Both the position numbers and the translations under genes were made by a program. A DNA stretch of 59,140 nucleotides from Alphaproteobacteria bacterium (lineage in GTDB: Bacteria > Pseudomonadota > Alphaproteobacteria > Rickettsiales > JABCZZ01). Positions 1 to 59,140 of the stretch are shown in pieces. A model generated the notes under the pieces. The model ran no database searches, was not told the DNA's origin, and saw only the letters and a program-made list of their open reading frames with translations. Numbering within the stretch: the first letter of the stretch is position 1; each line of letters starts with the position of its first letter. The stretch is taken from the NCBI GenBank assembly GCA_013286285.1, contig JABDGA010000005.1:1-59140 (forward strand), in the 5' to 3' direction.

Positions 1-95
1 GTGTTAAGCGCCGTGGTGGCCGCAGCGGCAGAAAAACCCGTCAGTATGAATGCCATGGCGCCTGTGTAGGCGATAGTTTTTTTGATATTATACAT
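1..95 (-). CDS. N-terminus of a truncated CDS, probably exported (MYNIKKTIAYTGAMAFILTGFSAAAATTALN...)
   Basis: Open reverse frame running off the left edge; signal-peptide-like N-terminus read from the reverse complement. Confidence 0.45.
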   Translation of the reverse strand, partial: MYNIKKTIAYTGAMAFILTGFSAAAATTALN

Positions 96-99
96 ATAT

Positions 100-1098
100 T
101 TATTTATTATTGTTCAAAAACAAGGATATAGAATTATTTTTTCCCAGGAAAGTACGCAGGAAGAATTGTACCGTTAGTTGTTTAAAAAGATAGAAGGGAA
201 CCGGCCAGGGACGTAAAAAAGTCATAAAGGCCGCTTTTATATCCCGGTTTTTTACTGCCAGTATGAGCAGCCGCCATTGCAGGCGGCAGTCCACACATAC
301 ATAATGCTTTCGTAAAGCGGCCTTGTCGGTATGAGGTAAATTCACCTCCTTAATCAGCACGCCATCGCAATTACGCAGGTTTAACAAATCCGCTTCCGTA
401 TGCTTGCCGCTTAAGGAATCCCGGCGCACTACGGAGACATACCCTTGCGCCGGAACCAGAAGCAGCCGCGCTCCCAGCGCCAGGGAGCGGGCATAAAGCT
501 CAAAATCTTCCCCCAGCCGCATATGCTCCTGGTAACGGATATGGTTCGTGTCCAGAAACTGCCGCCGTATGAGTGGCTTGATAAAGCCGAGCTCGGCACG
601 GTTGCGCTTGCCTGTGACATTGGAAAGCACGAAGTCGGCAAAGGAGATGAATTTTGGTTTAGCAAGCCTGTTATCCAGCAAGCTGCGCCGCGGGCCGTTG
701 ACGTCTTGCTCCGGGACCTGCCACATATCGTCGGCAATGAAATCGGCTTGATCCGCATAGGCAAGCAGCCCTTTCAGGCGGCCTGGCAGGAAAAAATCGT
801 CGGCGTCAAGAATGGCAATCCACGAGGCTTTGCTTTCACGTATGGCACGGTTGCGGGCTGCGGAAGGGCCCGCATTTTGGGGTTGCACCACTATGCTTAA
901 ACGACCGCTGCCATCGTCGGCCTTGTAAGCAGCCTCTACCGTTTTATCGGTGGAAGCGTCATCTACCACCACTACCTCCACGGCTTCCGGCTCAGCCAGC
1001 GCGGAGGTAATAGCGCGTGCGATGGTGGTTTGCGCATTATAGGAAGCAATGATAACACATATGCCGGATGAACTGCCTTGCGGAGAATGCATTTGCAT
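100..1098 (-). CDS. Glycosyltransferase family 2
   Basis: ORF with CVIIASYNAQTTIARAITSAL...VVVVDDASTDKT...AILDADDFFLPGRL, typical GT-A/GT2 motifs. Confidence 0.9.
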   Translation of the reverse strand: MQMHSPQGSSSGICVIIASYNAQTTIARAITSALAEPEAVEVVVVDDASTDKTVEAAYKADDGSGRLSIVVQPQNAGPSAARNRAIRESKASWIAILDADDFFLPGRLKGLLAYADQADFIADDMWQVPEQDVNGPRRSLLDNRLAKPKFISFADFVLSNVTGKRNRAELGFIKPLIRRQFLDTNHIRYQEHMRLGEDFELYARSLALGARLLLVPAQGYVSVVRRDSLSGKHTEADLLNLRNCDGVLIKEVNLPHTDKAALRKHYVCVDCRLQWRLLILAVKNRDIKAAFMTFLRPWPVPFYLFKQLTVQFFLRTFLGKNNSISLFLNNNK

Positions 1099-1106
1099 TG
1101 GAAAAG

Positions 1107-1511
1107 CTATCCAAGATTATGTAATTTGGATCGTCCCAAAAGGCATAGGGTAATATTACGGCATGTCCGCAGTACCGGATAAAGCAGGTTCGTTAAGGAA
1201 GGCGAACGGAAAATTGTCCCATTGAGCCGGTTAAGGACACCGGAAGGGCTGGTCAGCATCGCCAGGACATGCACACAGTCAGCGCCATGATACCAGCGTC
1301 CGGCGATTTTGGCGGCCATGCCTTCGTCGAGATCCATCCCACGCGTTTTCACCTCGGCAAGAATCGGGTGCGGCTCACGCGCATTCACGAGGACAACCTG
1401 CCCGACAGCCTCGCGCAGCCGCAGAACCTTCACATACTGCGTGCAGAATGGGCATTCGCCGTCATACACGACGTATACCGGGTCTTCTTGTGCTGGGGCT
1501 TCAGCGGACAT
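1107..1511 (-). CDS. DCC-family thiol-disulfide oxidoreductase-like protein (DUF393)
   Basis: VYVVYDGECPFCTQYVKVLRL motif; start placed at MSAEAP (1511), overlapping the upstream stop. Confidence 0.8.
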   Translation of the reverse strand: MSAEAPAQEDPVYVVYDGECPFCTQYVKVLRLREAVGQVVLVNAREPHPILAEVKTRGMDLDEGMAAKIAGRWYHGADCVHVLAMLTSPSGVLNRLNGTIFRSPSLTNLLYPVLRTCRNITLCLLGRSKLHNLG

Positions 1512-3258
1512 TAAACAAGTGCTCCGTCTTATGCATAACCGTTTTCTTATAGCCTTCCTGGTCGTTGTAATCCAGGCAGGCGGATTCCAGAACATATTTA
1601 TACGCGACAATCGTTCTTTTATCCAATGCCTTGAAATCCTGATAGTACCAAGGATTGGTAAAATGATGATGCGGATAGAAATCATAGTTGATCCTGCCGT
1701 CTGAATCAAGGTGGCTCATAATATAGGCATGCTGAGCGCGGATGAAATTGCCGACCTTGTTAAGCGCTTGTTCGTCGACCGGGCCGTCGCTGACGGCGAG
1801 TTTGCAGTCATTGCCCGCATGCATGGTCTTTATGCTCCAGTTACTGCCCCATGGGCCGTTGTGAAAGTGGCCACTGTCAGGCGTACCGATGACATCGCTT
1901 AAGTAATAAAAAGCATAGGAGACGCCATAGAAGTAGTTGGACGGTACACGGTATTCCTTGCCGGTATCGGTTACGGCGACGAAATGGAAGTCCGTTACTG
2001 CCCGCGAGTCGTACCAGCCCAGCTCCGCGATATGTAAAAACTTCACTGACAGCACGATGAAGGCAATCGGGATATAACGGATGGATTTGGGAATTTCCAG
2101 ATCGCGAATGGTGACGCATGACCCAACAATGGAAAAATTCAGAATTATCCAGAGCCAGAAATTGACTCCCGTAAGGAGAAAGATGCTAATATGCATCAAA
2201 TCAAAAAAGAGAGTAAATGCGATTATCGAACGGACACGCGTGATGGCGAAGATGGTGAGTAGCTGGGCAATGATGGTTACAGCATTTAAAAGAACACCAA
2301 TATGCTGCATGAGCTTATAGGGTAACGCGCTAATGGACGGCCACGCTCCGAATGGCAGGGTTCCCAGAAAATGTCCGGAGATGATAAGATAATTCGTGCG
2401 GTTTTCCAGAACCCAGGATAAAGGGCCGCCGTCCAGGATGATCTTGGCCCAGCCGGACATAAAATAATTAGCGAAATGCACGGCGATTGCGCATAGGAAA
2501 ATCAGCAAAAGCGCGTTGTGGGTTGATTCTTCCCGGTTCACATTTCCTATTTTTAAAAGTCGCATGCCCAGCCGAACCGCAAATATGGCAAACAGCCCGA
2601 AGCATAGGAACAGGCCCATTTCAGGCAGTGGAATATAGTCGGTTCTGCCGATGATAATCGTTGAAACAAGGCGCAGCGCATCTTTCATCAGGATGACGTA
2701 GATGCACGGCACCATAACAAAGCTCGGGCGTATCCATGCGGCAGCGGCACAGGCAATCGCCACCCAGCGGCCTATGGAATAGAGGGGAGCTACTTTCGCA
2801 TAAATCCCTGTCTCCACGATGGGGAAGGCTGGGTAGTAGATAAAGGCATATACCCCCATAATCGTAGCGATGGCGCGGCATAAAATCCTGTATGCCGGTA
2901 TATCCTCCTCATAGCGGATGGGAAAGGCCATCGCCACCGCGGTGGTGAAGGTCAGGATAAACGCCGGGACCATATATTGCGGATGCGTATAGAGCTTATC
3001 CGAGATATGGCGGTACATAATACAGGCAAGGGTAGTGAGCGCCAGGGAAGCAAATGCAAATATTTCCGGGCTTTTTTCTGCGCAATACCGGATAAACGGA
3101 TGGGTATTATCCTCTTCCTCCCTTTGGGGAGGCAGGGGAAGGGAGGAGGGGACAGCCTTCACAGGAAGTGCCTGTTCGGCTCTCGTTTCATCCTTTTTTT
3201 CTAAAGAGCAGGATTGTGATCCTGTACCCTTTATTTTCTTGGCGCTATTATATTTCAT
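1501..3258 (-). CDS. Polytopic membrane protein, HTTM/VKGC-like
   Basis: Many hydrophobic segments in a 585-aa ORF; overlaps a DCC-family ORF, a pairing typical of HTTM proteins. Confidence 0.5.
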   Translation of the reverse strand: MKYNSAKKIKGTGSQSCSLEKKDETRAEQALPVKAVPSSLPLPPQREEEDNTHPFIRYCAEKSPEIFAFASLALTTLACIMYRHISDKLYTHPQYMVPAFILTFTTAVAMAFPIRYEEDIPAYRILCRAIATIMGVYAFIYYPAFPIVETGIYAKVAPLYSIGRWVAIACAAAAWIRPSFVMVPCIYVILMKDALRLVSTIIIGRTDYIPLPEMGLFLCFGLFAIFAVRLGMRLLKIGNVNREESTHNALLLIFLCAIAVHFANYFMSGWAKIILDGGPLSWVLENRTNYLIISGHFLGTLPFGAWPSISALPYKLMQHIGVLLNAVTIIAQLLTIFAITRVRSIIAFTLFFDLMHISIFLLTGVNFWLWIILNFSIVGSCVTIRDLEIPKSIRYIPIAFIVLSVKFLHIAELGWYDSRAVTDFHFVAVTDTGKEYRVPSNYFYGVSYAFYYLSDVIGTPDSGHFHNGPWGSNWSIKTMHAGNDCKLAVSDGPVDEQALNKVGNFIRAQHAYIMSHLDSDGRINYDFYPHHHFTNPWYYQDFKALDKRTIVAYKYVLESACLDYNDQEGYKKTVMHKTEHLFNVR

Positions 3259-3326
3259 TTGTTTTTTTACCTACTGAATTTCACCATTTACGCTGCTACT
3301 ATTTGTAATTCACACTATTTAATCTA

Positions 3327-4577
3327 TCATGATCCTGCCGCTATAGGCAGTTTTTTTCTGCCACGCCCCATGTTCTGGAGGGTATACCGCAGCTTTTTGA
3401 TATGTTCCTTCATGCCGATGGCAACAAGGACAGAGAGCATCAGTAATCGGAGTTGCTGATGCCTGCGGAGGGGACGCCAGGACTTTACCCGTTTTTTCAG
3501 CACTGGTAGCCAGTGGCCTGTCGCGCCATAGAGGTCGGCATAGCGTATGATGGCGGAAAGCTCAGCCAGTTGCGCTACGTTGCGTATATTGATGCTATTA
3601 ATATAATTAATATCAAAACCGGGCGGGAAGCAGGGAGGTATTTTGCAGCCAGCAGCAAGAAAATTCAGCTGCGTGCGCACGCATTTTTCACAATGCCCGC
3701 AGTTACCACTCTGGACGCTGCCCTCCCAGCAGACTTTCAAAGTCGTGCAGGCAATGACGTTTTTTGCCACTTCCGCGACTTTCTCCGTGCGGAGGAAACC
3801 TGCACCGTCATGAACGATTTCAAACTTGTCCCCGGACATTAAATAATCCGTCACAGGACTGGACCCCCAAGGCAATACCAGCCCGTTATACGGCTCGGAA
3901 CTACCGACCAGACCGAACTGGAAGTCATCCGAAAACATATGCAGGCAGCCGGAGAGCTCCAATGCGAAAGAATCTTCCCAATTCTGCAGCCCGAGTGTCT
4001 TGCTGTTGGTGCGGATGGTATGCAAATTGAGGTGAAGCTCATCCAGCAGGGGAGTGACACGTAGCATCAGATCATTGAAATCACGTGTATTATCGACCGC
4101 TACGTCAAATCCATGCACCATCAGTACGTCAGATAAAGGATAACGCACTTTCTCCGGAAGCGTTCGGGTATGGCGCAACGCAGTAAAAGTGGCGTCAACG
4201 CCGCCGGAGAACGCGGCGATCGCTTTATCCTGCCCTGCACCGCGGCGCACGTCGGCAATCCTGTCGGGGATAATATCGATTTTCTTGTAAATTGTTGGTT
4301 TCCAGAGTCTCCAGATGAGTTGGAGTTCTTCGATATTACGCATAATGCCATGGGAAAGCGGCCCATGCACGCGCAGCGTTTTGCCAATGGACATGGCATA
4401 GAGCAGGATGGGAAGTACATGGCCGTCCATCATCGTTTCATCGGACCAGGGCATCACCCGGTCGAATTCATAGAAAATTTCTATGTTGATGGCTTGCGGT
4501 TCGTCATGCAACCACGTCACCCTGCGGCTTTTACCGTCTGCAACCGCATGCGTCACCTTAAGATGCAGATAATCCAT
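3327..4577 (-). CDS. PP-loop (QueC/ExsB-like) ATPase domain protein
   Basis: AIAAFSGGVDATFTAL PP-loop and SGNCGHCEKCVRT Cys cluster; start chosen at MDYLHLKV to remove most overlap with the upstream gene. Confidence 0.65.
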   Translation of the reverse strand: MDYLHLKVTHAVADGKSRRVTWLHDEPQAINIEIFYEFDRVMPWSDETMMDGHVLPILLYAMSIGKTLRVHGPLSHGIMRNIEELQLIWRLWKPTIYKKIDIIPDRIADVRRGAGQDKAIAAFSGGVDATFTALRHTRTLPEKVRYPLSDVLMVHGFDVAVDNTRDFNDLMLRVTPLLDELHLNLHTIRTNSKTLGLQNWEDSFALELSGCLHMFSDDFQFGLVGSSEPYNGLVLPWGSSPVTDYLMSGDKFEIVHDGAGFLRTEKVAEVAKNVIACTTLKVCWEGSVQSGNCGHCEKCVRTQLNFLAAGCKIPPCFPPGFDINYINSINIRNVAQLAELSAIIRYADLYGATGHWLPVLKKRVKSWRPLRRHQQLRLLMLSVLVAIGMKEHIKKLRYTLQNMGRGRKKLPIAAGS

Positions 4578-4579
4578 CA

Positions 4580-5602
4580 CTAGGTTTGCTCTCCCTGTAA
4601 TGCGCTTAATGCTAACGCTATGCTGGGCTTTGAGGTGGTGATGTCGCACTCCTTCGTCCATGCTTCGATAAAACTGCTGAGCTTTCCATAGCTGTTATCC
4701 AGCGTGCTATGGCGAATGCCAAGCAATATGGAGAGTATATGCACATGCAGACGATCGGTGATAATGTATTGCGCCGATGATAATAGCCGTAGTCCCGTGT
4801 CTATCCGTGCTTTCGCCAACTGCCGGTAATACAGCTCCCGTCCTTTGATCCGGTTGAGCGTACCGAGGCTGAGGCGAGGAAATAATTTCAGTATCGTTTT
4901 TTTCCGTGCCATACGCTTTAGACTGGGATCATCTTCCGGCCAATCTGTCATATAGGACTGCGACGGAAGATTGACCACTCCCGGGACGTTTATCTGTTCC
5001 TTATCGGTGCGCAGCAGCAACAGCAGTTTATGCGATATCCTTACCGGTTTCGGGATTGCGCCGAGGCAGAATGCCATGTCGGGACATAACTCCACCCGGC
5101 AGTTAAACGCCTGCTTGGCGATGGCGAGGCTTTTGCGGTCGCGCACCAGCAATGTAAAATCGGGATGGGCGTTGATAATTCCTGCCGCGCGCTTCAGCGC
5201 TTCCGGATTAGAAAAATACAGCGATTGCGGAAGCTGTACGATCTTGCGGTTGCGCAGACGTTCCAGCACCTGCTCGCGGAATTCCTGGTGCGCGGGCCAT
5301 ATATCCCCGAAATTGCCACCGCCATGCAGAAAAATGACACCTTCTGGCAGAGAATTATTCAGGGTTTCCCAACAAATATTCTGGAAGGTGCATACATAAG
5401 CTGGACGTATATTGTGCATTTTGCGGAAATATTCGATTTCTCCGCTCCAAATGGCGCTGTCGCCAACATTGGGATGATCCGGAAAATCAAGCAGCGCGAT
5501 TTTACCTGACGCAGGCACGTACGGTGCCAGAACATGATGAATGTTTGCCTGTAGTCTGGTAATCAACTCATGGGTTACTGGGGTAATACCGGATGGTTTC
5601 AT
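4580..5602 (-). CDS. Polysaccharide pyruvyl transferase family protein
   Basis: DFPDHPNVGDSAIW...VIFLHGGGNFGDIW...ITDRLHVHILSILLGI motifs. Confidence 0.85.
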   Translation of the reverse strand: MKPSGITPVTHELITRLQANIHHVLAPYVPASGKIALLDFPDHPNVGDSAIWSGEIEYFRKMHNIRPAYVCTFQNICWETLNNSLPEGVIFLHGGGNFGDIWPAHQEFREQVLERLRNRKIVQLPQSLYFSNPEALKRAAGIINAHPDFTLLVRDRKSLAIAKQAFNCRVELCPDMAFCLGAIPKPVRISHKLLLLLRTDKEQINVPGVVNLPSQSYMTDWPEDDPSLKRMARKKTILKLFPRLSLGTLNRIKGRELYYRQLAKARIDTGLRLLSSAQYIITDRLHVHILSILLGIRHSTLDNSYGKLSSFIEAWTKECDITTSKPSIALALSALQGEQT

Positions 5603-5788
5603 CGCATTTTTCCCAAAAAGCAGTTTGCATACGACTGGTTAGTATGAAAAGTTATTAACATTTTTCTCGCATCTGTAAAGTCCATGATGGATTCTTTATA
5701 TAAAAATATGGGAACTTTCTTGATATTCTAGGGAATCGCGCCTAAAAAACCATAGTGTTTGAATAGGAAGCGAGTGTAGGCTAATAAA

Positions 5789-6724
5789 TTGAATAAATTG
5801 AATATGAATGATTTTTCCATCATAGTCTGTACTCGGAACCGGGCGACAAAATTGCAGAATACACTGGACTCCATAGTGCAGGTGATAAGCAGGATACCCG
5901 AAAAAGCGGTGGAAGTCGTGTTAATCGATAACGGATCGGTTGATAATACGTGTGAGGTTATTAAGCTGTGGAAAGCACAGGTTTCTTTCCCCGTGCATTA
6001 TGTCTTTGAAGGGCGCACTGGCCTTGCCATTGCAAGGAATACGGGAATACGTGCGTCCTCTGGAAACGTCATGGTATTTACGGATGATGACTGCGTACTG
6101 CGCTCCGATTATCTTCAGGTTTTAAATCGCTATTGTGAACAGGATACCGACCTTATCATGCGCGGCGGCAGGGTGGAACTAGGCGATCCAACGGATCAGC
6201 CCTTTACCATCAAGCTGGGCAACAACACTATCCGGATGAGCGCTATGGACCGGCCAGACGGATTTATCATCGGCGCTAATATGGCCATGAAACGGGCGCT
6301 TATGGATAAAATAGGACTGTTTGATGAACGTTTCGGTGCAGGCGCAGTCTTTAAAGCGGCTGAGGAAACGGACTATATTTACCGTGTTTTCCGGGCGGGC
6401 TTTCCGGTTGAATATGTACCCGATCTGATTGTACAGCATTTTCATGGCCGCAAGGACTTAAATTCTATCCACCGCATGAATTATGGTTACCAAATGGGCG
6501 GCGGGGCAGTGTATGCAAAGTATATTTTTGACAAAAAGCTCCTGCGTCACTTCTACTGGGATATTAAGCGCTATGTGTATTTATTCCTGTTTGACAGAAA
6601 ATTGCTTGATAACCCTCTGGGAATATCTTATGGCATGGGCCTGCTCGCGACGGCAAAAGGAATATTGCTTTACGGATTGGAAAATCTACGCCACCACTTA
6701 AGGATACCGCGATATCACCTATGA
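5789..6724 (+). CDS. Glycosyltransferase family 2
   Basis: FSIIVCTRNRATKLQNTLDSI...VLIDNGSVDNT...VFTDDDC; TTG start listed, ATG at 5804 is an alternative. Confidence 0.9.
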   Translation: MNKLNMNDFSIIVCTRNRATKLQNTLDSIVQVISRIPEKAVEVVLIDNGSVDNTCEVIKLWKAQVSFPVHYVFEGRTGLAIARNTGIRASSGNVMVFTDDDCVLRSDYLQVLNRYCEQDTDLIMRGGRVELGDPTDQPFTIKLGNNTIRMSAMDRPDGFIIGANMAMKRALMDKIGLFDERFGAGAVFKAAEETDYIYRVFRAGFPVEYVPDLIVQHFHGRKDLNSIHRMNYGYQMGGGAVYAKYIFDKKLLRHFYWDIKRYVYLFLFDRKLLDNPLGISYGMGLLATAKGILLYGLENLRHHLRIPRYHL

Positions 6725-7716
6725 TAAAAGTCTCTGTTATTATTCCCTATTTCCAACGTGATCGCGGCATCTTGCGGCGCGCGCTGGGTTCAGTGTTGAA
6801 GCAACGCCTGTCTCCAGATAGGGCGGTGGAGTTAATTGTCGTAGATGACGGCTCGCCGGTTCCCGCACAGTCCGAAACCGAAGGGCTGGTGATGCCGCCT
6901 GCGTTTCATTTAATTGTTATTCCACAGGCCAACGGCGGTGTGGCGTCGGCACGGAACGCCGGCCTGAAAGCAGTTTCCGTTGACACGAAATATATCGCGT
7001 TTCTGGACTCCGATGACAGTTGGCATGAAGAGCATCTGGAGCAGGGGATACAGGCGCTGGAAAACGGCAATGACTTTTACTTTTGTGATAATCGACGGGA
7101 TGACCACCATGCGTCCTATTTTCAGGGCTGCTCGGTCATGAAGAAATATATTGCCGATTATACGCCGGTAAATGGCCTTATCTCCCTTACCGGGGATGAG
7201 ATTGGAACTTCCATATTAAGGGAATTCTCCACGCAGGCTTCCGCCGTAATTTACCGACGGGGAATAGCGCCACACCTTTTGTTTGATACAGCTTTTGTAA
7301 AAGCGGGGGAGGATATACTGTTTCTGATGCAACTGGCGTCCAAAATAAACAAAGGTTGTTTTTCCACTCGGATCATGGTGAATTGCGGAAGAGGCATCAA
7401 TTTATATTTCAGCCACATCAGTTGGGACAGCCCTGGGCATCTCATTCAGGAAATCACTCGGATGAAGGCGCATTGCGCCATTAAAAACAAGGTGCGGCTT
7501 TCTCTTGAGAATGATCGCTGGAATGACAAATATATACAGGGCATTAAGCGGAAAATTGCATTTCTTTCCCTGCGCCAGTTCATAAAGACCAGAGGCAAGT
7601 GGCCGGTGGAAATCAAGGCCCTTGGGCGTGAGGACAGGAATTTCTTTTCCTGGTTTCCTCTCAGCCTTTTTCAGGCAGGGGCAGGCAAGGCCTTGGGATT
7701 ATATCGTCCCACGTGA
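6721..7716 (+). CDS. Glycosyltransferase family 2
   Basis: VSVIIPYFQRDRGILRRALGSVL...LIVVDDGSP...IAFLDSDDSW; ATG overlaps previous stop. Confidence 0.9.
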   Translation: MIKVSVIIPYFQRDRGILRRALGSVLKQRLSPDRAVELIVVDDGSPVPAQSETEGLVMPPAFHLIVIPQANGGVASARNAGLKAVSVDTKYIAFLDSDDSWHEEHLEQGIQALENGNDFYFCDNRRDDHHASYFQGCSVMKKYIADYTPVNGLISLTGDEIGTSILREFSTQASAVIYRRGIAPHLLFDTAFVKAGEDILFLMQLASKINKGCFSTRIMVNCGRGINLYFSHISWDSPGHLIQEITRMKAHCAIKNKVRLSLENDRWNDKYIQGIKRKIAFLSLRQFIKTRGKWPVEIKALGREDRNFFSWFPLSLFQAGAGKALGLYRPT

Positions 7717-7827
7717 CCCCGAATAATTGCCAATAAATTATTTGGAAAAACGGCAATTACATAATGGCCTGTTTATATTTATGTATGCTGTGTAAATGAC
7801 TTTGAAAATGTGAGTGAATAGCTGCGT

Positions 7828-9252
7828 ATGTCCATCCGTAAGACCATTTTTGATACCATTGCCGTTTCCACCGTAAATATTTTTCGCTTGCTGGCACAAT
7901 TCATTGCCGTGCCTATATTGTCACGTCTGCTGTCGCCGTCGGATTACGGTCTGGTAGCCATGGCGATGCCATTTTTGCTGTTTGCCATGGTCATTGCTGA
8001 TGCCGGCATAGGGGTATCGCTGGTGCGTACGCCCCTGACTGAGCGCCGTGAATGGTCGACCTGTTTTTGGCTGTCGGTGATGCTGGGAGCTGCGCTGGCG
8101 GCGATTATGATGGCATTGGCGCCTCTTTTTGCGATGATGTTTGATGAGCCGCGCCTTACACCTATCGTGATGGCGCTGGCGTTGGTGGTATTCATACAGT
8201 CCGTATGCGCCATACAAGGGGCGGCCATGCAACAGCAACAGCAATTCAGACTCAGTGCTGCAAGCGAGACTGTCGCCGTCGCCGTCAGCATTATTACCGC
8301 CGTTGTCGTAGCAAAACTCGGAGGTGGCGCATGGGCGTTGGTTTTTCAGCAATTGTCTTCCTATATGGTGAGGGTTGTGCTTACTTTGTGGTTCTCCCCC
8401 TTCCGTCCCCAGATGGTGTTTGATTTGAGCAGTGTGAGAGGGCATATTGCGTTCGGCAAAGATGTGCTGGGGGTCAATATCCTGGGGTTCATTGGCCGCT
8501 CCATAGATAATCTGGTGATAGGCAAAGTACTTTCCGCTGCCGCGGTCGGGGTCTATTCCATGGCATTCCAGTTTGCCCGGCTGCCTTCCATGCTGGTGAG
8601 CGGGCCGCTGCAATATGTGTTCTATGCCAAGCTTGCGCGGGTGAAAGAGAATAATAAGGCCATACGCCATACTTTCCTGCTGCTCACGCGTGTGCTGGCA
8701 ATTGTTGTTTTTCCTGCCATGGGGCTGGTCGGGGTGGCCTACCACTCCGTATTTACCGTGATGCTTTCCGCCAAATGGGCGCCGGCAGGGAGGATTTTCA
8801 TGCTGGTGGCTGCCATCTGCGCCCTGCAGGCAGTGGCGGCCCTCTGGGGGACGATACGCATGCTGCTGGGTCGTACCGACTGGCAGCTTCGTGTTACGGT
8901 AGAGTCCAGTATCTTATGGCTGGTTACGTTATTTGCCACCGTGAGATTCGGTCTGGACTGGTTAGCCATAGCCTATAGCATTGTAAATTTACTCTATATG
9001 CCACGTGGGCTGATGTTAGTGCTGCCGCTTATCAACTGTAGCTATAGTGAATATATCCGCGTTCTGCTTGGTCCTGCATTTGCAACCTGTTGTTGTATTG
9101 TGGCCTTTCTGTCTTTACAGCATATGTTCCAGTGGAGTGATGTCGCGCAGTTGGGGTTTGCGTTGCTGCTGGCCACCATAGGCATGGCAGCGGGCGCTTC
9201 TCTGCAATGGCGTTCGCTGGCGGAAGAGTTCATGGTGTTAAAGACCGTGTAG
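7828..9252 (+). CDS. Oligosaccharide/lipopolysaccharide flippase (MOP superfamily, WzxC-like)
   Basis: Multi-TM ORF; FRLLAQFIAVPILSRLLSPSDYGLVAMAMPFL N-terminus. Confidence 0.88.
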   Translation: MSIRKTIFDTIAVSTVNIFRLLAQFIAVPILSRLLSPSDYGLVAMAMPFLLFAMVIADAGIGVSLVRTPLTERREWSTCFWLSVMLGAALAAIMMALAPLFAMMFDEPRLTPIVMALALVVFIQSVCAIQGAAMQQQQQFRLSAASETVAVAVSIITAVVVAKLGGGAWALVFQQLSSYMVRVVLTLWFSPFRPQMVFDLSSVRGHIAFGKDVLGVNILGFIGRSIDNLVIGKVLSAAAVGVYSMAFQFARLPSMLVSGPLQYVFYAKLARVKENNKAIRHTFLLLTRVLAIVVFPAMGLVGVAYHSVFTVMLSAKWAPAGRIFMLVAAICALQAVAALWGTIRMLLGRTDWQLRVTVESSILWLVTLFATVRFGLDWLAIAYSIVNLLYMPRGLMLVLPLINCSYSEYIRVLLGPAFATCCCIVAFLSLQHMFQWSDVAQLGFALLLATIGMAAGASLQWRSLAEEFMVLKTV

Positions 9253-9267
9253 GCTTCTTTATATCCT

Positions 9268-10566
9268 CTAAATGTTTTTCAGCGCTTTCCGTTCTATCGC
9301 CAGCGCCTCCATCATTCCCTTTGCTTTTACAAGGGTTTCCTGCCATTCGTTTTCTGGTTCAGAATCTGCTGTGATGGCGCCGCCGACTTGAAACTCGAAG
9401 CGTTTTCCGGCTATAATCAGTGTGCGTATGACTACCGATAGGTCGCATGAGCCGTCGCCGCCGAACCAGCCCAGTGCGCCGCTATAGACTCCGCGGCGGA
9501 TTTTTTCGTGAGCATTGCACCATTCCATCGCCCGGATTTTAGGCGCGCCGGTCATGGAGCCGGGGGGGAAGCAGTTCCTGACCGCTGCAAGCGTTGAAAT
9601 ATCGGTGCGTTTCTGGCCGATAATGGTGGATTCCATGTGATGCAGGGTCGTGTAAGTGGACACTTCAAACAGCCGCTCGACCGTGACGCTGCCCGGCTCG
9701 CAACTGCGTGAAAAATCATTGCGCATGAGATCGACGATCATCAGGTTTTCCGCACGTTCCTTGGCGCTGGTTTCCAGATAATGCCGGGAGGCATCATCTT
9801 GTGTTTTGTTAGAAAATCGTGCAGATGTGCCTTTGATCGGGCGTGATTCCATGCGTCCGGTTGCATCCATTTTAAGGAAACATTCCGGGCTAGAGGAAAT
9901 AATGGCGGTATCCTGCATCCGGATGAAGGCACTGTAGGCTCCGGGGCTGGCTTTGCTGAGTGCACAGAAAATAGCAAATGCGTCGGGAGTCTCTTGGAAA
10001 GTTCCCACGAATTTCCGGGTGATATTGGCCTGATAAAAGTCCCCGCGCGCGATCGCTTCCTTTGTCTGCGCTATAATATCCATATATTCTGCTTTGGACA
10101 TAGGCGAGGTTAAGGATGCAAGAGGCGACGGGGAATATGCCGGTATGACCGCACTGCTGGATAACCGTGGCAATGCGATATGCGGCGCACGATAGCTGGT
10201 AATGGTCTTTGCCTGGTTATCAAATATAAGTATCAGGCCAAACCGTGTAAGCCATACATCCGGTAGTGTGATATAGCTGCGTGTTTCCTGGGGAATGTTT
10301 TCGATAGTGTGAAGGAATTCATACCCTAAATAGCCGAACCAGGCATTGTCAAAGGCGGCTGCGTCGCTGCCCAGTTTACCGGACAGCGGCAGAGTATCGC
10401 CTTGAATGGTTTCCTGCGGATACAAGGCAAGATAGGAATAACGCCCTGTATTTTTTTTCTGCTGGCCGGAATGCAGCAATACAAAACACTGCTCTTTCCC
10501 GGAGCATTCAAACGCGGCAGCAATCGGCGGCTTCCAGGGCAGTGATTCTGTTAAGAATGCGCCCAT
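9268..10566 (-). CDS. pabB: Aminodeoxychorismate synthase component I
   Basis: Chorismate-binding motifs: IKGTSARFSNKTQDD, ENLMIVDLMRNDFSR, FPPGSMTGAPKIRAME. Confidence 0.85.
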   Translation of the reverse strand: MGAFLTESLPWKPPIAAAFECSGKEQCFVLLHSGQQKKNTGRYSYLALYPQETIQGDTLPLSGKLGSDAAAFDNAWFGYLGYEFLHTIENIPQETRSYITLPDVWLTRFGLILIFDNQAKTITSYRAPHIALPRLSSSAVIPAYSPSPLASLTSPMSKAEYMDIIAQTKEAIARGDFYQANITRKFVGTFQETPDAFAIFCALSKASPGAYSAFIRMQDTAIISSSPECFLKMDATGRMESRPIKGTSARFSNKTQDDASRHYLETSAKERAENLMIVDLMRNDFSRSCEPGSVTVERLFEVSTYTTLHHMESTIIGQKRTDISTLAAVRNCFPPGSMTGAPKIRAMEWCNAHEKIRRGVYSGALGWFGGDGSCDLSVVIRTLIIAGKRFEFQVGGAITADSEPENEWQETLVKAKGMMEALAIERKALKNI

Positions 10567-10580
10567 CCAGCTATGCGTGT

Positions 10581-12251
10581 TTATTGAGCCTTTGCAGGCA
10601 GATGCTGCAGGCTCTGGCCGGCATTAACCCCAAACAGCCCGATAACCTCCAGTAGTTGCTTGCCGCTGATAGTTATTTTCCCCTGATCGTCCACCACCAC
10701 ATGCACTGCGATGTCTTTTGAGTTTTTATCGGTGTTGCTATCTATGGCATGGAAAAACTGCTTGATGCCATCCACCAGCGGTTTGGTGACATAGGTGGTC
10801 TGTCCGGCCCTGTTTTTGGCAAGCAGGGAGTCCACAGTGATAGCATAATCACCGATAGTATCCATCATGGCATCGCAGAGTACACAGGTGACCATCAAAG
10901 CACCTACGGGGAGGTTGCTGGAGGTTGTCTTACCGCCGCCTTTCACTTTGAGGCCATAGGCAGACGTAGTCAAATCCAGCTGGTTTACGGTGACATCCCC
11001 GTTTTCAAGGATATTTTTATCCTTGTCGCCTTTTGTTTCAATATCCGTGTCGAAGTGGATTTCCCCAATAGTATGGAGCTTAGGCACAATGGCCGCAGCC
11101 ACGGCATCAACATTGCCGGATCGGTTGATTTCGCGTGCAAAATTAGCCCCCATCGCCGGATTGGCAGAGGCGGCATTCAACACCTTAGAGACTGCTTTCG
11201 CCAGCATCTGTTCATATTGCTCGGTTGCCTGCAGGCTGGAGTGCACCACAAGCGATGCGGTGCGTTCATCCCCATGTATGCCGGTGATGAAATGCGCCTT
11301 ACTTTTTACATCATAAAGGTCGTTTTGGGAATTGAACGCTCCGACATCGAGACTCACCTGCGCGGCTGGATCGGTCAGCGCAGCGACCTCGGTCGGGCCT
11401 TCATAACTAAGCCTGATGGTACTGTTCTGTGTTCCGTACTGAGAGAAATTTAACGGTTCACCGCGCTGGTTCTTTGCAATTCCTTTTGCATCAAACAGCA
11501 ACTGCAACCACGAGTTCAAAGTCTCATCCACTGCGGGTAGGCTTTTACCGTTCTTCACATCGGCATCAAAGGTGATTTTCCGGTTCGTTGAGTCGATGGG
11601 ATCCGTAACCAGCGTTAGGTTGACATTTTCTATGGTGGCCGCCGGAGTTCCGGATTGCGTATAGGTAGCGCTCGATATGGTGCAATCTACAGAGCGCAAT
11701 GCGGTAAAGAAGGCATTCTGATCAGAAAACGATTGTGGAACGTTCCAGGGCTGGCTATCCGGGTTATAAATGCCAAGATGGCAGAGCAGCGGCGTATTTG
11801 CGTTGGTAATCAGCGCTTCGCGGGCCTCATTATTGACAATCGGCTTCATGGAACTATTGCCGGAAACTTCCAGTGAGAAGCGATCGGCGAATAGATTGCT
11901 CGATACGGAAATAATGTCATCATAGCTTAATTCAAACACGATATTGTCCGGCACCGGCGCCTGTGGGTTCTTCTTCTCCCGGTAATCCTGCATCATGGCG
12001 GATAAGGGAATATCTATTACCGGCTTGATAATATTAAGCCGGATGGCGAAGGGATAGCCGGAAGCGCTGATAGACTCATAACGGATGAAAATAGTATCCT
12101 TGCTTAATCCTTTGGCCAGTTCATTCTGCCGGGTAAGAAAATCTTGCAACGAGGCTTTGAACTCATCCGCCTTCTTGAACCAGAAAAATGTATAACCCAC
12201 GCCGATGAGAATGATGATAAGAACCAGCGAAGCCGCAGTGGATTTACGCAT
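10581..12251 (-). CDS. DUF2125-like membrane-anchored protein
   Basis: N-terminal TM then FIRYESISASGYPFAIRLNI pattern of the alphaproteobacterial DUF2125 family. Confidence 0.6.
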   Translation of the reverse strand: MRKSTAASLVLIIILIGVGYTFFWFKKADEFKASLQDFLTRQNELAKGLSKDTIFIRYESISASGYPFAIRLNIIKPVIDIPLSAMMQDYREKKNPQAPVPDNIVFELSYDDIISVSSNLFADRFSLEVSGNSSMKPIVNNEAREALITNANTPLLCHLGIYNPDSQPWNVPQSFSDQNAFFTALRSVDCTISSATYTQSGTPAATIENVNLTLVTDPIDSTNRKITFDADVKNGKSLPAVDETLNSWLQLLFDAKGIAKNQRGEPLNFSQYGTQNSTIRLSYEGPTEVAALTDPAAQVSLDVGAFNSQNDLYDVKSKAHFITGIHGDERTASLVVHSSLQATEQYEQMLAKAVSKVLNAASANPAMGANFAREINRSGNVDAVAAAIVPKLHTIGEIHFDTDIETKGDKDKNILENGDVTVNQLDLTTSAYGLKVKGGGKTTSSNLPVGALMVTCVLCDAMMDTIGDYAITVDSLLAKNRAGQTTYVTKPLVDGIKQFFHAIDSNTDKNSKDIAVHVVVDDQGKITISGKQLLEVIGLFGVNAGQSLQHLPAKAQ

Positions 12252-12330
12252 GAATACCTGCCTTATAAAATGATTATTAAGGAGCGTCGGCAGTCTGATA
12301 TATACAAGCAGACTATTTTGGGCAAGTATT

Positions 12331-12368
12331 TATACTCAATTGTATTGTTAACAATACAATTGAGTATA
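12331..12368. repeat. 38-bp perfect palindrome (TATACTCAATTGTATTGTT / AACAATACAATTGAGTATA)
   Basis: Both 19-bp halves checked base by base; intergenic between hisE and the DUF2125 gene. Confidence 0.95.
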
Positions 12369-12420
12369 CAGCCTAGCCTTCGTGAATGGCGGGATTGTAC
12401 CGCATGAGCCGAGCGCAACC

Positions 12421-12448
12421 AACCATTTTCAGTCTGTTGAAAATGGTT
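12421..12448. repeat. 11-bp stem/6-nt loop hairpin (AACCATTTTCA gtctgt TGAAAATGGTT)
   Basis: Perfect inverted repeat read directly, just downstream of the hisE stop. Confidence 0.85.
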
Positions 12449-12466
12449 CAAGTCAAGTACAAAAAC

Positions 12467-12790
12467 TTACTCCTGTTTCGTTCTGTGTGCTTTTTCGGTG
12501 ATTCCCGATATGCCTTCACGTTTGGAAAGCTCGGCAGCAACTTCGTCCGGTGTAACGCCGTGCGCCGCCCAGAGCACCAGCAAGTGGAATAGCAGATCGG
12601 CGCTTTCCGAAATGATTTCTGGCTTGTGGCCACCGGAAGCTGCCAATATGACTTCCGTTGCCTCCTCGCCGATTTTCTGAGCTATCTTTTTGGGACCTTT
12701 TGCAAATAAACTGGCAACATAGGATGACTTCACATCGGCGCTGCGGCGTTCCAGAATGGTATCATAAAGACGGTTGAGCATGGTCAGCAT
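12467..12790 (-). CDS. hisE: Phosphoribosyl-ATP pyrophosphatase
   Basis: KKIAQKIGEEATEVILAA...ESADLLFHLLVLW signature. Confidence 0.92.
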   Translation of the reverse strand: MLTMLNRLYDTILERRSADVKSSYVASLFAKGPKKIAQKIGEEATEVILAASGGHKPEIISESADLLFHLLVLWAAHGVTPDEVAAELSKREGISGITEKAHRTKQE

Positions 12791-12796
12791 AAAGAC

Positions 12797-13378
12797 TCAT
12801 CGGTTTGTATTCGGAGCCGCCTGAGGGTAATTCGTTGGCGGATAGTATCCGGGCTGAGGCGGCACGGTGATATTCATCGTCGCCGGTTTCTGATCCGGTG
12901 TTGTCGTTACTGTCACGGTGGCCGGCGCGGTAGAGCTCGTCGTCGTGATGGGCGTACTGGTGATAGTCGTGGTGATTGTGGTGGTGGACGGGGTTGTGGT
13001 CACGGTCGTTTTCCCCGGAGTCATGGTTGCGGTGGCGGTCGCCGCTGCAGGGGGCAGCGTAGCCGTTGCGGTTACCGGCGCGACAGGAGCAGGAGAGACG
13101 GTCTTGGTTTCTGTTGCCGGTTTCGGGCATAGGGATATCTTCCACCCGCGCTCTTTCATACAGTCGCAGTAAAGCTGAAAAGAGGGGGCGCTTTTCTCCT
13201 TGTCGGTGTACGGGTAATCATAGTCCCCGGAGAAATATACCCTCATCTGTCCTTCGGTTCTTGCATGGCAGGAATCGTTGTCTGCGACATATCCCTGCTG
13301 TATGGGAGTATTATTCTTGCACGCAATGAGAATGAGCAATGCAATAGGGCATAAAAAACGGAAGGTGGAGTATTTCAT
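12797..13378 (-). CDS. Lipoprotein with Thr/Pro-rich low-complexity linker
   Basis: Lipobox LLILIAC; TTTPSTTTITTTITSTPITTTSSTAPATVTVTTT tract. Confidence 0.65.
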   Translation of the reverse strand: MKYSTFRFLCPIALLILIACKNNTPIQQGYVADNDSCHARTEGQMRVYFSGDYDYPYTDKEKSAPSFQLYCDCMKERGWKISLCPKPATETKTVSPAPVAPVTATATLPPAAATATATMTPGKTTVTTTPSTTTITTTITSTPITTTSSTAPATVTVTTTPDQKPATMNITVPPQPGYYPPTNYPQAAPNTNR

Positions 13379-13618
13379 AATTTTTGGCGTATCTTTTAAG
13401 TATAATGCGGCACTTCCTTTACCTTATTACAAAGAATTATGCAACTTGCTGCCGGGGACTGGATAAAGGAATGCAACAAGCTGAGATAACAGGATTTAAT
13501 TGCAGCATGACAAATTGCGTTAACACCGTATGTGGAAGCCCTTCGGTTTTCCGGTATAATAGTTGACTAAAATACTAGGGTATACTAGAATTTCCTTAAG
13601 GATAGAGGAAAATGAGCA

Positions 13619-14848
13619 ATGGAAACTCCTGTAAAAATTAAGCTCCCGGTATATCTTGATTATCAGGCGACCACGCCGATGGATCCCCGTGCCGTGGCGA
13701 AGATGCTGCCGTATTTTACTGAAAAATTCGGCAACCCGCATTCACGCAGCCATGCCTATGGCTGGGAAACGGAAGAGGCGGTGGATATTGCGCGCGGCCA
13801 GATCGCTTCCCTCATTAATACGAGCGAAAAGGAAATTGTCTTCACTTCCGGCGCGACCGAATCAAATAATCTTGCCTTAAAAGGAGTGGCGCATTTTTAC
13901 AAGGATCGAAAAAACCATATTATTACTGTGGCTACCGAACATAAATGCGTGCTCGATTCCTGCCGCCATCTGGAGCAGGAAGGGTTTGAAGTCACCTATC
14001 TTCCGGTACAGAAAAACGGTTTGATTGATTTAGATGTATTGCGAAATGCCATCAAGGATTCGACGATGCTGGTCTCCGTCATGGCGGTGAATAATGAAAT
14101 CGGCGTGATCCAGCCGCTCAAGGAAATCGGCAGGATATGCCGTGAGAAGGGTGTATTCTTCCATACCGATGCGGCGCAGGCTTTCGGCAAGATTCCATTG
14201 GATGTCGAAGAACTGAATGTCGATCTCATGAGTATCTCAGGCCATAAGATTTATGGGCCTAAAGGCATTGGCGCGCTCTATGTGCGCCGCCGTCCGCGTG
14301 TCCGTCTGGAGCCCTTGATCAGCGGGGGCGGGCAGGAAAGGGGAATGCGGTCTGGTACATTGCCAACGCCGCTATGCGTCGGGTTTGGTGAGGCAGCCCA
14401 TATTGCGAAGTCGGAAATGGGTAAGGATATCGAGCATGTTCGCCGCCTTGGCAATAAATTCCTTAAGGAAGTCATGGAAGAAATACCGGATGTCTATTTG
14501 AACGGCGACCGTGAGCAGCGTTATCCCGGCAATATTAATTTAAGCTTTGCTTATATTGAAGGTGAGTCGATGATTATGGCGATCAAGGATCTGGCAGTAT
14601 CGTCGGGTTCTGCCTGTACGTCCGCGTCACTGGAACCTTCCTATGTATTGCGGGCGCTTGGCGTGAATGAAGAACTGGCCCATACTTCCATCCGTTTTGG
14701 CCTTGGGCGTTTTACCACCGAAGCAGAAATCGATTTTGCCATCCGCCTAGTCAAAGACAGCATAAGCCGCCTGCGTGAGATGAGCCCGCTCTGGGAGATG
14801 GTGCAGGAAGGCGTGGACATAAGCAAGATTGAGTGGGCAGGGCATTAA
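13619..14848 (+). CDS. iscS: Cysteine desulfurase
   Basis: [54 protein letters not shown]. Confidence 0.95.
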
Positions 14849-14857
14849 GAGAGCGCA

Positions 14858-14977
14858 CAGTGATCCATGGGGAGTGGTCTGAAAATTATGCGCAAAATGA
14901 GCGATGTTGGCAAAAGGCTAAATGGATTACAAAAAATCTTAATAATAAATTTACAGGCCACTGATCACAGATCACTG
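14858..14977. mobile_element. Putative 120-bp MITE-like inverted-repeat element between iscS and iscU
   Basis: Left arm CAGTGATCCATGGGGAGTGGTCTGAAAATT (14858-14887) vs reverse complement of right arm CAGTGATCTGTGATCAGTGGCCTGTAAATT (14948-14977): 23/30 identical; right arm contains heptads CACTGAT CACAGAT CACTGAC. Confidence 0.55.
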
Positions 14978-15002
14978 ACCACCAAAAATAAGGAGAACTA
15001 CC

Positions 15003-15416
15003 ATGGCATACAGTGAAAAAGTGATAGATCATTATGAAAATCCCAGGAACGTAGGGTCTTTGGATAAGCATAACCCGAATGTTGGTACGGGGTTGGTGGG
15101 TGCCCCAGCATGCGGTGACGTCATGAAACTGACGATTGATGTCGATCCGAATACGTTTATCATCAGGGATGCAAAATTTAAAACCTTTGGCTGTGGCTCA
15201 GCGATTGCATCAAGTTCGCTGGTAACCGAATGGGTAAAAGGGAAGACCATAGACGAGGCAATGAAACTGAAGAACAGCGAAATTGCCGAGCATCTTGCGC
15301 TTCCACCGGTCAAGATCCATTGTTCGGTATTGGCCGAAGATGCCATCAAGGCAGCAATTGAGGATTATAAGGCGAAGAAGGGGGCGGCTGAAGCGCAGGA
15401 GAAACTAGCTTCCTGA
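15003..15416 (+). CDS. iscU: Fe-S cluster scaffold protein
   Basis: YSEKVIDHYENPRNVGSLD...GLVGAPACGDVMKL...FKTFGCGSAIASSS...VKIHCSVLAEDAIKAAIEDY. Confidence 0.95.
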   Translation: MAYSEKVIDHYENPRNVGSLDKHNPNVGTGLVGAPACGDVMKLTIDVDPNTFIIRDAKFKTFGCGSAIASSSLVTEWVKGKTIDEAMKLKNSEIAEHLALPPVKIHCSVLAEDAIKAAIEDYKAKKGAAEAQEKLAS

Positions 15417-15435
15417 GCTGTCCTGTCTGTAATAT

Positions 15436-15768
15436 ATGAAAAACGCCATCACTATAACCGATGCTGCCATCAAGCGTATCCGCGCGTTGCTTGCCAAGCG
15501 CGGCAAGCCTTCTGTCGGCATTAAGATAGGCGTGCGCACCAAAGGCTGCTCGGGCCTTTCCTATACGGTGGAATATGCGGATGCGATAGAAAAATTTGAT
15601 GAAGTCATCGATACTGGGGAATTTAAGGTTCTCATTGATCCTAAGGCGGTAATTTTTCTTATCGGCAGCATAATGGATTATGTAGAGGAAAGGCTGAAAA
15701 GCGGTTTTACCTTCCGCAATCCAAATGAAAAAGGGCGTTGTGGCTGCGGCGAATCCTTTCATGTCTGA
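15436..15768 (+). CDS. iscA: Iron-sulfur cluster assembly protein
   Basis: ITDAAIKRIRALL...GVRTKGCSGLSYTVEYA...GRCGCGESF. Confidence 0.92.
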   Translation: MKNAITITDAAIKRIRALLAKRGKPSVGIKIGVRTKGCSGLSYTVEYADAIEKFDEVIDTGEFKVLIDPKAVIFLIGSIMDYVEERLKSGFTFRNPNEKGRCGCGESFHV

Positions 15769-16297
15769 CGACGTGCAGGTTGTGGGCAGCAAATTGCAGG
15801 ATTACTTTACGATATTCGGATTATTCCCTGACTTTATTCTAGATTTGGCGGATTTGGAAAAACGCTATTTTATTGCCCAGCGGACTTTCCATCCCGATCG
15901 CATGGCGGGTAAAAGCGCCAATGCCCGGCGAATGGCCATTTCCCAGTCCATGCTCGTTAACGCCGCATATGAAACACTGAAATCACCGCTCAGGCGCGCT
16001 TCCTACCTTCTTTCCTTACACGGGATAGCAGAGAACTCCAAGCCGTCACATGCGCTTTTAATGGAGATGATGGAGTTACGCGAGGCGCTTTCTGAGGCGC
16101 AAAACGCTTCGGAGCTTTCCGAATTGGAGAGCCAGTGCCTGAAGAACTACGAAGAGGCTCTTGTCAATATTGCCGAAGCCTTTGGCAGGAAGGACCTTGC
16201 CTTGGCCGCTGAACTTACGACCCGGCTCAGCTATATCAGCAAGATTCTGGATGAAATCCGGGCAAAGAAAAGAATATTTAACGAAAAAGTCGTCTGA
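15761..16297 (+). CDS. hscB: Fe-S protein assembly co-chaperone
   Basis: YFTIFGLFPDFILDLADLEKRYFIAQRTFHPDRMAG...YETLKSPLRRASYLL; start set at MSDDVQV inside the listed ORF. Confidence 0.88.
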   Translation: MSDDVQVVGSKLQDYFTIFGLFPDFILDLADLEKRYFIAQRTFHPDRMAGKSANARRMAISQSMLVNAAYETLKSPLRRASYLLSLHGIAENSKPSHALLMEMMELREALSEAQNASELSELESQCLKNYEEALVNIAEAFGRKDLALAAELTTRLSYISKILDEIRAKKRIFNEKVV

Positions 16298-16368
16298 CTG
16301 TCATCATTCCGTAACAATTCCATGCTATAAAAGTAAAAGAAATAAACACCTTTTATCGAGGGGAATGT

Positions 16369-17214
16369 ATGCCGCAAGCTGTAGCAGAGCCGTCCGCAAA
16401 TAGTTGGTTAAGGCAGGCCGCAGAGGAAGCCGCTCAGGATGTTCAATCGGAAAGGGATATTCTCGATGAAAATTTCCGGCGTGGTTTCGTTCAGAAATGC
16501 TTTAGAATGCTGACGGAACAACAGGGATTGAGCTATCAAATTGCCGATTTAGCCCAAGGAGGAGTACTGATTACCGTAGCCCCAAGGGCTAATCCTAAAG
16601 ATCCTTCCAAGCTGATTTTGGACGATAAAAATACTAGTGAAGATAATATGATATCCTTAATTCAGCGCGCATTAGGCCATATACCCCTCATACAAGAGCA
16701 ATTTAATGGCCTGCTCCCTCCGGAAGATAAAGCGATTAAGGAGCTTGAGGAAGTGATTAGAAGCAATGGTGATAAGGCGACAGAACGGGCAATAATGGAG
16801 AATTATGCAAGACTAAAAGCAGCGCAACCAGAGACGAATGTTAAATTTTTTCCTCAAGACAAGGAAAGCAAAACGATACAATTGGAGCTAAAAGGAATCA
16901 AAACAAAAGATTTATTTGATTCTATCATAGCTGCTGCCGCGACTCTGGATCAACTGCCTATTGTAAATGCGTCCCAGCCAGATATGCATAGCATACAGGG
17001 ACAACCCCAGATGGCTATGCAAGCGCAGAATCCACCGTCCCAGCCTCAATATTATGTACCACAACAACCTCCTCACCCACAAATGCAACCTCCGCCTCAA
17101 AATATGGCACAGTCACAGCAACAGCAGCTGAGACAACCAAGGCCTGCTATAAACGAATGTTCGTCGGCACCCGCTGCTCAGCAGTCAAGAGTAGTAGTCG
17201 CAAGCGCGGGTTGA
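16369..17214 (+). CDS. Hypothetical protein with Gln/Pro-rich C-terminus
   Basis: 281-aa ORF after hscB; tail NPPSQPQYYVPQQPPHPQMQPPPQNMAQSQQQQ; no family recognised. Confidence 0.6.
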   Translation: MPQAVAEPSANSWLRQAAEEAAQDVQSERDILDENFRRGFVQKCFRMLTEQQGLSYQIADLAQGGVLITVAPRANPKDPSKLILDDKNTSEDNMISLIQRALGHIPLIQEQFNGLLPPEDKAIKELEEVIRSNGDKATERAIMENYARLKAAQPETNVKFFPQDKESKTIQLELKGIKTKDLFDSIIAAAATLDQLPIVNASQPDMHSIQGQPQMAMQAQNPPSQPQYYVPQQPPHPQMQPPPQNMAQSQQQQLRQPRPAINECSSAPAAQQSRVVVASAG

Positions 17215-17249
17215 TTCTGCCTGCGATTGTGCATAGTATTTATTTCACT

Positions 17250-17375
17250 ATGGATAATCGCTCAGCACAACATAAAAAATCCGGTCGTAAGGCAGCAGAT
17301 ACGCAGAAAAAACTCGCGGCAGCGCTCAAACGCAATCTGCTTAGGCGTAAGCAGGCATCTGTGAAGAAAAAATAA
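17250..17375 (+). CDS. Small very basic protein (MDNRSAQHKKSGRKAADTQKKLAAALKRNLLRRKQASVKKK)
   Basis: Short ORF with coherent Lys/Arg-rich composition; start set at internal ATG. Confidence 0.5.
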   Translation: MDNRSAQHKKSGRKAADTQKKLAAALKRNLLRRKQASVKKK

Positions 17376-17379
17376 TGAA

Positions 17380-20079
17380 CTACGCTGCGGCGGCTTTTTT
17401 CACTTTGCTGTGAATGGCGGCCTGCGCTGCAGCCAGGCGGGCAATCGGTACACGGTAAGGTGAGCAGGATACGTAATTGAGCCCTGTGTTCTGGCAGAAT
17501 GCGATGGAAGCCGGATCACCGCCATGTTCGCCGCAGATTCCCAGCTTGATATCACTTCTGGCCTTGCGTCCGCGTTCAGCGGCAATCTGGATCAGTTCAC
17601 CCACGCCATCCTGATCCAGGGTGACGAACGGATCGCTTTCCAGCACGTTTTTCTGCTTATAGATTTCAATGAAAGATGCGGCGTCATCGCGTGAAAGCCC
17701 CAGTGTCGTTTGCGTCAGGTCATTCGTACCGAAACTGAAAAATTCAGCATGCGCTGCTATTTCCTGCGCCCGAAGCGCTGCGCGCGGTAGCTCAATCATC
17801 GTGCCGACAAGATATTCCACCTTAACACCCGTTTCATGCGCTACGGCAGCGGCGGTATCGTCCACCAGACGTTTCAGCGTTTCCAGCTCTTTAGGATTCA
17901 TTACCAGCGGGATCATAATCTCGGGGATGACTTTTTCCTTGCTTGCCTTGGCTATTTCACTGGCGGCCTCAAATATGGCGCGCGCCTGCATTTCGTAGAT
18001 TTCCGGGTAGGTAATGCCCAAACGGCAGCCACGATGGCCAAGCATCGGGTTGGTTTCATGCAGGGCATTGGCACGGGCTTTAACGTGTTCCACCGTAACG
18101 CCGGATGCTTTTGCCACTTCCTTAATTTCGGCATCGCTATGTGGCAGGAATTCGTGCAGCGGCGGATCGAGCAGGCGAATAGTGACCGGCAGGCCGGCCA
18201 TAATGCGGAATATTTCAGCAAAATCCTTACGCTGCATCGGCAACAATTTTGCCAGTGCGGCTTTACGTTTCTCCACGGTTTCTGAAACGATCATCTCGCG
18301 CATGACGATAATGCGGTCCGCATCGAAAAACATATGCTCAGTGCGGCAGAGGCCAATGCCTTCCGCGCCGAATTTACGTGCGGTGGAAGCATCCAGCGGC
18401 GTTTCCGCGTTGGCGCGGATTTTTAAGGTACGCGACTCGTCTGCCCAGCGCATGAGCATGGCAAAGTCACCGGAAAGCTGCGGCTGAATGGTAGCCACAG
18501 AACCGAGGAATACTTCGCCGCTTGAGCCGTTGATGGTAATAAAGTCCCCTTCCTTGATGGTCTTGCCACCGGCCTTGAAGGTTTTAGCGGCATAGTCTAT
18601 TTTGACCTCGCCTGCGCCGGATACGCAGGGTTTACCCATGCCACGCGCTACCACTGCCGCATGCGATGTCATGCCGCCGCGTGCGGTGAGGATACCTTGT
18701 GCCGCATGCATGCCGTGAATATCTTCCGGTGAGGTTTCAATACGCACCAGGATGACTTTTTCCTTATGGTGTGCCCTGCGCTCGGCCTCTTCGGCGGAAA
18801 ACACGACGATGCCTGCCGCCGCCCCCGGAGAGGCTGGCAGGCCGCGCGCCAGTACGGTTTTACCGGCATTGGGATCCAGAGTGGGGTGGAGCAATTGATC
18901 CAGCGCCAGCGGATCCACACGTTCCAACGCCTGTTGTTGGGTAATGAGTTTTTCCTCCACCATGTCCACCGCGATTTTGATGCTGGCGGCGGCAGTGCGT
19001 TTGCCATTGCGGGTCTGCAGCATCCATAATTTGCGGTTTTGTACCGTAAATTCAATGTCCTGCATGTCGCGGTAATGTTTTTCCAGCTTCTGGTAGATCT
19101 TCACCAATTCGCCGTAAACGTCCGGCATGACTTCTTCCATGCTCGGCAGATCGCCGCCGCTGGTTTCTTTGCCTTTAATCGTAAGTGGCTGCGGCGTACG
19201 GATACCTGCCACAACATCTTCGCCTTGCGCATTGACCAAAAATTCGCCGTAAAACGCCTTTTCGCCCGTGGACGGGTTGCGCGTGAATGCCACGCCGGTG
19301 GCGCAGTCATTGCCCATATTGCCGAACACCATGGACTGTACATTGACCGCGGTTCCCCAGTTTTCCGGGATGTCATGCAGGCGGCGGTAGGTAATGGCGC
19401 GCGCGTTCATCCAGGAGTCGAATACTGCCTGAATCGCGCCCCAGAGCTGCTCTTCCACCGATTGCGGGAAGGGTTTGCCGAGTTCTTTCTCTACTTTATC
19501 CTTATATTCCTGAGTCAGTGCTTTTAAAGCATGATCATCAAGATCGGTATCAAGATGCATGCTGCCGCTATTACCATCATATTTTTTTGCCTCCAGTAAT
19601 TCTTCAAAGTGATAATGATCAATGCCTAAAACAACGTCCGAATACATCTGGATAAACCGGCGGTAGGAATCATAGGCAAAACGCGGATTTCCGGTTTTAG
19701 CCGCTAAGGCTTCCACGGTTTTATCGTTCAGGCCCAGATTCAGTACCGTATCCATCATCCCCGGCATGGATGCGCGTGCGCCGGAGCGTACCGACACGAG
19801 CAGGGGATTGCTCATATCGCCAAACTTCGCGCCTACCGCTTTTTCAACGGCGGCAAGGGCATTTTTTACTTCTGTTTTAAGGCCTTCCGGCAGTTTCTTG
19901 CCCTGGGCGTAATAGGCGATACAGACTTCAGTGGTAATGGTGAATCCGGGAGGCACCGGCAATCCAAGTGCGCACATTTCCGCAAGATTCGCCCCCTTGC
20001 CGCCGAGCAGGTTTTTCATGTCCGCCTTGCCTTCGGCAAAGCCGTCCCCAAAACTGTAAACGTATTTTCCTGCCATCAC
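17380..20079 (-). CDS. ppdK: Pyruvate, phosphate dikinase
   Basis: KNLLGGKGANLAEM, GILTARGGMTSHAAVVARGMG, EGIGLCRTEHMF, CGEHGGDP. Confidence 0.97.
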   Translation of the reverse strand: MMAGKYVYSFGDGFAEGKADMKNLLGGKGANLAEMCALGLPVPPGFTITTEVCIAYYAQGKKLPEGLKTEVKNALAAVEKAVGAKFGDMSNPLLVSVRSGARASMPGMMDTVLNLGLNDKTVEALAAKTGNPRFAYDSYRRFIQMYSDVVLGIDHYHFEELLEAKKYDGNSGSMHLDTDLDDHALKALTQEYKDKVEKELGKPFPQSVEEQLWGAIQAVFDSWMNARAITYRRLHDIPENWGTAVNVQSMVFGNMGNDCATGVAFTRNPSTGEKAFYGEFLVNAQGEDVVAGIRTPQPLTIKGKETSGGDLPSMEEVMPDVYGELVKIYQKLEKHYRDMQDIEFTVQNRKLWMLQTRNGKRTAAASIKIAVDMVEEKLITQQQALERVDPLALDQLLHPTLDPNAGKTVLARGLPASPGAAAGIVVFSAEEAERRAHHKEKVILVRIETSPEDIHGMHAAQGILTARGGMTSHAAVVARGMGKPCVSGAGEVKIDYAAKTFKAGGKTIKEGDFITINGSSGEVFLGSVATIQPQLSGDFAMLMRWADESRTLKIRANAETPLDASTARKFGAEGIGLCRTEHMFFDADRIIVMREMIVSETVEKRKAALAKLLPMQRKDFAEIFRIMAGLPVTIRLLDPPLHEFLPHSDAEIKEVAKASGVTVEHVKARANALHETNPMLGHRGCRLGITYPEIYEMQARAIFEAASEIAKASKEKVIPEIMIPLVMNPKELETLKRLVDDTAAAVAHETGVKVEYLVGTMIELPRAALRAQEIAAHAEFFSFGTNDLTQTTLGLSRDDAASFIEIYKQKNVLESDPFVTLDQDGVGELIQIAAERGRKARSDIKLGICGEHGGDPASIAFCQNTGLNYVSCSPYRVPIARLAAAQAAIHSKVKKAAAA

Positions 20080-20292
20080 AAAACCCTATGCTAAGCCAGT
20101 TTTCGTGCGCCCCACATACACGCAAAGCGGCTGAGAGTCAATATCCGCTTGTTTAAAACTGCTCCGGCCATAATGCCCTTTCAGGGCTTTATTTATAGAG
20201 GAGAGGTTGTTTTGTCCCTGATGTTAATAAATAATTCATGTAATTCTGATACAAAAGGGTAATAAGCGCCGATATAATTAAGTGTCGCCGTA

Positions 20293-21600
20293 TTGGCCTG
20301 GGGCAGGAAAAAGCAGATGAAAAACCTTAATTGCAGGACATGGAATTCCATAGCGACAGGCATTATGATTGCCGGATTGATTGCGGGAGGGGGGCTCACA
20401 GGACAGGATTCTGCCATTGCGGCAACGCATCATTCCGCTTCATCTGGTCAACCGATGCCGGTAGGTGATATTCCCGGATGGCACCAGATTTTTACCGATG
20501 ATTTTGAAACAAATGTGCCGGTCGGCGGGTTCAGCGGGTGCGATGCGTCCAAGGGAAGATGTTCTGGGCTTCCCTCCGATGTACAGGCGAAATGGTTTGC
20601 CTACCCTGACGGTTGGCCGGACACCAGCAAGAATGGCACTTACTATCCGTCTAAAGTGATGAGTATTGCAAATGGTATGATGAACTTACATCTTCATACT
20701 GAAAACGGCATGCATATGGTGTCTGCTCCTGTGCCGATATTGCCCGGCGCTACCGGCAGCGGTGGGGGGCTGCTGCATGGCCGGTATGTCATCCGCTTTC
20801 AGGCGACCTCTGTTCCCGGATATAAAACCGCATGGCTGCTCTGGCCGGACAGCGAGGTGTGGCCCCGCGATGGAGAAATAGATTTTCCTGAGGGGGATTT
20901 AAATAGCACGATCGGTGCATTCATGCACAGGCAGAATGGCACATCGGGCGGTGATCAGGATGGCTACAGCACGCAAAGCACGTATACGTCATGGCATACT
21001 GCTGTCATTGAGTGGCTGCCTGACCGGCTTACGCTTATCCTCGACGGGCAGACGATTGGAAATTCAACCGATCGTATACCGAATACTCCCATGCATTGGG
21101 TTATCCAGACGGAAACTTCTCTGAGTGGCGTTACTCCCAGCGATGATGCAGTAGGGGATGTGCAAATAGATTGGGTTGCCGTGTACGTACCTTCTGATAC
21201 GTTTGCGCCTGCACCTGCCCCGACTTCAGTTCCAATTCCCACTCCGACCCCGGCTCCTGTGTCTCCCACTTCTGACCCTACCGCAGCGCCCGTTTCTATC
21301 ATTATTCCTCCTACCACCAGTACCAATAGTGGCGCGGGCGATTTACAGGCGATATTAGCGGAATTGCAGCAACTCGAATTGAAAATCACCCTATTGTTAC
21401 AGGAAATGAGCGCAAAACTGGGCAGTGCAAAGTCAGGAAATAGCACCCAGGTTCCTTCTGCCGGTGAGGGGGCCACGGGTACGGCTATTTCTCCCTCTCC
21501 TGTTCCCACCCCTACGCCACCTCACAGTATTGTTCCGGTCTTACGCCCGCATCCGTTCCCAACCGTATCTCCCTGCAAAGGGGAATTTAATTGTTCTTAA
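20293..21600 (+). CDS. Secreted glycoside hydrolase family 16-like protein with Pro-rich C-terminal region
   Basis: Signal-peptide-like N-terminus; GYKTAWLLWPDSEVWPRDGEIDFPEGD resembles the GH16 catalytic E-I-D-x-x-E region; long Pro/Thr/Ser tail. Confidence 0.7.
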   Translation: MAWGRKKQMKNLNCRTWNSIATGIMIAGLIAGGGLTGQDSAIAATHHSASSGQPMPVGDIPGWHQIFTDDFETNVPVGGFSGCDASKGRCSGLPSDVQAKWFAYPDGWPDTSKNGTYYPSKVMSIANGMMNLHLHTENGMHMVSAPVPILPGATGSGGGLLHGRYVIRFQATSVPGYKTAWLLWPDSEVWPRDGEIDFPEGDLNSTIGAFMHRQNGTSGGDQDGYSTQSTYTSWHTAVIEWLPDRLTLILDGQTIGNSTDRIPNTPMHWVIQTETSLSGVTPSDDAVGDVQIDWVAVYVPSDTFAPAPAPTSVPIPTPTPAPVSPTSDPTAAPVSIIIPPTTSTNSGAGDLQAILAELQQLELKITLLLQEMSAKLGSAKSGNSTQVPSAGEGATGTAISPSPVPTPTPPHSIVPVLRPHPFPTVSPCKGEFNCS

Positions 21601-21623
21601 CCAGCGAGGGGTGACGGTACCCA

Positions 21624-23639
21624 TCAGCCGTCTATCAGGGAAAAATCCGCTATGGCATCCATGGTTGCCCTAATGCGTGCCAGAAGGTTCAGGCGATGCA
21701 TGCGGAGCTCTTTATTTTCGCAATTGACCATGATCTTATCAAAAAAGCGATCTATCTGCTCACGGAGCGTGGAAAGCGTGTTCATGGCCTCGATATAGTG
21801 CTCATTATCATAGAGGTCGTATAATTTATCCGCGAGTTGGGTCAGGAACGCAGAAAGTTCCTTTTCCTCCTTTTCTACCAAAGCTTCCGGGTTCAGTCCG
21901 TTGCTTGTATAGCTGGCTTTGTCCTTCTTCTCTTCTATATGCACTATATTGACGGCGCGTTTATAGGCGATAAGCAGGTTGGTGCCGTTATAGGAAAAAA
22001 TGAAATCCTGCACCGCTTTGGCACGGGCGACGACACGGACCAGGTCGTCGTCGCCATTGGCCATGACTGCTTTGATGACGTCGGAGCGTGTGCCCTCATC
22101 TTTCAACTGGACTATCAGGCGATCCGAGAAGAAAGAGACTAATTCCTCATTCAGGAATTTCGTAAGCGGCAGGCGCAGGTTGTTTTCCAGAATAATCCTG
22201 ATAATTCCAAGCGCGGAACGGCGCAGGGCGAACGGATCCTTGGAGCCCGTAGGTTTTTCGCCTGCTGTAAACATGGAAATCAGCGTATCCAGCTTATCTG
22301 CCAGCGCCACACATATGGAAACTGGCACTTTGGGAGTGGGCGAGTCCGGCCCCAGCGGCAGGTAATGGTCGCGAATGGCATCTGCCACTGCGTCAGATTC
22401 TTTCTGAAAACGTGCATAATAACGTCCCATGACGCCCTGCAGCTCAGGGAATTCCCCGACCATCCCAGTGACCAGATCGGTTTTACAGAGCTGCGCGGTA
22501 CGTTCAACCTGTCTTTTGTCTGCATTCGGCACGTATTCTGCCAATTTAATCGCCAGGGTTTTTATGCGATCGACCTTATCGGCAATGGTTCCGATTTTAG
22601 CGTGGAAGGTGACGTGCTTTAACCCTTCTCCCCATTGTTCTAGCGTCTTCTTGCGATCCTGATCGAAGAAGAAACGGCCATCAGCAAGGCGCGCGCGCAG
22701 TACCCGTTCATTCCCGGCGATAATCGCCTTGCCGGGATCCAACGTCACCATATTGGAGGTAATGAGGAATTTATTGGAGAAGGCGCCATCCGGGGTGAAC
22801 AGCGCAAAATATTTCTGATGGGTGCGCATCTCGGAAACCAGCACTTCCCACGGCAGATCCATGAACTTTTCGTCTATGGTGCCGACCAGCACATTGGGAT
22901 ATTCCACTAGTCCGTTTACTTCGTTCAGCAGCCCGTCATCCTTTTTAAGTTTGAGGCCATGTTTGGCCGCACATGCCTCAAGCTGCCTGACTATCTCGGC
23001 TTTGCGCTTCTGCGGATCCGCGATGACATTGGCTGCCAGCAGCTTATTTTCATATTGTTCCGCATGCCCGATGATAATAGCCTTGGGCGCAAGGAAACGA
23101 TGGCCATAAGTGAGACCCCCGGCTTTGACTCCGGCAAATTCCACCGGCACGATCTTATCGCCAAGCAGGCAGGCGATGGAATGTAATGGGCGCACCCAGC
23201 GCGTCGGATTGCTCCCCCAGCGCATGGATTTCGGCCAGGGAAAGCCGGCAAGGATTTTTTCTATGATGTCTTTCAGCAAAAGGGTGGCAGGCTGGCCTTT
23301 TTGAGGGATAACCGCGAAATAGACTTCATCTTTACCGATCATACGTTTCTCAAGGGTTTCGGCTGCAAGCCCTTCCTTGCGCAGGAACCCATCCAGTGCG
23401 GCCTGCGGTGCGCTGGTTTTGGGGCCTTTCTTTTCTACCGTGATATCCGGTTGCACTGCAGGAATGCTGCTGGCGGTAATAGCCAACCTGCGTGGCGTAA
23501 CAAAAGAGTGAACGGACTCGCATCGAAGCCCGGCTTCTTTCACCGCTTCCTCAAACGCGGCTTTTAAATGGCGTGCAGCCTCGGATTGCATCCGCGCAGG
23601 TATTTCTTCGGAAAAAAGTTCAAGCAGGAAAGATGGCAT
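21624..23639 (-). CDS. glyS: Glycyl-tRNA synthetase beta subunit
   Basis: [18 protein letters not shown]...FPWPKSMRWG...ALADKLDTLISMFTAGEKPTGSKDPFALRR. Confidence 0.96.
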   Translation of the reverse strand: MPSFLLELFSEEIPARMQSEAARHLKAAFEEAVKEAGLRCESVHSFVTPRRLAITASSIPAVQPDITVEKKGPKTSAPQAALDGFLRKEGLAAETLEKRMIGKDEVYFAVIPQKGQPATLLLKDIIEKILAGFPWPKSMRWGSNPTRWVRPLHSIACLLGDKIVPVEFAGVKAGGLTYGHRFLAPKAIIIGHAEQYENKLLAANVIADPQKRKAEIVRQLEACAAKHGLKLKKDDGLLNEVNGLVEYPNVLVGTIDEKFMDLPWEVLVSEMRTHQKYFALFTPDGAFSNKFLITSNMVTLDPGKAIIAGNERVLRARLADGRFFFDQDRKKTLEQWGEGLKHVTFHAKIGTIADKVDRIKTLAIKLAEYVPNADKRQVERTAQLCKTDLVTGMVGEFPELQGVMGRYYARFQKESDAVADAIRDHYLPLGPDSPTPKVPVSICVALADKLDTLISMFTAGEKPTGSKDPFALRRSALGIIRIILENNLRLPLTKFLNEELVSFFSDRLIVQLKDEGTRSDVIKAVMANGDDDLVRVVARAKAVQDFIFSYNGTNLLIAYKRAVNIVHIEEKKDKASYTSNGLNPEALVEKEEKELSAFLTQLADKLYDLYDNEHYIEAMNTLSTLREQIDRFFDKIMVNCENKELRMHRLNLLARIRATMDAIADFSLIDG

Positions 23640-24613
23640 TATCTAGGAACTCTAGGTGACATATGTATTTCTTTAGCGTTTTTTAAAGTTTTTTCAAAAG
23701 GAATAATCCGGTTAAGGACGGTTACTATTATACTTCCGATGATTATTCCTGCCATTGTATCCATAAAATAATGTCCGCCCTGTACCGGTGTGGCAAAAAG
23801 CATGATCAGATTCATTCCAACCATCAGGTAGCGTGGCAACAGGTATGTGAGGCTTCGTGCCGCAGCAATGGAAAAAACTGCTATCATGCTATGGAAAGAG
23901 GGAAATTCCGCCATTCCCTCGAATATGGAGGGCAGTACATGCATGGTATGGCTGCGCATGCCGTAATAGTCGTGCAGGTAGTTCAGTGATTCCGGGATGC
24001 CAATATGGGGAAATGCAGACGCGCTGATGGCATGATATTCAAAAGCAACCCTGGCGGGCCAGAACGTTGCAAGCATGACTGTAATGAAACCGCCTCCCAG
24101 AAAACTGATGGCAAATCGTTGCATCGCCGCATAGTTCTTAAGTAGAAATAAAAGCAGGAGCAGGAATAAAGTTTCTGGCCCCGTTGCGCCATAGCAAAAA
24201 CCGTAAATCCCGGCGACCAGCCCGTGATCATTCACCCAGGTAATATAAGACAGCCAGTCAAATCCCGGGATATAATCGAATATTTCAAGCGTTTCGTCTC
24301 TGAAGGGATAATCATACCAGGCGCCGAGATAGCTGATGCCTGCAAGCAGCAGAGAACCGACTATCATCTGGTTGGTCAGTTGCAGCCCTATATAAATGCC
24401 AAAGTCCTGGCGCGCATAGCGGTAAATGGCAGCGAGCACTCCGAGCGCTGAGAATACCAACATTGTAAACGGCAGGGTGGAGGCAGAGAGATGCATATGG
24501 GTGTCATGCATAAGAAATGCGTCGATAATCGCCACGAACAGCAGGAAAACCCACGTGTGAACAACAACGCTACATTGCTTTTCTGCTAGGGCGTTTCCGG
24601 CAAAATCGTTCAC
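23639..24613 (-). CDS. PAP2-superfamily membrane phosphatase/transferase
   Basis: Multi-TM ORF with [19 protein letters not shown] and [15 protein letters not shown] (PAP2 C2/C3-like). Confidence 0.75.
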
Positions 24614-24966
24614 GATTTTTTTGGCTTGTTTTTATTGTCTACCGTGACAACAGCGGGTTTGTATTTTTTTGCTTCGGTTTCAGTCATGGAGGCGTATGCG
24701 CATATGATGACCAGATCACCTTTCTGTACCAGCCGTGCTGCGGCCCCGTTGACCTGGATATCTCCGTTGCCGCGTTTTTCGCCTTCTATGGCATAGGTGG
24801 TGAAGCGAGAACCCGCTGTAATATTAAGCACGTCCACCTGTTCATACGGAAGTATGCCTGACTTTTCCAGCAACAGCGGATCTATGGTGATGGAACCCTC
24901 ATAGTTGAGATCGCATGCGGTTACCGTTGCCCGGTGTATCTTCGCTTTAAGTAATGTTAAGATCAT
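24610..24966 (-). CDS. panD: Aspartate 1-decarboxylase
   Basis: [42 protein letters not shown]...[17 protein letters not shown]; Gly-Ser processing site present. Confidence 0.95.
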
Positions 24967-25367
24967 ACGTCTATGTTCTCAAAGGTTTCAGGTGTCAGGT
25001 TTCTGGTGTCAACAGAAAGTGATTTTCTAAGGCCATTTAACATACGGCCTATTTCGCCTGTTTGCAATAATATGACGTTTTGTTGCTCTTCCCCAATGTA
25101 TCCTAATTCATAAGCAATGATGATATGCGTTTCCAGCTCAGCCAAAGAACCATAGGATATTTTAAGGAAATTCAGGAACTCTTTTACTGTATTGCGGCTT
25201 CTGCCTTCAGCGATGTTTGCCGGGATTGATACGGAAGCCCGGCGAATCTGGTTGGTTAGTCCATAAAGCTCTTCTTTAGGAAATCCATGGGTTATGCCAT
25301 AAGATGCTTTCACCAATTGAATAGATTTTTTCCATACTTCAAGATCTCTATAACTTTGTACCGCCAT
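24963..25367 (-). CDS. Four-helix bundle protein (S23/23S rRNA intervening-sequence protein family)
   Basis: [53 protein letters not shown]...[25 protein letters not shown] is the family signature; start set at MAVQSY. Confidence 0.9.
24983..25010. repeat. Left heptad array / terminal inverted repeat (AGGTTTC AGGTGTC AGGTTTC TGGTGTC)
   Basis: Four consecutive 7-mers read on the + strand. Confidence 0.9.
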
Positions 25368-25371
25368 AGCC

Positions 25372-26256
25372 TTATCCTGACACCTGACACCTGACACCCG
25401 ACACCTCTTTTTCCACCCATTCCTCACAACATGCTTTTGCCAGCGCCCTTACCCGTGCAATATATGCGGCGCGCTCCGTTACTCCGATAACACCGCGCGC
25501 ATCCAGCAGGTTAAAGCGGTGTGAGGCTTTTATGCATTGGTCATAGGCGGGCAGGGGGATCTTGTGCCTGAGTAAGGCCTGGCATTCCTGTTCTGCGTCC
25601 TTGAACTGCCGTAACAATTGTTCCGTGTCGGCATGTTCAAGGTTATAGGCGGAGAATTCACGTTCGCTTTCAAGGAATACATCGCCGTAAGTCGTTTTTT
25701 CATTGAAGGCCAGATCATAGACGTTTTCCACGCCCTGAATATACATGGCCAGCCGTTCCAGCCCGTAGGTCAACTCGCCTGAAACCGGGTTGCATTCGAT
25801 GCCGCCGACCTGCTGGAAATACGTAAACTGCGTTACTTCCATGCCGTCGCACCATACCTCCCAGCCCAGTCCCCAGGCGCCCAGCGTAGGGCTTTCCCAG
25901 TCGTCTTCCACGAAGCGTATGTCGTGCAGCATCGGATCGATGCCCAACTCGCGCAGACTATCCAGATACAAATCCTGAAGGTTATCCGGTGACGGCTTGA
26001 GGATGACCTGAAACTGGTAATAATGCTGCAGGCGGTTAGGGTTTTCACCGTACCTGCCATCTTTCGGGCGGCGCGAAGGCTGGACATAGGCGCATTTCCA
26101 GGGTTTGTCTCCCAGTGCGCGCAGGGTTGTGGCCGGGTGGAATGTCCCTGCGCCTACCTCCATGTCGTAGGGTTGCAGGATGATGCACCCCTGCCGCGCC
26201 CAGAAATGCTGGAGCGTGAGAATGATATCCTGAAAATGCGCTGCCAGTTTAGCCAT
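25372..26256 (-). CDS. glyQ: Glycyl-tRNA synthetase alpha subunit (C-terminal codons supplied by heptad repeat)
   Basis: [43 protein letters not shown]-terminus [16 protein letters not shown] is encoded by the repeat. Confidence 0.96.
25376..25406. repeat. Right heptad array / terminal inverted repeat (reverse complement AGGTGTC GGGTGTC AGGTGTC AGGTGTC AGG)
   Basis: Four consecutive 7-mers plus 3 bp; 24/28 identical to the left array in inverted orientation. Confidence 0.92.
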
Positions 26257-26316
26257 GCCGCTATTTTAACGATTTTTATGCGGGAATCAATTGGTATATA
26301 TGCGTTTGCTTTTACT

Positions 26317-26332
26317 TATACCACTTGGTATA
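26317..26332. promoter_or_regulatory. Palindrome TATACCA-CT-TGGTATA in the glyQ/hpf divergent promoter region
   Basis: 7-bp perfect arms; a further TTGGTATA copy at 26291-26298. Confidence 0.35.
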
Positions 26333-26441
26333 ATGCATTCACAATTTGCATCTTTAAGAATTTAAGGTGCTGTTTTCTTTCCGCTTTCACTGCCTTTTCA
26401 GGTAGAAATTTAACAATAATAAAAGATTACAAGGACTGACT

Positions 26442-27020
26442 ATGAAAATCATTATTTCCGGCAAGCATATTGAAGTGGGCGCATCCCTTCAGGCTCACAT
26501 CGAGAAACGCCTTGAAGAGGTAGTGCATAAATATCTTGGCCGTGTGGTAAACCTTGATGTTGTCATTACCAAGGAAGCCCACCGTTTCAAGGCCGATATT
26601 AACGGCAATACCGGAACTTCCACCGGAGTGGTGATAAAAAGCAGCGGCGTATCCGAAGATGTATATGCCTGCTTTGACATCGCGGCGGAGCGGGTGGAAA
26701 AACAATTGCGCCGTTACAAGCGCCGTCTGACCAACCACCATAAGAACGTGGATATTGCCCCAGCGCTTACCCCTATCAAGGCAAAGAAATACGTGCTGGA
26801 AAGCCATGAGGAAGAATCTCATGACGACAGCCCGATCATCATCGCGGAAAAGCCGACTGATATTGAAACCCTGACGGTAAGCGCTGCCGTGATGAAAATG
26901 GATCTGGCGGATCTGCCTGCGCTCATGTTTTTCAACTCTGCCAATGGCCGCATCAACGTCGTCTATAAGCGTGCGGACGGAAATATCTCCTGGGTCGATC
27001 CCGAAGGCAAGGCTGCCTGA
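26442..27020 (+). CDS. hpf: Ribosome hibernation promoting factor, long form
   Basis: MKIIISGKHIEVGASLQAHIEKRLEEVVHKYLG...RFKADINGN; C-terminal domain DLPALMFFNSANGRINVVYKRADGNISWVDP. Confidence 0.92.
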   Translation: MKIIISGKHIEVGASLQAHIEKRLEEVVHKYLGRVVNLDVVITKEAHRFKADINGNTGTSTGVVIKSSGVSEDVYACFDIAAERVEKQLRRYKRRLTNHHKNVDIAPALTPIKAKKYVLESHEEESHDDSPIIIAEKPTDIETLTVSAAVMKMDLADLPALMFFNSANGRINVVYKRADGNISWVDPEGKAA

Positions 27021-27031
27021 GGCAAGATAAC

Positions 27032-27514
27032 ATGGGAAGCGGGGGAATCGCAGAATCCGGTATTTTCCTCCATGCTTCCTGTGTTGTTATCGGTGCGCAT
27101 GGTGTATTGCTGATGGGGGAAACCGGCTCAGGTAAATCGGATGTAACCCTGCGCCTGTTGGATCGCGGCGCAAAGCTGGTGAGTGATGATCAGGTTATAG
27201 TGAACAAAAAAAATAATTCTATTATCGCCAGTGCGCCTGACGCTATTGCCGGACTGCTGGAAGTGCGGGGCTTGGGTATTTTTCGGAAGGAGAGGCAGGA
27301 TGCTGCTGTTTTGTCCCTGGCAGTGCAACTGACGGAAAAAGATAGGATAGAGCGTCTGCCTGAGCCTGAATTTTACGAATGCCTGGGCGTAAAAATTGCC
27401 CGGATATACCTGGCTCCATTTGAAGCCTCTGCCCCGGTGAAGATTGAAATGGCTGTCGCTGCTTTATATGGGGGAACAATGATGACGGGCGCTTTCGCGC
27501 AGTCTTGCGAATAA
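27032..27514 (+). CDS. hprK: HPr kinase/phosphorylase C-terminal-type protein
   Basis: HASCVVIGAHGVLLMGETGSGKSDVTLRLLDRGAKLVSDDQV Walker A and EVRGLGI motif. Confidence 0.82.
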   Translation: MGSGGIAESGIFLHASCVVIGAHGVLLMGETGSGKSDVTLRLLDRGAKLVSDDQVIVNKKNNSIIASAPDAIAGLLEVRGLGIFRKERQDAAVLSLAVQLTEKDRIERLPEPEFYECLGVKIARIYLAPFEASAPVKIEMAVAALYGGTMMTGAFAQSCE

Positions 27515-27593
27515 AGTGCCTTTCATAATCGTACTAAACACATGGAATCTTTATAATCATCAGGTAATAATCAGGCAAAATAAGGGGAACATT

Positions 27594-27809
27594 ATGAAAA
27601 AACATATTATTAGCATGCTGCTGCTTGCCAGCCTTTCCGGGTGCTATGTGGTTCAGCCTGCGCCGCCCCCTCCACCACCAGTGGCTTATGCACCTGCTCC
27701 CGGCTATTATTATCCCCCGGGATATTACGCTCCTGCGCCTACGGTCTATGGGCCGCCTGTTTCGGTTGGCGTCGGCATCGGATGTTGCGGTTATTGGCAC
27801 CGCCATTAA
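27594..27809 (+). CDS. Small Pro/Tyr-rich lipoprotein
   Basis: MKKHIISMLLLASLSGC lipobox, then PAPPPPPPVAYAPAPGYYYPPGYYAP. Confidence 0.65.
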   Translation: MKKHIISMLLLASLSGCYVVQPAPPPPPPVAYAPAPGYYYPPGYYAPAPTVYGPPVSVGVGIGCCGYWHRH

Positions 27810-27887
27810 CTTGAGGATCTGTCCTAAAACAGTACAGAAAATTCCGGTTATCACGTAGGCTTTTATTTTTTCATTCGTATAGAAAGG

Positions 27888-29084
27888 ATGAAGAAAAAAA
27901 CTGCCAGAAACAAAGTGCTTATCGCCACACTTCCGAAATCCAGGACGTGGTATTCCCACAGTTTTTTCTGGTGCTATAGCCAGCTGCTGAGGCGCAGCGA
28001 CGATTATTTAATGGGCAAATTCGTACCGGATCTTCTTGTTGCACTGCGTGATAAGGAAATCGGGCATAAATCTACCTATCATAGCGACCAGGGGTTGCAC
28101 GATATGTACATCTGCCATGCCATTTGCCCGGGGTTCCAGGAATCTGAAGATATCCGCCATCATGAATGGGAATCGCTCTATTTCCCGCTGCCTTATAACT
28201 GGGGGGAAACGTATATTCAGGAGGAGAAATCCTGGGACAGCCTGAATCCGGCAGGTAATGCGGACGCGAGGATCGTGTATCTCTACCGTAACCCGCTTGA
28301 TCACTTCGTTTCATACTATTCCCATATACAAAATCATGTGGTTGACAAACACCGTTATTACCTGCTGCCGGATGGTAAACGCCGTAAAATAAAAAATCTC
28401 CATGATTTTGTATTTGAATTTGGCGCGCTTGGCGCATTTATCAAGCATTATTATTCTTTCAGGCAGATGGCCGCCCTTTTCCCCGGGCAGGTCATGCTGA
28501 TGCCTTATGAACAACTGACAACCGATCCGCGAAATGCGTTTGAAGCGTTGCTTTCATTTATCGGAATGCCTATGGATAATCCTCTGAAACGCTACATGTT
28601 CAGTGAAGCGCTCACTATGTCTTCAAAGGAATCTATGGTACGGATTGAGGAAACGCTTGGCCGTTCCCTCATCGGCGATCAGATAAATAACGGCAGGCAT
28701 ATACGCGACGGCAGGATTGGAAAATGGAAAGAATATTTTTCCGATGGGGACGTTCGGAAAATTGAATCCATCTTCCGGATGTTTGACATGAGCCTGAATG
28801 AATTTACGCTGGGCAGTGATGTCCCTGGGTTGATTCCGGCGGCGATTATTGAAAAACAGCAGCACCAGATTGATTTTCTTCAAAGGCAATTGCAGCGGTT
28901 GGCCACTGAAAACAACGTTCTTCAGGAGAAGATTGAAATAAGGGGCATTAAAATATGGCAGTCCTTATGGCGCAGAAATATCTACCCGACCCTGCATGCC
29001 ATAGTCCGGCCAGCGAAAAAAGGCGTCAGGGAGTTGTGGGATTATAGCATCAACTTCCCTTCGGCAGCTTTATCGTCACAATAA
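27888..29084 (+). CDS. Sulfotransferase domain protein with C-terminal coiled-coil-like region
   Basis: VLIATLPKSRTWYSHSFFW (PAPS-binding-like) and ARIVYLYRNPLDHFVSYYSH. Confidence 0.75.
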   Translation: MKKKTARNKVLIATLPKSRTWYSHSFFWCYSQLLRRSDDYLMGKFVPDLLVALRDKEIGHKSTYHSDQGLHDMYICHAICPGFQESEDIRHHEWESLYFPLPYNWGETYIQEEKSWDSLNPAGNADARIVYLYRNPLDHFVSYYSHIQNHVVDKHRYYLLPDGKRRKIKNLHDFVFEFGALGAFIKHYYSFRQMAALFPGQVMLMPYEQLTTDPRNAFEALLSFIGMPMDNPLKRYMFSEALTMSSKESMVRIEETLGRSLIGDQINNGRHIRDGRIGKWKEYFSDGDVRKIESIFRMFDMSLNEFTLGSDVPGLIPAAIIEKQQHQIDFLQRQLQRLATENNVLQEKIEIRGIKIWQSLWRRNIYPTLHAIVRPAKKGVRELWDYSINFPSAALSSQ

Positions 29085-30414
29085 GTCCGGGCGTGTTATC
29101 TGTAAAACTTAATTCTCCCTTATGCAGCTTAACCGCCGCTCCGACAAGGCTCAGGCCCAGCCCGTTTCCGGGGGAGCTGCGGCTTTGTTCGAGGCGAAAG
29201 AATTTCTCGGTCACCCGATGGTAAAAGGCCGTGGGGATTCCAGCGCCGTTATCTGCCACCTGCAATAATATGAAGCCTTCCCCGTCTTTCAGGATTACCT
29301 TGATGGTGCCGGATTTGGGAGTGTATTTGATGGCATTGTCTATGATGTTTGCCGCCATCTGCGTGATCAGATGACGATCGCCCTTGATGCTGATACCATC
29401 AGCGATTTCCGAGATGAGCGTCTGTGATTTTTCTTCCGCCACCAGTAAATAAAGATCGACCAGATCTTTTATGGCTTCGGAAAGATTGAATTCGGTAAAA
29501 TGTTCTATACCGGCTCCGATTTCCGCCTGTGCGATTCGGAGAATGGAGTTAAAGGTGGCTACCAGAGAATCCACTTCCGAGAGGCATGCGCGTACTTTTT
29601 CTGCGACCTTCCGGTTGGATGAGTCGCTGTTTACATCCTCCAGCCGGTTGCGCAGGCGGTTGAGCGGTGTGCGTAAATCATGCGCTACATTATAGGAAAT
29701 ATCGCGTACACCGTCGATAAGTTCGCAGATGCGGTTGAGCGTCTGGTTAAGGTTTACTGCCAGGTGATCGAATTCGTCGCCTGTGCCGATGACATTCACG
29801 CGCGTGGTTAATGCGCCTGCCGCTACCTTGCGGAACGTCTGGTTGACCAGATCGATGCGCCGGTAAATCGTGTAGGAAAGCAGCATCCCGCCAGCCGCGG
29901 CCAGTGCAAACATAATGCCAAAGCAGATATAGAGCACTTCCACGATGATTTCATGCACGTGCTCGATATTCTCCATCTTCCGCCCGACGAGTAATATATA
30001 GCCGCCGGGAAGGGTGGAATTCATTGCGATAGCCTTGGGTGGCACCTGTACGCCGTTAGTGCCGCCTATCGGAAATTTAATCCAGCTGTCTATGCTGGTT
30101 TTTCCTCCCGGCCATCGCTCGACATTGCCTGCAAGCACCTGCCAGTTGCGATCGATGAACATCAGCACCAGTGTTTTGTCATCGTCTTTCGCAAGAATAT
30201 TTTTGATCGATGCAGCGGTTTCTTCCGGACCACTTACGGTGAATTTGCGTTTCAGGTCGGCTACCTGAATCTGGATGGAGTGTTTCAGGTCATCTTCCAT
30301 ATCGCTGATGATGGCGCTGTAGACGAATATCAGCAATGCAGTCACCGATGCGCCGAACGTCACCATATAGAGCAGGGTGAAGCGGAAAGCGGCGGATCGG
30401 AAGAGACGGAACAT
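29050..30414 (-). CDS. HAMP-domain sensor histidine kinase
   Basis: VAHDLRTPLNRLRNRLE H-box, MAANIIDNAIKYTP N-box, NGAGIP G-box. Confidence 0.93.
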   Translation of the reverse strand: MFRLFRSAAFRFTLLYMVTFGASVTALLIFVYSAIISDMEDDLKHSIQIQVADLKRKFTVSGPEETAASIKNILAKDDDKTLVLMFIDRNWQVLAGNVERWPGGKTSIDSWIKFPIGGTNGVQVPPKAIAMNSTLPGGYILLVGRKMENIEHVHEIIVEVLYICFGIMFALAAAGGMLLSYTIYRRIDLVNQTFRKVAAGALTTRVNVIGTGDEFDHLAVNLNQTLNRICELIDGVRDISYNVAHDLRTPLNRLRNRLEDVNSDSSNRKVAEKVRACLSEVDSLVATFNSILRIAQAEIGAGIEHFTEFNLSEAIKDLVDLYLLVAEEKSQTLISEIADGISIKGDRHLITQMAANIIDNAIKYTPKSGTIKVILKDGEGFILLQVADNGAGIPTAFYHRVTEKFFRLEQSRSSPGNGLGLSLVGAAVKLHKGELSFTDNTPGLIVTIKLPKGS

Positions 30415-31088
30415 CAGTTTTCACTCATACAGTAACCCACGCCACGGATGGTTTTTATAAGTGATTTTTCGAACCCCTTATCCACTTTCTGGCGCAGGCG
30501 GCTTACCTGTACGTCAATCACATTGGTCTGCGGATCGAAGTGGAAATCCCAGACGCTTTCCAGCAGCATGGTGCGTGTGACCACCTGGCCGACATGGCGC
30601 ATGAGATATTCCAGCAGCATGAACTCGCGGTTCTGCAGGGGAATTTCCCTGGCGGAGCGTGTGACCTTGCGGGTAAGGAAATTCATCACCAGATCGCCCA
30701 CCTGTAACGTGGATTGCTCATTGGGCGCACGCTGGCGGCGTACCAAAACCTCGACACGCGCCATAAGCTCGGAAAACGCAAAAGGTTTCACCAGGTAGTC
30801 ATCGCCGCCCGCCTTGAGGCCTTTTACCCGTTCGTCCACCTGATGCAGCGCGCTGAGAATAAGGATAGGCGTCGTATTGCCGGAGGCACGGAGCGTCTGG
30901 ATGATCGTAAGGCCGTCAAGCTTGGGAAGCATCCGGTCAACAATAAGGACTTCATACTCATTCTCAACGGCGTTGAATAACCCTGCGCTACCGTCAGCAA
31001 TGTGGTTAACCTGGTGTCCGGCCTCCAGCAGGCCTTTTACGATAAACGAGGCGGCATCGTGGTCGTCTTCAATAAGCAGTACGCGCAT
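30414..31088 (-). CDS. OmpR-family response regulator
   Basis: MRVLLIEDDHDAASFIVKGL...LIVDRMLPKLDGL...C-terminal winged helix; start set at MRVLLIEDD. Confidence 0.93.
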   Translation of the reverse strand: MRVLLIEDDHDAASFIVKGLLEAGHQVNHIADGSAGLFNAVENEYEVLIVDRMLPKLDGLTIIQTLRASGNTTPILILSALHQVDERVKGLKAGGDDYLVKPFAFSELMARVEVLVRRQRAPNEQSTLQVGDLVMNFLTRKVTRSAREIPLQNREFMLLEYLMRHVGQVVTRTMLLESVWDFHFDPQTNVIDVQVSRLRQKVDKGFEKSLIKTIRGVGYCMSEN

Positions 31089-31092
31089 AATA

Positions 31093-31127
31093 CAGTGATT
31101 AGTTGCCAGTAGTTGGTGAACAGATAT
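31093..31127. repeat. Degenerate heptad tract CAGTGAT TAGTTGC CAGTAGT TGGTGAA CAGATAT
   Basis: 7-bp periodic YRGTNNN/YAGNNNN pattern between divergent response regulator and SDR genes. Confidence 0.5.
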
Positions 31128-31170
31128 ATAACTTTTTCTAGAGTAAACAAAGCTAAATGGAAAGCGTATC

Positions 31171-31896
31171 ATGAAAACAGCGATTGTAACCGGGGCGTCA
31201 CGAGGGATCGGGGCGGCAACGGCCAAACTCCTGGCGGGACAAGGCTATCAGGTGGCGGTGAATTACGGCAAAAGCCGTGAAGAAGCGGACAAGGTGGTGG
31301 CGGATATTGCCAGACACGGCGGCAAAGCCATAGCGGTACAGGCGGATATGGGCGTGGAGGATGATGTTCTCCGCCTGTTTGAGGTGGTGTCGAAAGAACT
31401 GGGGCCGGTGAAGGCGCTGGTCAATAATGCGGCCATCAATCCTTCCTGTCTGGTGGAAGAAACTGATTATGCCATGCTCGCAGCGGTCTTTTGCGTTAAC
31501 GTGTTAGGGGCTATTGTTGCCTGTCGCGAGGCGGTGAAAATCATGAAGGCAAACGGCGGCGGCGCTATCGTCAACGTTTCTTCGGAAGCGGCGCGTTTTG
31601 GCGGTAATAAGATGAGCCATTATGCGGCGTCTAAGGCGGCAATAAATACGTTCAGCATCGGGTTTGCCCGCGAGGCGGCAGCGCATAATATCCGGGTGAA
31701 TATCGTCAGCCCAGGCATTATTGATACGGACGCGCATGCGGGCGCAACTCCGGAAAGGCTTGCCGCTCTGAAATCTTCCCTGCCTACAGGGCGTATGGGA
31801 AAGCCGGAGGAAGTGGCGGAAACCATCGCCTGGTTGCTTTCCGGTGCGGCGTCCTATGTCTCCGGTTCTGTGGTGAGCGTGGCCGGAGCGCGTTAA
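31171..31896 (+). CDS. SDR family oxidoreductase
   Basis: AIVTGASRGIGAATAKLL, NNAAI, YAASKAAI. Confidence 0.93.
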   Translation: MKTAIVTGASRGIGAATAKLLAGQGYQVAVNYGKSREEADKVVADIARHGGKAIAVQADMGVEDDVLRLFEVVSKELGPVKALVNNAAINPSCLVEETDYAMLAAVFCVNVLGAIVACREAVKIMKANGGGAIVNVSSEAARFGGNKMSHYAASKAAINTFSIGFAREAAAHNIRVNIVSPGIIDTDAHAGATPERLAALKSSLPTGRMGKPEEVAETIAWLLSGAASYVSGSVVSVAGAR

Positions 31897-32783
31897 GGCG
31901 CTATTTCGGGGGTGGTTTGGGCCATATCCGTAAACCATGTGCTGCCGATAGAAGACAAAATAATAAGGGCAATGGCAAAACACTGAAGGAAGGTTAAATG
32001 TTCATTCAGGAATAGGGCTCCCGATAACGTTGCGATAGCTGGCTCAAGGCTCATTAATATACTGAAGGTGTGGGCAGGGAGGTTGCCTAATGCGATCATT
32101 TCCAGTGAACAGGGAATAGAACTGGCTAATACGGCAACCAGGAACACAAGCGGTAAAATGGCAGGCGCAAAAATGGCGCTGCCCGCCTGGATGACTCCAA
32201 TAGGAAAGGTAACCATGCTGCCTACGCACATGCCAAGCGTGACTGCAGTGCCGCTATGCACCGCTTTGCTGGTCTTTTTGCCGAATACAATGTAAAGCGC
32301 CCAGCACAGGGCGGCGCAAAAAGCATACAGAATGCCAAGCGGATCAAGTCGTTCGTTAAAACTGGTGATGGGAAGCAACAGCAAAATACCGGGTACTGCG
32401 GTTATCACCCAGATAAAATCCCTTGGACGTTTTGATGCGAGTAATGCGATAGCCAGCGGGCCGGTGAATTCCAGCGCAACCGCGATGCCAAGCGGGATAC
32501 GCGCTATGGCAAGATAAAACAGCAGGTTCATGCAGCCGAGCGATATACCGTAGAAAATGATCGACTTCCATTCCTTGCGTGCAGGCCAGTTGCGCCAGGG
32601 GCGCCAGGTTATGAATAATATAATGAATGCGAATAAAAGCCTGAACGAGGTAATGCCTTGTGGACTAAGACTTTGGAAAAGATGTTTAGCAAGCGCCGCA
32701 CCCGCCTGAACAGATACCATGGCGGCGATGATTGCAAGTACGGCCTGCACGCGGGTATTGGAAAGGATTTTAGACATATGCAT
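31893..32783 (-). CDS. EamA/DMT-family transporter (RhtA-like)
   Basis: Ten-TM-like hydrophobic pattern, SPQGITSFRLLFAFIILF, SLEPAIATLSGALFLNEHLTFLQ; start set at MHMSKIL. Confidence 0.82.
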   Translation of the reverse strand: MHMSKILSNTRVQAVLAIIAAMVSVQAGAALAKHLFQSLSPQGITSFRLLFAFIILFITWRPWRNWPARKEWKSIIFYGISLGCMNLLFYLAIARIPLGIAVALEFTGPLAIALLASKRPRDFIWVITAVPGILLLLPITSFNERLDPLGILYAFCAALCWALYIVFGKKTSKAVHSGTAVTLGMCVGSMVTFPIGVIQAGSAIFAPAILPLVFLVAVLASSIPCSLEMIALGNLPAHTFSILMSLEPAIATLSGALFLNEHLTFLQCFAIALIILSSIGSTWFTDMAQTTPEIAP

Positions 32784-33574
32784 CAGATATGCAACTCCGT
32801 CACTACCGGCACATGGTCGGAGGGGCTGGCGAAGTTGCGCGCCTCGCGCATGATGAGAGAGGATTTTAGGCTGGGCAGCAGGTTGGGGGTAATCCATATA
32901 TGATCTAGCCTTCTTCCGCGGTTGGATTTTTCCCAGTCCCGGTTACGGTAGCTCCACCAGCTATAGAGTTTTTCCGAATGGGGAACGAAATGCCGGGAAG
33001 TATCTATCCAGCCCAGCGTGCGGCGGAACTTTTCCATGGCTTCGGTTTCCACGGGAGTATGGCTCACTACGGTCAGTAATTGCTTATGCGACCAGACATC
33101 ATGCTCCAGCGGCGCGATATTCAAATCCCCCAGCATGATGACGGGCTGGCCTTTCTTGCGTATACCCTCTGCCCATGCAGTCATCGCAGCGCAGAAACGC
33201 AATTTCTGATCGAATTTTTCATTGAGCGTGCGATCAGGAATATCGCCGCCGGCGGGAACATAGAAGTTATGGATCTCAACGCCGTTCTTCAATTTTGCGC
33301 GGATATGCCGTTTGTGATCGATGCCAAGCAGATCCATGCTGTCCACATCGTAAAGCGGCATACGCGATAAAATCGCCACCCCGTTATAGCTTTTTTGCCC
33401 GTTGAAATAAATATGTTCAAAGCCCAGCTTGCGGACATCTTGTTCTGGAAAAAGATGGTTTTCCACCTTGGTTTCCTGTAAGCACAATATATCAGGATTT
33501 GCCTGTTTCACTACCTGTTCAATCTCGTCCAGGCGGATGCGGATAGAATTTATGTTATAGGTGGCAATGATCAT
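32783..33574 (-). CDS. xthA: Exodeoxyribonuclease III
   Basis: MIIATYNINSIRIRLDEI, DILCLQETKVE, MLGDLNIAP, RRLDHIWI. Confidence 0.95.
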   Translation of the reverse strand: MIIATYNINSIRIRLDEIEQVVKQANPDILCLQETKVENHLFPEQDVRKLGFEHIYFNGQKSYNGVAILSRMPLYDVDSMDLLGIDHKRHIRAKLKNGVEIHNFYVPAGGDIPDRTLNEKFDQKLRFCAAMTAWAEGIRKKGQPVIMLGDLNIAPLEHDVWSHKQLLTVVSHTPVETEAMEKFRRTLGWIDTSRHFVPHSEKLYSWWSYRNRDWEKSNRGRRLDHIWITPNLLPSLKSSLIMREARNFASPSDHVPVVTELHI

Positions 33575-33678
33575 AGAAATTTAGGTAAGAATAGTACGTT
33601 GCATTGGACTATGGATATTATAAAAACAGAGAATGGGCAATGCCATTGCTGTTCTGTGAAGTATTTTACTATATAGAG

Positions 33679-33704
33679 TATCAGCTCCCCTGCCGGAGCT
33701 GATA
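33679..33704. repeat. Perfect 10-bp stem/6-nt loop hairpin TATCAGCTCC-cctgcc-GGAGCTGATA
   Basis: Read directly; intergenic between xthA and a small ORF; no strong T-run. Confidence 0.75.
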
Positions 33705-33720
33705 GGCTACACTAAGAGAT

Positions 33721-34062
33721 TTAACACCGAATCAGCTTTTTACAAAGCCATCTAAACCAGCATGTCTTGTTTTTTAAAGCCGATGCTGCTTTCTTCAGTG
33801 CTGCGTTTACGGTATTTAGCTCTGTTTTAATTACACTTCTCTCAGCTTTTTGCGCTTTGGTTAATTTTGCTTGAAGTCTTTCTTTCCTCCGCCGAAGCGG
33901 AGTTAACGCACTCCCCATTTGAGCGGCATTTGCAAGTAAATACCCCTCCAATGTCGCTCCTTCGGGTGGATTTTCTTTAATTGCTGCTCGTTCAGCTATC
34001 AGGCGTTCGAGCATGGCAATTTCTTGCTCTAAAGGTGTCAGTTTTGATGGCGTTTCTTCCAT
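33721..34062 (-). CDS. Hypothetical small coiled-coil-like basic protein
   Basis: ORF with EQEIAMLERLIAERAAIKENPPEG...RRRKERLQAKLTKAQKAERS; start set at MEETPSK. Confidence 0.5.
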   Translation of the reverse strand: MEETPSKLTPLEQEIAMLERLIAERAAIKENPPEGATLEGYLLANAAQMGSALTPLRRRKERLQAKLTKAQKAERSVIKTELNTVNAALKKAASALKNKTCWFRWLCKKLIRC

Positions 34063-34125
34063 CCTCTGTGAATCCTTTCTTTTATCTATAAGTACTGCAT
34101 TCGCAGCCAAATGCCCGATATCCTT

Positions 34126-34141
34126 TTGGTTATATAACCAA
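34126..34141. promoter_or_regulatory. 16-bp perfect palindrome TTGGTTATATAACCAA
   Basis: Read directly; lies between divergent ORFs upstream of tmk. Confidence 0.35.
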
Positions 34142-34263
34142 GGCAGGGAAGAATATCAGGCACAGACTTCGGCACCACTATAGCCACAATCAAGCATGGC
34201 ATAAATCCAAGATTTATGAACTTTTTGTGACAGTTGAACGATTTAGTGCTAACGTGCCTGAAT

Positions 34264-34878
34264 ATGAGCGGAACATTCATCACATTCGAAGGTGGCGAGG
34301 GCAGCGGCAAGACCACCCAGATTAATTTGTTGGAAAAATATTTATGTGATTCCGGAAGAAAATGCCTGCTGACGCGCGAGCCGGGAGGAAGCGCGGGCGG
34401 TGATGCAATCCGGCAGTTATTGCTGACCGGCGCAGCGGATAAATGGCATCCCGTTTCTGAGACCTTGTTGTTTCAAGCAGCGCGCGTGGAGCATGTGGAA
34501 ACGCTGATAAAACCGGCTTTGGCGCGTGGTGAGATCGTATTATGCGATCGGTTTTTGGATTCTACTCTTGTCTATCAGGGGATCAGCAAGGGATTGGGAA
34601 TGGAATATGTTCGCCAGTTATACCGGTTGACGCTCGGTAATTTTATGCCGGATTTTACCATTATTCTTGATATTGATCCCCAAATCGGAGTGAGCAGGGC
34701 TAAGAGGCGGTCGGGAAATGAAACGCGCTTTGAACATATGGAGATGGAGTTTCACCGAAAAGTACGGGAGGGATTTCTTGCGCTCGCGGTGGTTAATCCA
34801 GGGCGTTATATCGTTATTAATGCGAATCAATCCTTGGAAGAGGTTTCCCTTGCAGTCCGGCGAATCTTTGCTCTATAG
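34264..34878 (+). CDS. tmk: Thymidylate kinase
   Basis: MSGTFITFEGGEGSGKTTQINLLEKYL, TREPGGSAGG, DRFLDSTLVYQG. Confidence 0.95.
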   Translation: MSGTFITFEGGEGSGKTTQINLLEKYLCDSGRKCLLTREPGGSAGGDAIRQLLLTGAADKWHPVSETLLFQAARVEHVETLIKPALARGEIVLCDRFLDSTLVYQGISKGLGMEYVRQLYRLTLGNFMPDFTIILDIDPQIGVSRAKRRSGNETRFEHMEMEFHRKVREGFLALAVVNPGRYIVINANQSLEEVSLAVRRIFAL

Positions 34879-34886
34879 TGCCTCAT

Positions 34887-34972
34887 GGCTGGCGGCGGGC
34901 GGCGCCTCTGCGAAGCCGGTCAGGTCCGAGAGGAAGCAGCCGTAGCAGTTAAAGCGCCGGGTCGCCGTCAGT
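34887..34972 (+). ncRNA. ffs: Small bacterial signal recognition particle RNA (4.5S type)
   Basis: Conserved core GGTCAGGTCCGAGAGGAAGCAGCC with complementary GGCGGC.../...GTCGCC flanks; located just upstream of dnaX; ends approximate. Confidence 0.85.
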
Positions 34973-34974
34973 CA

Positions 34975-35122
34975 CAAAAATGGTGTCTAATTCTACTGCG
35001 GCTAGCATCTGGATTGCGGATGTATTGAAAAATATACTCATGTACTCTCTGTACACTCCGTCATTTTTCAATACATCCGCTTCCCATCTGCTTTGCTGCA
35101 GCGAATTATCCAGCCATTTTTG
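34975..35122. mobile_element. Putative 148-bp foldback (MITE-like) element between ffs and dnaX
   Basis: Imperfect inverted arms 34975-35033 and 35063-35122; innermost 18 bp perfect (GCGGATGTATTGAAAAAT), outer CAAAAATGG and TAATTC also matched. Confidence 0.6.
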
Positions 35123-35123
35123 C

Positions 35124-35151
35124 CTTGCAACGTGCAACCTGAAACTTGCAA
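35124..35151. repeat. Heptad tract CTTGCAA CGTGCAA CCTGAAA CTTGCAA directly before the dnaX ATG
   Basis: Four consecutive 7-mers read directly. Confidence 0.75.
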
Positions 35152-35154
35152 CTG

Positions 35155-36804
35155 ATGGAATACCGCGTTCTTGCCCGTAAATATCGTCCCCAGACCTTTG
35201 CCGATTTGATTGGACAGGAGGTGCTGGTGCGGACGCTCAGTAACGCCTTTGCCACCGGGCGCATCGCTCATGCCTTTCTGCTTACCGGCATTCGTGGCAT
35301 CGGCAAGACAACGACAGCGCGTATTATTGCAAGGGCGCTCAACTGTGTCGGTGCAGACGGGCAGGGCAGCGCGACGATTAGCCCGTGCGGCATATGCACG
35401 CATTGCACGGCGATAGCGGAAAGCCGGCATATGGATGTGCTGGAGATGGACGCCGCCAGTAATACCAGTGTGGACGGTATTCGCGATCTTATCAATACGG
35501 TGCAATATCTCCCGAGTTCGGCGCGGGTAAAAGTCTATATTATCGACGAAGTGCACATGCTTTCCAACAGCGCGTTCAATGCGCTGCTCAAAACGCTGGA
35601 AGAGCCGCCGCCGCATGTAAAATTCATTTTTGCTACGACGGAAATCCGCAAGATTCCAGTCACCATCTTGTCGCGCTGCCAGAAGTTTGAGCTGAAGCGT
35701 ATTGAAACGCAAACTCTGGCGAAGCATCTGGGGAATGTGCTTGCGAAGGAGAATGTCAAGGCGGAAGAAGAGGCCTTGGCGCTGATTGCCGATGCTGCCG
35801 AAGGCTCGGCGCGCGACTCCCTTTCGCTCCTCGATCAGGCTATTGCGCATAATGCGGGGGAGGACGGAGTAATACGTGGGTTAGCGGTGCGTGACATGCT
35901 GGGCATGAACGATAAGTCGCAGCTGTTTAAAATGTTAGAAAAATGTTGCTCCGGCGATATCCGCGAATCGCTTGCCGAGTTCCGCAACCTTTATGCAGCG
36001 GGTGCGGATCCTGCGATTATGCTGCAGGATTTGCTGGCGCTGATGCATTTCATCACGCGGGTAAAAATCACGCCAGCGGCGGCAGATGATGTCGCGTTTT
36101 CAGAGCCGGAGCGTACATTTGCGGAAACTCTGGCGCAGAAGCTTGCCATGAGCACCCTGACGCGTTTCTGGCAGATGCTGCTGAAGGGGCTGCAGGAAAC
36201 CCGCATTGCTCCTGATCCGGCTGCCAGCGCTGAAATGACGCTTATCCGCATCGCGCATAGCGCGGATTTGCCCTCGCCTGCGGATATTATACGGGGCTTG
36301 AGAAAAAATACAGCAGCGCCGCCGTCTGGCAATGGAGAGAGCACCACGCCGCCGCCACGTGCGCCGGTCGCCTTGATTACTACCCAGCAGGTTGTTCCCC
36401 AGCCGGTCGTGCAACACCAGCATGAGCAGGCCGTGGTTATAAACACATTTGCCGATGCGGTGGAATTGTTCAATGCCCGCAGAGAGCCTTTGCTGCATAA
36501 TTATCTGATGCGTGAAGTCCGGCTGGTAAATTTCCAACAGGGAAGATTGGAACTGAATATTTGCGGGGAAGTGCCGCTTGATTTTGCCGGGCGTGTTGGT
36601 AAAAATTTAAGTGACTGGACGGGAACGCGCTGGGTGGTTATCCTATCGCGGGAACAGGGGGAAGTACCTTTGCAGGTTCAGTACGAAGAAAAAGCGGCAA
36701 AAGAGCGGGAAGCAATAAAATCACATCCGCTGGTGGCGAAAGTGCTCGAAACCTTTCCTGGTGCGGAAGTGGTAAGAATTATTAATAATGGAGTATCGGC
36801 GTGA
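35155..36804 (+). CDS. dnaX: DNA polymerase III subunit gamma/tau
   Basis: YRVLARKYRPQTFADLIGQEVLVRTL...TGIRGIGKTTTARI...EVHMLSNSAFNALLKTLEEPPPHVKFIFATTE; ATG start preferred over TTG at 35146. Confidence 0.95.
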   Translation: MEYRVLARKYRPQTFADLIGQEVLVRTLSNAFATGRIAHAFLLTGIRGIGKTTTARIIARALNCVGADGQGSATISPCGICTHCTAIAESRHMDVLEMDAASNTSVDGIRDLINTVQYLPSSARVKVYIIDEVHMLSNSAFNALLKTLEEPPPHVKFIFATTEIRKIPVTILSRCQKFELKRIETQTLAKHLGNVLAKENVKAEEEALALIADAAEGSARDSLSLLDQAIAHNAGEDGVIRGLAVRDMLGMNDKSQLFKMLEKCCSGDIRESLAEFRNLYAAGADPAIMLQDLLALMHFITRVKITPAAADDVAFSEPERTFAETLAQKLAMSTLTRFWQMLLKGLQETRIAPDPAASAEMTLIRIAHSADLPSPADIIRGLRKNTAAPPSGNGESTTPPPRAPVALITTQQVVPQPVVQHQHEQAVVINTFADAVELFNARREPLLHNYLMREVRLVNFQQGRLELNICGEVPLDFAGRVGKNLSDWTGTRWVVILSREQGEVPLQVQYEEKAAKEREAIKSHPLVAKVLETFPGAEVVRIINNGVSA

Positions 36805-37121
36805 ACATACAGAAAATGATGAAACAGGCGCAGGAAATGCAGAATAAGATTGCTGCGATGCAGGCAAAGCTGGAGGAAGAGGAAAGCGAAGGCAGCTCTG
36901 GCGGTGGCATGGTGGTGGTCACGCTTTCGGGTAAAGGGTTGGTCAAAAAGCTCAGCATCGATAAGAGTCTGATAGACCCGAACGAGAAGGAAATGCTGGA
37001 AGATCTTATCATTGCGGCTTTTAATGACGCTAAGAATAAGATAGATACTCATGTCAGCGAGCAAATGGCAAAGATGACCAGCGGAATGGGGTTGCCTGCA
37101 GGCATGAAGCTGCCTTTTTAG
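36801..37121 (+). CDS. ybaB: YbaB/EbfC-family nucleoid-associated protein
   Basis: MNIQKMMKQAQEMQNKIAAMQAKLEEEE...AAFNDAKNKID...MTSGMGLPAGMKLPF. Confidence 0.95.
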   Translation: MNIQKMMKQAQEMQNKIAAMQAKLEEEESEGSSGGGMVVVTLSGKGLVKKLSIDKSLIDPNEKEMLEDLIIAAFNDAKNKIDTHVSEQMAKMTSGMGLPAGMKLPF

Positions 37122-37132
37122 CAATATAAGGA

Positions 37133-37633
37133 ATGGCTATGGGACATTACAGTTCTGATGATGAAGCCTATTTTGATAAGGAACAGCAGGCGCATGACGA
37201 TCTGGTTATTGATCATGCGGTGGAAGCTGCCGCAAAAGGGGAGAATGTCGAGCAATTGCTAGAGATCATGCTGGTGTCCATCCCCGCCAACCGAAGAAAT
37301 GCGGTGAAAGCCAAATTCATCGCCGCCCTGAAGAAGCGCGGGCTGAGAGCGCCGTCTAAGGATGCGGATATTCCGTCACGCAAGACGCTGGATCGTCTTC
37401 GCAATGCGCTTACCATTACGGCAAAAGAGGCATATAACCGTGTCCTTGCGCTGGTAGCAGCCCGCCCGGATGTTGCTGCCAGAATCAAGCAGGCAGGCGA
37501 GATATTGGCCAAGAATGGCGTCACCGCTGAAAAAATCCAGATGATAAGGGAGTCCGAGCTGGGAACAATTTCACATAATGCGCCGGGTGTGTCCCAATCT
37601 TTCCGTGATACGGGACAGGGGCGCGGTAACTGA
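37133..37633 (+). CDS. Hypothetical protein
   Basis: 166-aa ORF in tight array after ybaB; no family recognised; not RecR. Confidence 0.65.
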   Translation: MAMGHYSSDDEAYFDKEQQAHDDLVIDHAVEAAAKGENVEQLLEIMLVSIPANRRNAVKAKFIAALKKRGLRAPSKDADIPSRKTLDRLRNALTITAKEAYNRVLALVAARPDVAARIKQAGEILAKNGVTAEKIQMIRESELGTISHNAPGVSQSFRDTGQGRGN

Positions 37634-37646
37634 TATCGGGTAGAGT

Positions 37647-38438
37647 ATGAAAGTATTTTTAAGTTGGTCAGGCCATCGAAGCCATAAAATGGCGCTGATT
37701 CTCAGGGATTGGTTGCCGGATGTATTACAGTCGATTGTCCCTTACGTTTCATCGGAGGATATAGATAAAGGAAAGAGTTGGGAAGCTGAAATTGCCAAAG
37801 AGTTAGACTGCTCGAATTATGGTATTTTGTGCCTGACAAAGGAAAACATAAACGAACCCTGGATTAATTTTGAAGCCGGGGCATTATCAAAACAAATAGG
37901 AAAATCCTTCGTGAGTCCTTTCCTCCTTAACGTAGGGCGTTCAGAAGTAAGTGAGCCAGTACAGAGATTTCAATCGACTATATTTGATAAGGCAGACGTC
38001 AGAAAACTAATCGCTTCCCTTAACAAATCTTGTGTCCCAGCTTTGTCAGAAGACAGAGTAAACAAAATGTTTTCTCTTCTTTATCCCCGCTTAGAAGAAG
38101 AACTGAAATCATTACTGCAGATGAACAAGGGAACAGGCATGGATGAGAAAGCCATGCTTAAAACCGAAAAGCAGGTTGCAGAGCAGGAAAAGATAGAAAT
38201 TGATAGAGAGGCAAAGGCGGCGCATGCAAAAATGGTGCAGGACCATCATGATTTGAAAATGCAATTTACTGCATTCGTTAAACTGACAGAAGAAAATAAT
38301 AGCTTGAAAACGCGTCTTGAGAAACTCGAAAAGGAGAGCGCAATGGAAGCCTGTAAAGAACCATCACTTAAAGTATTATTAGGCTCATTCAGTGCGGATC
38401 TCAAGAGGCCACACACAGAAGATGTCATAAAACCATAA
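37647..38438 (+). CDS. TIR-domain protein with C-terminal coiled-coil-like region
   Basis: MKVFLSWSGHRSHKMALILRDWL...GKSWEAEIAKELDCSNYGILCLTKENINEPWINFEAGALSK. Confidence 0.88.
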   Translation: MKVFLSWSGHRSHKMALILRDWLPDVLQSIVPYVSSEDIDKGKSWEAEIAKELDCSNYGILCLTKENINEPWINFEAGALSKQIGKSFVSPFLLNVGRSEVSEPVQRFQSTIFDKADVRKLIASLNKSCVPALSEDRVNKMFSLLYPRLEEELKSLLQMNKGTGMDEKAMLKTEKQVAEQEKIEIDREAKAAHAKMVQDHHDLKMQFTAFVKLTEENNSLKTRLEKLEKESAMEACKEPSLKVLLGSFSADLKRPHTEDVIKP

Positions 38439-38451
38439 CCGTGTAACTCAT

Positions 38452-39279
38452 ATGAAAATGCAATCCATGGAATCACTTGCGGACCTCTCTCAAAAAAATG
38501 CGGATTTGAGAAGGCAGCTTACCGAACTGTCAACGAAGATAGCGCAAGGGGATGATTATACTATTCCGTTGTCTGCTTCCTTATCCGATTTGGCACTTTC
38601 TGTATCTGACAAGGAAGAGTCGCTTACTCGTCGATATAAGAGAAAAAATCTATTTAATAAGGAACTGGTATTTGAATTTACTAGAGATCCTGGACTTTTA
38701 CATCAGTATTATCAAATCCGTAGCAATGAATATAAGGCTTTTCATGGAGAAGCGTATGAGACTACAGAAAATGAATATGATCGATCCGCGCATATTATGG
38801 TGGCGAGAATCGGGAATTTTTGCGTAGGCGGGGTGCGTATCAACACCAAAACCCCACGCAATAATGGTTTGTTGCCTATGGAAAAAGCCGCAGATTTTAG
38901 GATTGAAGAATATTTTCCGGAATTACGCCATCAGCAGGTTGCCTATGGAGAAGTAGGAGACTGGGTGCTTTTGCCCGAATTCAGGGGAGGTCAAATCTCT
39001 GACGAAATGACAAGAAGAATATTTGAAAAGGCCTCTGCATTAAATATAGAAATGTTATTTGTCCTTACGTCGCCTTTGCAGGCCCGCTTATACAAGCAGG
39101 TTTGCATTGCGATAGGCTTAAAAGATACAATCATACATTATGATATAGCGCTGTCAGGTTATCCTGCGGAAGGAGATAAAAGCTATCTTCTCAGTGTGGC
39201 GCTTGCAAAAAATGCTACAGACCGGCGTGATGATGTATCCAGCCATCACAAACAGAGAATATTGGATGAAGTCCTGTAA
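38452..39279 (+). CDS. GNAT/LuxI (autoinducer synthase or FeeM)-like acyltransferase with N-terminal coiled-coil-like region
   Basis: YYQIRSNEYKAFHGEAYETTENEYDRSAHIMVARIGNFCVGGVRI...EVGDWVLLPEFRGG pattern; 13 bp after the TIR gene. Confidence 0.6.
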   Translation: MKMQSMESLADLSQKNADLRRQLTELSTKIAQGDDYTIPLSASLSDLALSVSDKEESLTRRYKRKNLFNKELVFEFTRDPGLLHQYYQIRSNEYKAFHGEAYETTENEYDRSAHIMVARIGNFCVGGVRINTKTPRNNGLLPMEKAADFRIEEYFPELRHQQVAYGEVGDWVLLPEFRGGQISDEMTRRIFEKASALNIEMLFVLTSPLQARLYKQVCIAIGLKDTIIHYDIALSGYPAEGDKSYLLSVALAKNATDRRDDVSSHHKQRILDEVL

Positions 39280-39343
39280 ATTACATAGCATTTGCGAGTT
39301 ATATAGCTATAAAAAGTGACGGTACACGAGTACAAAAGATTTT

Positions 39344-40390
39344 TTGCGTCTGTGGAATTTGGAAAGAAATTTAATGAACGCAATGCAATGCCGCAAGTTA
39401 AGGTTATTTTATGCGAATAAGCGTGGATTCTGGTCGCTGATATTGCTGGCGGTGCTATTTTTTATAAGCCTGTTCGCTGAATTTATCGCTAATGATAAGC
39501 CGGTTGTGCTGAAGTATCATGGGGCATATTATTTTCCTATTTTCCGATTCTATCCTGAAACCACCTTCGGCGGCGACTTCCAGACGGAGGCGGATTACCG
39601 CGATGCCCATATTGTCCAGAAGATCGCTGCCGATGGCTGGATGATCTGGCCGCTGATACGCTATAGCTATATGACCATCAACTATGATGCGGTCCCGGCG
39701 CCGATGCATCCTACGCCTGATAACCTGCTTGGTACGGACGATCAGGGACGCGACGTACTGGCGCGGCTTATTTACGGTTTCCGCATTTCTATGCTGTTTG
39801 GCATGGCGCTTACTTTCATAAGCTCCATCATCGGTATCACCGCGGGCGCAGTGCAGGGCTATTTCGGTGGCCTGACCGATCTGCTATTCCAGCGTTTCAT
39901 GGAAATATGGGGGGGGCTGCCGGAAATCTACCTCCTGATTATTCTTGCCAGCATTGTGGAGCCGAACATCTGGTGGCTACTCGGCCTGATGGTGCTGTTT
40001 TCCTGGATGGCGCTGGTGCATCTCGTGCGCGCCGAATTCCTGCGGGTGCGCAATTTCGATTATGTCCGCGCCGCACGTGCACTGGGAGTAAGCGAATGGA
40101 AAATAATTACCCGTCATGTATTACCCAATGCGCTGATTTCTACTATCACTTTTATTCCTTTTATCATGAACGGTTCGATTGTAACGCTGACATCGCTGGA
40201 TTTCCTGGGCTTCGGATTGCCGCCGGGATCTCCCTCGCTCGGGGAACTACTGGCGCAGGGAAAGGGCAATCCGCAGGCGCATTGGCTCGGCTTTACCGGT
40301 TTTATTACGCTTGCGGGGATGCTGAGTTTGCTGGTGTTTATCGGCGAAGCGGTGCGTAATGCATTCGATCCCAGAAAGAATGCGGTGTAG
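39344..40390 (+). CDS. yejE: Oligopeptide ABC transporter permease (YejE-like)
   Basis: FISLFAEFIANDKPVVLKYHGAYYFPIF...NLLGTDDQGRDVLARLIYGFRISMLFG; later start at 39374 possible. Confidence 0.9.
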   Translation: MRLWNLERNLMNAMQCRKLRLFYANKRGFWSLILLAVLFFISLFAEFIANDKPVVLKYHGAYYFPIFRFYPETTFGGDFQTEADYRDAHIVQKIAADGWMIWPLIRYSYMTINYDAVPAPMHPTPDNLLGTDDQGRDVLARLIYGFRISMLFGMALTFISSIIGITAGAVQGYFGGLTDLLFQRFMEIWGGLPEIYLLIILASIVEPNIWWLLGLMVLFSWMALVHLVRAEFLRVRNFDYVRAARALGVSEWKIITRHVLPNALISTITFIPFIMNGSIVTLTSLDFLGFGLPPGSPSLGELLAQGKGNPQAHWLGFTGFITLAGMLSLLVFIGEAVRNAFDPRKNAV

Positions 40391-40391
40391 C

Positions 40392-41927
40392 ATGAGTATT
40401 ATTTCCGTAAAGAACCTCTCGTTGCTTGCCGGCGAAAAAACACTGGTGAAAAAAGTTTCATTTGATGTCAATGAAGGAGAAATATTGGCCCTGGTTGGCG
40501 AAAGCGGCTCAGGTAAGACCTTAACCGCGCTTTCCATCATGGATTTATTGCCGGCTGGGGTGCGCCGGAAGCCAGACACGGAAAGCCAGAAACTCATCTG
40601 TGGAAAACAGGCAGGGATGATTTTCCAGGAACCCATGACATCCCTCAACCCGCTCCATACTATCGGTAAACAGGTTGGTGAAGCGATACGTATTCATCAG
40701 AAAAATGCAGGCAAGGCGGAAGTCAGAAGTAAGGTGCTGGAGCTGCTGGATTCTGTCGGGCTTGGCAGTTTTAAAACTCGCCTTGATGCGTATCCCCACC
40801 AGCTTTCCGGCGGCGAGCGCCAGCGCGTCATGATTGCGATGGCAATCGCCAATGATCCTGCGTTGCTTATCGCCGATGAGCCGACCACAGCGCTTGATGT
40901 GACGATTCAGGCACAGATTCTGGCATTGCTTACCTCATTGCGGGATCAGCATGGCATGTCGGTTTTGCTGATTACCCATGATTTAACGATTGTCCGTAAA
41001 GTGGCTGATCGGGTGGCAATCCTGTCGCAGGGAAGCCTTGTGGAAATGGGAACGGTAGAGGATATTTTTTTACGTCCTCTTCATCCCTATACGAAGCAAC
41101 TGCTGGCTGCCGAACCAAGGAGCGCGCCGTTGCCTGCGCCTGCTGGCTTGAGGAAGGTGATGGAATGCCGGAATGTATCGGTGGCATTGGCGACAGGCAG
41201 CAATGTGCTTGCCTGGAAAAAACAGTATGACACTATTCTTGAAAATATAGCGATATCCGTGCGGGAAGGCACGACGCTTGGCATTGTCGGCGAATCCGGT
41301 TCCGGCAAAACCACTTTGGCGCTGGCATTGCTGCGGCTGGTGAAAAGCAGCGGCGAGATTGTTTTTGACGATGAGCGCATAGACACGCTTTCCGGCAAGA
41401 ATCTGCGCAAGAAACGCCGGAATATGCAGATAGTATTCCAGGATCCCTATTCCAGCCTCAATCCTCGCATGATCATAGGCGATATTATTCGCGAAGGGCT
41501 GGATGTGCATGAAGCCAGTTCCACGTTTAAGGAACGTGAAGAAAAAGTCGATGCGATATTGCTCGAAGTTGGATTATCACCGGAGATGAAGGTACGTTAC
41601 CCGCATGAGTTTTCCGGTGGACAAAGGCAGCGTATTTGTATCGCGCGCGTGCTGATACTCAAGCCAAAGCTTATTATTCTCGATGAGCCAACTTCGGCGC
41701 TTGATATTTCCGTACAGGCGCAGATACTGGATTTGCTCGCCGGATTACAGGATAAATACAGGCTTTCCTATATTTTTATCAGCCACGATCTACGCACCAT
41801 ACGCGCCCTGAGCCATCAGATCGTGGTGTTACAAAAAGGTAAAATAGTAGAAAGCGGTATGGCTTCTGAAATTTTTACGCATCCGAAAGAAAACTATACG
41901 CGCGCGTTGCTCACAGCGGCTTTATAG
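40392..41927 (+). CDS. yejF: Duplicated-ATPase ABC transporter ATP-binding protein (YejF-like)
   Basis: Two Walker A motifs ([26 protein letters not shown]) and two ABC signatures ([18 protein letters not shown]). Confidence 0.93.
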
Positions 41928-42031
41928 TCCCCCAGTTTTGGATAAGCGTTGCTCAAAGATCAGCTGATGGCTTAATGGAGAAAGCTGCGAATGCAGCGAT
42001 ATACTCACTTGCCCAAATTCCAATACCTATC

Positions 42032-42101
42032 CGTCATTCCGGCGAAAGCCGGAATCTCAGGCTTTCTCCATGAGATACCGCTGTCAAGCAGCGGTATGAC
42101 G
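42032..42101. repeat. 70-bp REP/palindromic intergenic repeat (CGTCATTCCGGCGAAAGCCGGAATC...ACCGCTGTCAAGCAGCGGTATGACG)
   Basis: CGTCAT...ATGACG ends and internal stems CCGGC/GCCGG, TACCGCTG/CAGCGGTA, read directly. Confidence 0.75.
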
Positions 42102-42334
42102 ATCTCTTTTTATTTAGGAGAATGAGTATAGGTGAGCGATGAGGTTTTCGCAAGAGATGCATTGGCTTGAGACACGATTGTTTTTAGCGTTTTCGGCCTT
42201 TGTCAAAGGCTGTTTTGCAGTTTTTTGGCATGGCGGTATTGTATGAGCAACGGCTCTACATCCCTACTCGGATGTCAGTAGATATACTTAACATCAAGGC
42301 CTAACTTCTCAGTAACAATTCTTCCGCATATGTA

Positions 42335-43594
42335 TTAAATGCTGAACCCAAAATCCAGGCTGCTATACATCTCATTTCTGGCAGCGAGGGTGGCAAGGGT
42401 GGCAACAATACCGAATACGGAGAAATTGCAGTTGGGAATCTTGACTTTTTCCTTTACCTCTTTGCCACACTCGTCTTCGTCGCACATGCCAACAAAGCGC
42501 ATTCCTGTGGCATTGAGGTTGGAAAAGGCATCGCGTTCCGTATTGATGCGATAGGCCCCGCCGACGGGAATACCATCTACAAGATACATCATTGCCTCGG
42601 CAGGAGAGCCTTCCACGACATCAATGGTCGGGATACCTTCCTGCACAATCACTTCGGTATTCTGCGTGCCCTCCTTGATCACATCCATTTTATTACGCGC
42701 TTTTTTGTTTAATTCCTGCAGTTCTTCCGCGCTTTTTACTGTCATAATACCCATGCCGTAGGTGCCGCTATCTGCCTTTATGAACACGTAAGGCGCATCT
42801 TTTATTCCGTGCTCCTCATATTTATTGCGGACGGCATGCAATACCTTCTCTACGCCCAGCATCACGCATTCTATGCCTTTTTGCTCGCGGAAATTGACGA
42901 TGCCGCAACGGTGTGAAACTGCCGAAATAAGCCACGGATCAAAGCCGAGCTCCCCCGCAAACTCACGTGCTAGGGCATAGTAGGCCCGGAAATGCTCACT
43001 CTTGCGGCGCGTATACCAGCCCATGCTATAGGGCGGATCCACCGGCTGATGGATATGTTGAAGTACTTCCGGCGCGCCGGAAGTACAATCATTATTGAGA
43101 ATAATTACATCAGGCGTAAAACCGTCACGTGTCTTAAGGATGTTCCCTTCGCGGGTCAGGGGATATTGAATAACCGTTTTGCCGCCGCTGGATTGTGAGG
43201 ATAACGGCTCCTCTATTGCGGTTAGACTGCCAATTCTGACTTCAGCGTCACACTGGGCGATAAGGTTGCTGAGAATCGCCAAATTTTCCAGGTAGAAAAG
43301 ATTGCGGGTATGGTTCTCGGGAATAATCAGAATGCGTTTTGGCCTTGGCTGTATCGCGTCAAAGCGATCGCGCATCATGGTGACAGCACGCTTGCGGGCA
43401 GCCTCGGAAAGATTGTTAAAGCCCGCCGGGAACAGGTTGGTATCTACCGGCACAAGCTTTCTACCGGAATGGCGCAAATCCACGGAGCTATAAAAGAATG
43501 GTGGTTTTGCGGTGCGCTTGGCATGCAGCCAGCTTTCTATATCCGTGCGCCGGTTTTTTAATAATGTGTCCAGCCGATTGATGATTTCTGACAT
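42335..43594 (-). CDS. gshA: Glutamate-cysteine ligase (proteobacterial GshA type)
   Basis: PPFFYSSVDLRHSGRKLVPVDTNLFPAGFNNL...FIKADSGTYGMGIMTV. Confidence 0.88.
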   Translation of the reverse strand: MSEIINRLDTLLKNRRTDIESWLHAKRTAKPPFFYSSVDLRHSGRKLVPVDTNLFPAGFNNLSEAARKRAVTMMRDRFDAIQPRPKRILIIPENHTRNLFYLENLAILSNLIAQCDAEVRIGSLTAIEEPLSSQSSGGKTVIQYPLTREGNILKTRDGFTPDVIILNNDCTSGAPEVLQHIHQPVDPPYSMGWYTRRKSEHFRAYYALAREFAGELGFDPWLISAVSHRCGIVNFREQKGIECVMLGVEKVLHAVRNKYEEHGIKDAPYVFIKADSGTYGMGIMTVKSAEELQELNKKARNKMDVIKEGTQNTEVIVQEGIPTIDVVEGSPAEAMMYLVDGIPVGGAYRINTERDAFSNLNATGMRFVGMCDEDECGKEVKEKVKIPNCNFSVFGIVATLATLAARNEMYSSLDFGFSI

Positions 43595-43641
43595 GAAGGC
43601 TCCTTTAGTGGAGTATTACTATCTAGCTTTTTATTAATTAT

Positions 43642-44382
43642 CTATGAAAAATCCGGTTTTTTATCCCAGTCGCCAAGCCATGCCTGTGTGAGTGTCAGGG
43701 CGGCGATGGCGGCAGTATCGGCACGCAGGATACGCGGCCCCATGCACATGCCTGCCGCAAAACCGGCATGGCGTAATAGATCACGCTCTTTTTCAGAGAA
43801 TCCGCCTTCCGGACCAATTAATACGGCATATTTTGTAGCAGGCAGGGCAGATGGCAATGTTTTTGCGTTCTGGCCGCTGCCGGATTCGTCACAGTGCAGA
43901 ATCATCCTGTTTTTATCCCAATTACCGAGCATATCGGTAAAGGAAGTCAGAGAGTCAATTACAGGGATATCCATACGCTCGCACTGCTCGGCAGCTTCTA
44001 TGGCGATGGTAGTGAGACGCTCCTCATTGATACGCCTTGCCACGGTAAACTCAGTAAGTACAGGAATAAAACGGGAAATGCCAAGCTCGGTTGCTTTTTC
44101 CACGACAAATTCGGTTTTGCCGCCACGGAGCGGTGCGGCCAGCAGCCAGATATCCGGCACAGATTGTTGTATCCGCAATGCTCGATGTAGCGTTACGGTA
44201 ATATTTTTTTTATGAAGCAACGTGATTTCCGCCAGCCATACACCGTCATGGCCGTTGAACACTTGTATAGTGTCTCCAGTTTTCTGGCGTAAAACATGGA
44301 TAAGATAATGCGTCTGCTTTTCATCCAGCGCAATGGCCGCACCACCTGTCAGAGACTGCGTGATGTACAGGCGTGCGGACAT
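43642..44382 (-). CDS. rsmE: 16S rRNA (uracil1498-N3)-methyltransferase
   Basis: KTEFVVEKATELGISRFIPV...AVLIGPEGGFSEKERDLL...LGPRILRADTAAIAAL-like ending. Confidence 0.93.
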   Translation of the reverse strand: MSARLYITQSLTGGAAIALDEKQTHYLIHVLRQKTGDTIQVFNGHDGVWLAEITLLHKKNITVTLHRALRIQQSVPDIWLLAAPLRGGKTEFVVEKATELGISRFIPVLTEFTVARRINEERLTTIAIEAAEQCERMDIPVIDSLTSFTDMLGNWDKNRMILHCDESGSGQNAKTLPSALPATKYAVLIGPEGGFSEKERDLLRHAGFAAGMCMGPRILRADTAAIAALTLTQAWLGDWDKKPDFS

Positions 44383-44404
44383 TGGCTATGGATACCGAAT
44401 AGTA

Positions 44405-45028
44405 TTAAGCGGCTGCCTTATATTCCACTTCTTCCGTCTTGAGCGCTTTCTGGTAGGATGGAAGGGCAATCACCTTGCGGAACAGATCTTTGGTTTTCTG
44501 CCCGATTTTAATTCCCTGGAAGTAGCTGGACCAGTTGGCGATGACCGTCAACAGAATATCTGCGGCAGTCAGTTGCTGCCCGGCGATGTAGGGAGACTTC
44601 TCCAGCCTTTGCTCTACCTCTTCCCAATGCTTGTTAATGTGCTGGATGGTGAAATCGAGTACTTTCTTCTGGGTTTCACCTTCAAAATTCTTGAGGGCAA
44701 AGAATCCGCGGGCATAGGCCGGGTGTAGGGTAGCATTGGCGAACATGAGCCATTCAAGCGCCGTTGCGCGTTCCTTGCCGGAATCCGGCAGAAGCGAATT
44801 GGAATGTTTCTGCAGCAGGTGCAGTATAACGGCTGCGCCTTCACGGATGACATGGCCGTCATCCACCAGGGTGGGCACCTGGCTACGCGGATTAATTTTC
44901 AGCAACTCTTTTTTTGCATCGCTATGCGGATCACCGACATTGACCAACGTAACGGATTGGCCCAGCTCATTGAGAAGGACATGGATAGCCATGGAACAGG
45001 CACCGGGCATATAATAGAGCTTATACAT
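44405..45028 (-). CDS. Glutathione S-transferase family protein
   Basis: YKLYYMPGACSMAIHVLLNEL...NPRSQVPTLVDDGHVIREGAAVILHL. Confidence 0.92.
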   Translation of the reverse strand: MYKLYYMPGACSMAIHVLLNELGQSVTLVNVGDPHSDAKKELLKINPRSQVPTLVDDGHVIREGAAVILHLLQKHSNSLLPDSGKERATALEWLMFANATLHPAYARGFFALKNFEGETQKKVLDFTIQHINKHWEEVEQRLEKSPYIAGQQLTAADILLTVIANWSSYFQGIKIGQKTKDLFRKVIALPSYQKALKTEEVEYKAAA

Positions 45029-45140
45029 GATAGAGAATCTCCATTGGTTGTTACAACTAATTGTATCGCAGCATCCAATATTAGAAGTGTTATAATGAGA
45101 AGTCGAGAGGATTATGTTTTGCCTACGGTACTAAACAATA

Positions 45141-45491
45141 TTACGGAGCAACTTTCCTGCCGCTCTTGACACTGAACGTAGTATTGTCCTTCAGGGTAAA
45201 CACACCATCAGGCGCGGTGTTTTTGCTGCCGTCGGTATTCGTAAGGGTTACGGTGCCCTCGCTGCCGATTTCAATTCGGGTGCCATCCTTAAGCTCACCT
45301 GCGATTGGCTTATCCGCCTCTCCCGCTTTTGCCTGTGCAGTCGGCACGACAACGGAGGGCGTAGGAATGGGTGGGGCGACGACAGGAGTAATAATGGAAG
45401 GATCAGGAACCAGCGCGGGTTTATCTTCCGCATATGCGCAAAAGCCTGTCATGCTCAGGACTGCGGTTGCCAAAAGAAAATGCTTTTGCAT
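45141..45491 (-). CDS. Small secreted protein, Pro-rich
   Basis: Signal peptide MQKHFLLATAVLSMTGFCAYAE; no family recognised. Confidence 0.6.
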   Translation of the reverse strand: MQKHFLLATAVLSMTGFCAYAEDKPALVPDPSIITPVVAPPIPTPSVVVPTAQAKAGEADKPIAGELKDGTRIEIGSEGTVTLTNTDGSKNTAPDGVFTLKDNTTFSVKSGRKVAP

Positions 45492-45520
45492 ACCCCCTCA
45501 AATTGATACCACATTAAATA

Positions 45521-46297
45521 ATGTGCAGACTTTTATTATTATGTATTCTTTTTGCATTCTCTGTACAAGCGGATGATGATTTATTATCCGTTGCCCGGAT
45601 AATAAATGGGAAGTCGTTTGTTGCCACATCGGGGGATACGGTGCGCCTCGCCAGCATTGAAGCCCCGAATGTAAAGGAAGAAGATACCCCAACACGCCAT
45701 GGCCGCCCAGGCGAGCCGCTAGGAGAGGAAGCCGGTCAGGCGCTCTCAGCACTGATTGCAGGCAGAAAAGTCCGCATCGACTATAATCCCGGCAAACGCG
45801 ATCGCCATAACCGGCTGCTCGGCCAGGTGTACGACGATAAAGGCGTATGGATACAAGGTGAAATGCTGAGGCACGGCTTTGCCATGGTCTATAGCTTCAG
45901 CGATGATTCGCATGATATCATAGAGAAAATGCTGGCCGCTGAAAGAGAAGCGCGCAGTCAAAAGCTCGGCATATGGGGCGATCCGTACTACCGCGTTATC
46001 ACGCCGGAGGAAGTGCGTGAGTTCATCAACCGCTTCAAGTTAGTAGAGGGCAGGGTAGCAAACGTGCATGAATATCACGGGAACATTTATATAAACTTTA
46101 ATGCGCACTGGAAAGGCAATTTTGCCGTTTTCATATCGCACAAGCATGTCGACGCTTTTGCAAACGCGCATCTCTCTTCATTGGAAGGCAAAACCATACG
46201 TGTGCGGGGATGGATAAATTTCCATAATGCTCCCATGATTGAGCTCACGCATGTTGAACAGATAGAAAATCTATTCAACCCGAATAATTCCAAATAG
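45521..46297 (+). CDS. Secreted thermonuclease (SNase)-like protein
   Basis: Signal peptide; VARIINGKSFVATSGDTVRLASIEAP...DRHNRLLGQVY...EMLRHGFAMVY. Confidence 0.88.
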   Translation: MCRLLLLCILFAFSVQADDDLLSVARIINGKSFVATSGDTVRLASIEAPNVKEEDTPTRHGRPGEPLGEEAGQALSALIAGRKVRIDYNPGKRDRHNRLLGQVYDDKGVWIQGEMLRHGFAMVYSFSDDSHDIIEKMLAAEREARSQKLGIWGDPYYRVITPEEVREFINRFKLVEGRVANVHEYHGNIYINFNAHWKGNFAVFISHKHVDAFANAHLSSLEGKTIRVRGWINFHNAPMIELTHVEQIENLFNPNNSK

Positions 46298-46312
46298 CCT
46301 AAATTACAGGCA

Positions 46313-46349
46313 AAAAAGCACCTAATCTAGGGAATAATTCCCGCTTTTT
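46313..46349 (+). terminator. Rho-independent-like terminator after the SNase-like gene
   Basis: AAAAAGC-acctaatcta-GGGAA-taa-TTCCC-GCTTTTT: nested stems ending in a T-run. Confidence 0.5.
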
Positions 46350-46542
46350 ATCCCGTGCCAAGCATGATTTTTCGAGAAGTATTAACAAAAAATTAACCTT
46401 TGGCTATAATGTTCTTCTGAATTTACTGAATTTATGTCTCTGTGTCATAAACCCGCAAAGAAAGCTTCATAAACACTTCACGCGAAGGAGGAATGTATCA
46501 TGGTAATTTTACAAACATCAATTTTATCTTTTAACCGCCTGT

Positions 46543-47835
46543 GTGAAGCATATGTTAAAGGCATTAAATACACTGGTACTCGCATCTACCATAACCGCGA
46601 TGGTTCTAGCTTCAGCTGCAGGCGCGGTGGCGGAAAATCGGAATTGCTTGCATTATGAAAATTCTTCGCTAGGATGCACTGCCCCATCTATCAGGGAGTC
46701 AAAAGATATGTTGAAAACATTACTACATAATAATAATCTCCGCCGGTTCTGGCTGGTTTCTGTACTGACGGTGGCTGTTATCGACTCGTCGATAATTTTT
46801 ACCGTAGGCGCTAAACTGGAGAGGACCGTCTCTCCTTTGGTAGTCGCCTCATCGCAAGATACATTGGATGCGGAAGCCTTGCTGGAACAGTCTGACGACA
46901 GTTCGCTGATCAATCCGTATGTCATTTTTCACAGCAGGAAAAGTGGAACGCAGTTGCATGATCTGAACGGCAGCCACTGGCAGGCCGGGCTTAACGCGTT
47001 TCATAAATCCGATATGCAGGTTGCCGTGCAGAATTTCCGCGCGATTCTAGACGATAATGAGGGATTATCATCCTCAGATCGAGCTGCTGCGGCCTTCTGG
47101 ACATACCGTGCCCTGTCTGCCACCGGCGATAAGAAAACTGCAAAATACTATCTTGATCTGGCCGCAGACGAAACTCCTGGTTTTTACAGCATCATGGCGC
47201 GTCATATCAGCGGCAAGGACGTCATAGCGCCGCATATGCAGATGAATATGGCACTTGCCTATGCCACTCGTAAATCGAGCCGGACGCTTTATCCTATGCC
47301 GAACTGGACTCCCTCCTCGGGCTACCAAGTGGAGCAGGCGCTGCTTTTTGCCATCATGCGCCAGGAATCGCGCTTTGATCCCAATGCAGAAAGCTCCATG
47401 GGTGCCCAGGGCGTCATGCAGCTTATGCCGGATACGGCGCACGCCATGGCGCGTAATATAAAACTATCCGGTTCGATGGGTGAGCCGGCTGTAAGCATGG
47501 CGCTTGGCCAGCAATATATTATGCACCTCATGGAAATCAATTCCATCGGCAATAACCTCGTGTATCTGCTGGCTGCGTACAATGCTGGACCAAGCATGCT
47601 GGGAAAATGGCAAAACAATATTGCCTATAAAGATGATCCCTTGCTGTTCATTGAATCCATTCCCTATCGCCCGACCCGTGATTATGTGATTAATGTTATC
47701 AGCAATTATTGGGTATATTCGCAATTGTTCGGTAGCACAAATTCTTCACTAGCCATGATTTCACAGGGGAAATGGCCGCTTTATGCCGGCATGACGGGAC
47801 AGGTGGCTTCCGTAAAAACCGCGCGGCTGGATTAA
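46543..47835 (+). CDS. Lytic transglycosylase (SLT domain)
   Basis: LLFAIMRQESRFDPNAESSMGAQGVMQLMPDTAHAMA...AAYNAGPSMLGKW. Confidence 0.92.
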   Translation: MKHMLKALNTLVLASTITAMVLASAAGAVAENRNCLHYENSSLGCTAPSIRESKDMLKTLLHNNNLRRFWLVSVLTVAVIDSSIIFTVGAKLERTVSPLVVASSQDTLDAEALLEQSDDSSLINPYVIFHSRKSGTQLHDLNGSHWQAGLNAFHKSDMQVAVQNFRAILDDNEGLSSSDRAAAAFWTYRALSATGDKKTAKYYLDLAADETPGFYSIMARHISGKDVIAPHMQMNMALAYATRKSSRTLYPMPNWTPSSGYQVEQALLFAIMRQESRFDPNAESSMGAQGVMQLMPDTAHAMARNIKLSGSMGEPAVSMALGQQYIMHLMEINSIGNNLVYLLAAYNAGPSMLGKWQNNIAYKDDPLLFIESIPYRPTRDYVINVISNYWVYSQLFGSTNSSLAMISQGKWPLYAGMTGQVASVKTARLD

Positions 47836-47872
47836 GTGCTGCATGCAGAATCTTTTGTAACAGCGTCTCATA

Positions 47873-48508
47873 GTGTCCTCCAAATTCCTGGATTTCAACA
47901 GTGAGCGGCATTACTCTGGCATTGTTGCCGGTATTGATGAAGCCGGACGCGGTCCTCTGGCCGGGCCGGTGGTCGCAGCGGCAGTGATTCTTGACAGGAT
48001 TCGTTTTTCCGAAGCGCCTTCCGGCATCTGTGATTCCAAGTTATTAAATCGTACTGCGCGTGAATCCATGTATGAAATTATCCTAACCCAAGGCATCGTA
48101 GGGGTAGGGATTTGCAGCGTCGAAGAGATTGATCAGTATAACATATTAGGCGCAACCAAACGCGCTATGCGCAAGGCATATGACGCATTGTCCCCAAAGC
48201 CGGATATCGTTCTTGTAGACGGAAACCAGTTGCCAGACCTTCCATGCAAAATGCAGGCAGTAGTAGACGGCGATGCGCTTTGTGTCTCCATTGCTGCCGC
48301 TTCGATCATTGCCAAGGTCACCCGCGACCGGATAATGCTGGATCTGGCCAAAGAGTTTTCGCACTATGGCTGGGAGCGTAACGCCGGTTATGGCACGCGC
48401 GCACATATGGAAGCGCTTGCGCGGCATGGCGTGACCGTGCACCATCGCCGTAGCTTTGCCCCGGTACGTAATATTATAGAAGCGATGAAGGAATATAATG
48501 CTAAATAA
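47873..48508 (+). CDS. rnhB: Ribonuclease HII
   Basis: VAGIDEAGRGPLAGPVVAAAVIL...VDGNQLPDL...IIAKVTRDRIM; GTG start. Confidence 0.96.
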   Translation: MSSKFLDFNSERHYSGIVAGIDEAGRGPLAGPVVAAAVILDRIRFSEAPSGICDSKLLNRTARESMYEIILTQGIVGVGICSVEEIDQYNILGATKRAMRKAYDALSPKPDIVLVDGNQLPDLPCKMQAVVDGDALCVSIAAASIIAKVTRDRIMLDLAKEFSHYGWERNAGYGTRAHMEALARHGVTVHHRRSFAPVRNIIEAMKEYNAK

Positions 48509-48514
48509 AACAAG

Positions 48515-48940
48515 CTATATGGATTCTTCAAAAGGATAAAGCTCTGCTTCTTCTCTGCCTATACGATGGCGTAGCTGACTGAAAATAGCCTGGGTTTCCT
48601 TGGTAAAGTCCTCTGCATACTCTCGTATTTTCTCTACGGATTCCCATTTTTCTGCATAGGCACTAAAGGCAGAGGCAATATGCCCCATCTCTTCCATGAA
48701 TTCCTGCGTTATATGTTTTACGCTGGAAGAACCACGTTTTATTAGCATGGGATAGAACCCTCTTTCTTCTATTCCTAGATGAATTATCAAATCACGTGTC
48801 AACGCAGAAAGAACAAATTTTATCTCTTCTGCCTTTTGCATATCAGAAGATAAATGCATTTCTATTTTTTCTATAAGTAATAATATTTGTCGGTGCTGTT
48901 CCCGCAGGCTATCGGTGATCGGTGTTTTACTGTTTTGCAT
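48515..48940 (-). CDS. Hemerythrin-like domain protein
   Basis: EQHRQILLLIEKIE...LIIHLGIEERGFYPML...REEAELYPFEE metal-ligand pattern. Confidence 0.8.
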   Translation of the reverse strand: MQNSKTPITDSLREQHRQILLLIEKIEMHLSSDMQKAEEIKFVLSALTRDLIIHLGIEERGFYPMLIKRGSSSVKHITQEFMEEMGHIASAFSAYAEKWESVEKIREYAEDFTKETQAIFSQLRHRIGREEAELYPFEESI

Positions 48941-48997
48941 GTTCCTCTTATATAGTTTTTATCCTCATCTACAATCTTCAATTTAGAATGGATTATT

Positions 48998-51349
48998 TTA
49001 TGCCGCGCTCTCCAGTCCTGTATTCTCCATGAGCGCCGCACGCGGCAAATAACATAGCACCTTCGTTCCCCTACCTTGGGTGGAAAATAATTCCACCCGT
49101 CCGCCGTGAAGCCCTACAAAGCTTTTTACCATGGAAAGCCCCAACCCCGCCCCGGATTTATGCGAGCTGCCACTGCTAGCGCCTTTGTGGAACTTGCTGA
49201 ACAGTTCCTTCTGATCTTCTGCGGCAATACCGATGCCGTTATCATCAATTTCAAACAGAATTTCTTCCGGATTATCTTCTGTCCTGGCTGCTAATGTCAC
49301 TATACCGCCGGGATTGGAATAGGTAATGGCATTGGAGAGCAGGTTAAAAATAATCTGTTTGATGCGGGTTTCATCGGCTCTCATATTGCCGATATTGCTG
49401 GGACAGCTTAAGGTGAATTGCAGGTTATTTTCACGCAGGCGTCCATTAATGAGCGACACGACCGATTGCAGCATGGCATAAATGTCGAATTCGCTGATAT
49501 TCAGTTTCATATACCCGGCTTCAATGCTGGCGATGTCCAATATATCATTGATGATGCTGGTCAGGCGCTGGGTAGCTTCATGAATCCCGGTCACATATTC
49601 CTGCTGTTTTCCGGATAGCTTGCCGAAATAATTTTGCAGCAGCATTTCAGAAAAGCCGCCAATGGAAGTCAGCGGCGAACGTAATTCGTAGGATACGTTG
49701 GCAAGAAATTCGGTCTTCAGGCGATCGGCCTCGGAAAGCGCTTCGTTGCGTTCGCGCAGGGAACGCTCTAGCAGCGAGGAATCGGTGACATCAAAAAACG
49801 TGATAAGGTTGGAACCATCGGGCAAGGGCACTACAACTGAGTCGATAAGTGTTCCGTCTGTCCGTTCAATACGCTTATGCTGCATCTGTCGCGCTAGCAG
49901 ATAGGCGATGAATTGCTGTCTGTATTTGCTCCAATCATCGGTAAAATGCAGTGCGCGGGTTTTATCCACCAGATCGGAAATATGGGTTTCCGCAGACAAT
50001 ACGGCTTTTTCAAGTTTCCATAGCTGGAGGAAACGGGGATTATACAGGCGGAGCCTCCCGTTTTCACCAAATACCACCACGCCTTCATGCAGATTATCCA
50101 GCGTGGCGCGCTGCACTGCGATAAGCGTATTATACGAACGCTCCAGGGCCAGGCGATCGGTAACGTCTTCATAGGCGAACAAGATACCGCCGAGCGCATG
50201 CGGAATTGCCAATACACGCAACGTCTTGCCATCCGGCAGGTAAAATATCTCTTCCTGAGATTCAATCAGATCGGTGAACACCTTTAACCGCTGTTGCTTA
50301 AACTGCGGGAAATTCGCCTGTTCCGGCAGCCGCCGCATCTCACGCAGCACTTCCAGCAGCTCGCCATAGGTCGGGCTGGTGTTAAGCCATGCTTCATCCA
50401 CTCCCCATAAGCGTACATATGCATGGTTAAAGAACTTAAGCCGTGTATCCGCGCCAAAGACCGCCATGGCGCTGGTGATGCCCTCCAATAATTCCGACTG
50501 GGCGGCGATATGGCGCTGCAACTCTTCTTTGGCGCTTTCCAGCTCTGTCATATCCTGCGCTATCCCTACGGACATATGATCCGACTTCAGCGGAATCTCT
50601 GTGAACTGATACAGTTTCCGTGCTCCGCCAATGACAATATGACGCCGCTCGGATTTTTCTTCCCCTGCTTCAAACGCTGCGCCCGCAAGCATGCGCGCAT
50701 AGAGATGCAGTTCTAGCGTTTCATGCTCTTCCTTATGCTCCACGCCCTCTTCCGCGGCAATGCTGTATGCCATATTACAATAGCGTATGGAAAAGTCCTG
50801 GTTCCTGAGCCAAATAGGAGTGGGAAGGGAATTTAATATGCTGGAAAACTGCTTTACCTCGCGCTTCAACTGACGGTTTTCCTTGAGCAGCTGTTCATGC
50901 AGTTTCTGGGGCTCCGTGATGTCCTTCAGCCAGAAAATGAGGTAAGCGGCCTTGCCCTTGGCGTCATGCGCTCCACCGATGCGGCATTCAAGCTGCCGTC
51001 CGCTCGCCGGTAGGTTCATGATAATGATAGTAGAGCTTTTATCCTGCTCGAAGCGCGTGATCGCCTGCCGAATAGATTCGCTTTGCGTTTCATCCAGTTT
51101 TCCCAGCAGTGCCGGAAAGGTTCTTTCATTCTCGCCAAGCTTCAGCATCTGGCAAAGTTGATCGGAAAACACTTCTTTTTCCGATCGCGTATTGCGCCAG
51201 TAAAACCCATAATCAATATTATCAATAATCTGCGGCAGGGAAGTGTAATATTCGTCGGATTTTTTTCGTCTGCCATAAAAGAAATGTATTGCTAATGCGC
51301 CTATTGCTGCGCCAATCACAGTTGCAAATACGGGTATGACTACATCCAT
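48998..51349 (-). CDS. Membrane-anchored multi-PAS sensor histidine kinase
   Basis: N-terminal TM, PAS-like repeats, FLANVSYELRSPLTSIGGFSEMLL, FNLLSNAITYSNPGG, GAGLGLSMVKSFV. Confidence 0.92.
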   Translation of the reverse strand: MDVVIPVFATVIGAAIGALAIHFFYGRRKKSDEYYTSLPQIIDNIDYGFYWRNTRSEKEVFSDQLCQMLKLGENERTFPALLGKLDETQSESIRQAITRFEQDKSSTIIIMNLPASGRQLECRIGGAHDAKGKAAYLIFWLKDITEPQKLHEQLLKENRQLKREVKQFSSILNSLPTPIWLRNQDFSIRYCNMAYSIAAEEGVEHKEEHETLELHLYARMLAGAAFEAGEEKSERRHIVIGGARKLYQFTEIPLKSDHMSVGIAQDMTELESAKEELQRHIAAQSELLEGITSAMAVFGADTRLKFFNHAYVRLWGVDEAWLNTSPTYGELLEVLREMRRLPEQANFPQFKQQRLKVFTDLIESQEEIFYLPDGKTLRVLAIPHALGGILFAYEDVTDRLALERSYNTLIAVQRATLDNLHEGVVVFGENGRLRLYNPRFLQLWKLEKAVLSAETHISDLVDKTRALHFTDDWSKYRQQFIAYLLARQMQHKRIERTDGTLIDSVVVPLPDGSNLITFFDVTDSSLLERSLRERNEALSEADRLKTEFLANVSYELRSPLTSIGGFSEMLLQNYFGKLSGKQQEYVTGIHEATQRLTSIINDILDIASIEAGYMKLNISEFDIYAMLQSVVSLINGRLRENNLQFTLSCPSNIGNMRADETRIKQIIFNLLSNAITYSNPGGIVTLAARTEDNPEEILFEIDDNGIGIAAEDQKELFSKFHKGASSGSSHKSGAGLGLSMVKSFVGLHGGRVELFSTQGRGTKVLCYLPRAALMENTGLESAA

Positions 51350-51441
51350 AGGTTATGAATTAGCAAAAACAATATATATTAGCCAGCGATTTGGTGATAT
51401 AGTAACAGGTAATTATATAAAAATTTTAAGGACGGGCATTC

Positions 51442-52296
51442 ATGCATATTTTCCATTATGGCCGGTTATTAATTATCCTAGTTATTTTGATGGCCATGCT
51501 TGTCCCGGAATGGGCAGATGCACGTGCTGGAGGTGGCGCCAGTGTAGGCAGCAGGGGAACACGCACCTATCAGTCCAGCCCTTCCAATGCCCAACCGATA
51601 CAGCGTAGCGCTATACCCCAGTCCAGCTCTGCCATGCCTGCCAATAATTCCCATCCTTTTTTAACTGGACTATTTGGCGGTATTTTGGGGATGGGGTTTG
51701 CAAATATGCTGTTTGGCGGTGGCGGTATGGGAGGCGGGCTGCTTCCGATTCTTATTTTCGGCGGATTGATTTATTTCGGTATGAAGCTGCTGCGCGCCCG
51801 CCAGTTGATGGGAGGAGGGGCGGCCAATATCTTTTCCATGAATAATGCGGCGAGTAGTTCCGCCGTATCACAACCGTTGGCCCTTACGGAAAATGATAGG
51901 GATGAATTTCAGCGATTGCTTATCACTATCCAGCAGGCGTATAATGAAGGTGATTTTTCTCAGATGCGCGCCTATCTTACTCCGGAAATGGTGCATTATT
52001 TCAATGAAGCGCTTTCCAATGATGCCAGCCGTGGAGTGGTCAATAAAATTGAGCAAGTGCAAGTGCGGCAAATCAACCTGGTAGAGTCATGGCAGGAGTA
52101 TAACCTTGAATATGCCAGCGTTATTATCCAATGGACGGCGATAGATTACATGGCCCGTCTTGATCGCCAGCCCGGTGCCCCGGATTATGTCGCGTCCGGT
52201 GATCGGATAACTCCCCAAAATGCACAGGAACAATGGACATTTAGCCGCGCCAGGGGCGGCCATTGGCTGTTATCGGCTATTCAACAAATTAACTAA
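51442..52296 (+). CDS. Tim44-like domain protein
   Basis: N-terminal signal/TM, Gly-rich hydrophobic region, C-terminal FSQMRAYLTPEMVHYFNEAL...EQWTFSRARGGHWLLSAIQ. Confidence 0.85.
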   Translation: MHIFHYGRLLIILVILMAMLVPEWADARAGGGASVGSRGTRTYQSSPSNAQPIQRSAIPQSSSAMPANNSHPFLTGLFGGILGMGFANMLFGGGGMGGGLLPILIFGGLIYFGMKLLRARQLMGGGAANIFSMNNAASSSAVSQPLALTENDRDEFQRLLITIQQAYNEGDFSQMRAYLTPEMVHYFNEALSNDASRGVVNKIEQVQVRQINLVESWQEYNLEYASVIIQWTAIDYMARLDRQPGAPDYVASGDRITPQNAQEQWTFSRARGGHWLLSAIQQIN

Positions 52297-52350
52297 TTTA
52301 TAACGCTTAAGTTTTGGACATAAGTCGCTAAATATATTATTATTTACGGC

Positions 52351-54498
52351 ATGATACGCCAGTTTGAACTTGTTGAGCGCGTAAAATCCTATGACCCCGA
52401 TGCGGATGAGGATCTGCTCAACCGCGCCTATGTATATTCCATGAAGGCGCATGGTAGCCAGAAACGCGCCTCCGGCGATCCCTATTTTTCGCATCCCGTG
52501 GAAGTCGCCTATATGCTGACGGAGTTTAAGCTCGATACCGCGTCAATTGCCACGGCGCTGCTGCATGATACGGTGGAGGACACAGAAGCAACGCTTGAGG
52601 ATATTGAAAAATATTTCGGCAAGGAAATCGCCAGCCTGGTGGATGGGGTGACCAAGCTCACCCGGATTGAGACTAAGTCGGAAAACGCCAAACAGGCGGA
52701 AAATTTCCGTAAGCTCCTGGTGGCGATGTCGGAAGATCTGCGCGTCCTGATGGTAAAGCTCGCCGACCGCCTGCATAACATGCGAACGCTCAAATATATT
52801 AAAGAACCGCAGAAACGCCAGCGCATCGCCAGGGAAACGCTGGATATTTACGCTACGCTGGCGGAACGCATCGGCGTCCGAAAGATCAAGGAGGAGCTGC
52901 AAGATCTCGCTTTTGCCGAATTATACCCAGAAGCGCGTGAATCCATCATGAAGCGCCTCGATTACCTGCGCGAGCAGGACAAGGCCATTGTTGAAAAAAC
53001 GGAAAAGCATCTCATCAAGACGCTGCAGGAAACGGGTATAGAAAATGCTACCGTAGTTGGACGGGAAAAACGCCCTTACTCCATCTGGAAAAAAATGGAG
53101 ACCAAGAATGTCAGCTTCGAGCAATTAAGCGATATTATAGCGTTCCGCATTCTTACGGAAACCGTCCCGCAATGTTATCAGGTACTGGGAGCCATTCATT
53201 CTGCGTACCATACGATTCCCGGCCATTTTAAGGATTACATCAGCACTCCGAAAAATAACGGCTATAAATCCCTGCATACGGCGGTTATCGGGCCGGGGCA
53301 ACACCGTATCGAAGTGCAGATTCGTACCAAGGAAATGCATGATATCGCCGAATACGGCGTTGCGGCGCACTGGTCCTATAAGCAGCGGCGGGATTACAAT
53401 AAGGACGGAAAACAATACCGATGGATACGCGAACTGCTTGAGATTCTTGAGAAATCCTCCAACCCAGAAGAATTTCTCGAGCATACCAAGCTGGAGATGT
53501 ACCATGATCAGGTATTCTGCTTTACTCCTAAAGGGGATATTATCGCGCTCCCGCGCGGGGCAACGCCGGTGGACTTTGCCTATGCTGTGCATTCCGGCGT
53601 TGGCGATAGCTGCGTCGGCGCAAAGATCAATGGCCGGATAGTGCCATTGCGCACCCAGCTTAAGAATGGCGATCAGGTGGATATCATCACCTCAAAAGCC
53701 CAGACCCCGTCACCAACCTGGGAGCGTTTCGTCGTGACCGGTAAGGCGCGGTCAGAAATCCGCAAATTCATCCGCACCCAGCAGCGCAACGAATATATTA
53801 ATCTCGGTAAAGCCATATTGAACAAAACCTTCAAGCAGGAAGGAGAAGAACTGACCGATAAAATGCTGGAGAGTATCGCGGAGAAATTCAATAAAAAAAC
53901 GCCGGACGATATCTATGCGGAAGTAGGGGAGGGGCTTATCAACCGCATCGCGGTATTTGAGATGCTGTTCCCGGATCGCAAGCTTGCGTCTATCCAGGAC
54001 AAAAAAGGCTCGTTGCTTTCCCGCCTGCGCAAGAAACAGACCGCTTTCAGCACCGCTATGCCCATCAAGGGACTCATTCCGGGAATGGCGATACATTTCG
54101 GCAAATGCTGCCATCCTATCCCCGGGGATAAAATTGTGGGCATCGTCACTACCGGCAAGGGTATTACGATCCATACCACTTCGTGTGAAACGCTGGAGAA
54201 TTTTGCTGAAACGCCGGAGCGCTGGATTGATGTAGCATGGGATACCAGCACCGGTATCCAGCATGTCGCCCGTATCAAGATTACCGTGCTGCACGAAACC
54301 GGAGGGCTTGCCACCGTTACCAATGTCATCGCCAAGGAACTGGGCAATATCACCAACCTAAAGATTCTCAGCCGCTCCAGTGATTTTTTTGAACTGTTGA
54401 TTGACATGGAGGTGAAGGACATCCGCCACCTTAATGCCATTATAGCCTCCCTGCGCGGTAAGGGTTCAGTGCAGTCTGTGGAAAGGTATTATGGGTGA
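52351..54498 (+). CDS. spoT: RelA/SpoT-family (p)ppGpp synthetase/hydrolase
   Basis: HD domain ATALLHDTVEDTEAT, synthetase DIIAFRILTETVPQCYQVLG, TGS and ACT-like C-terminus. Confidence 0.95.
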   Translation: MIRQFELVERVKSYDPDADEDLLNRAYVYSMKAHGSQKRASGDPYFSHPVEVAYMLTEFKLDTASIATALLHDTVEDTEATLEDIEKYFGKEIASLVDGVTKLTRIETKSENAKQAENFRKLLVAMSEDLRVLMVKLADRLHNMRTLKYIKEPQKRQRIARETLDIYATLAERIGVRKIKEELQDLAFAELYPEARESIMKRLDYLREQDKAIVEKTEKHLIKTLQETGIENATVVGREKRPYSIWKKMETKNVSFEQLSDIIAFRILTETVPQCYQVLGAIHSAYHTIPGHFKDYISTPKNNGYKSLHTAVIGPGQHRIEVQIRTKEMHDIAEYGVAAHWSYKQRRDYNKDGKQYRWIRELLEILEKSSNPEEFLEHTKLEMYHDQVFCFTPKGDIIALPRGATPVDFAYAVHSGVGDSCVGAKINGRIVPLRTQLKNGDQVDIITSKAQTPSPTWERFVVTGKARSEIRKFIRTQQRNEYINLGKAILNKTFKQEGEELTDKMLESIAEKFNKKTPDDIYAEVGEGLINRIAVFEMLFPDRKLASIQDKKGSLLSRLRKKQTAFSTAMPIKGLIPGMAIHFGKCCHPIPGDKIVGIVTTGKGITIHTTSCETLENFAETPERWIDVAWDTSTGIQHVARIKITVLHETGGLATVTNVIAKELGNITNLKILSRSSDFFELLIDMEVKDIRHLNAIIASLRGKGSVQSVERYYG

Positions 54499-54509
54499 TT
54501 ATAGCTTTT

Positions 54510-55754
54510 TTACCATCGGTGTTCAAAGCGCTTGCGAATCAGCATCGCGGCAGAATTCATAATTGCAAGGACGAGCAGCAGCACGATAATTCCGGCATCC
54601 GTTTTTTCGACAAAACTTTCTTCCGGGCTGGTAGACCAGAGGTAAATCTGCACCGGCATGGAGGTCGCGGGTTCCAGCAGGTTGCACGGTATATCGACAA
54701 TAAATGCGACCATGCCAATCATCAACAGGGGCGCGGTTTCCCCCATCGCACGTGCTATCCCTAATATGGTTCCCGTCATGATCCCAGGGATGGCCAATGG
54801 AAATGTGTGGTGCAGCACTACCTGCAATGGCGATGCGCCAAGCGCCCTTGCAGCATCACGGATGGAATCGGGAATTGCCCGGAGGCTGGCGCGCGTGGCG
54901 ATAATAATAGTAGGAAGAATCATGAGCGCGAGTGTTAGCCCGCCTGCAACTGGGGCAGAACGCGGTATCCCCAGCAGGTTAAGATAGATGGAAAGCCCAA
55001 GCAGGCCGTATACAATGGACGGCACGGCGGCAAGGTTGTTGATGGTGAGTTCGATAAAGGCAGTGATAGACGTTTTTCGAGCAAATTCCTCCAGGTAAAT
55101 CGCCGCCATGACTCCGATGGGAAAGGCGACCACCATGCAGGCAAGCAGGGTAAACAATGACCCCACCATGCTGCCCATGAACCCGGCAAGCTCCGGCTCA
55201 CGCGAATCACCGCCAGTAAAGAAATAGGGGTTCCAGACCGTGCGTACAGCGTTGTCCTTCTGAAGATTTTCCAGCCAGTCAAGCTGTCGGTTGCTTATTC
55301 GGCGATCCGATTCCGGCACCTGTTTCGTAATATGGGATTTCACGGCCCGATCCACTTTGTCGGAAGCAGGCAGCCATAAGGGCAGAGGCTTGCCTACCAT
55401 GGAGGGATCTACAATCAGGGCATCACGCACCGTCTGGACTGCGCCGGAACTTACTAACCCCGCCAGTTCCCGCAAATCGCGGGAACTGTTTCCGGCATCC
55501 GGAAAATGTATAAGCAGCGCTTGTTTGATAAAAGGGCTTACATCGGCATGACGCCAGGCTTTTGTGTCATGACCGACCGCATCGGCATCGATAGTCACCG
55601 TCAGCTGTATTTGCGTAGACAGGAATCCCTGCCAGCCATGCCCGATAATGGTAACCAGCAGAAACAGTAAAACCGTGAGCGCTAGCGCAATCGCGCATTT
55701 GCCATAGAATTGAAAGCGTTTTTCCGCACGGTAACGCGTTGCCATATTACTCAT
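54510..55754 (-). CDS. pstA: Phosphate ABC transporter permease PstA
   Basis: AIYLEEFARKTSITAFIELTINNLAAVPSIVYGLLG...ALGASPLQVVLHHTFPLAIPGIMTGTILGIARAMGETAPLLMIG. Confidence 0.93.
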   Translation of the reverse strand: MSNMATRYRAEKRFQFYGKCAIALALTVLLFLLVTIIGHGWQGFLSTQIQLTVTIDADAVGHDTKAWRHADVSPFIKQALLIHFPDAGNSSRDLRELAGLVSSGAVQTVRDALIVDPSMVGKPLPLWLPASDKVDRAVKSHITKQVPESDRRISNRQLDWLENLQKDNAVRTVWNPYFFTGGDSREPELAGFMGSMVGSLFTLLACMVVAFPIGVMAAIYLEEFARKTSITAFIELTINNLAAVPSIVYGLLGLSIYLNLLGIPRSAPVAGGLTLALMILPTIIIATRASLRAIPDSIRDAARALGASPLQVVLHHTFPLAIPGIMTGTILGIARAMGETAPLLMIGMVAFIVDIPCNLLEPATSMPVQIYLWSTSPEESFVEKTDAGIIVLLLVLAIMNSAAMLIRKRFEHRW

Positions 55755-56676
55755 AGGCTTCCCGATATTTCTTTACGATGCGCAGCGCGGTGAAGTTCAG
55801 GAAAAGCGTTACCATGAAGAGGGTAAGGCCGAGCGCGAATGCGGCAAGTGTCTTAGGACTATCAAACGCCTGATCGCCTACCAGCAGGGATACGATCTGC
55901 GCGGTCACCGTAGTAACGGACGCCAGCGGGTTCAGGGTCATATTGGCGGCAAGGCCCGCCGCCATGACGACAATCATTGTTTCTCCAATAGCGCGCGAGA
56001 TTCCCAGCAAGATAGCGCCCATAATGCCGGGCAGAGCGGCAGGCAGAACAACCTTGCATATCGTTTCGGAACGGGTTGCTCCCAGCGCCAGCGAAGCGTC
56101 CCGCAGCGAAAGCGGGACGGAAGTGATGATGTCGTCCGACAGGGAAGAAATGAAGGGAATAATCATGATTCCCATGACAAAGCCGGCAGATAAGGCGCTT
56201 TCCGTAGCCATATCCATACCCAGGCTTCCGGCCAGTGTTTTAAGAATCGGAGTTACAGAGATAATGGCAAAATAACCGTAAACCACGGTGGGAATGCCAG
56301 CCAGTATTTCCAGCAGTGGCTTAATTATAGCATGCGCGCGGCGGCTGGCATATTCCGCCATGTAAATGGCGGCAAATATCCCGACAGGCACTGCTACCAG
56401 TATGGCGATCACGGTGATCAGCAATGTCCCGGCAAACAGCGGTACGGCACCAAACGTTCCGGAGCCAGCTACTTGATCAGGGCGCATCGCAAGCTGCGGG
56501 CTCCAATGCAGGCCAAACATGAAATCAAAAGGAGGGATAAAATGAAAAAACCTAAGCGATTGAATAAGCACGGTAAGAATAATCGCGGCGGTCACGGCGA
56601 TGGAAAACAGCGCTGAAAGCAGAAACAGCGTTTTCAGCACGTTATCGCCTATAATATTGTTATTCTTCTTGATCAT
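55747..56676 (-). CDS. pstC: Phosphate ABC transporter permease PstC
   Basis: AIYMAEYASRRAHAIIKPLLEILAGIPTVVYGYFA...LPAALPGIMGAILLGISRAIGETMIVVMAAG. Confidence 0.93.
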   Translation of the reverse strand: MIKKNNNIIGDNVLKTLFLLSALFSIAVTAAIILTVLIQSLRFFHFIPPFDFMFGLHWSPQLAMRPDQVAGSGTFGAVPLFAGTLLITVIAILVAVPVGIFAAIYMAEYASRRAHAIIKPLLEILAGIPTVVYGYFAIISVTPILKTLAGSLGMDMATESALSAGFVMGIMIIPFISSLSDDIITSVPLSLRDASLALGATRSETICKVVLPAALPGIMGAILLGISRAIGETMIVVMAAGLAANMTLNPLASVTTVTAQIVSLLVGDQAFDSPKTLAAFALGLTLFMVTLFLNFTALRIVKKYREAYE

Positions 56677-58096
56677 AGGCCTGCAGGTAAATACTAAATG
56701 TGCTGCCTTCCCCTACCACACTGTCAATCGTAAGCACACCGCGATGACGGTTTACAATATGCTTAACAATAGCCAGCCCAAGTCCGGTTCCACCGATGGT
56801 ACGGGTGCGGGCGGAGTCTACGCGGTAAAACCGCTCCGTAAGGCGGGGCAAATGCTGTCGTGGAATGCCTTCGCCGTTGTCAATGACGGCGACGCATACG
56901 CCGCGATGGAGCTTCGCAAAATGAGGCGTTTCGGGTAATGCCGAAGTGACTCGGGCGGTAATGATGACTTCCGTATTGGCATTACCATATTTTATCGCAT
57001 TTCCAATAAGGTTATGCATGACTTGCCTGAGCTCGTTTTCTTCGCCCAGCACTGGCGGAAAATCGTCCGGAATATCCAGTTTTATAGTCATGCCCTTCGC
57101 CTGCGCGGCCCAGGAAAATGCTTCTTTCTCCTTACGTATTACCTGCAGAATATCCGTCTTGCCGTCTGGTGTGGTATGCTCATTCATCTCTATCTTGGAC
57201 AGCGTCAGCAGATCGTCAATCAGATTCTTCATGCGCGTCGCCTGTTCGCCCATGATGGTTAAGAATTGCTCCTGCGCCGCCGGGTCGTTTCTCGCCGGGC
57301 CGAGCAGCGTTTCAATAAATCCTTTGATACTGGCAAGCGGAGTACGGATTTCATGGCTGGCGTTGGCGACAAAATCGGCCCGCATTTTACTGACCCTGCG
57401 AAGCTCGGTAACATCGTTCAAGGTGATAATGGCGGCGATACCTTCTGCAGATGCCGCAGGGAAGGCCTCAATAATCGCCCGGAAGTCACAAGGCTTTGGG
57501 AGATCGGTATGAAATTCAAGGCTGCGCCCGCGCCGCTCCTCCATTACTGCCGCTATCCCGTTGAGCAGTTCGTCGTTAGGAATAATGCCAATCAATGGCT
57601 TGCCCGCAAGATTCTGCCCGAATACCTCACGCGCCATCCGGTTGGTGCGGACAATTTTTTGATCCTTATCGCACATGATGAGAATGTCCGGCAGGGAATC
57701 CACTAATGTTCCATATTCGGTTATCAGGCTGGCTGTATGTTTCTTCTTTTTTTCCCAGGAATGATGCAGGGTAATCAGTGCGGCGGGGAGGTCGCTGATA
57801 GTATTTAAGTGTTTGAAAGAAGGCTCTTCCAGTTGCCGATCCTCTGCCAGATTATTAACGTATTGCGTCAGCGAACTGATATTGGCTAGAAATGGCTTAA
57901 GAATAAAGGCGGTGATAACCAGGATAGTACAGTAGGAATACAGGAATGCATCCAGGGAAAGCGCATCCAGCGCCACTGCGGGAATAAGCGCAATCAAGGC
58001 CGGGCTAGTGATGATCATCAGGGATTTAACCAGTATTCCCCAGGAAAATCCGGCGCGTGTCGGCATATGAGCTATTGTTTCCATCTTATCCGGCAT
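56660..58096 (-). CDS. phoR: PhoR-like phosphate sensor histidine kinase
   Basis: FVANASHEIRTPLASIKGFIETLLGPARNDP, PAS domain, HNLIGNAIKYGN; upstream of pstCA in the same transcription direction. Confidence 0.88.
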   Translation of the reverse strand: MPDKMETIAHMPTRAGFSWGILVKSLMIITSPALIALIPAVALDALSLDAFLYSYCTILVITAFILKPFLANISSLTQYVNNLAEDRQLEEPSFKHLNTISDLPAALITLHHSWEKKKKHTASLITEYGTLVDSLPDILIMCDKDQKIVRTNRMAREVFGQNLAGKPLIGIIPNDELLNGIAAVMEERRGRSLEFHTDLPKPCDFRAIIEAFPAASAEGIAAIITLNDVTELRRVSKMRADFVANASHEIRTPLASIKGFIETLLGPARNDPAAQEQFLTIMGEQATRMKNLIDDLLTLSKIEMNEHTTPDGKTDILQVIRKEKEAFSWAAQAKGMTIKLDIPDDFPPVLGEENELRQVMHNLIGNAIKYGNANTEVIITARVTSALPETPHFAKLHRGVCVAVIDNGEGIPRQHLPRLTERFYRVDSARTRTIGGTGLGLAIVKHIVNRHRGVLTIDSVVGEGSTFSIYLQAYDQEE

Positions 58097-59140
58097 TTAA
58101 GAACCGTATATTATCATCATAGCCGAAAAGATACAGCAAGCATTTAAGCGCCTCTCCCCGGGAAAATTGCAGCCTTTCGTCTCGCTGCAGGATCAGCTTT
58201 GCCTCCTGGCGTGCGGTATGCAGCAATTCAGAATGGAGAGACAAATCGGCAAAACGGAAGTCCAATGTACCACTCTGGCGTGTACCTAATATATCGCCGC
58301 TGCCGCGTAGCCGCATGTCCTCTTCGGCAATCCGGAAACCGTCATTGGTCTCGCGGATGATGCGCAGGCGTGATTTGGCGATATCCGTGCATTGATCGGT
58401 ATATAGCAGGATGCAGGCGGAGGGCTTGTCGCTGCGCCCGACCCGCCCGCGCAGCTGATGTAACTGTGCCAGGCCGAAACGCTCGGCGTGTTCGATGATG
58501 ATAACCGTCGCATCCGGCACGTCCACCCCCACTTCCACTACGGTTGTCGCCACTAAAATATCATATTCCTTGCCGGCGAATCCTGTCATAACTTGCTCAC
58601 GTTCCTGCGGTGGCATCTGGCCATGCGCCATGCCGACCTTTGAGCCGAAGCGATGGATAAATTCGACGCGCCTTGCTTCCACTGCGGCCAGATCGCTGGG
58701 AACGTTCTCGTCTTCGCTTTCTTCGACCAGTGGGCAAATCCAGTATACTTTATCCCCTTTGGCAATGGAGCGCTTCACGGCTTCGGTAACTTCTTCATAG
58801 CGGGAAAGCGGTATGGCTTTGGTGGTGATTTCTCTTCTTCCTGCAGGCTTTTCCGCCAGCACCGAGCAATCCATATCGCCGAATGCCGTCATAGTCAGGG
58901 TGCGGGGGATGGGGGTTGCGGTCATCACCAGCACATGGGTATCCTTTGCCTTGGTGGTGAGCGCCAGCCGCTGCGCCACGCCAAAACGGTGCTGCTCGTC
59001 AATTACCGCAAGTTTTAAGTTTTTGAATATGACCTTATCCTGAAACAGGGCATGCGTGCCGATGACGATGTCCACTTCGCCATTGGCGATCGCCGCAAGG
59101 CTGTCTGCATGCTCTCTGGCCTTCATACCGCCGGTAAGGA
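58086..59140 (-). CDS. recG: ATP-dependent DNA helicase RecG, C-terminal part (truncated by window edge)
   Basis: IVIGTHALFQDKVIFKNLKLAVIDEQHRFGVAQR...VLVMTATPIPRTL...QLHQLRGRVGRSDKPS; frame continues past the right edge. Confidence 0.95.
   Translation of the reverse strand, partial: LTGGMKAREHADSLAAIANGEVDIVIGTHALFQDKVIFKNLKLAVIDEQHRFGVAQRLALTTKAKDTHVLVMTATPIPRTLTMTAFGDMDCSVLAEKPAGRREITTKAIPLSRYEEVTEAVKRSIAKGDKVYWICPLVEESEDENVPSDLAAVEARRVEFIHRFGSKVGMAHGQMPPQEREQVMTGFAGKEYDILVATTVVEVGVDVPDATVIIIEHAERFGLAQLHQLRGRVGRSDKPSACILLYTDQCTDIAKSRLRIIRETNDGFRIAEEDMRLRGSGDILGTRQSGTLDFRFADLSLHSELLHTARQEAKLILQRDERLQFSRGEALKCLLYLFGYDDNIRFLNAG

Follow-up and report, generated by a model that had tools for sequence, protein, structure and literature searches.

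The gene for a TIR-domain protein and that for a GNAT-fold protein lie side by side in the 59,140-nucleotide stretch analysed here (the window), and the arrangement raises the question of whether the two proteins act together as a defence or small-molecule signalling module, as the preliminary description of this DNA proposed, or are neighbours with separate functions. The pair is real, and mostly ordinary.

A gene pair inserted behind dnaX-ybaB

Both open reading frames (TIR, 37647-38438; GNAT, 38452-39279) are intact and in-frame on the plus strand, with 13 bp between them, in a fragmented host assembly (77 contigs, 53% complete). The gene order is dnaX, ybaB, a conserved hypothetical gene, TIR, GNAT and an oligopeptide ABC permease gene, with the following features.

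37133..37633, plus strand: conserved hypothetical gene, left flank, downstream of dnaX-ybaB
37634..39343, no strand: inserted segment, flanked by the hypothetical gene and the permease gene
37647..38438, plus strand: TIR-domain protein, 263 aa, of the phage AC1 TIR ('TIR-TM') family
37647..38120, plus strand: TIR domain, residues 1-158, from the conserved part of the alignment and the AlphaFold model
37860..37874, plus strand: WxxxE motif, W72-I-N-F-E76, E76 being the predicted catalytic glutamate
38274..38339, plus strand: predicted leucine-zipper stretch in the TIR tail (F210, L213, N217, L220, L224, L227)
38452..39279, plus strand: LuxI/FeeM-like GNAT-fold acyl-synthase paralogue, 275 aa
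38476..38541, plus strand: predicted leucine-zipper stretch at the GNAT N-terminus (L9, L12, N16, L19, L23, L26, I30)
39344..40390, plus strand: oligopeptide ABC permease gene (oppC-like), right flank

The two flanking genes are present in all four genomes of the family. The hypothetical gene has no match in a Pfam search, and the homology of the permease to its family copies starts only at residue 10-16, its true start probably being the ATG at 39374 or a later one. The sister genome G304, from the same genus, has homologues of both flanking genes on the minus strand (hypothetical gene, 56551-57030; permease gene, 55528-56520), and there too they follow dnaX and ybaB in this order. Because they are only ~30 bp apart there, against 1710 bp in the window, comparison of the two genomes places the pair in an insertion of ~1.7 kb behind dnaX-ybaB, the exact ends of which (37634..39343) are blurred within intergenic bases. 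The preliminary description had also judged the two genes by eye to be more AT-rich than their neighbours, and this holds on measurement: GC is 0.407 for TIR and 0.415 for GNAT against ~0.50 around them, GC3 is 0.40 and 0.38 against 0.52-0.61 in six neighbouring genes, and the dip is confined to exactly these two genes.

We considered mobile-element ends at the borders of the insertion and rejected them, as there is no transposase among the open reading frames and no convincing terminal or target-site repeat. A search for a promoter or terminator belonging to the pair gave no excess over shuffled sequences and the TIR gene starts 13 bp past the stop codon of the preceding gene, so the pair is likely to be transcribed along with the genes upstream.

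The TIR protein

The TIR protein is of the defence type that had been supposed, scoring above the cut-off with Pfam TIR_2 (31.2 bits, cut-off 28) and strongly with PADLOC TIR-TM (273 bits, E 8e-82, profile positions 1-203 of 293). W72 and E76 are invariant across 16 aligned family members, the WxxxE glutamate is conserved in 103/104, and the NAD+ hydrolase AbTIR has WTNYE at the aligned positions; in its fold and its glutamate (W72xxxE76) the protein thus resembles TIR NADases. PDB searches with the single sequences of the TIR and GNAT proteins returned nothing; profiles and models gave matches. The AlphaFold model of the TIR protein (pLDDT 79 overall; TIR domain mostly 83-98, with a loop at residues 41-50 at 65) has Foldseek matches to SPARTA TIR-APAZ, TcpB, SARM1 and, at rank 22, SpbK, and it bears out the helical C-terminus that had been read from the sequence, with a long helix predicted at residues 167-236. 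This tail is unlike those of its relatives and lacks the ILxEILxxxR motif, which 39/104 members carry.

SpbK, from ICEBs1 of B. subtilis, is a single TIR NADase that becomes active once clustered by a phage portal protein, and its E192 is positioned at the NAD+ site (PMC12847820). The window protein shares with it the TIR fold and an aromatic-x-x-x-E site, and SpbK is an example of a one-protein defence with activity tied to self-association; however, the TIR domain of SpbK is C-terminal and follows an N-terminal domain of its own, whereas that of the window protein is N-terminal and followed by a coiled-coil tail.

Relatives of the TIR protein and their carriers

Among characterised proteins the closest is the TIR protein of the P2-like phage AC1 (53% identity over 161 aa), encoded in one locus with two membrane proteins. 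Cloned together, the three genes gave E. coli C protection from lambda, LF82_P8 and P2 (Rousset et al. 2022, PMC9122126). In PADLOC they are called 2TM-TIR, 1TM-TIR and TIR-TM, and the AC1 TIR itself scores 393 bits. Although the window protein belongs to the same family, the window locus differs from that of AC1 in lacking the 1TM and 2TM genes, in the C-terminal tail of the TIR protein and in having a GNAT gene next to it. Neither partner was found near the window TIR gene by tblastn (the only 1TM hit, elsewhere, is a chance match of 26 aa), nor was 1TM found across the half-complete host genome. The partners are present at only 3/103 other TIR loci, all three of them near-identical. To judge from these loci, TIR genes of the AC1 family mostly move about unaccompanied by the membrane-protein genes of the original test, and the TIR gene may therefore suffice alone.

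Relatives are carried by phages, prophages and plasmids, including 126 IMG/VR viral-contig stretches (80 of which were retrieved) and a 4.7-kb mobilizable Serratia plasmid, where the gene lies beside rep. In lambdoid phages they are lone genes between holin and the antiterminator gene Q; two examples (L096:3501-4319 and L099:5001-5816) are oriented opposite to the late genes, and this position is likely to be a lysogen-expressed defence slot. The family is scarce in the class of the host (4/385 genomes), and with the window gene a phage-borne family of TIR defence proteins gains a chromosomal member. Two further relatives have unusual arrangements. One, from a different genome within the order (L075:2932-3696; 31% identity), has a C-terminal C4 zinc finger like that of ClpX (Pfam zf-C4_ClpX, residues 212-247), suggestive of a connection with ClpX or ClpX adaptors, and a 14-kb Acidithiobacillus plasmid encodes three TIR-domain proteins within ~4 kb (L098:3501-7471).

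A LuxI/FeeM-like neighbour of local origin

The 275-residue product of the second gene had been described as GNAT/LuxI-like. By itself it matches no family profile above the cut-off (the best is Acetyltransf_1, E 0.0068), and the assignment comes from its relatives and its model: 19/36 family members match Pfam FeeM, 19/36 match TIGR03694, a PEP-CTERM/exosortase-associated acyltransferase family, and 1/36 matches Autoind_synth, although the window protein itself matches neither FeeM nor TIGR03694. Searched against the PDB with Foldseek, the AlphaFold model (pLDDT 83) has FeeM (2g0b) as its first match (E 2e-8, TM-score 0.72 on the target) and LasI (1ro5) as its third, which argues for the predicted GNAT/LuxI-FeeM fold. 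It nevertheless departs from the FeeM and LuxI proteins in its low identity to them (~14-16%) and in an added N-terminal zipper. In a phylogenetic tree it falls into a 100/99 clade with three other copies from the host family, one of them in the same genome, and we therefore consider the gene a diverged paralogue of local, host-family origin. The histories of the two neighbours as read from these comparisons are thus different, the TIR gene being widely dispersed and mobile and the GNAT gene a paralogue from within the host family.

Relatives of the GNAT protein occur in 48/263 genomes and 30/122 genera of the order, and in only 3/385 genomes of the class sample, all three from the same order. 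Their usual setting is conspicuous: within three genes of the GNAT gene there is a TonB-dependent receptor at 26/36 loci (a direct neighbour at 17), a YfiR/HmsC (DUF4154) gene at 15/36 and a HAMP-HisKA kinase at 10/36. Two host-genus genomes that we checked have only about five such receptors each, so the adjacency of receptor and GNAT genes appears to be far above chance. In G304 the synthase, receptor, YfiR and kinase genes are consecutive on one strand (L039:1450-6806, minus), similar settings are seen at L044, L047, L059, L061, L064 and others, and the second copy of the host genome (L044), which is cut by a contig end, lies beside a TonB receptor and YfiR. Such loci, spread over one bacterial order, are a testable candidate circuit for production and sensing of an acyl signal; a literature search on the combination of synthase, TonB receptor and YfiR found no relevant description. 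At eight of the 36 loci (L043, L045, L046, L047, L051, L056, L060 and L062) glmS adjoins the GNAT-family gene, often with a membrane gene of the LPG_synthase_TM type downstream.

The pair does not recur

No GNAT-family gene is present at the 103 other TIR loci (0/103), no TIR gene is present at the 36 other GNAT loci (0/36), and a literature search on pairing of TIR with an acyltransferase yielded nothing relevant. As the pairing is found nowhere else and a single genome carries it, we regard it as a probable local combination rather than a novel defence system of two genes. Of the preliminary description, the defence-type TIR, the GNAT/LuxI-FeeM neighbour, the AT-richness and the possible coiled-coil contact therefore stand, and the recurrent module does not.

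The reading that we prefer, at a probability of about 0.55, is of a stand-alone TIR of the NADase type acting in abortive infection and co-transcribed with a relocated acyl-synthase paralogue; the NADase activity, abortive infection, acyl product and co-transcription are all things that we infer. The coiled-coil tail would hold the TIR protein as a dimer, a phage cue would cause the TIR domains to cluster, the clustered domains would hydrolyse NAD+ by means of E76, and the loss of NAD+ would halt the infected cell before the phage matures. The GNAT protein would be an extra, diverged copy of a LuxI/FeeM-like N-acyl-amino-acid (or AHL-like) synthase of the host lineage, transcribed with the TIR gene, most likely engaged in acyl-metabolite chemistry and not an obligate partner. 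Several points count against this reading. The close spacing, equal composition and single insertion suggest that the two genes arrived or were kept together, and zippers confined to the two window copies would be expected of proteins that work as partners. Catalysis by either protein is a prediction from sequence and models, and the sole characterised relative, AC1, was assayed along with two transmembrane proteins whose genes are absent beside the window TIR gene.

Predicted leucine zippers and a possible partnership

It had been suggested that the TIR C-terminus and the GNAT N-terminus interact, and such contact is possible, as zippers are predicted in both window proteins; the GNAT N-terminus is coiled-coil-like as described, with a helix predicted at residues 9-31 (pLDDT ~86-91). 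The window copy has the highest heptad score among 100 TIR tails, and among the N-termini of 32 GNAT family members it scores 6.7 against 3.75 for the runner-up, rankings that are suggestive only, as the scoring rule was devised after the sequences had been seen. Both zippers have the pattern L-x3-N-x2-L-x3-L-x2-L, which is found in the window copies only, and this restriction is suggestive of a real partnership. We rejected a duplication of the TIR coiled coil as the source of the GNAT N-terminus, in that 20% of protein shuffles equal the alignment score; the DNA of the two stretches has a single 15-bp repeat in common.

A two-protein module, in which the GNAT protein attaches to the TIR protein by the matched zippers in place of the AC1 transmembrane partners and acts as its sensor, restraint or trigger (by responding to the acyl-CoA/acyl-ACP state or producing an acyl ligand, for example), is the strongest of the alternatives, though we would put it at one chance in several. 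It would account for the spacing, the common AT-richness and the joint insertion as well as for the zipper pattern, but the pair co-occurs at none of the 103 TIR and 36 GNAT loci, and the zippers are alike in composition only. The charges at the e and g positions of the TIR zipper would fit a parallel homodimer best (E216-K221, R223-E228), whereas those of a TIR-GNAT hetero-pair would be mixed, with one E-R attraction and one K-K repulsion. That the pair is a new kind of TIR immune system, with an AHL/N-acyl-amino-acid-synthase-like protein held on the TIR by the zipper as sensor or switch and NADase immunity coupled to acyl signalling, we think decidedly unlikely. Were the two proteins indeed joined by their zippers, the pair would be the first connection seen here of TIR immunity with an acyl-signal synthase.

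Conserved residues of the GNAT protein

The GNAT protein has lost some residues that are common in its family. The ExSR motif reads EVGD (R in 30/36 members), and in the E-D-x-x-D motif N stands in place of D107 (D in 29/36). At what we take to be the LuxI positions the AHL-synthase residue set is incomplete, with R90, D110, R129 and E167 kept and ExSR lost. A protein that has kept the fold and lost the acyl-transfer residues, and is now a scaffold or subject to drift, is accordingly conceivable but improbable, given that R90, E106, D110, R129, E144, E167, F203 and R212 are all kept. The ExSR arginine is also missing from the three other host-family copies, canonical TonB-locus ones included, so its loss is a trait of the clade, and the intact 275-codon frame at the end of a branch of ~0.8 changes per site would speak against simple decay. 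Least probable of all is signalling of the Thoeris kind, put forward for the AC1 TIR by Rousset et al. (PMC9122126) and consistent with a weak match to the ThsB profile (E 0.02), in which the TIR makes a nucleotide messenger for another protein, possibly its neighbour, as effector: the neighbour has an acyltransferase fold and no nucleotide-binding effector domain was seen in it, the nearby open reading frames include no ThsA-like or TM partner, and most TIR relatives are lone genes.

Other features of the window

Between tmk and dnaX there is a 30-nt inverted repeat (35004-35092; 83% complementary, 29-nt loop), possibly a mobile palindromic element. On the minus strand at 24963-25427, adjoining a glyQ-like gene, is a gene for a four-helix protein of the 23S-rRNA-intervening-sequence (IVP) type, which has a weak match to the bAvd profile as well.
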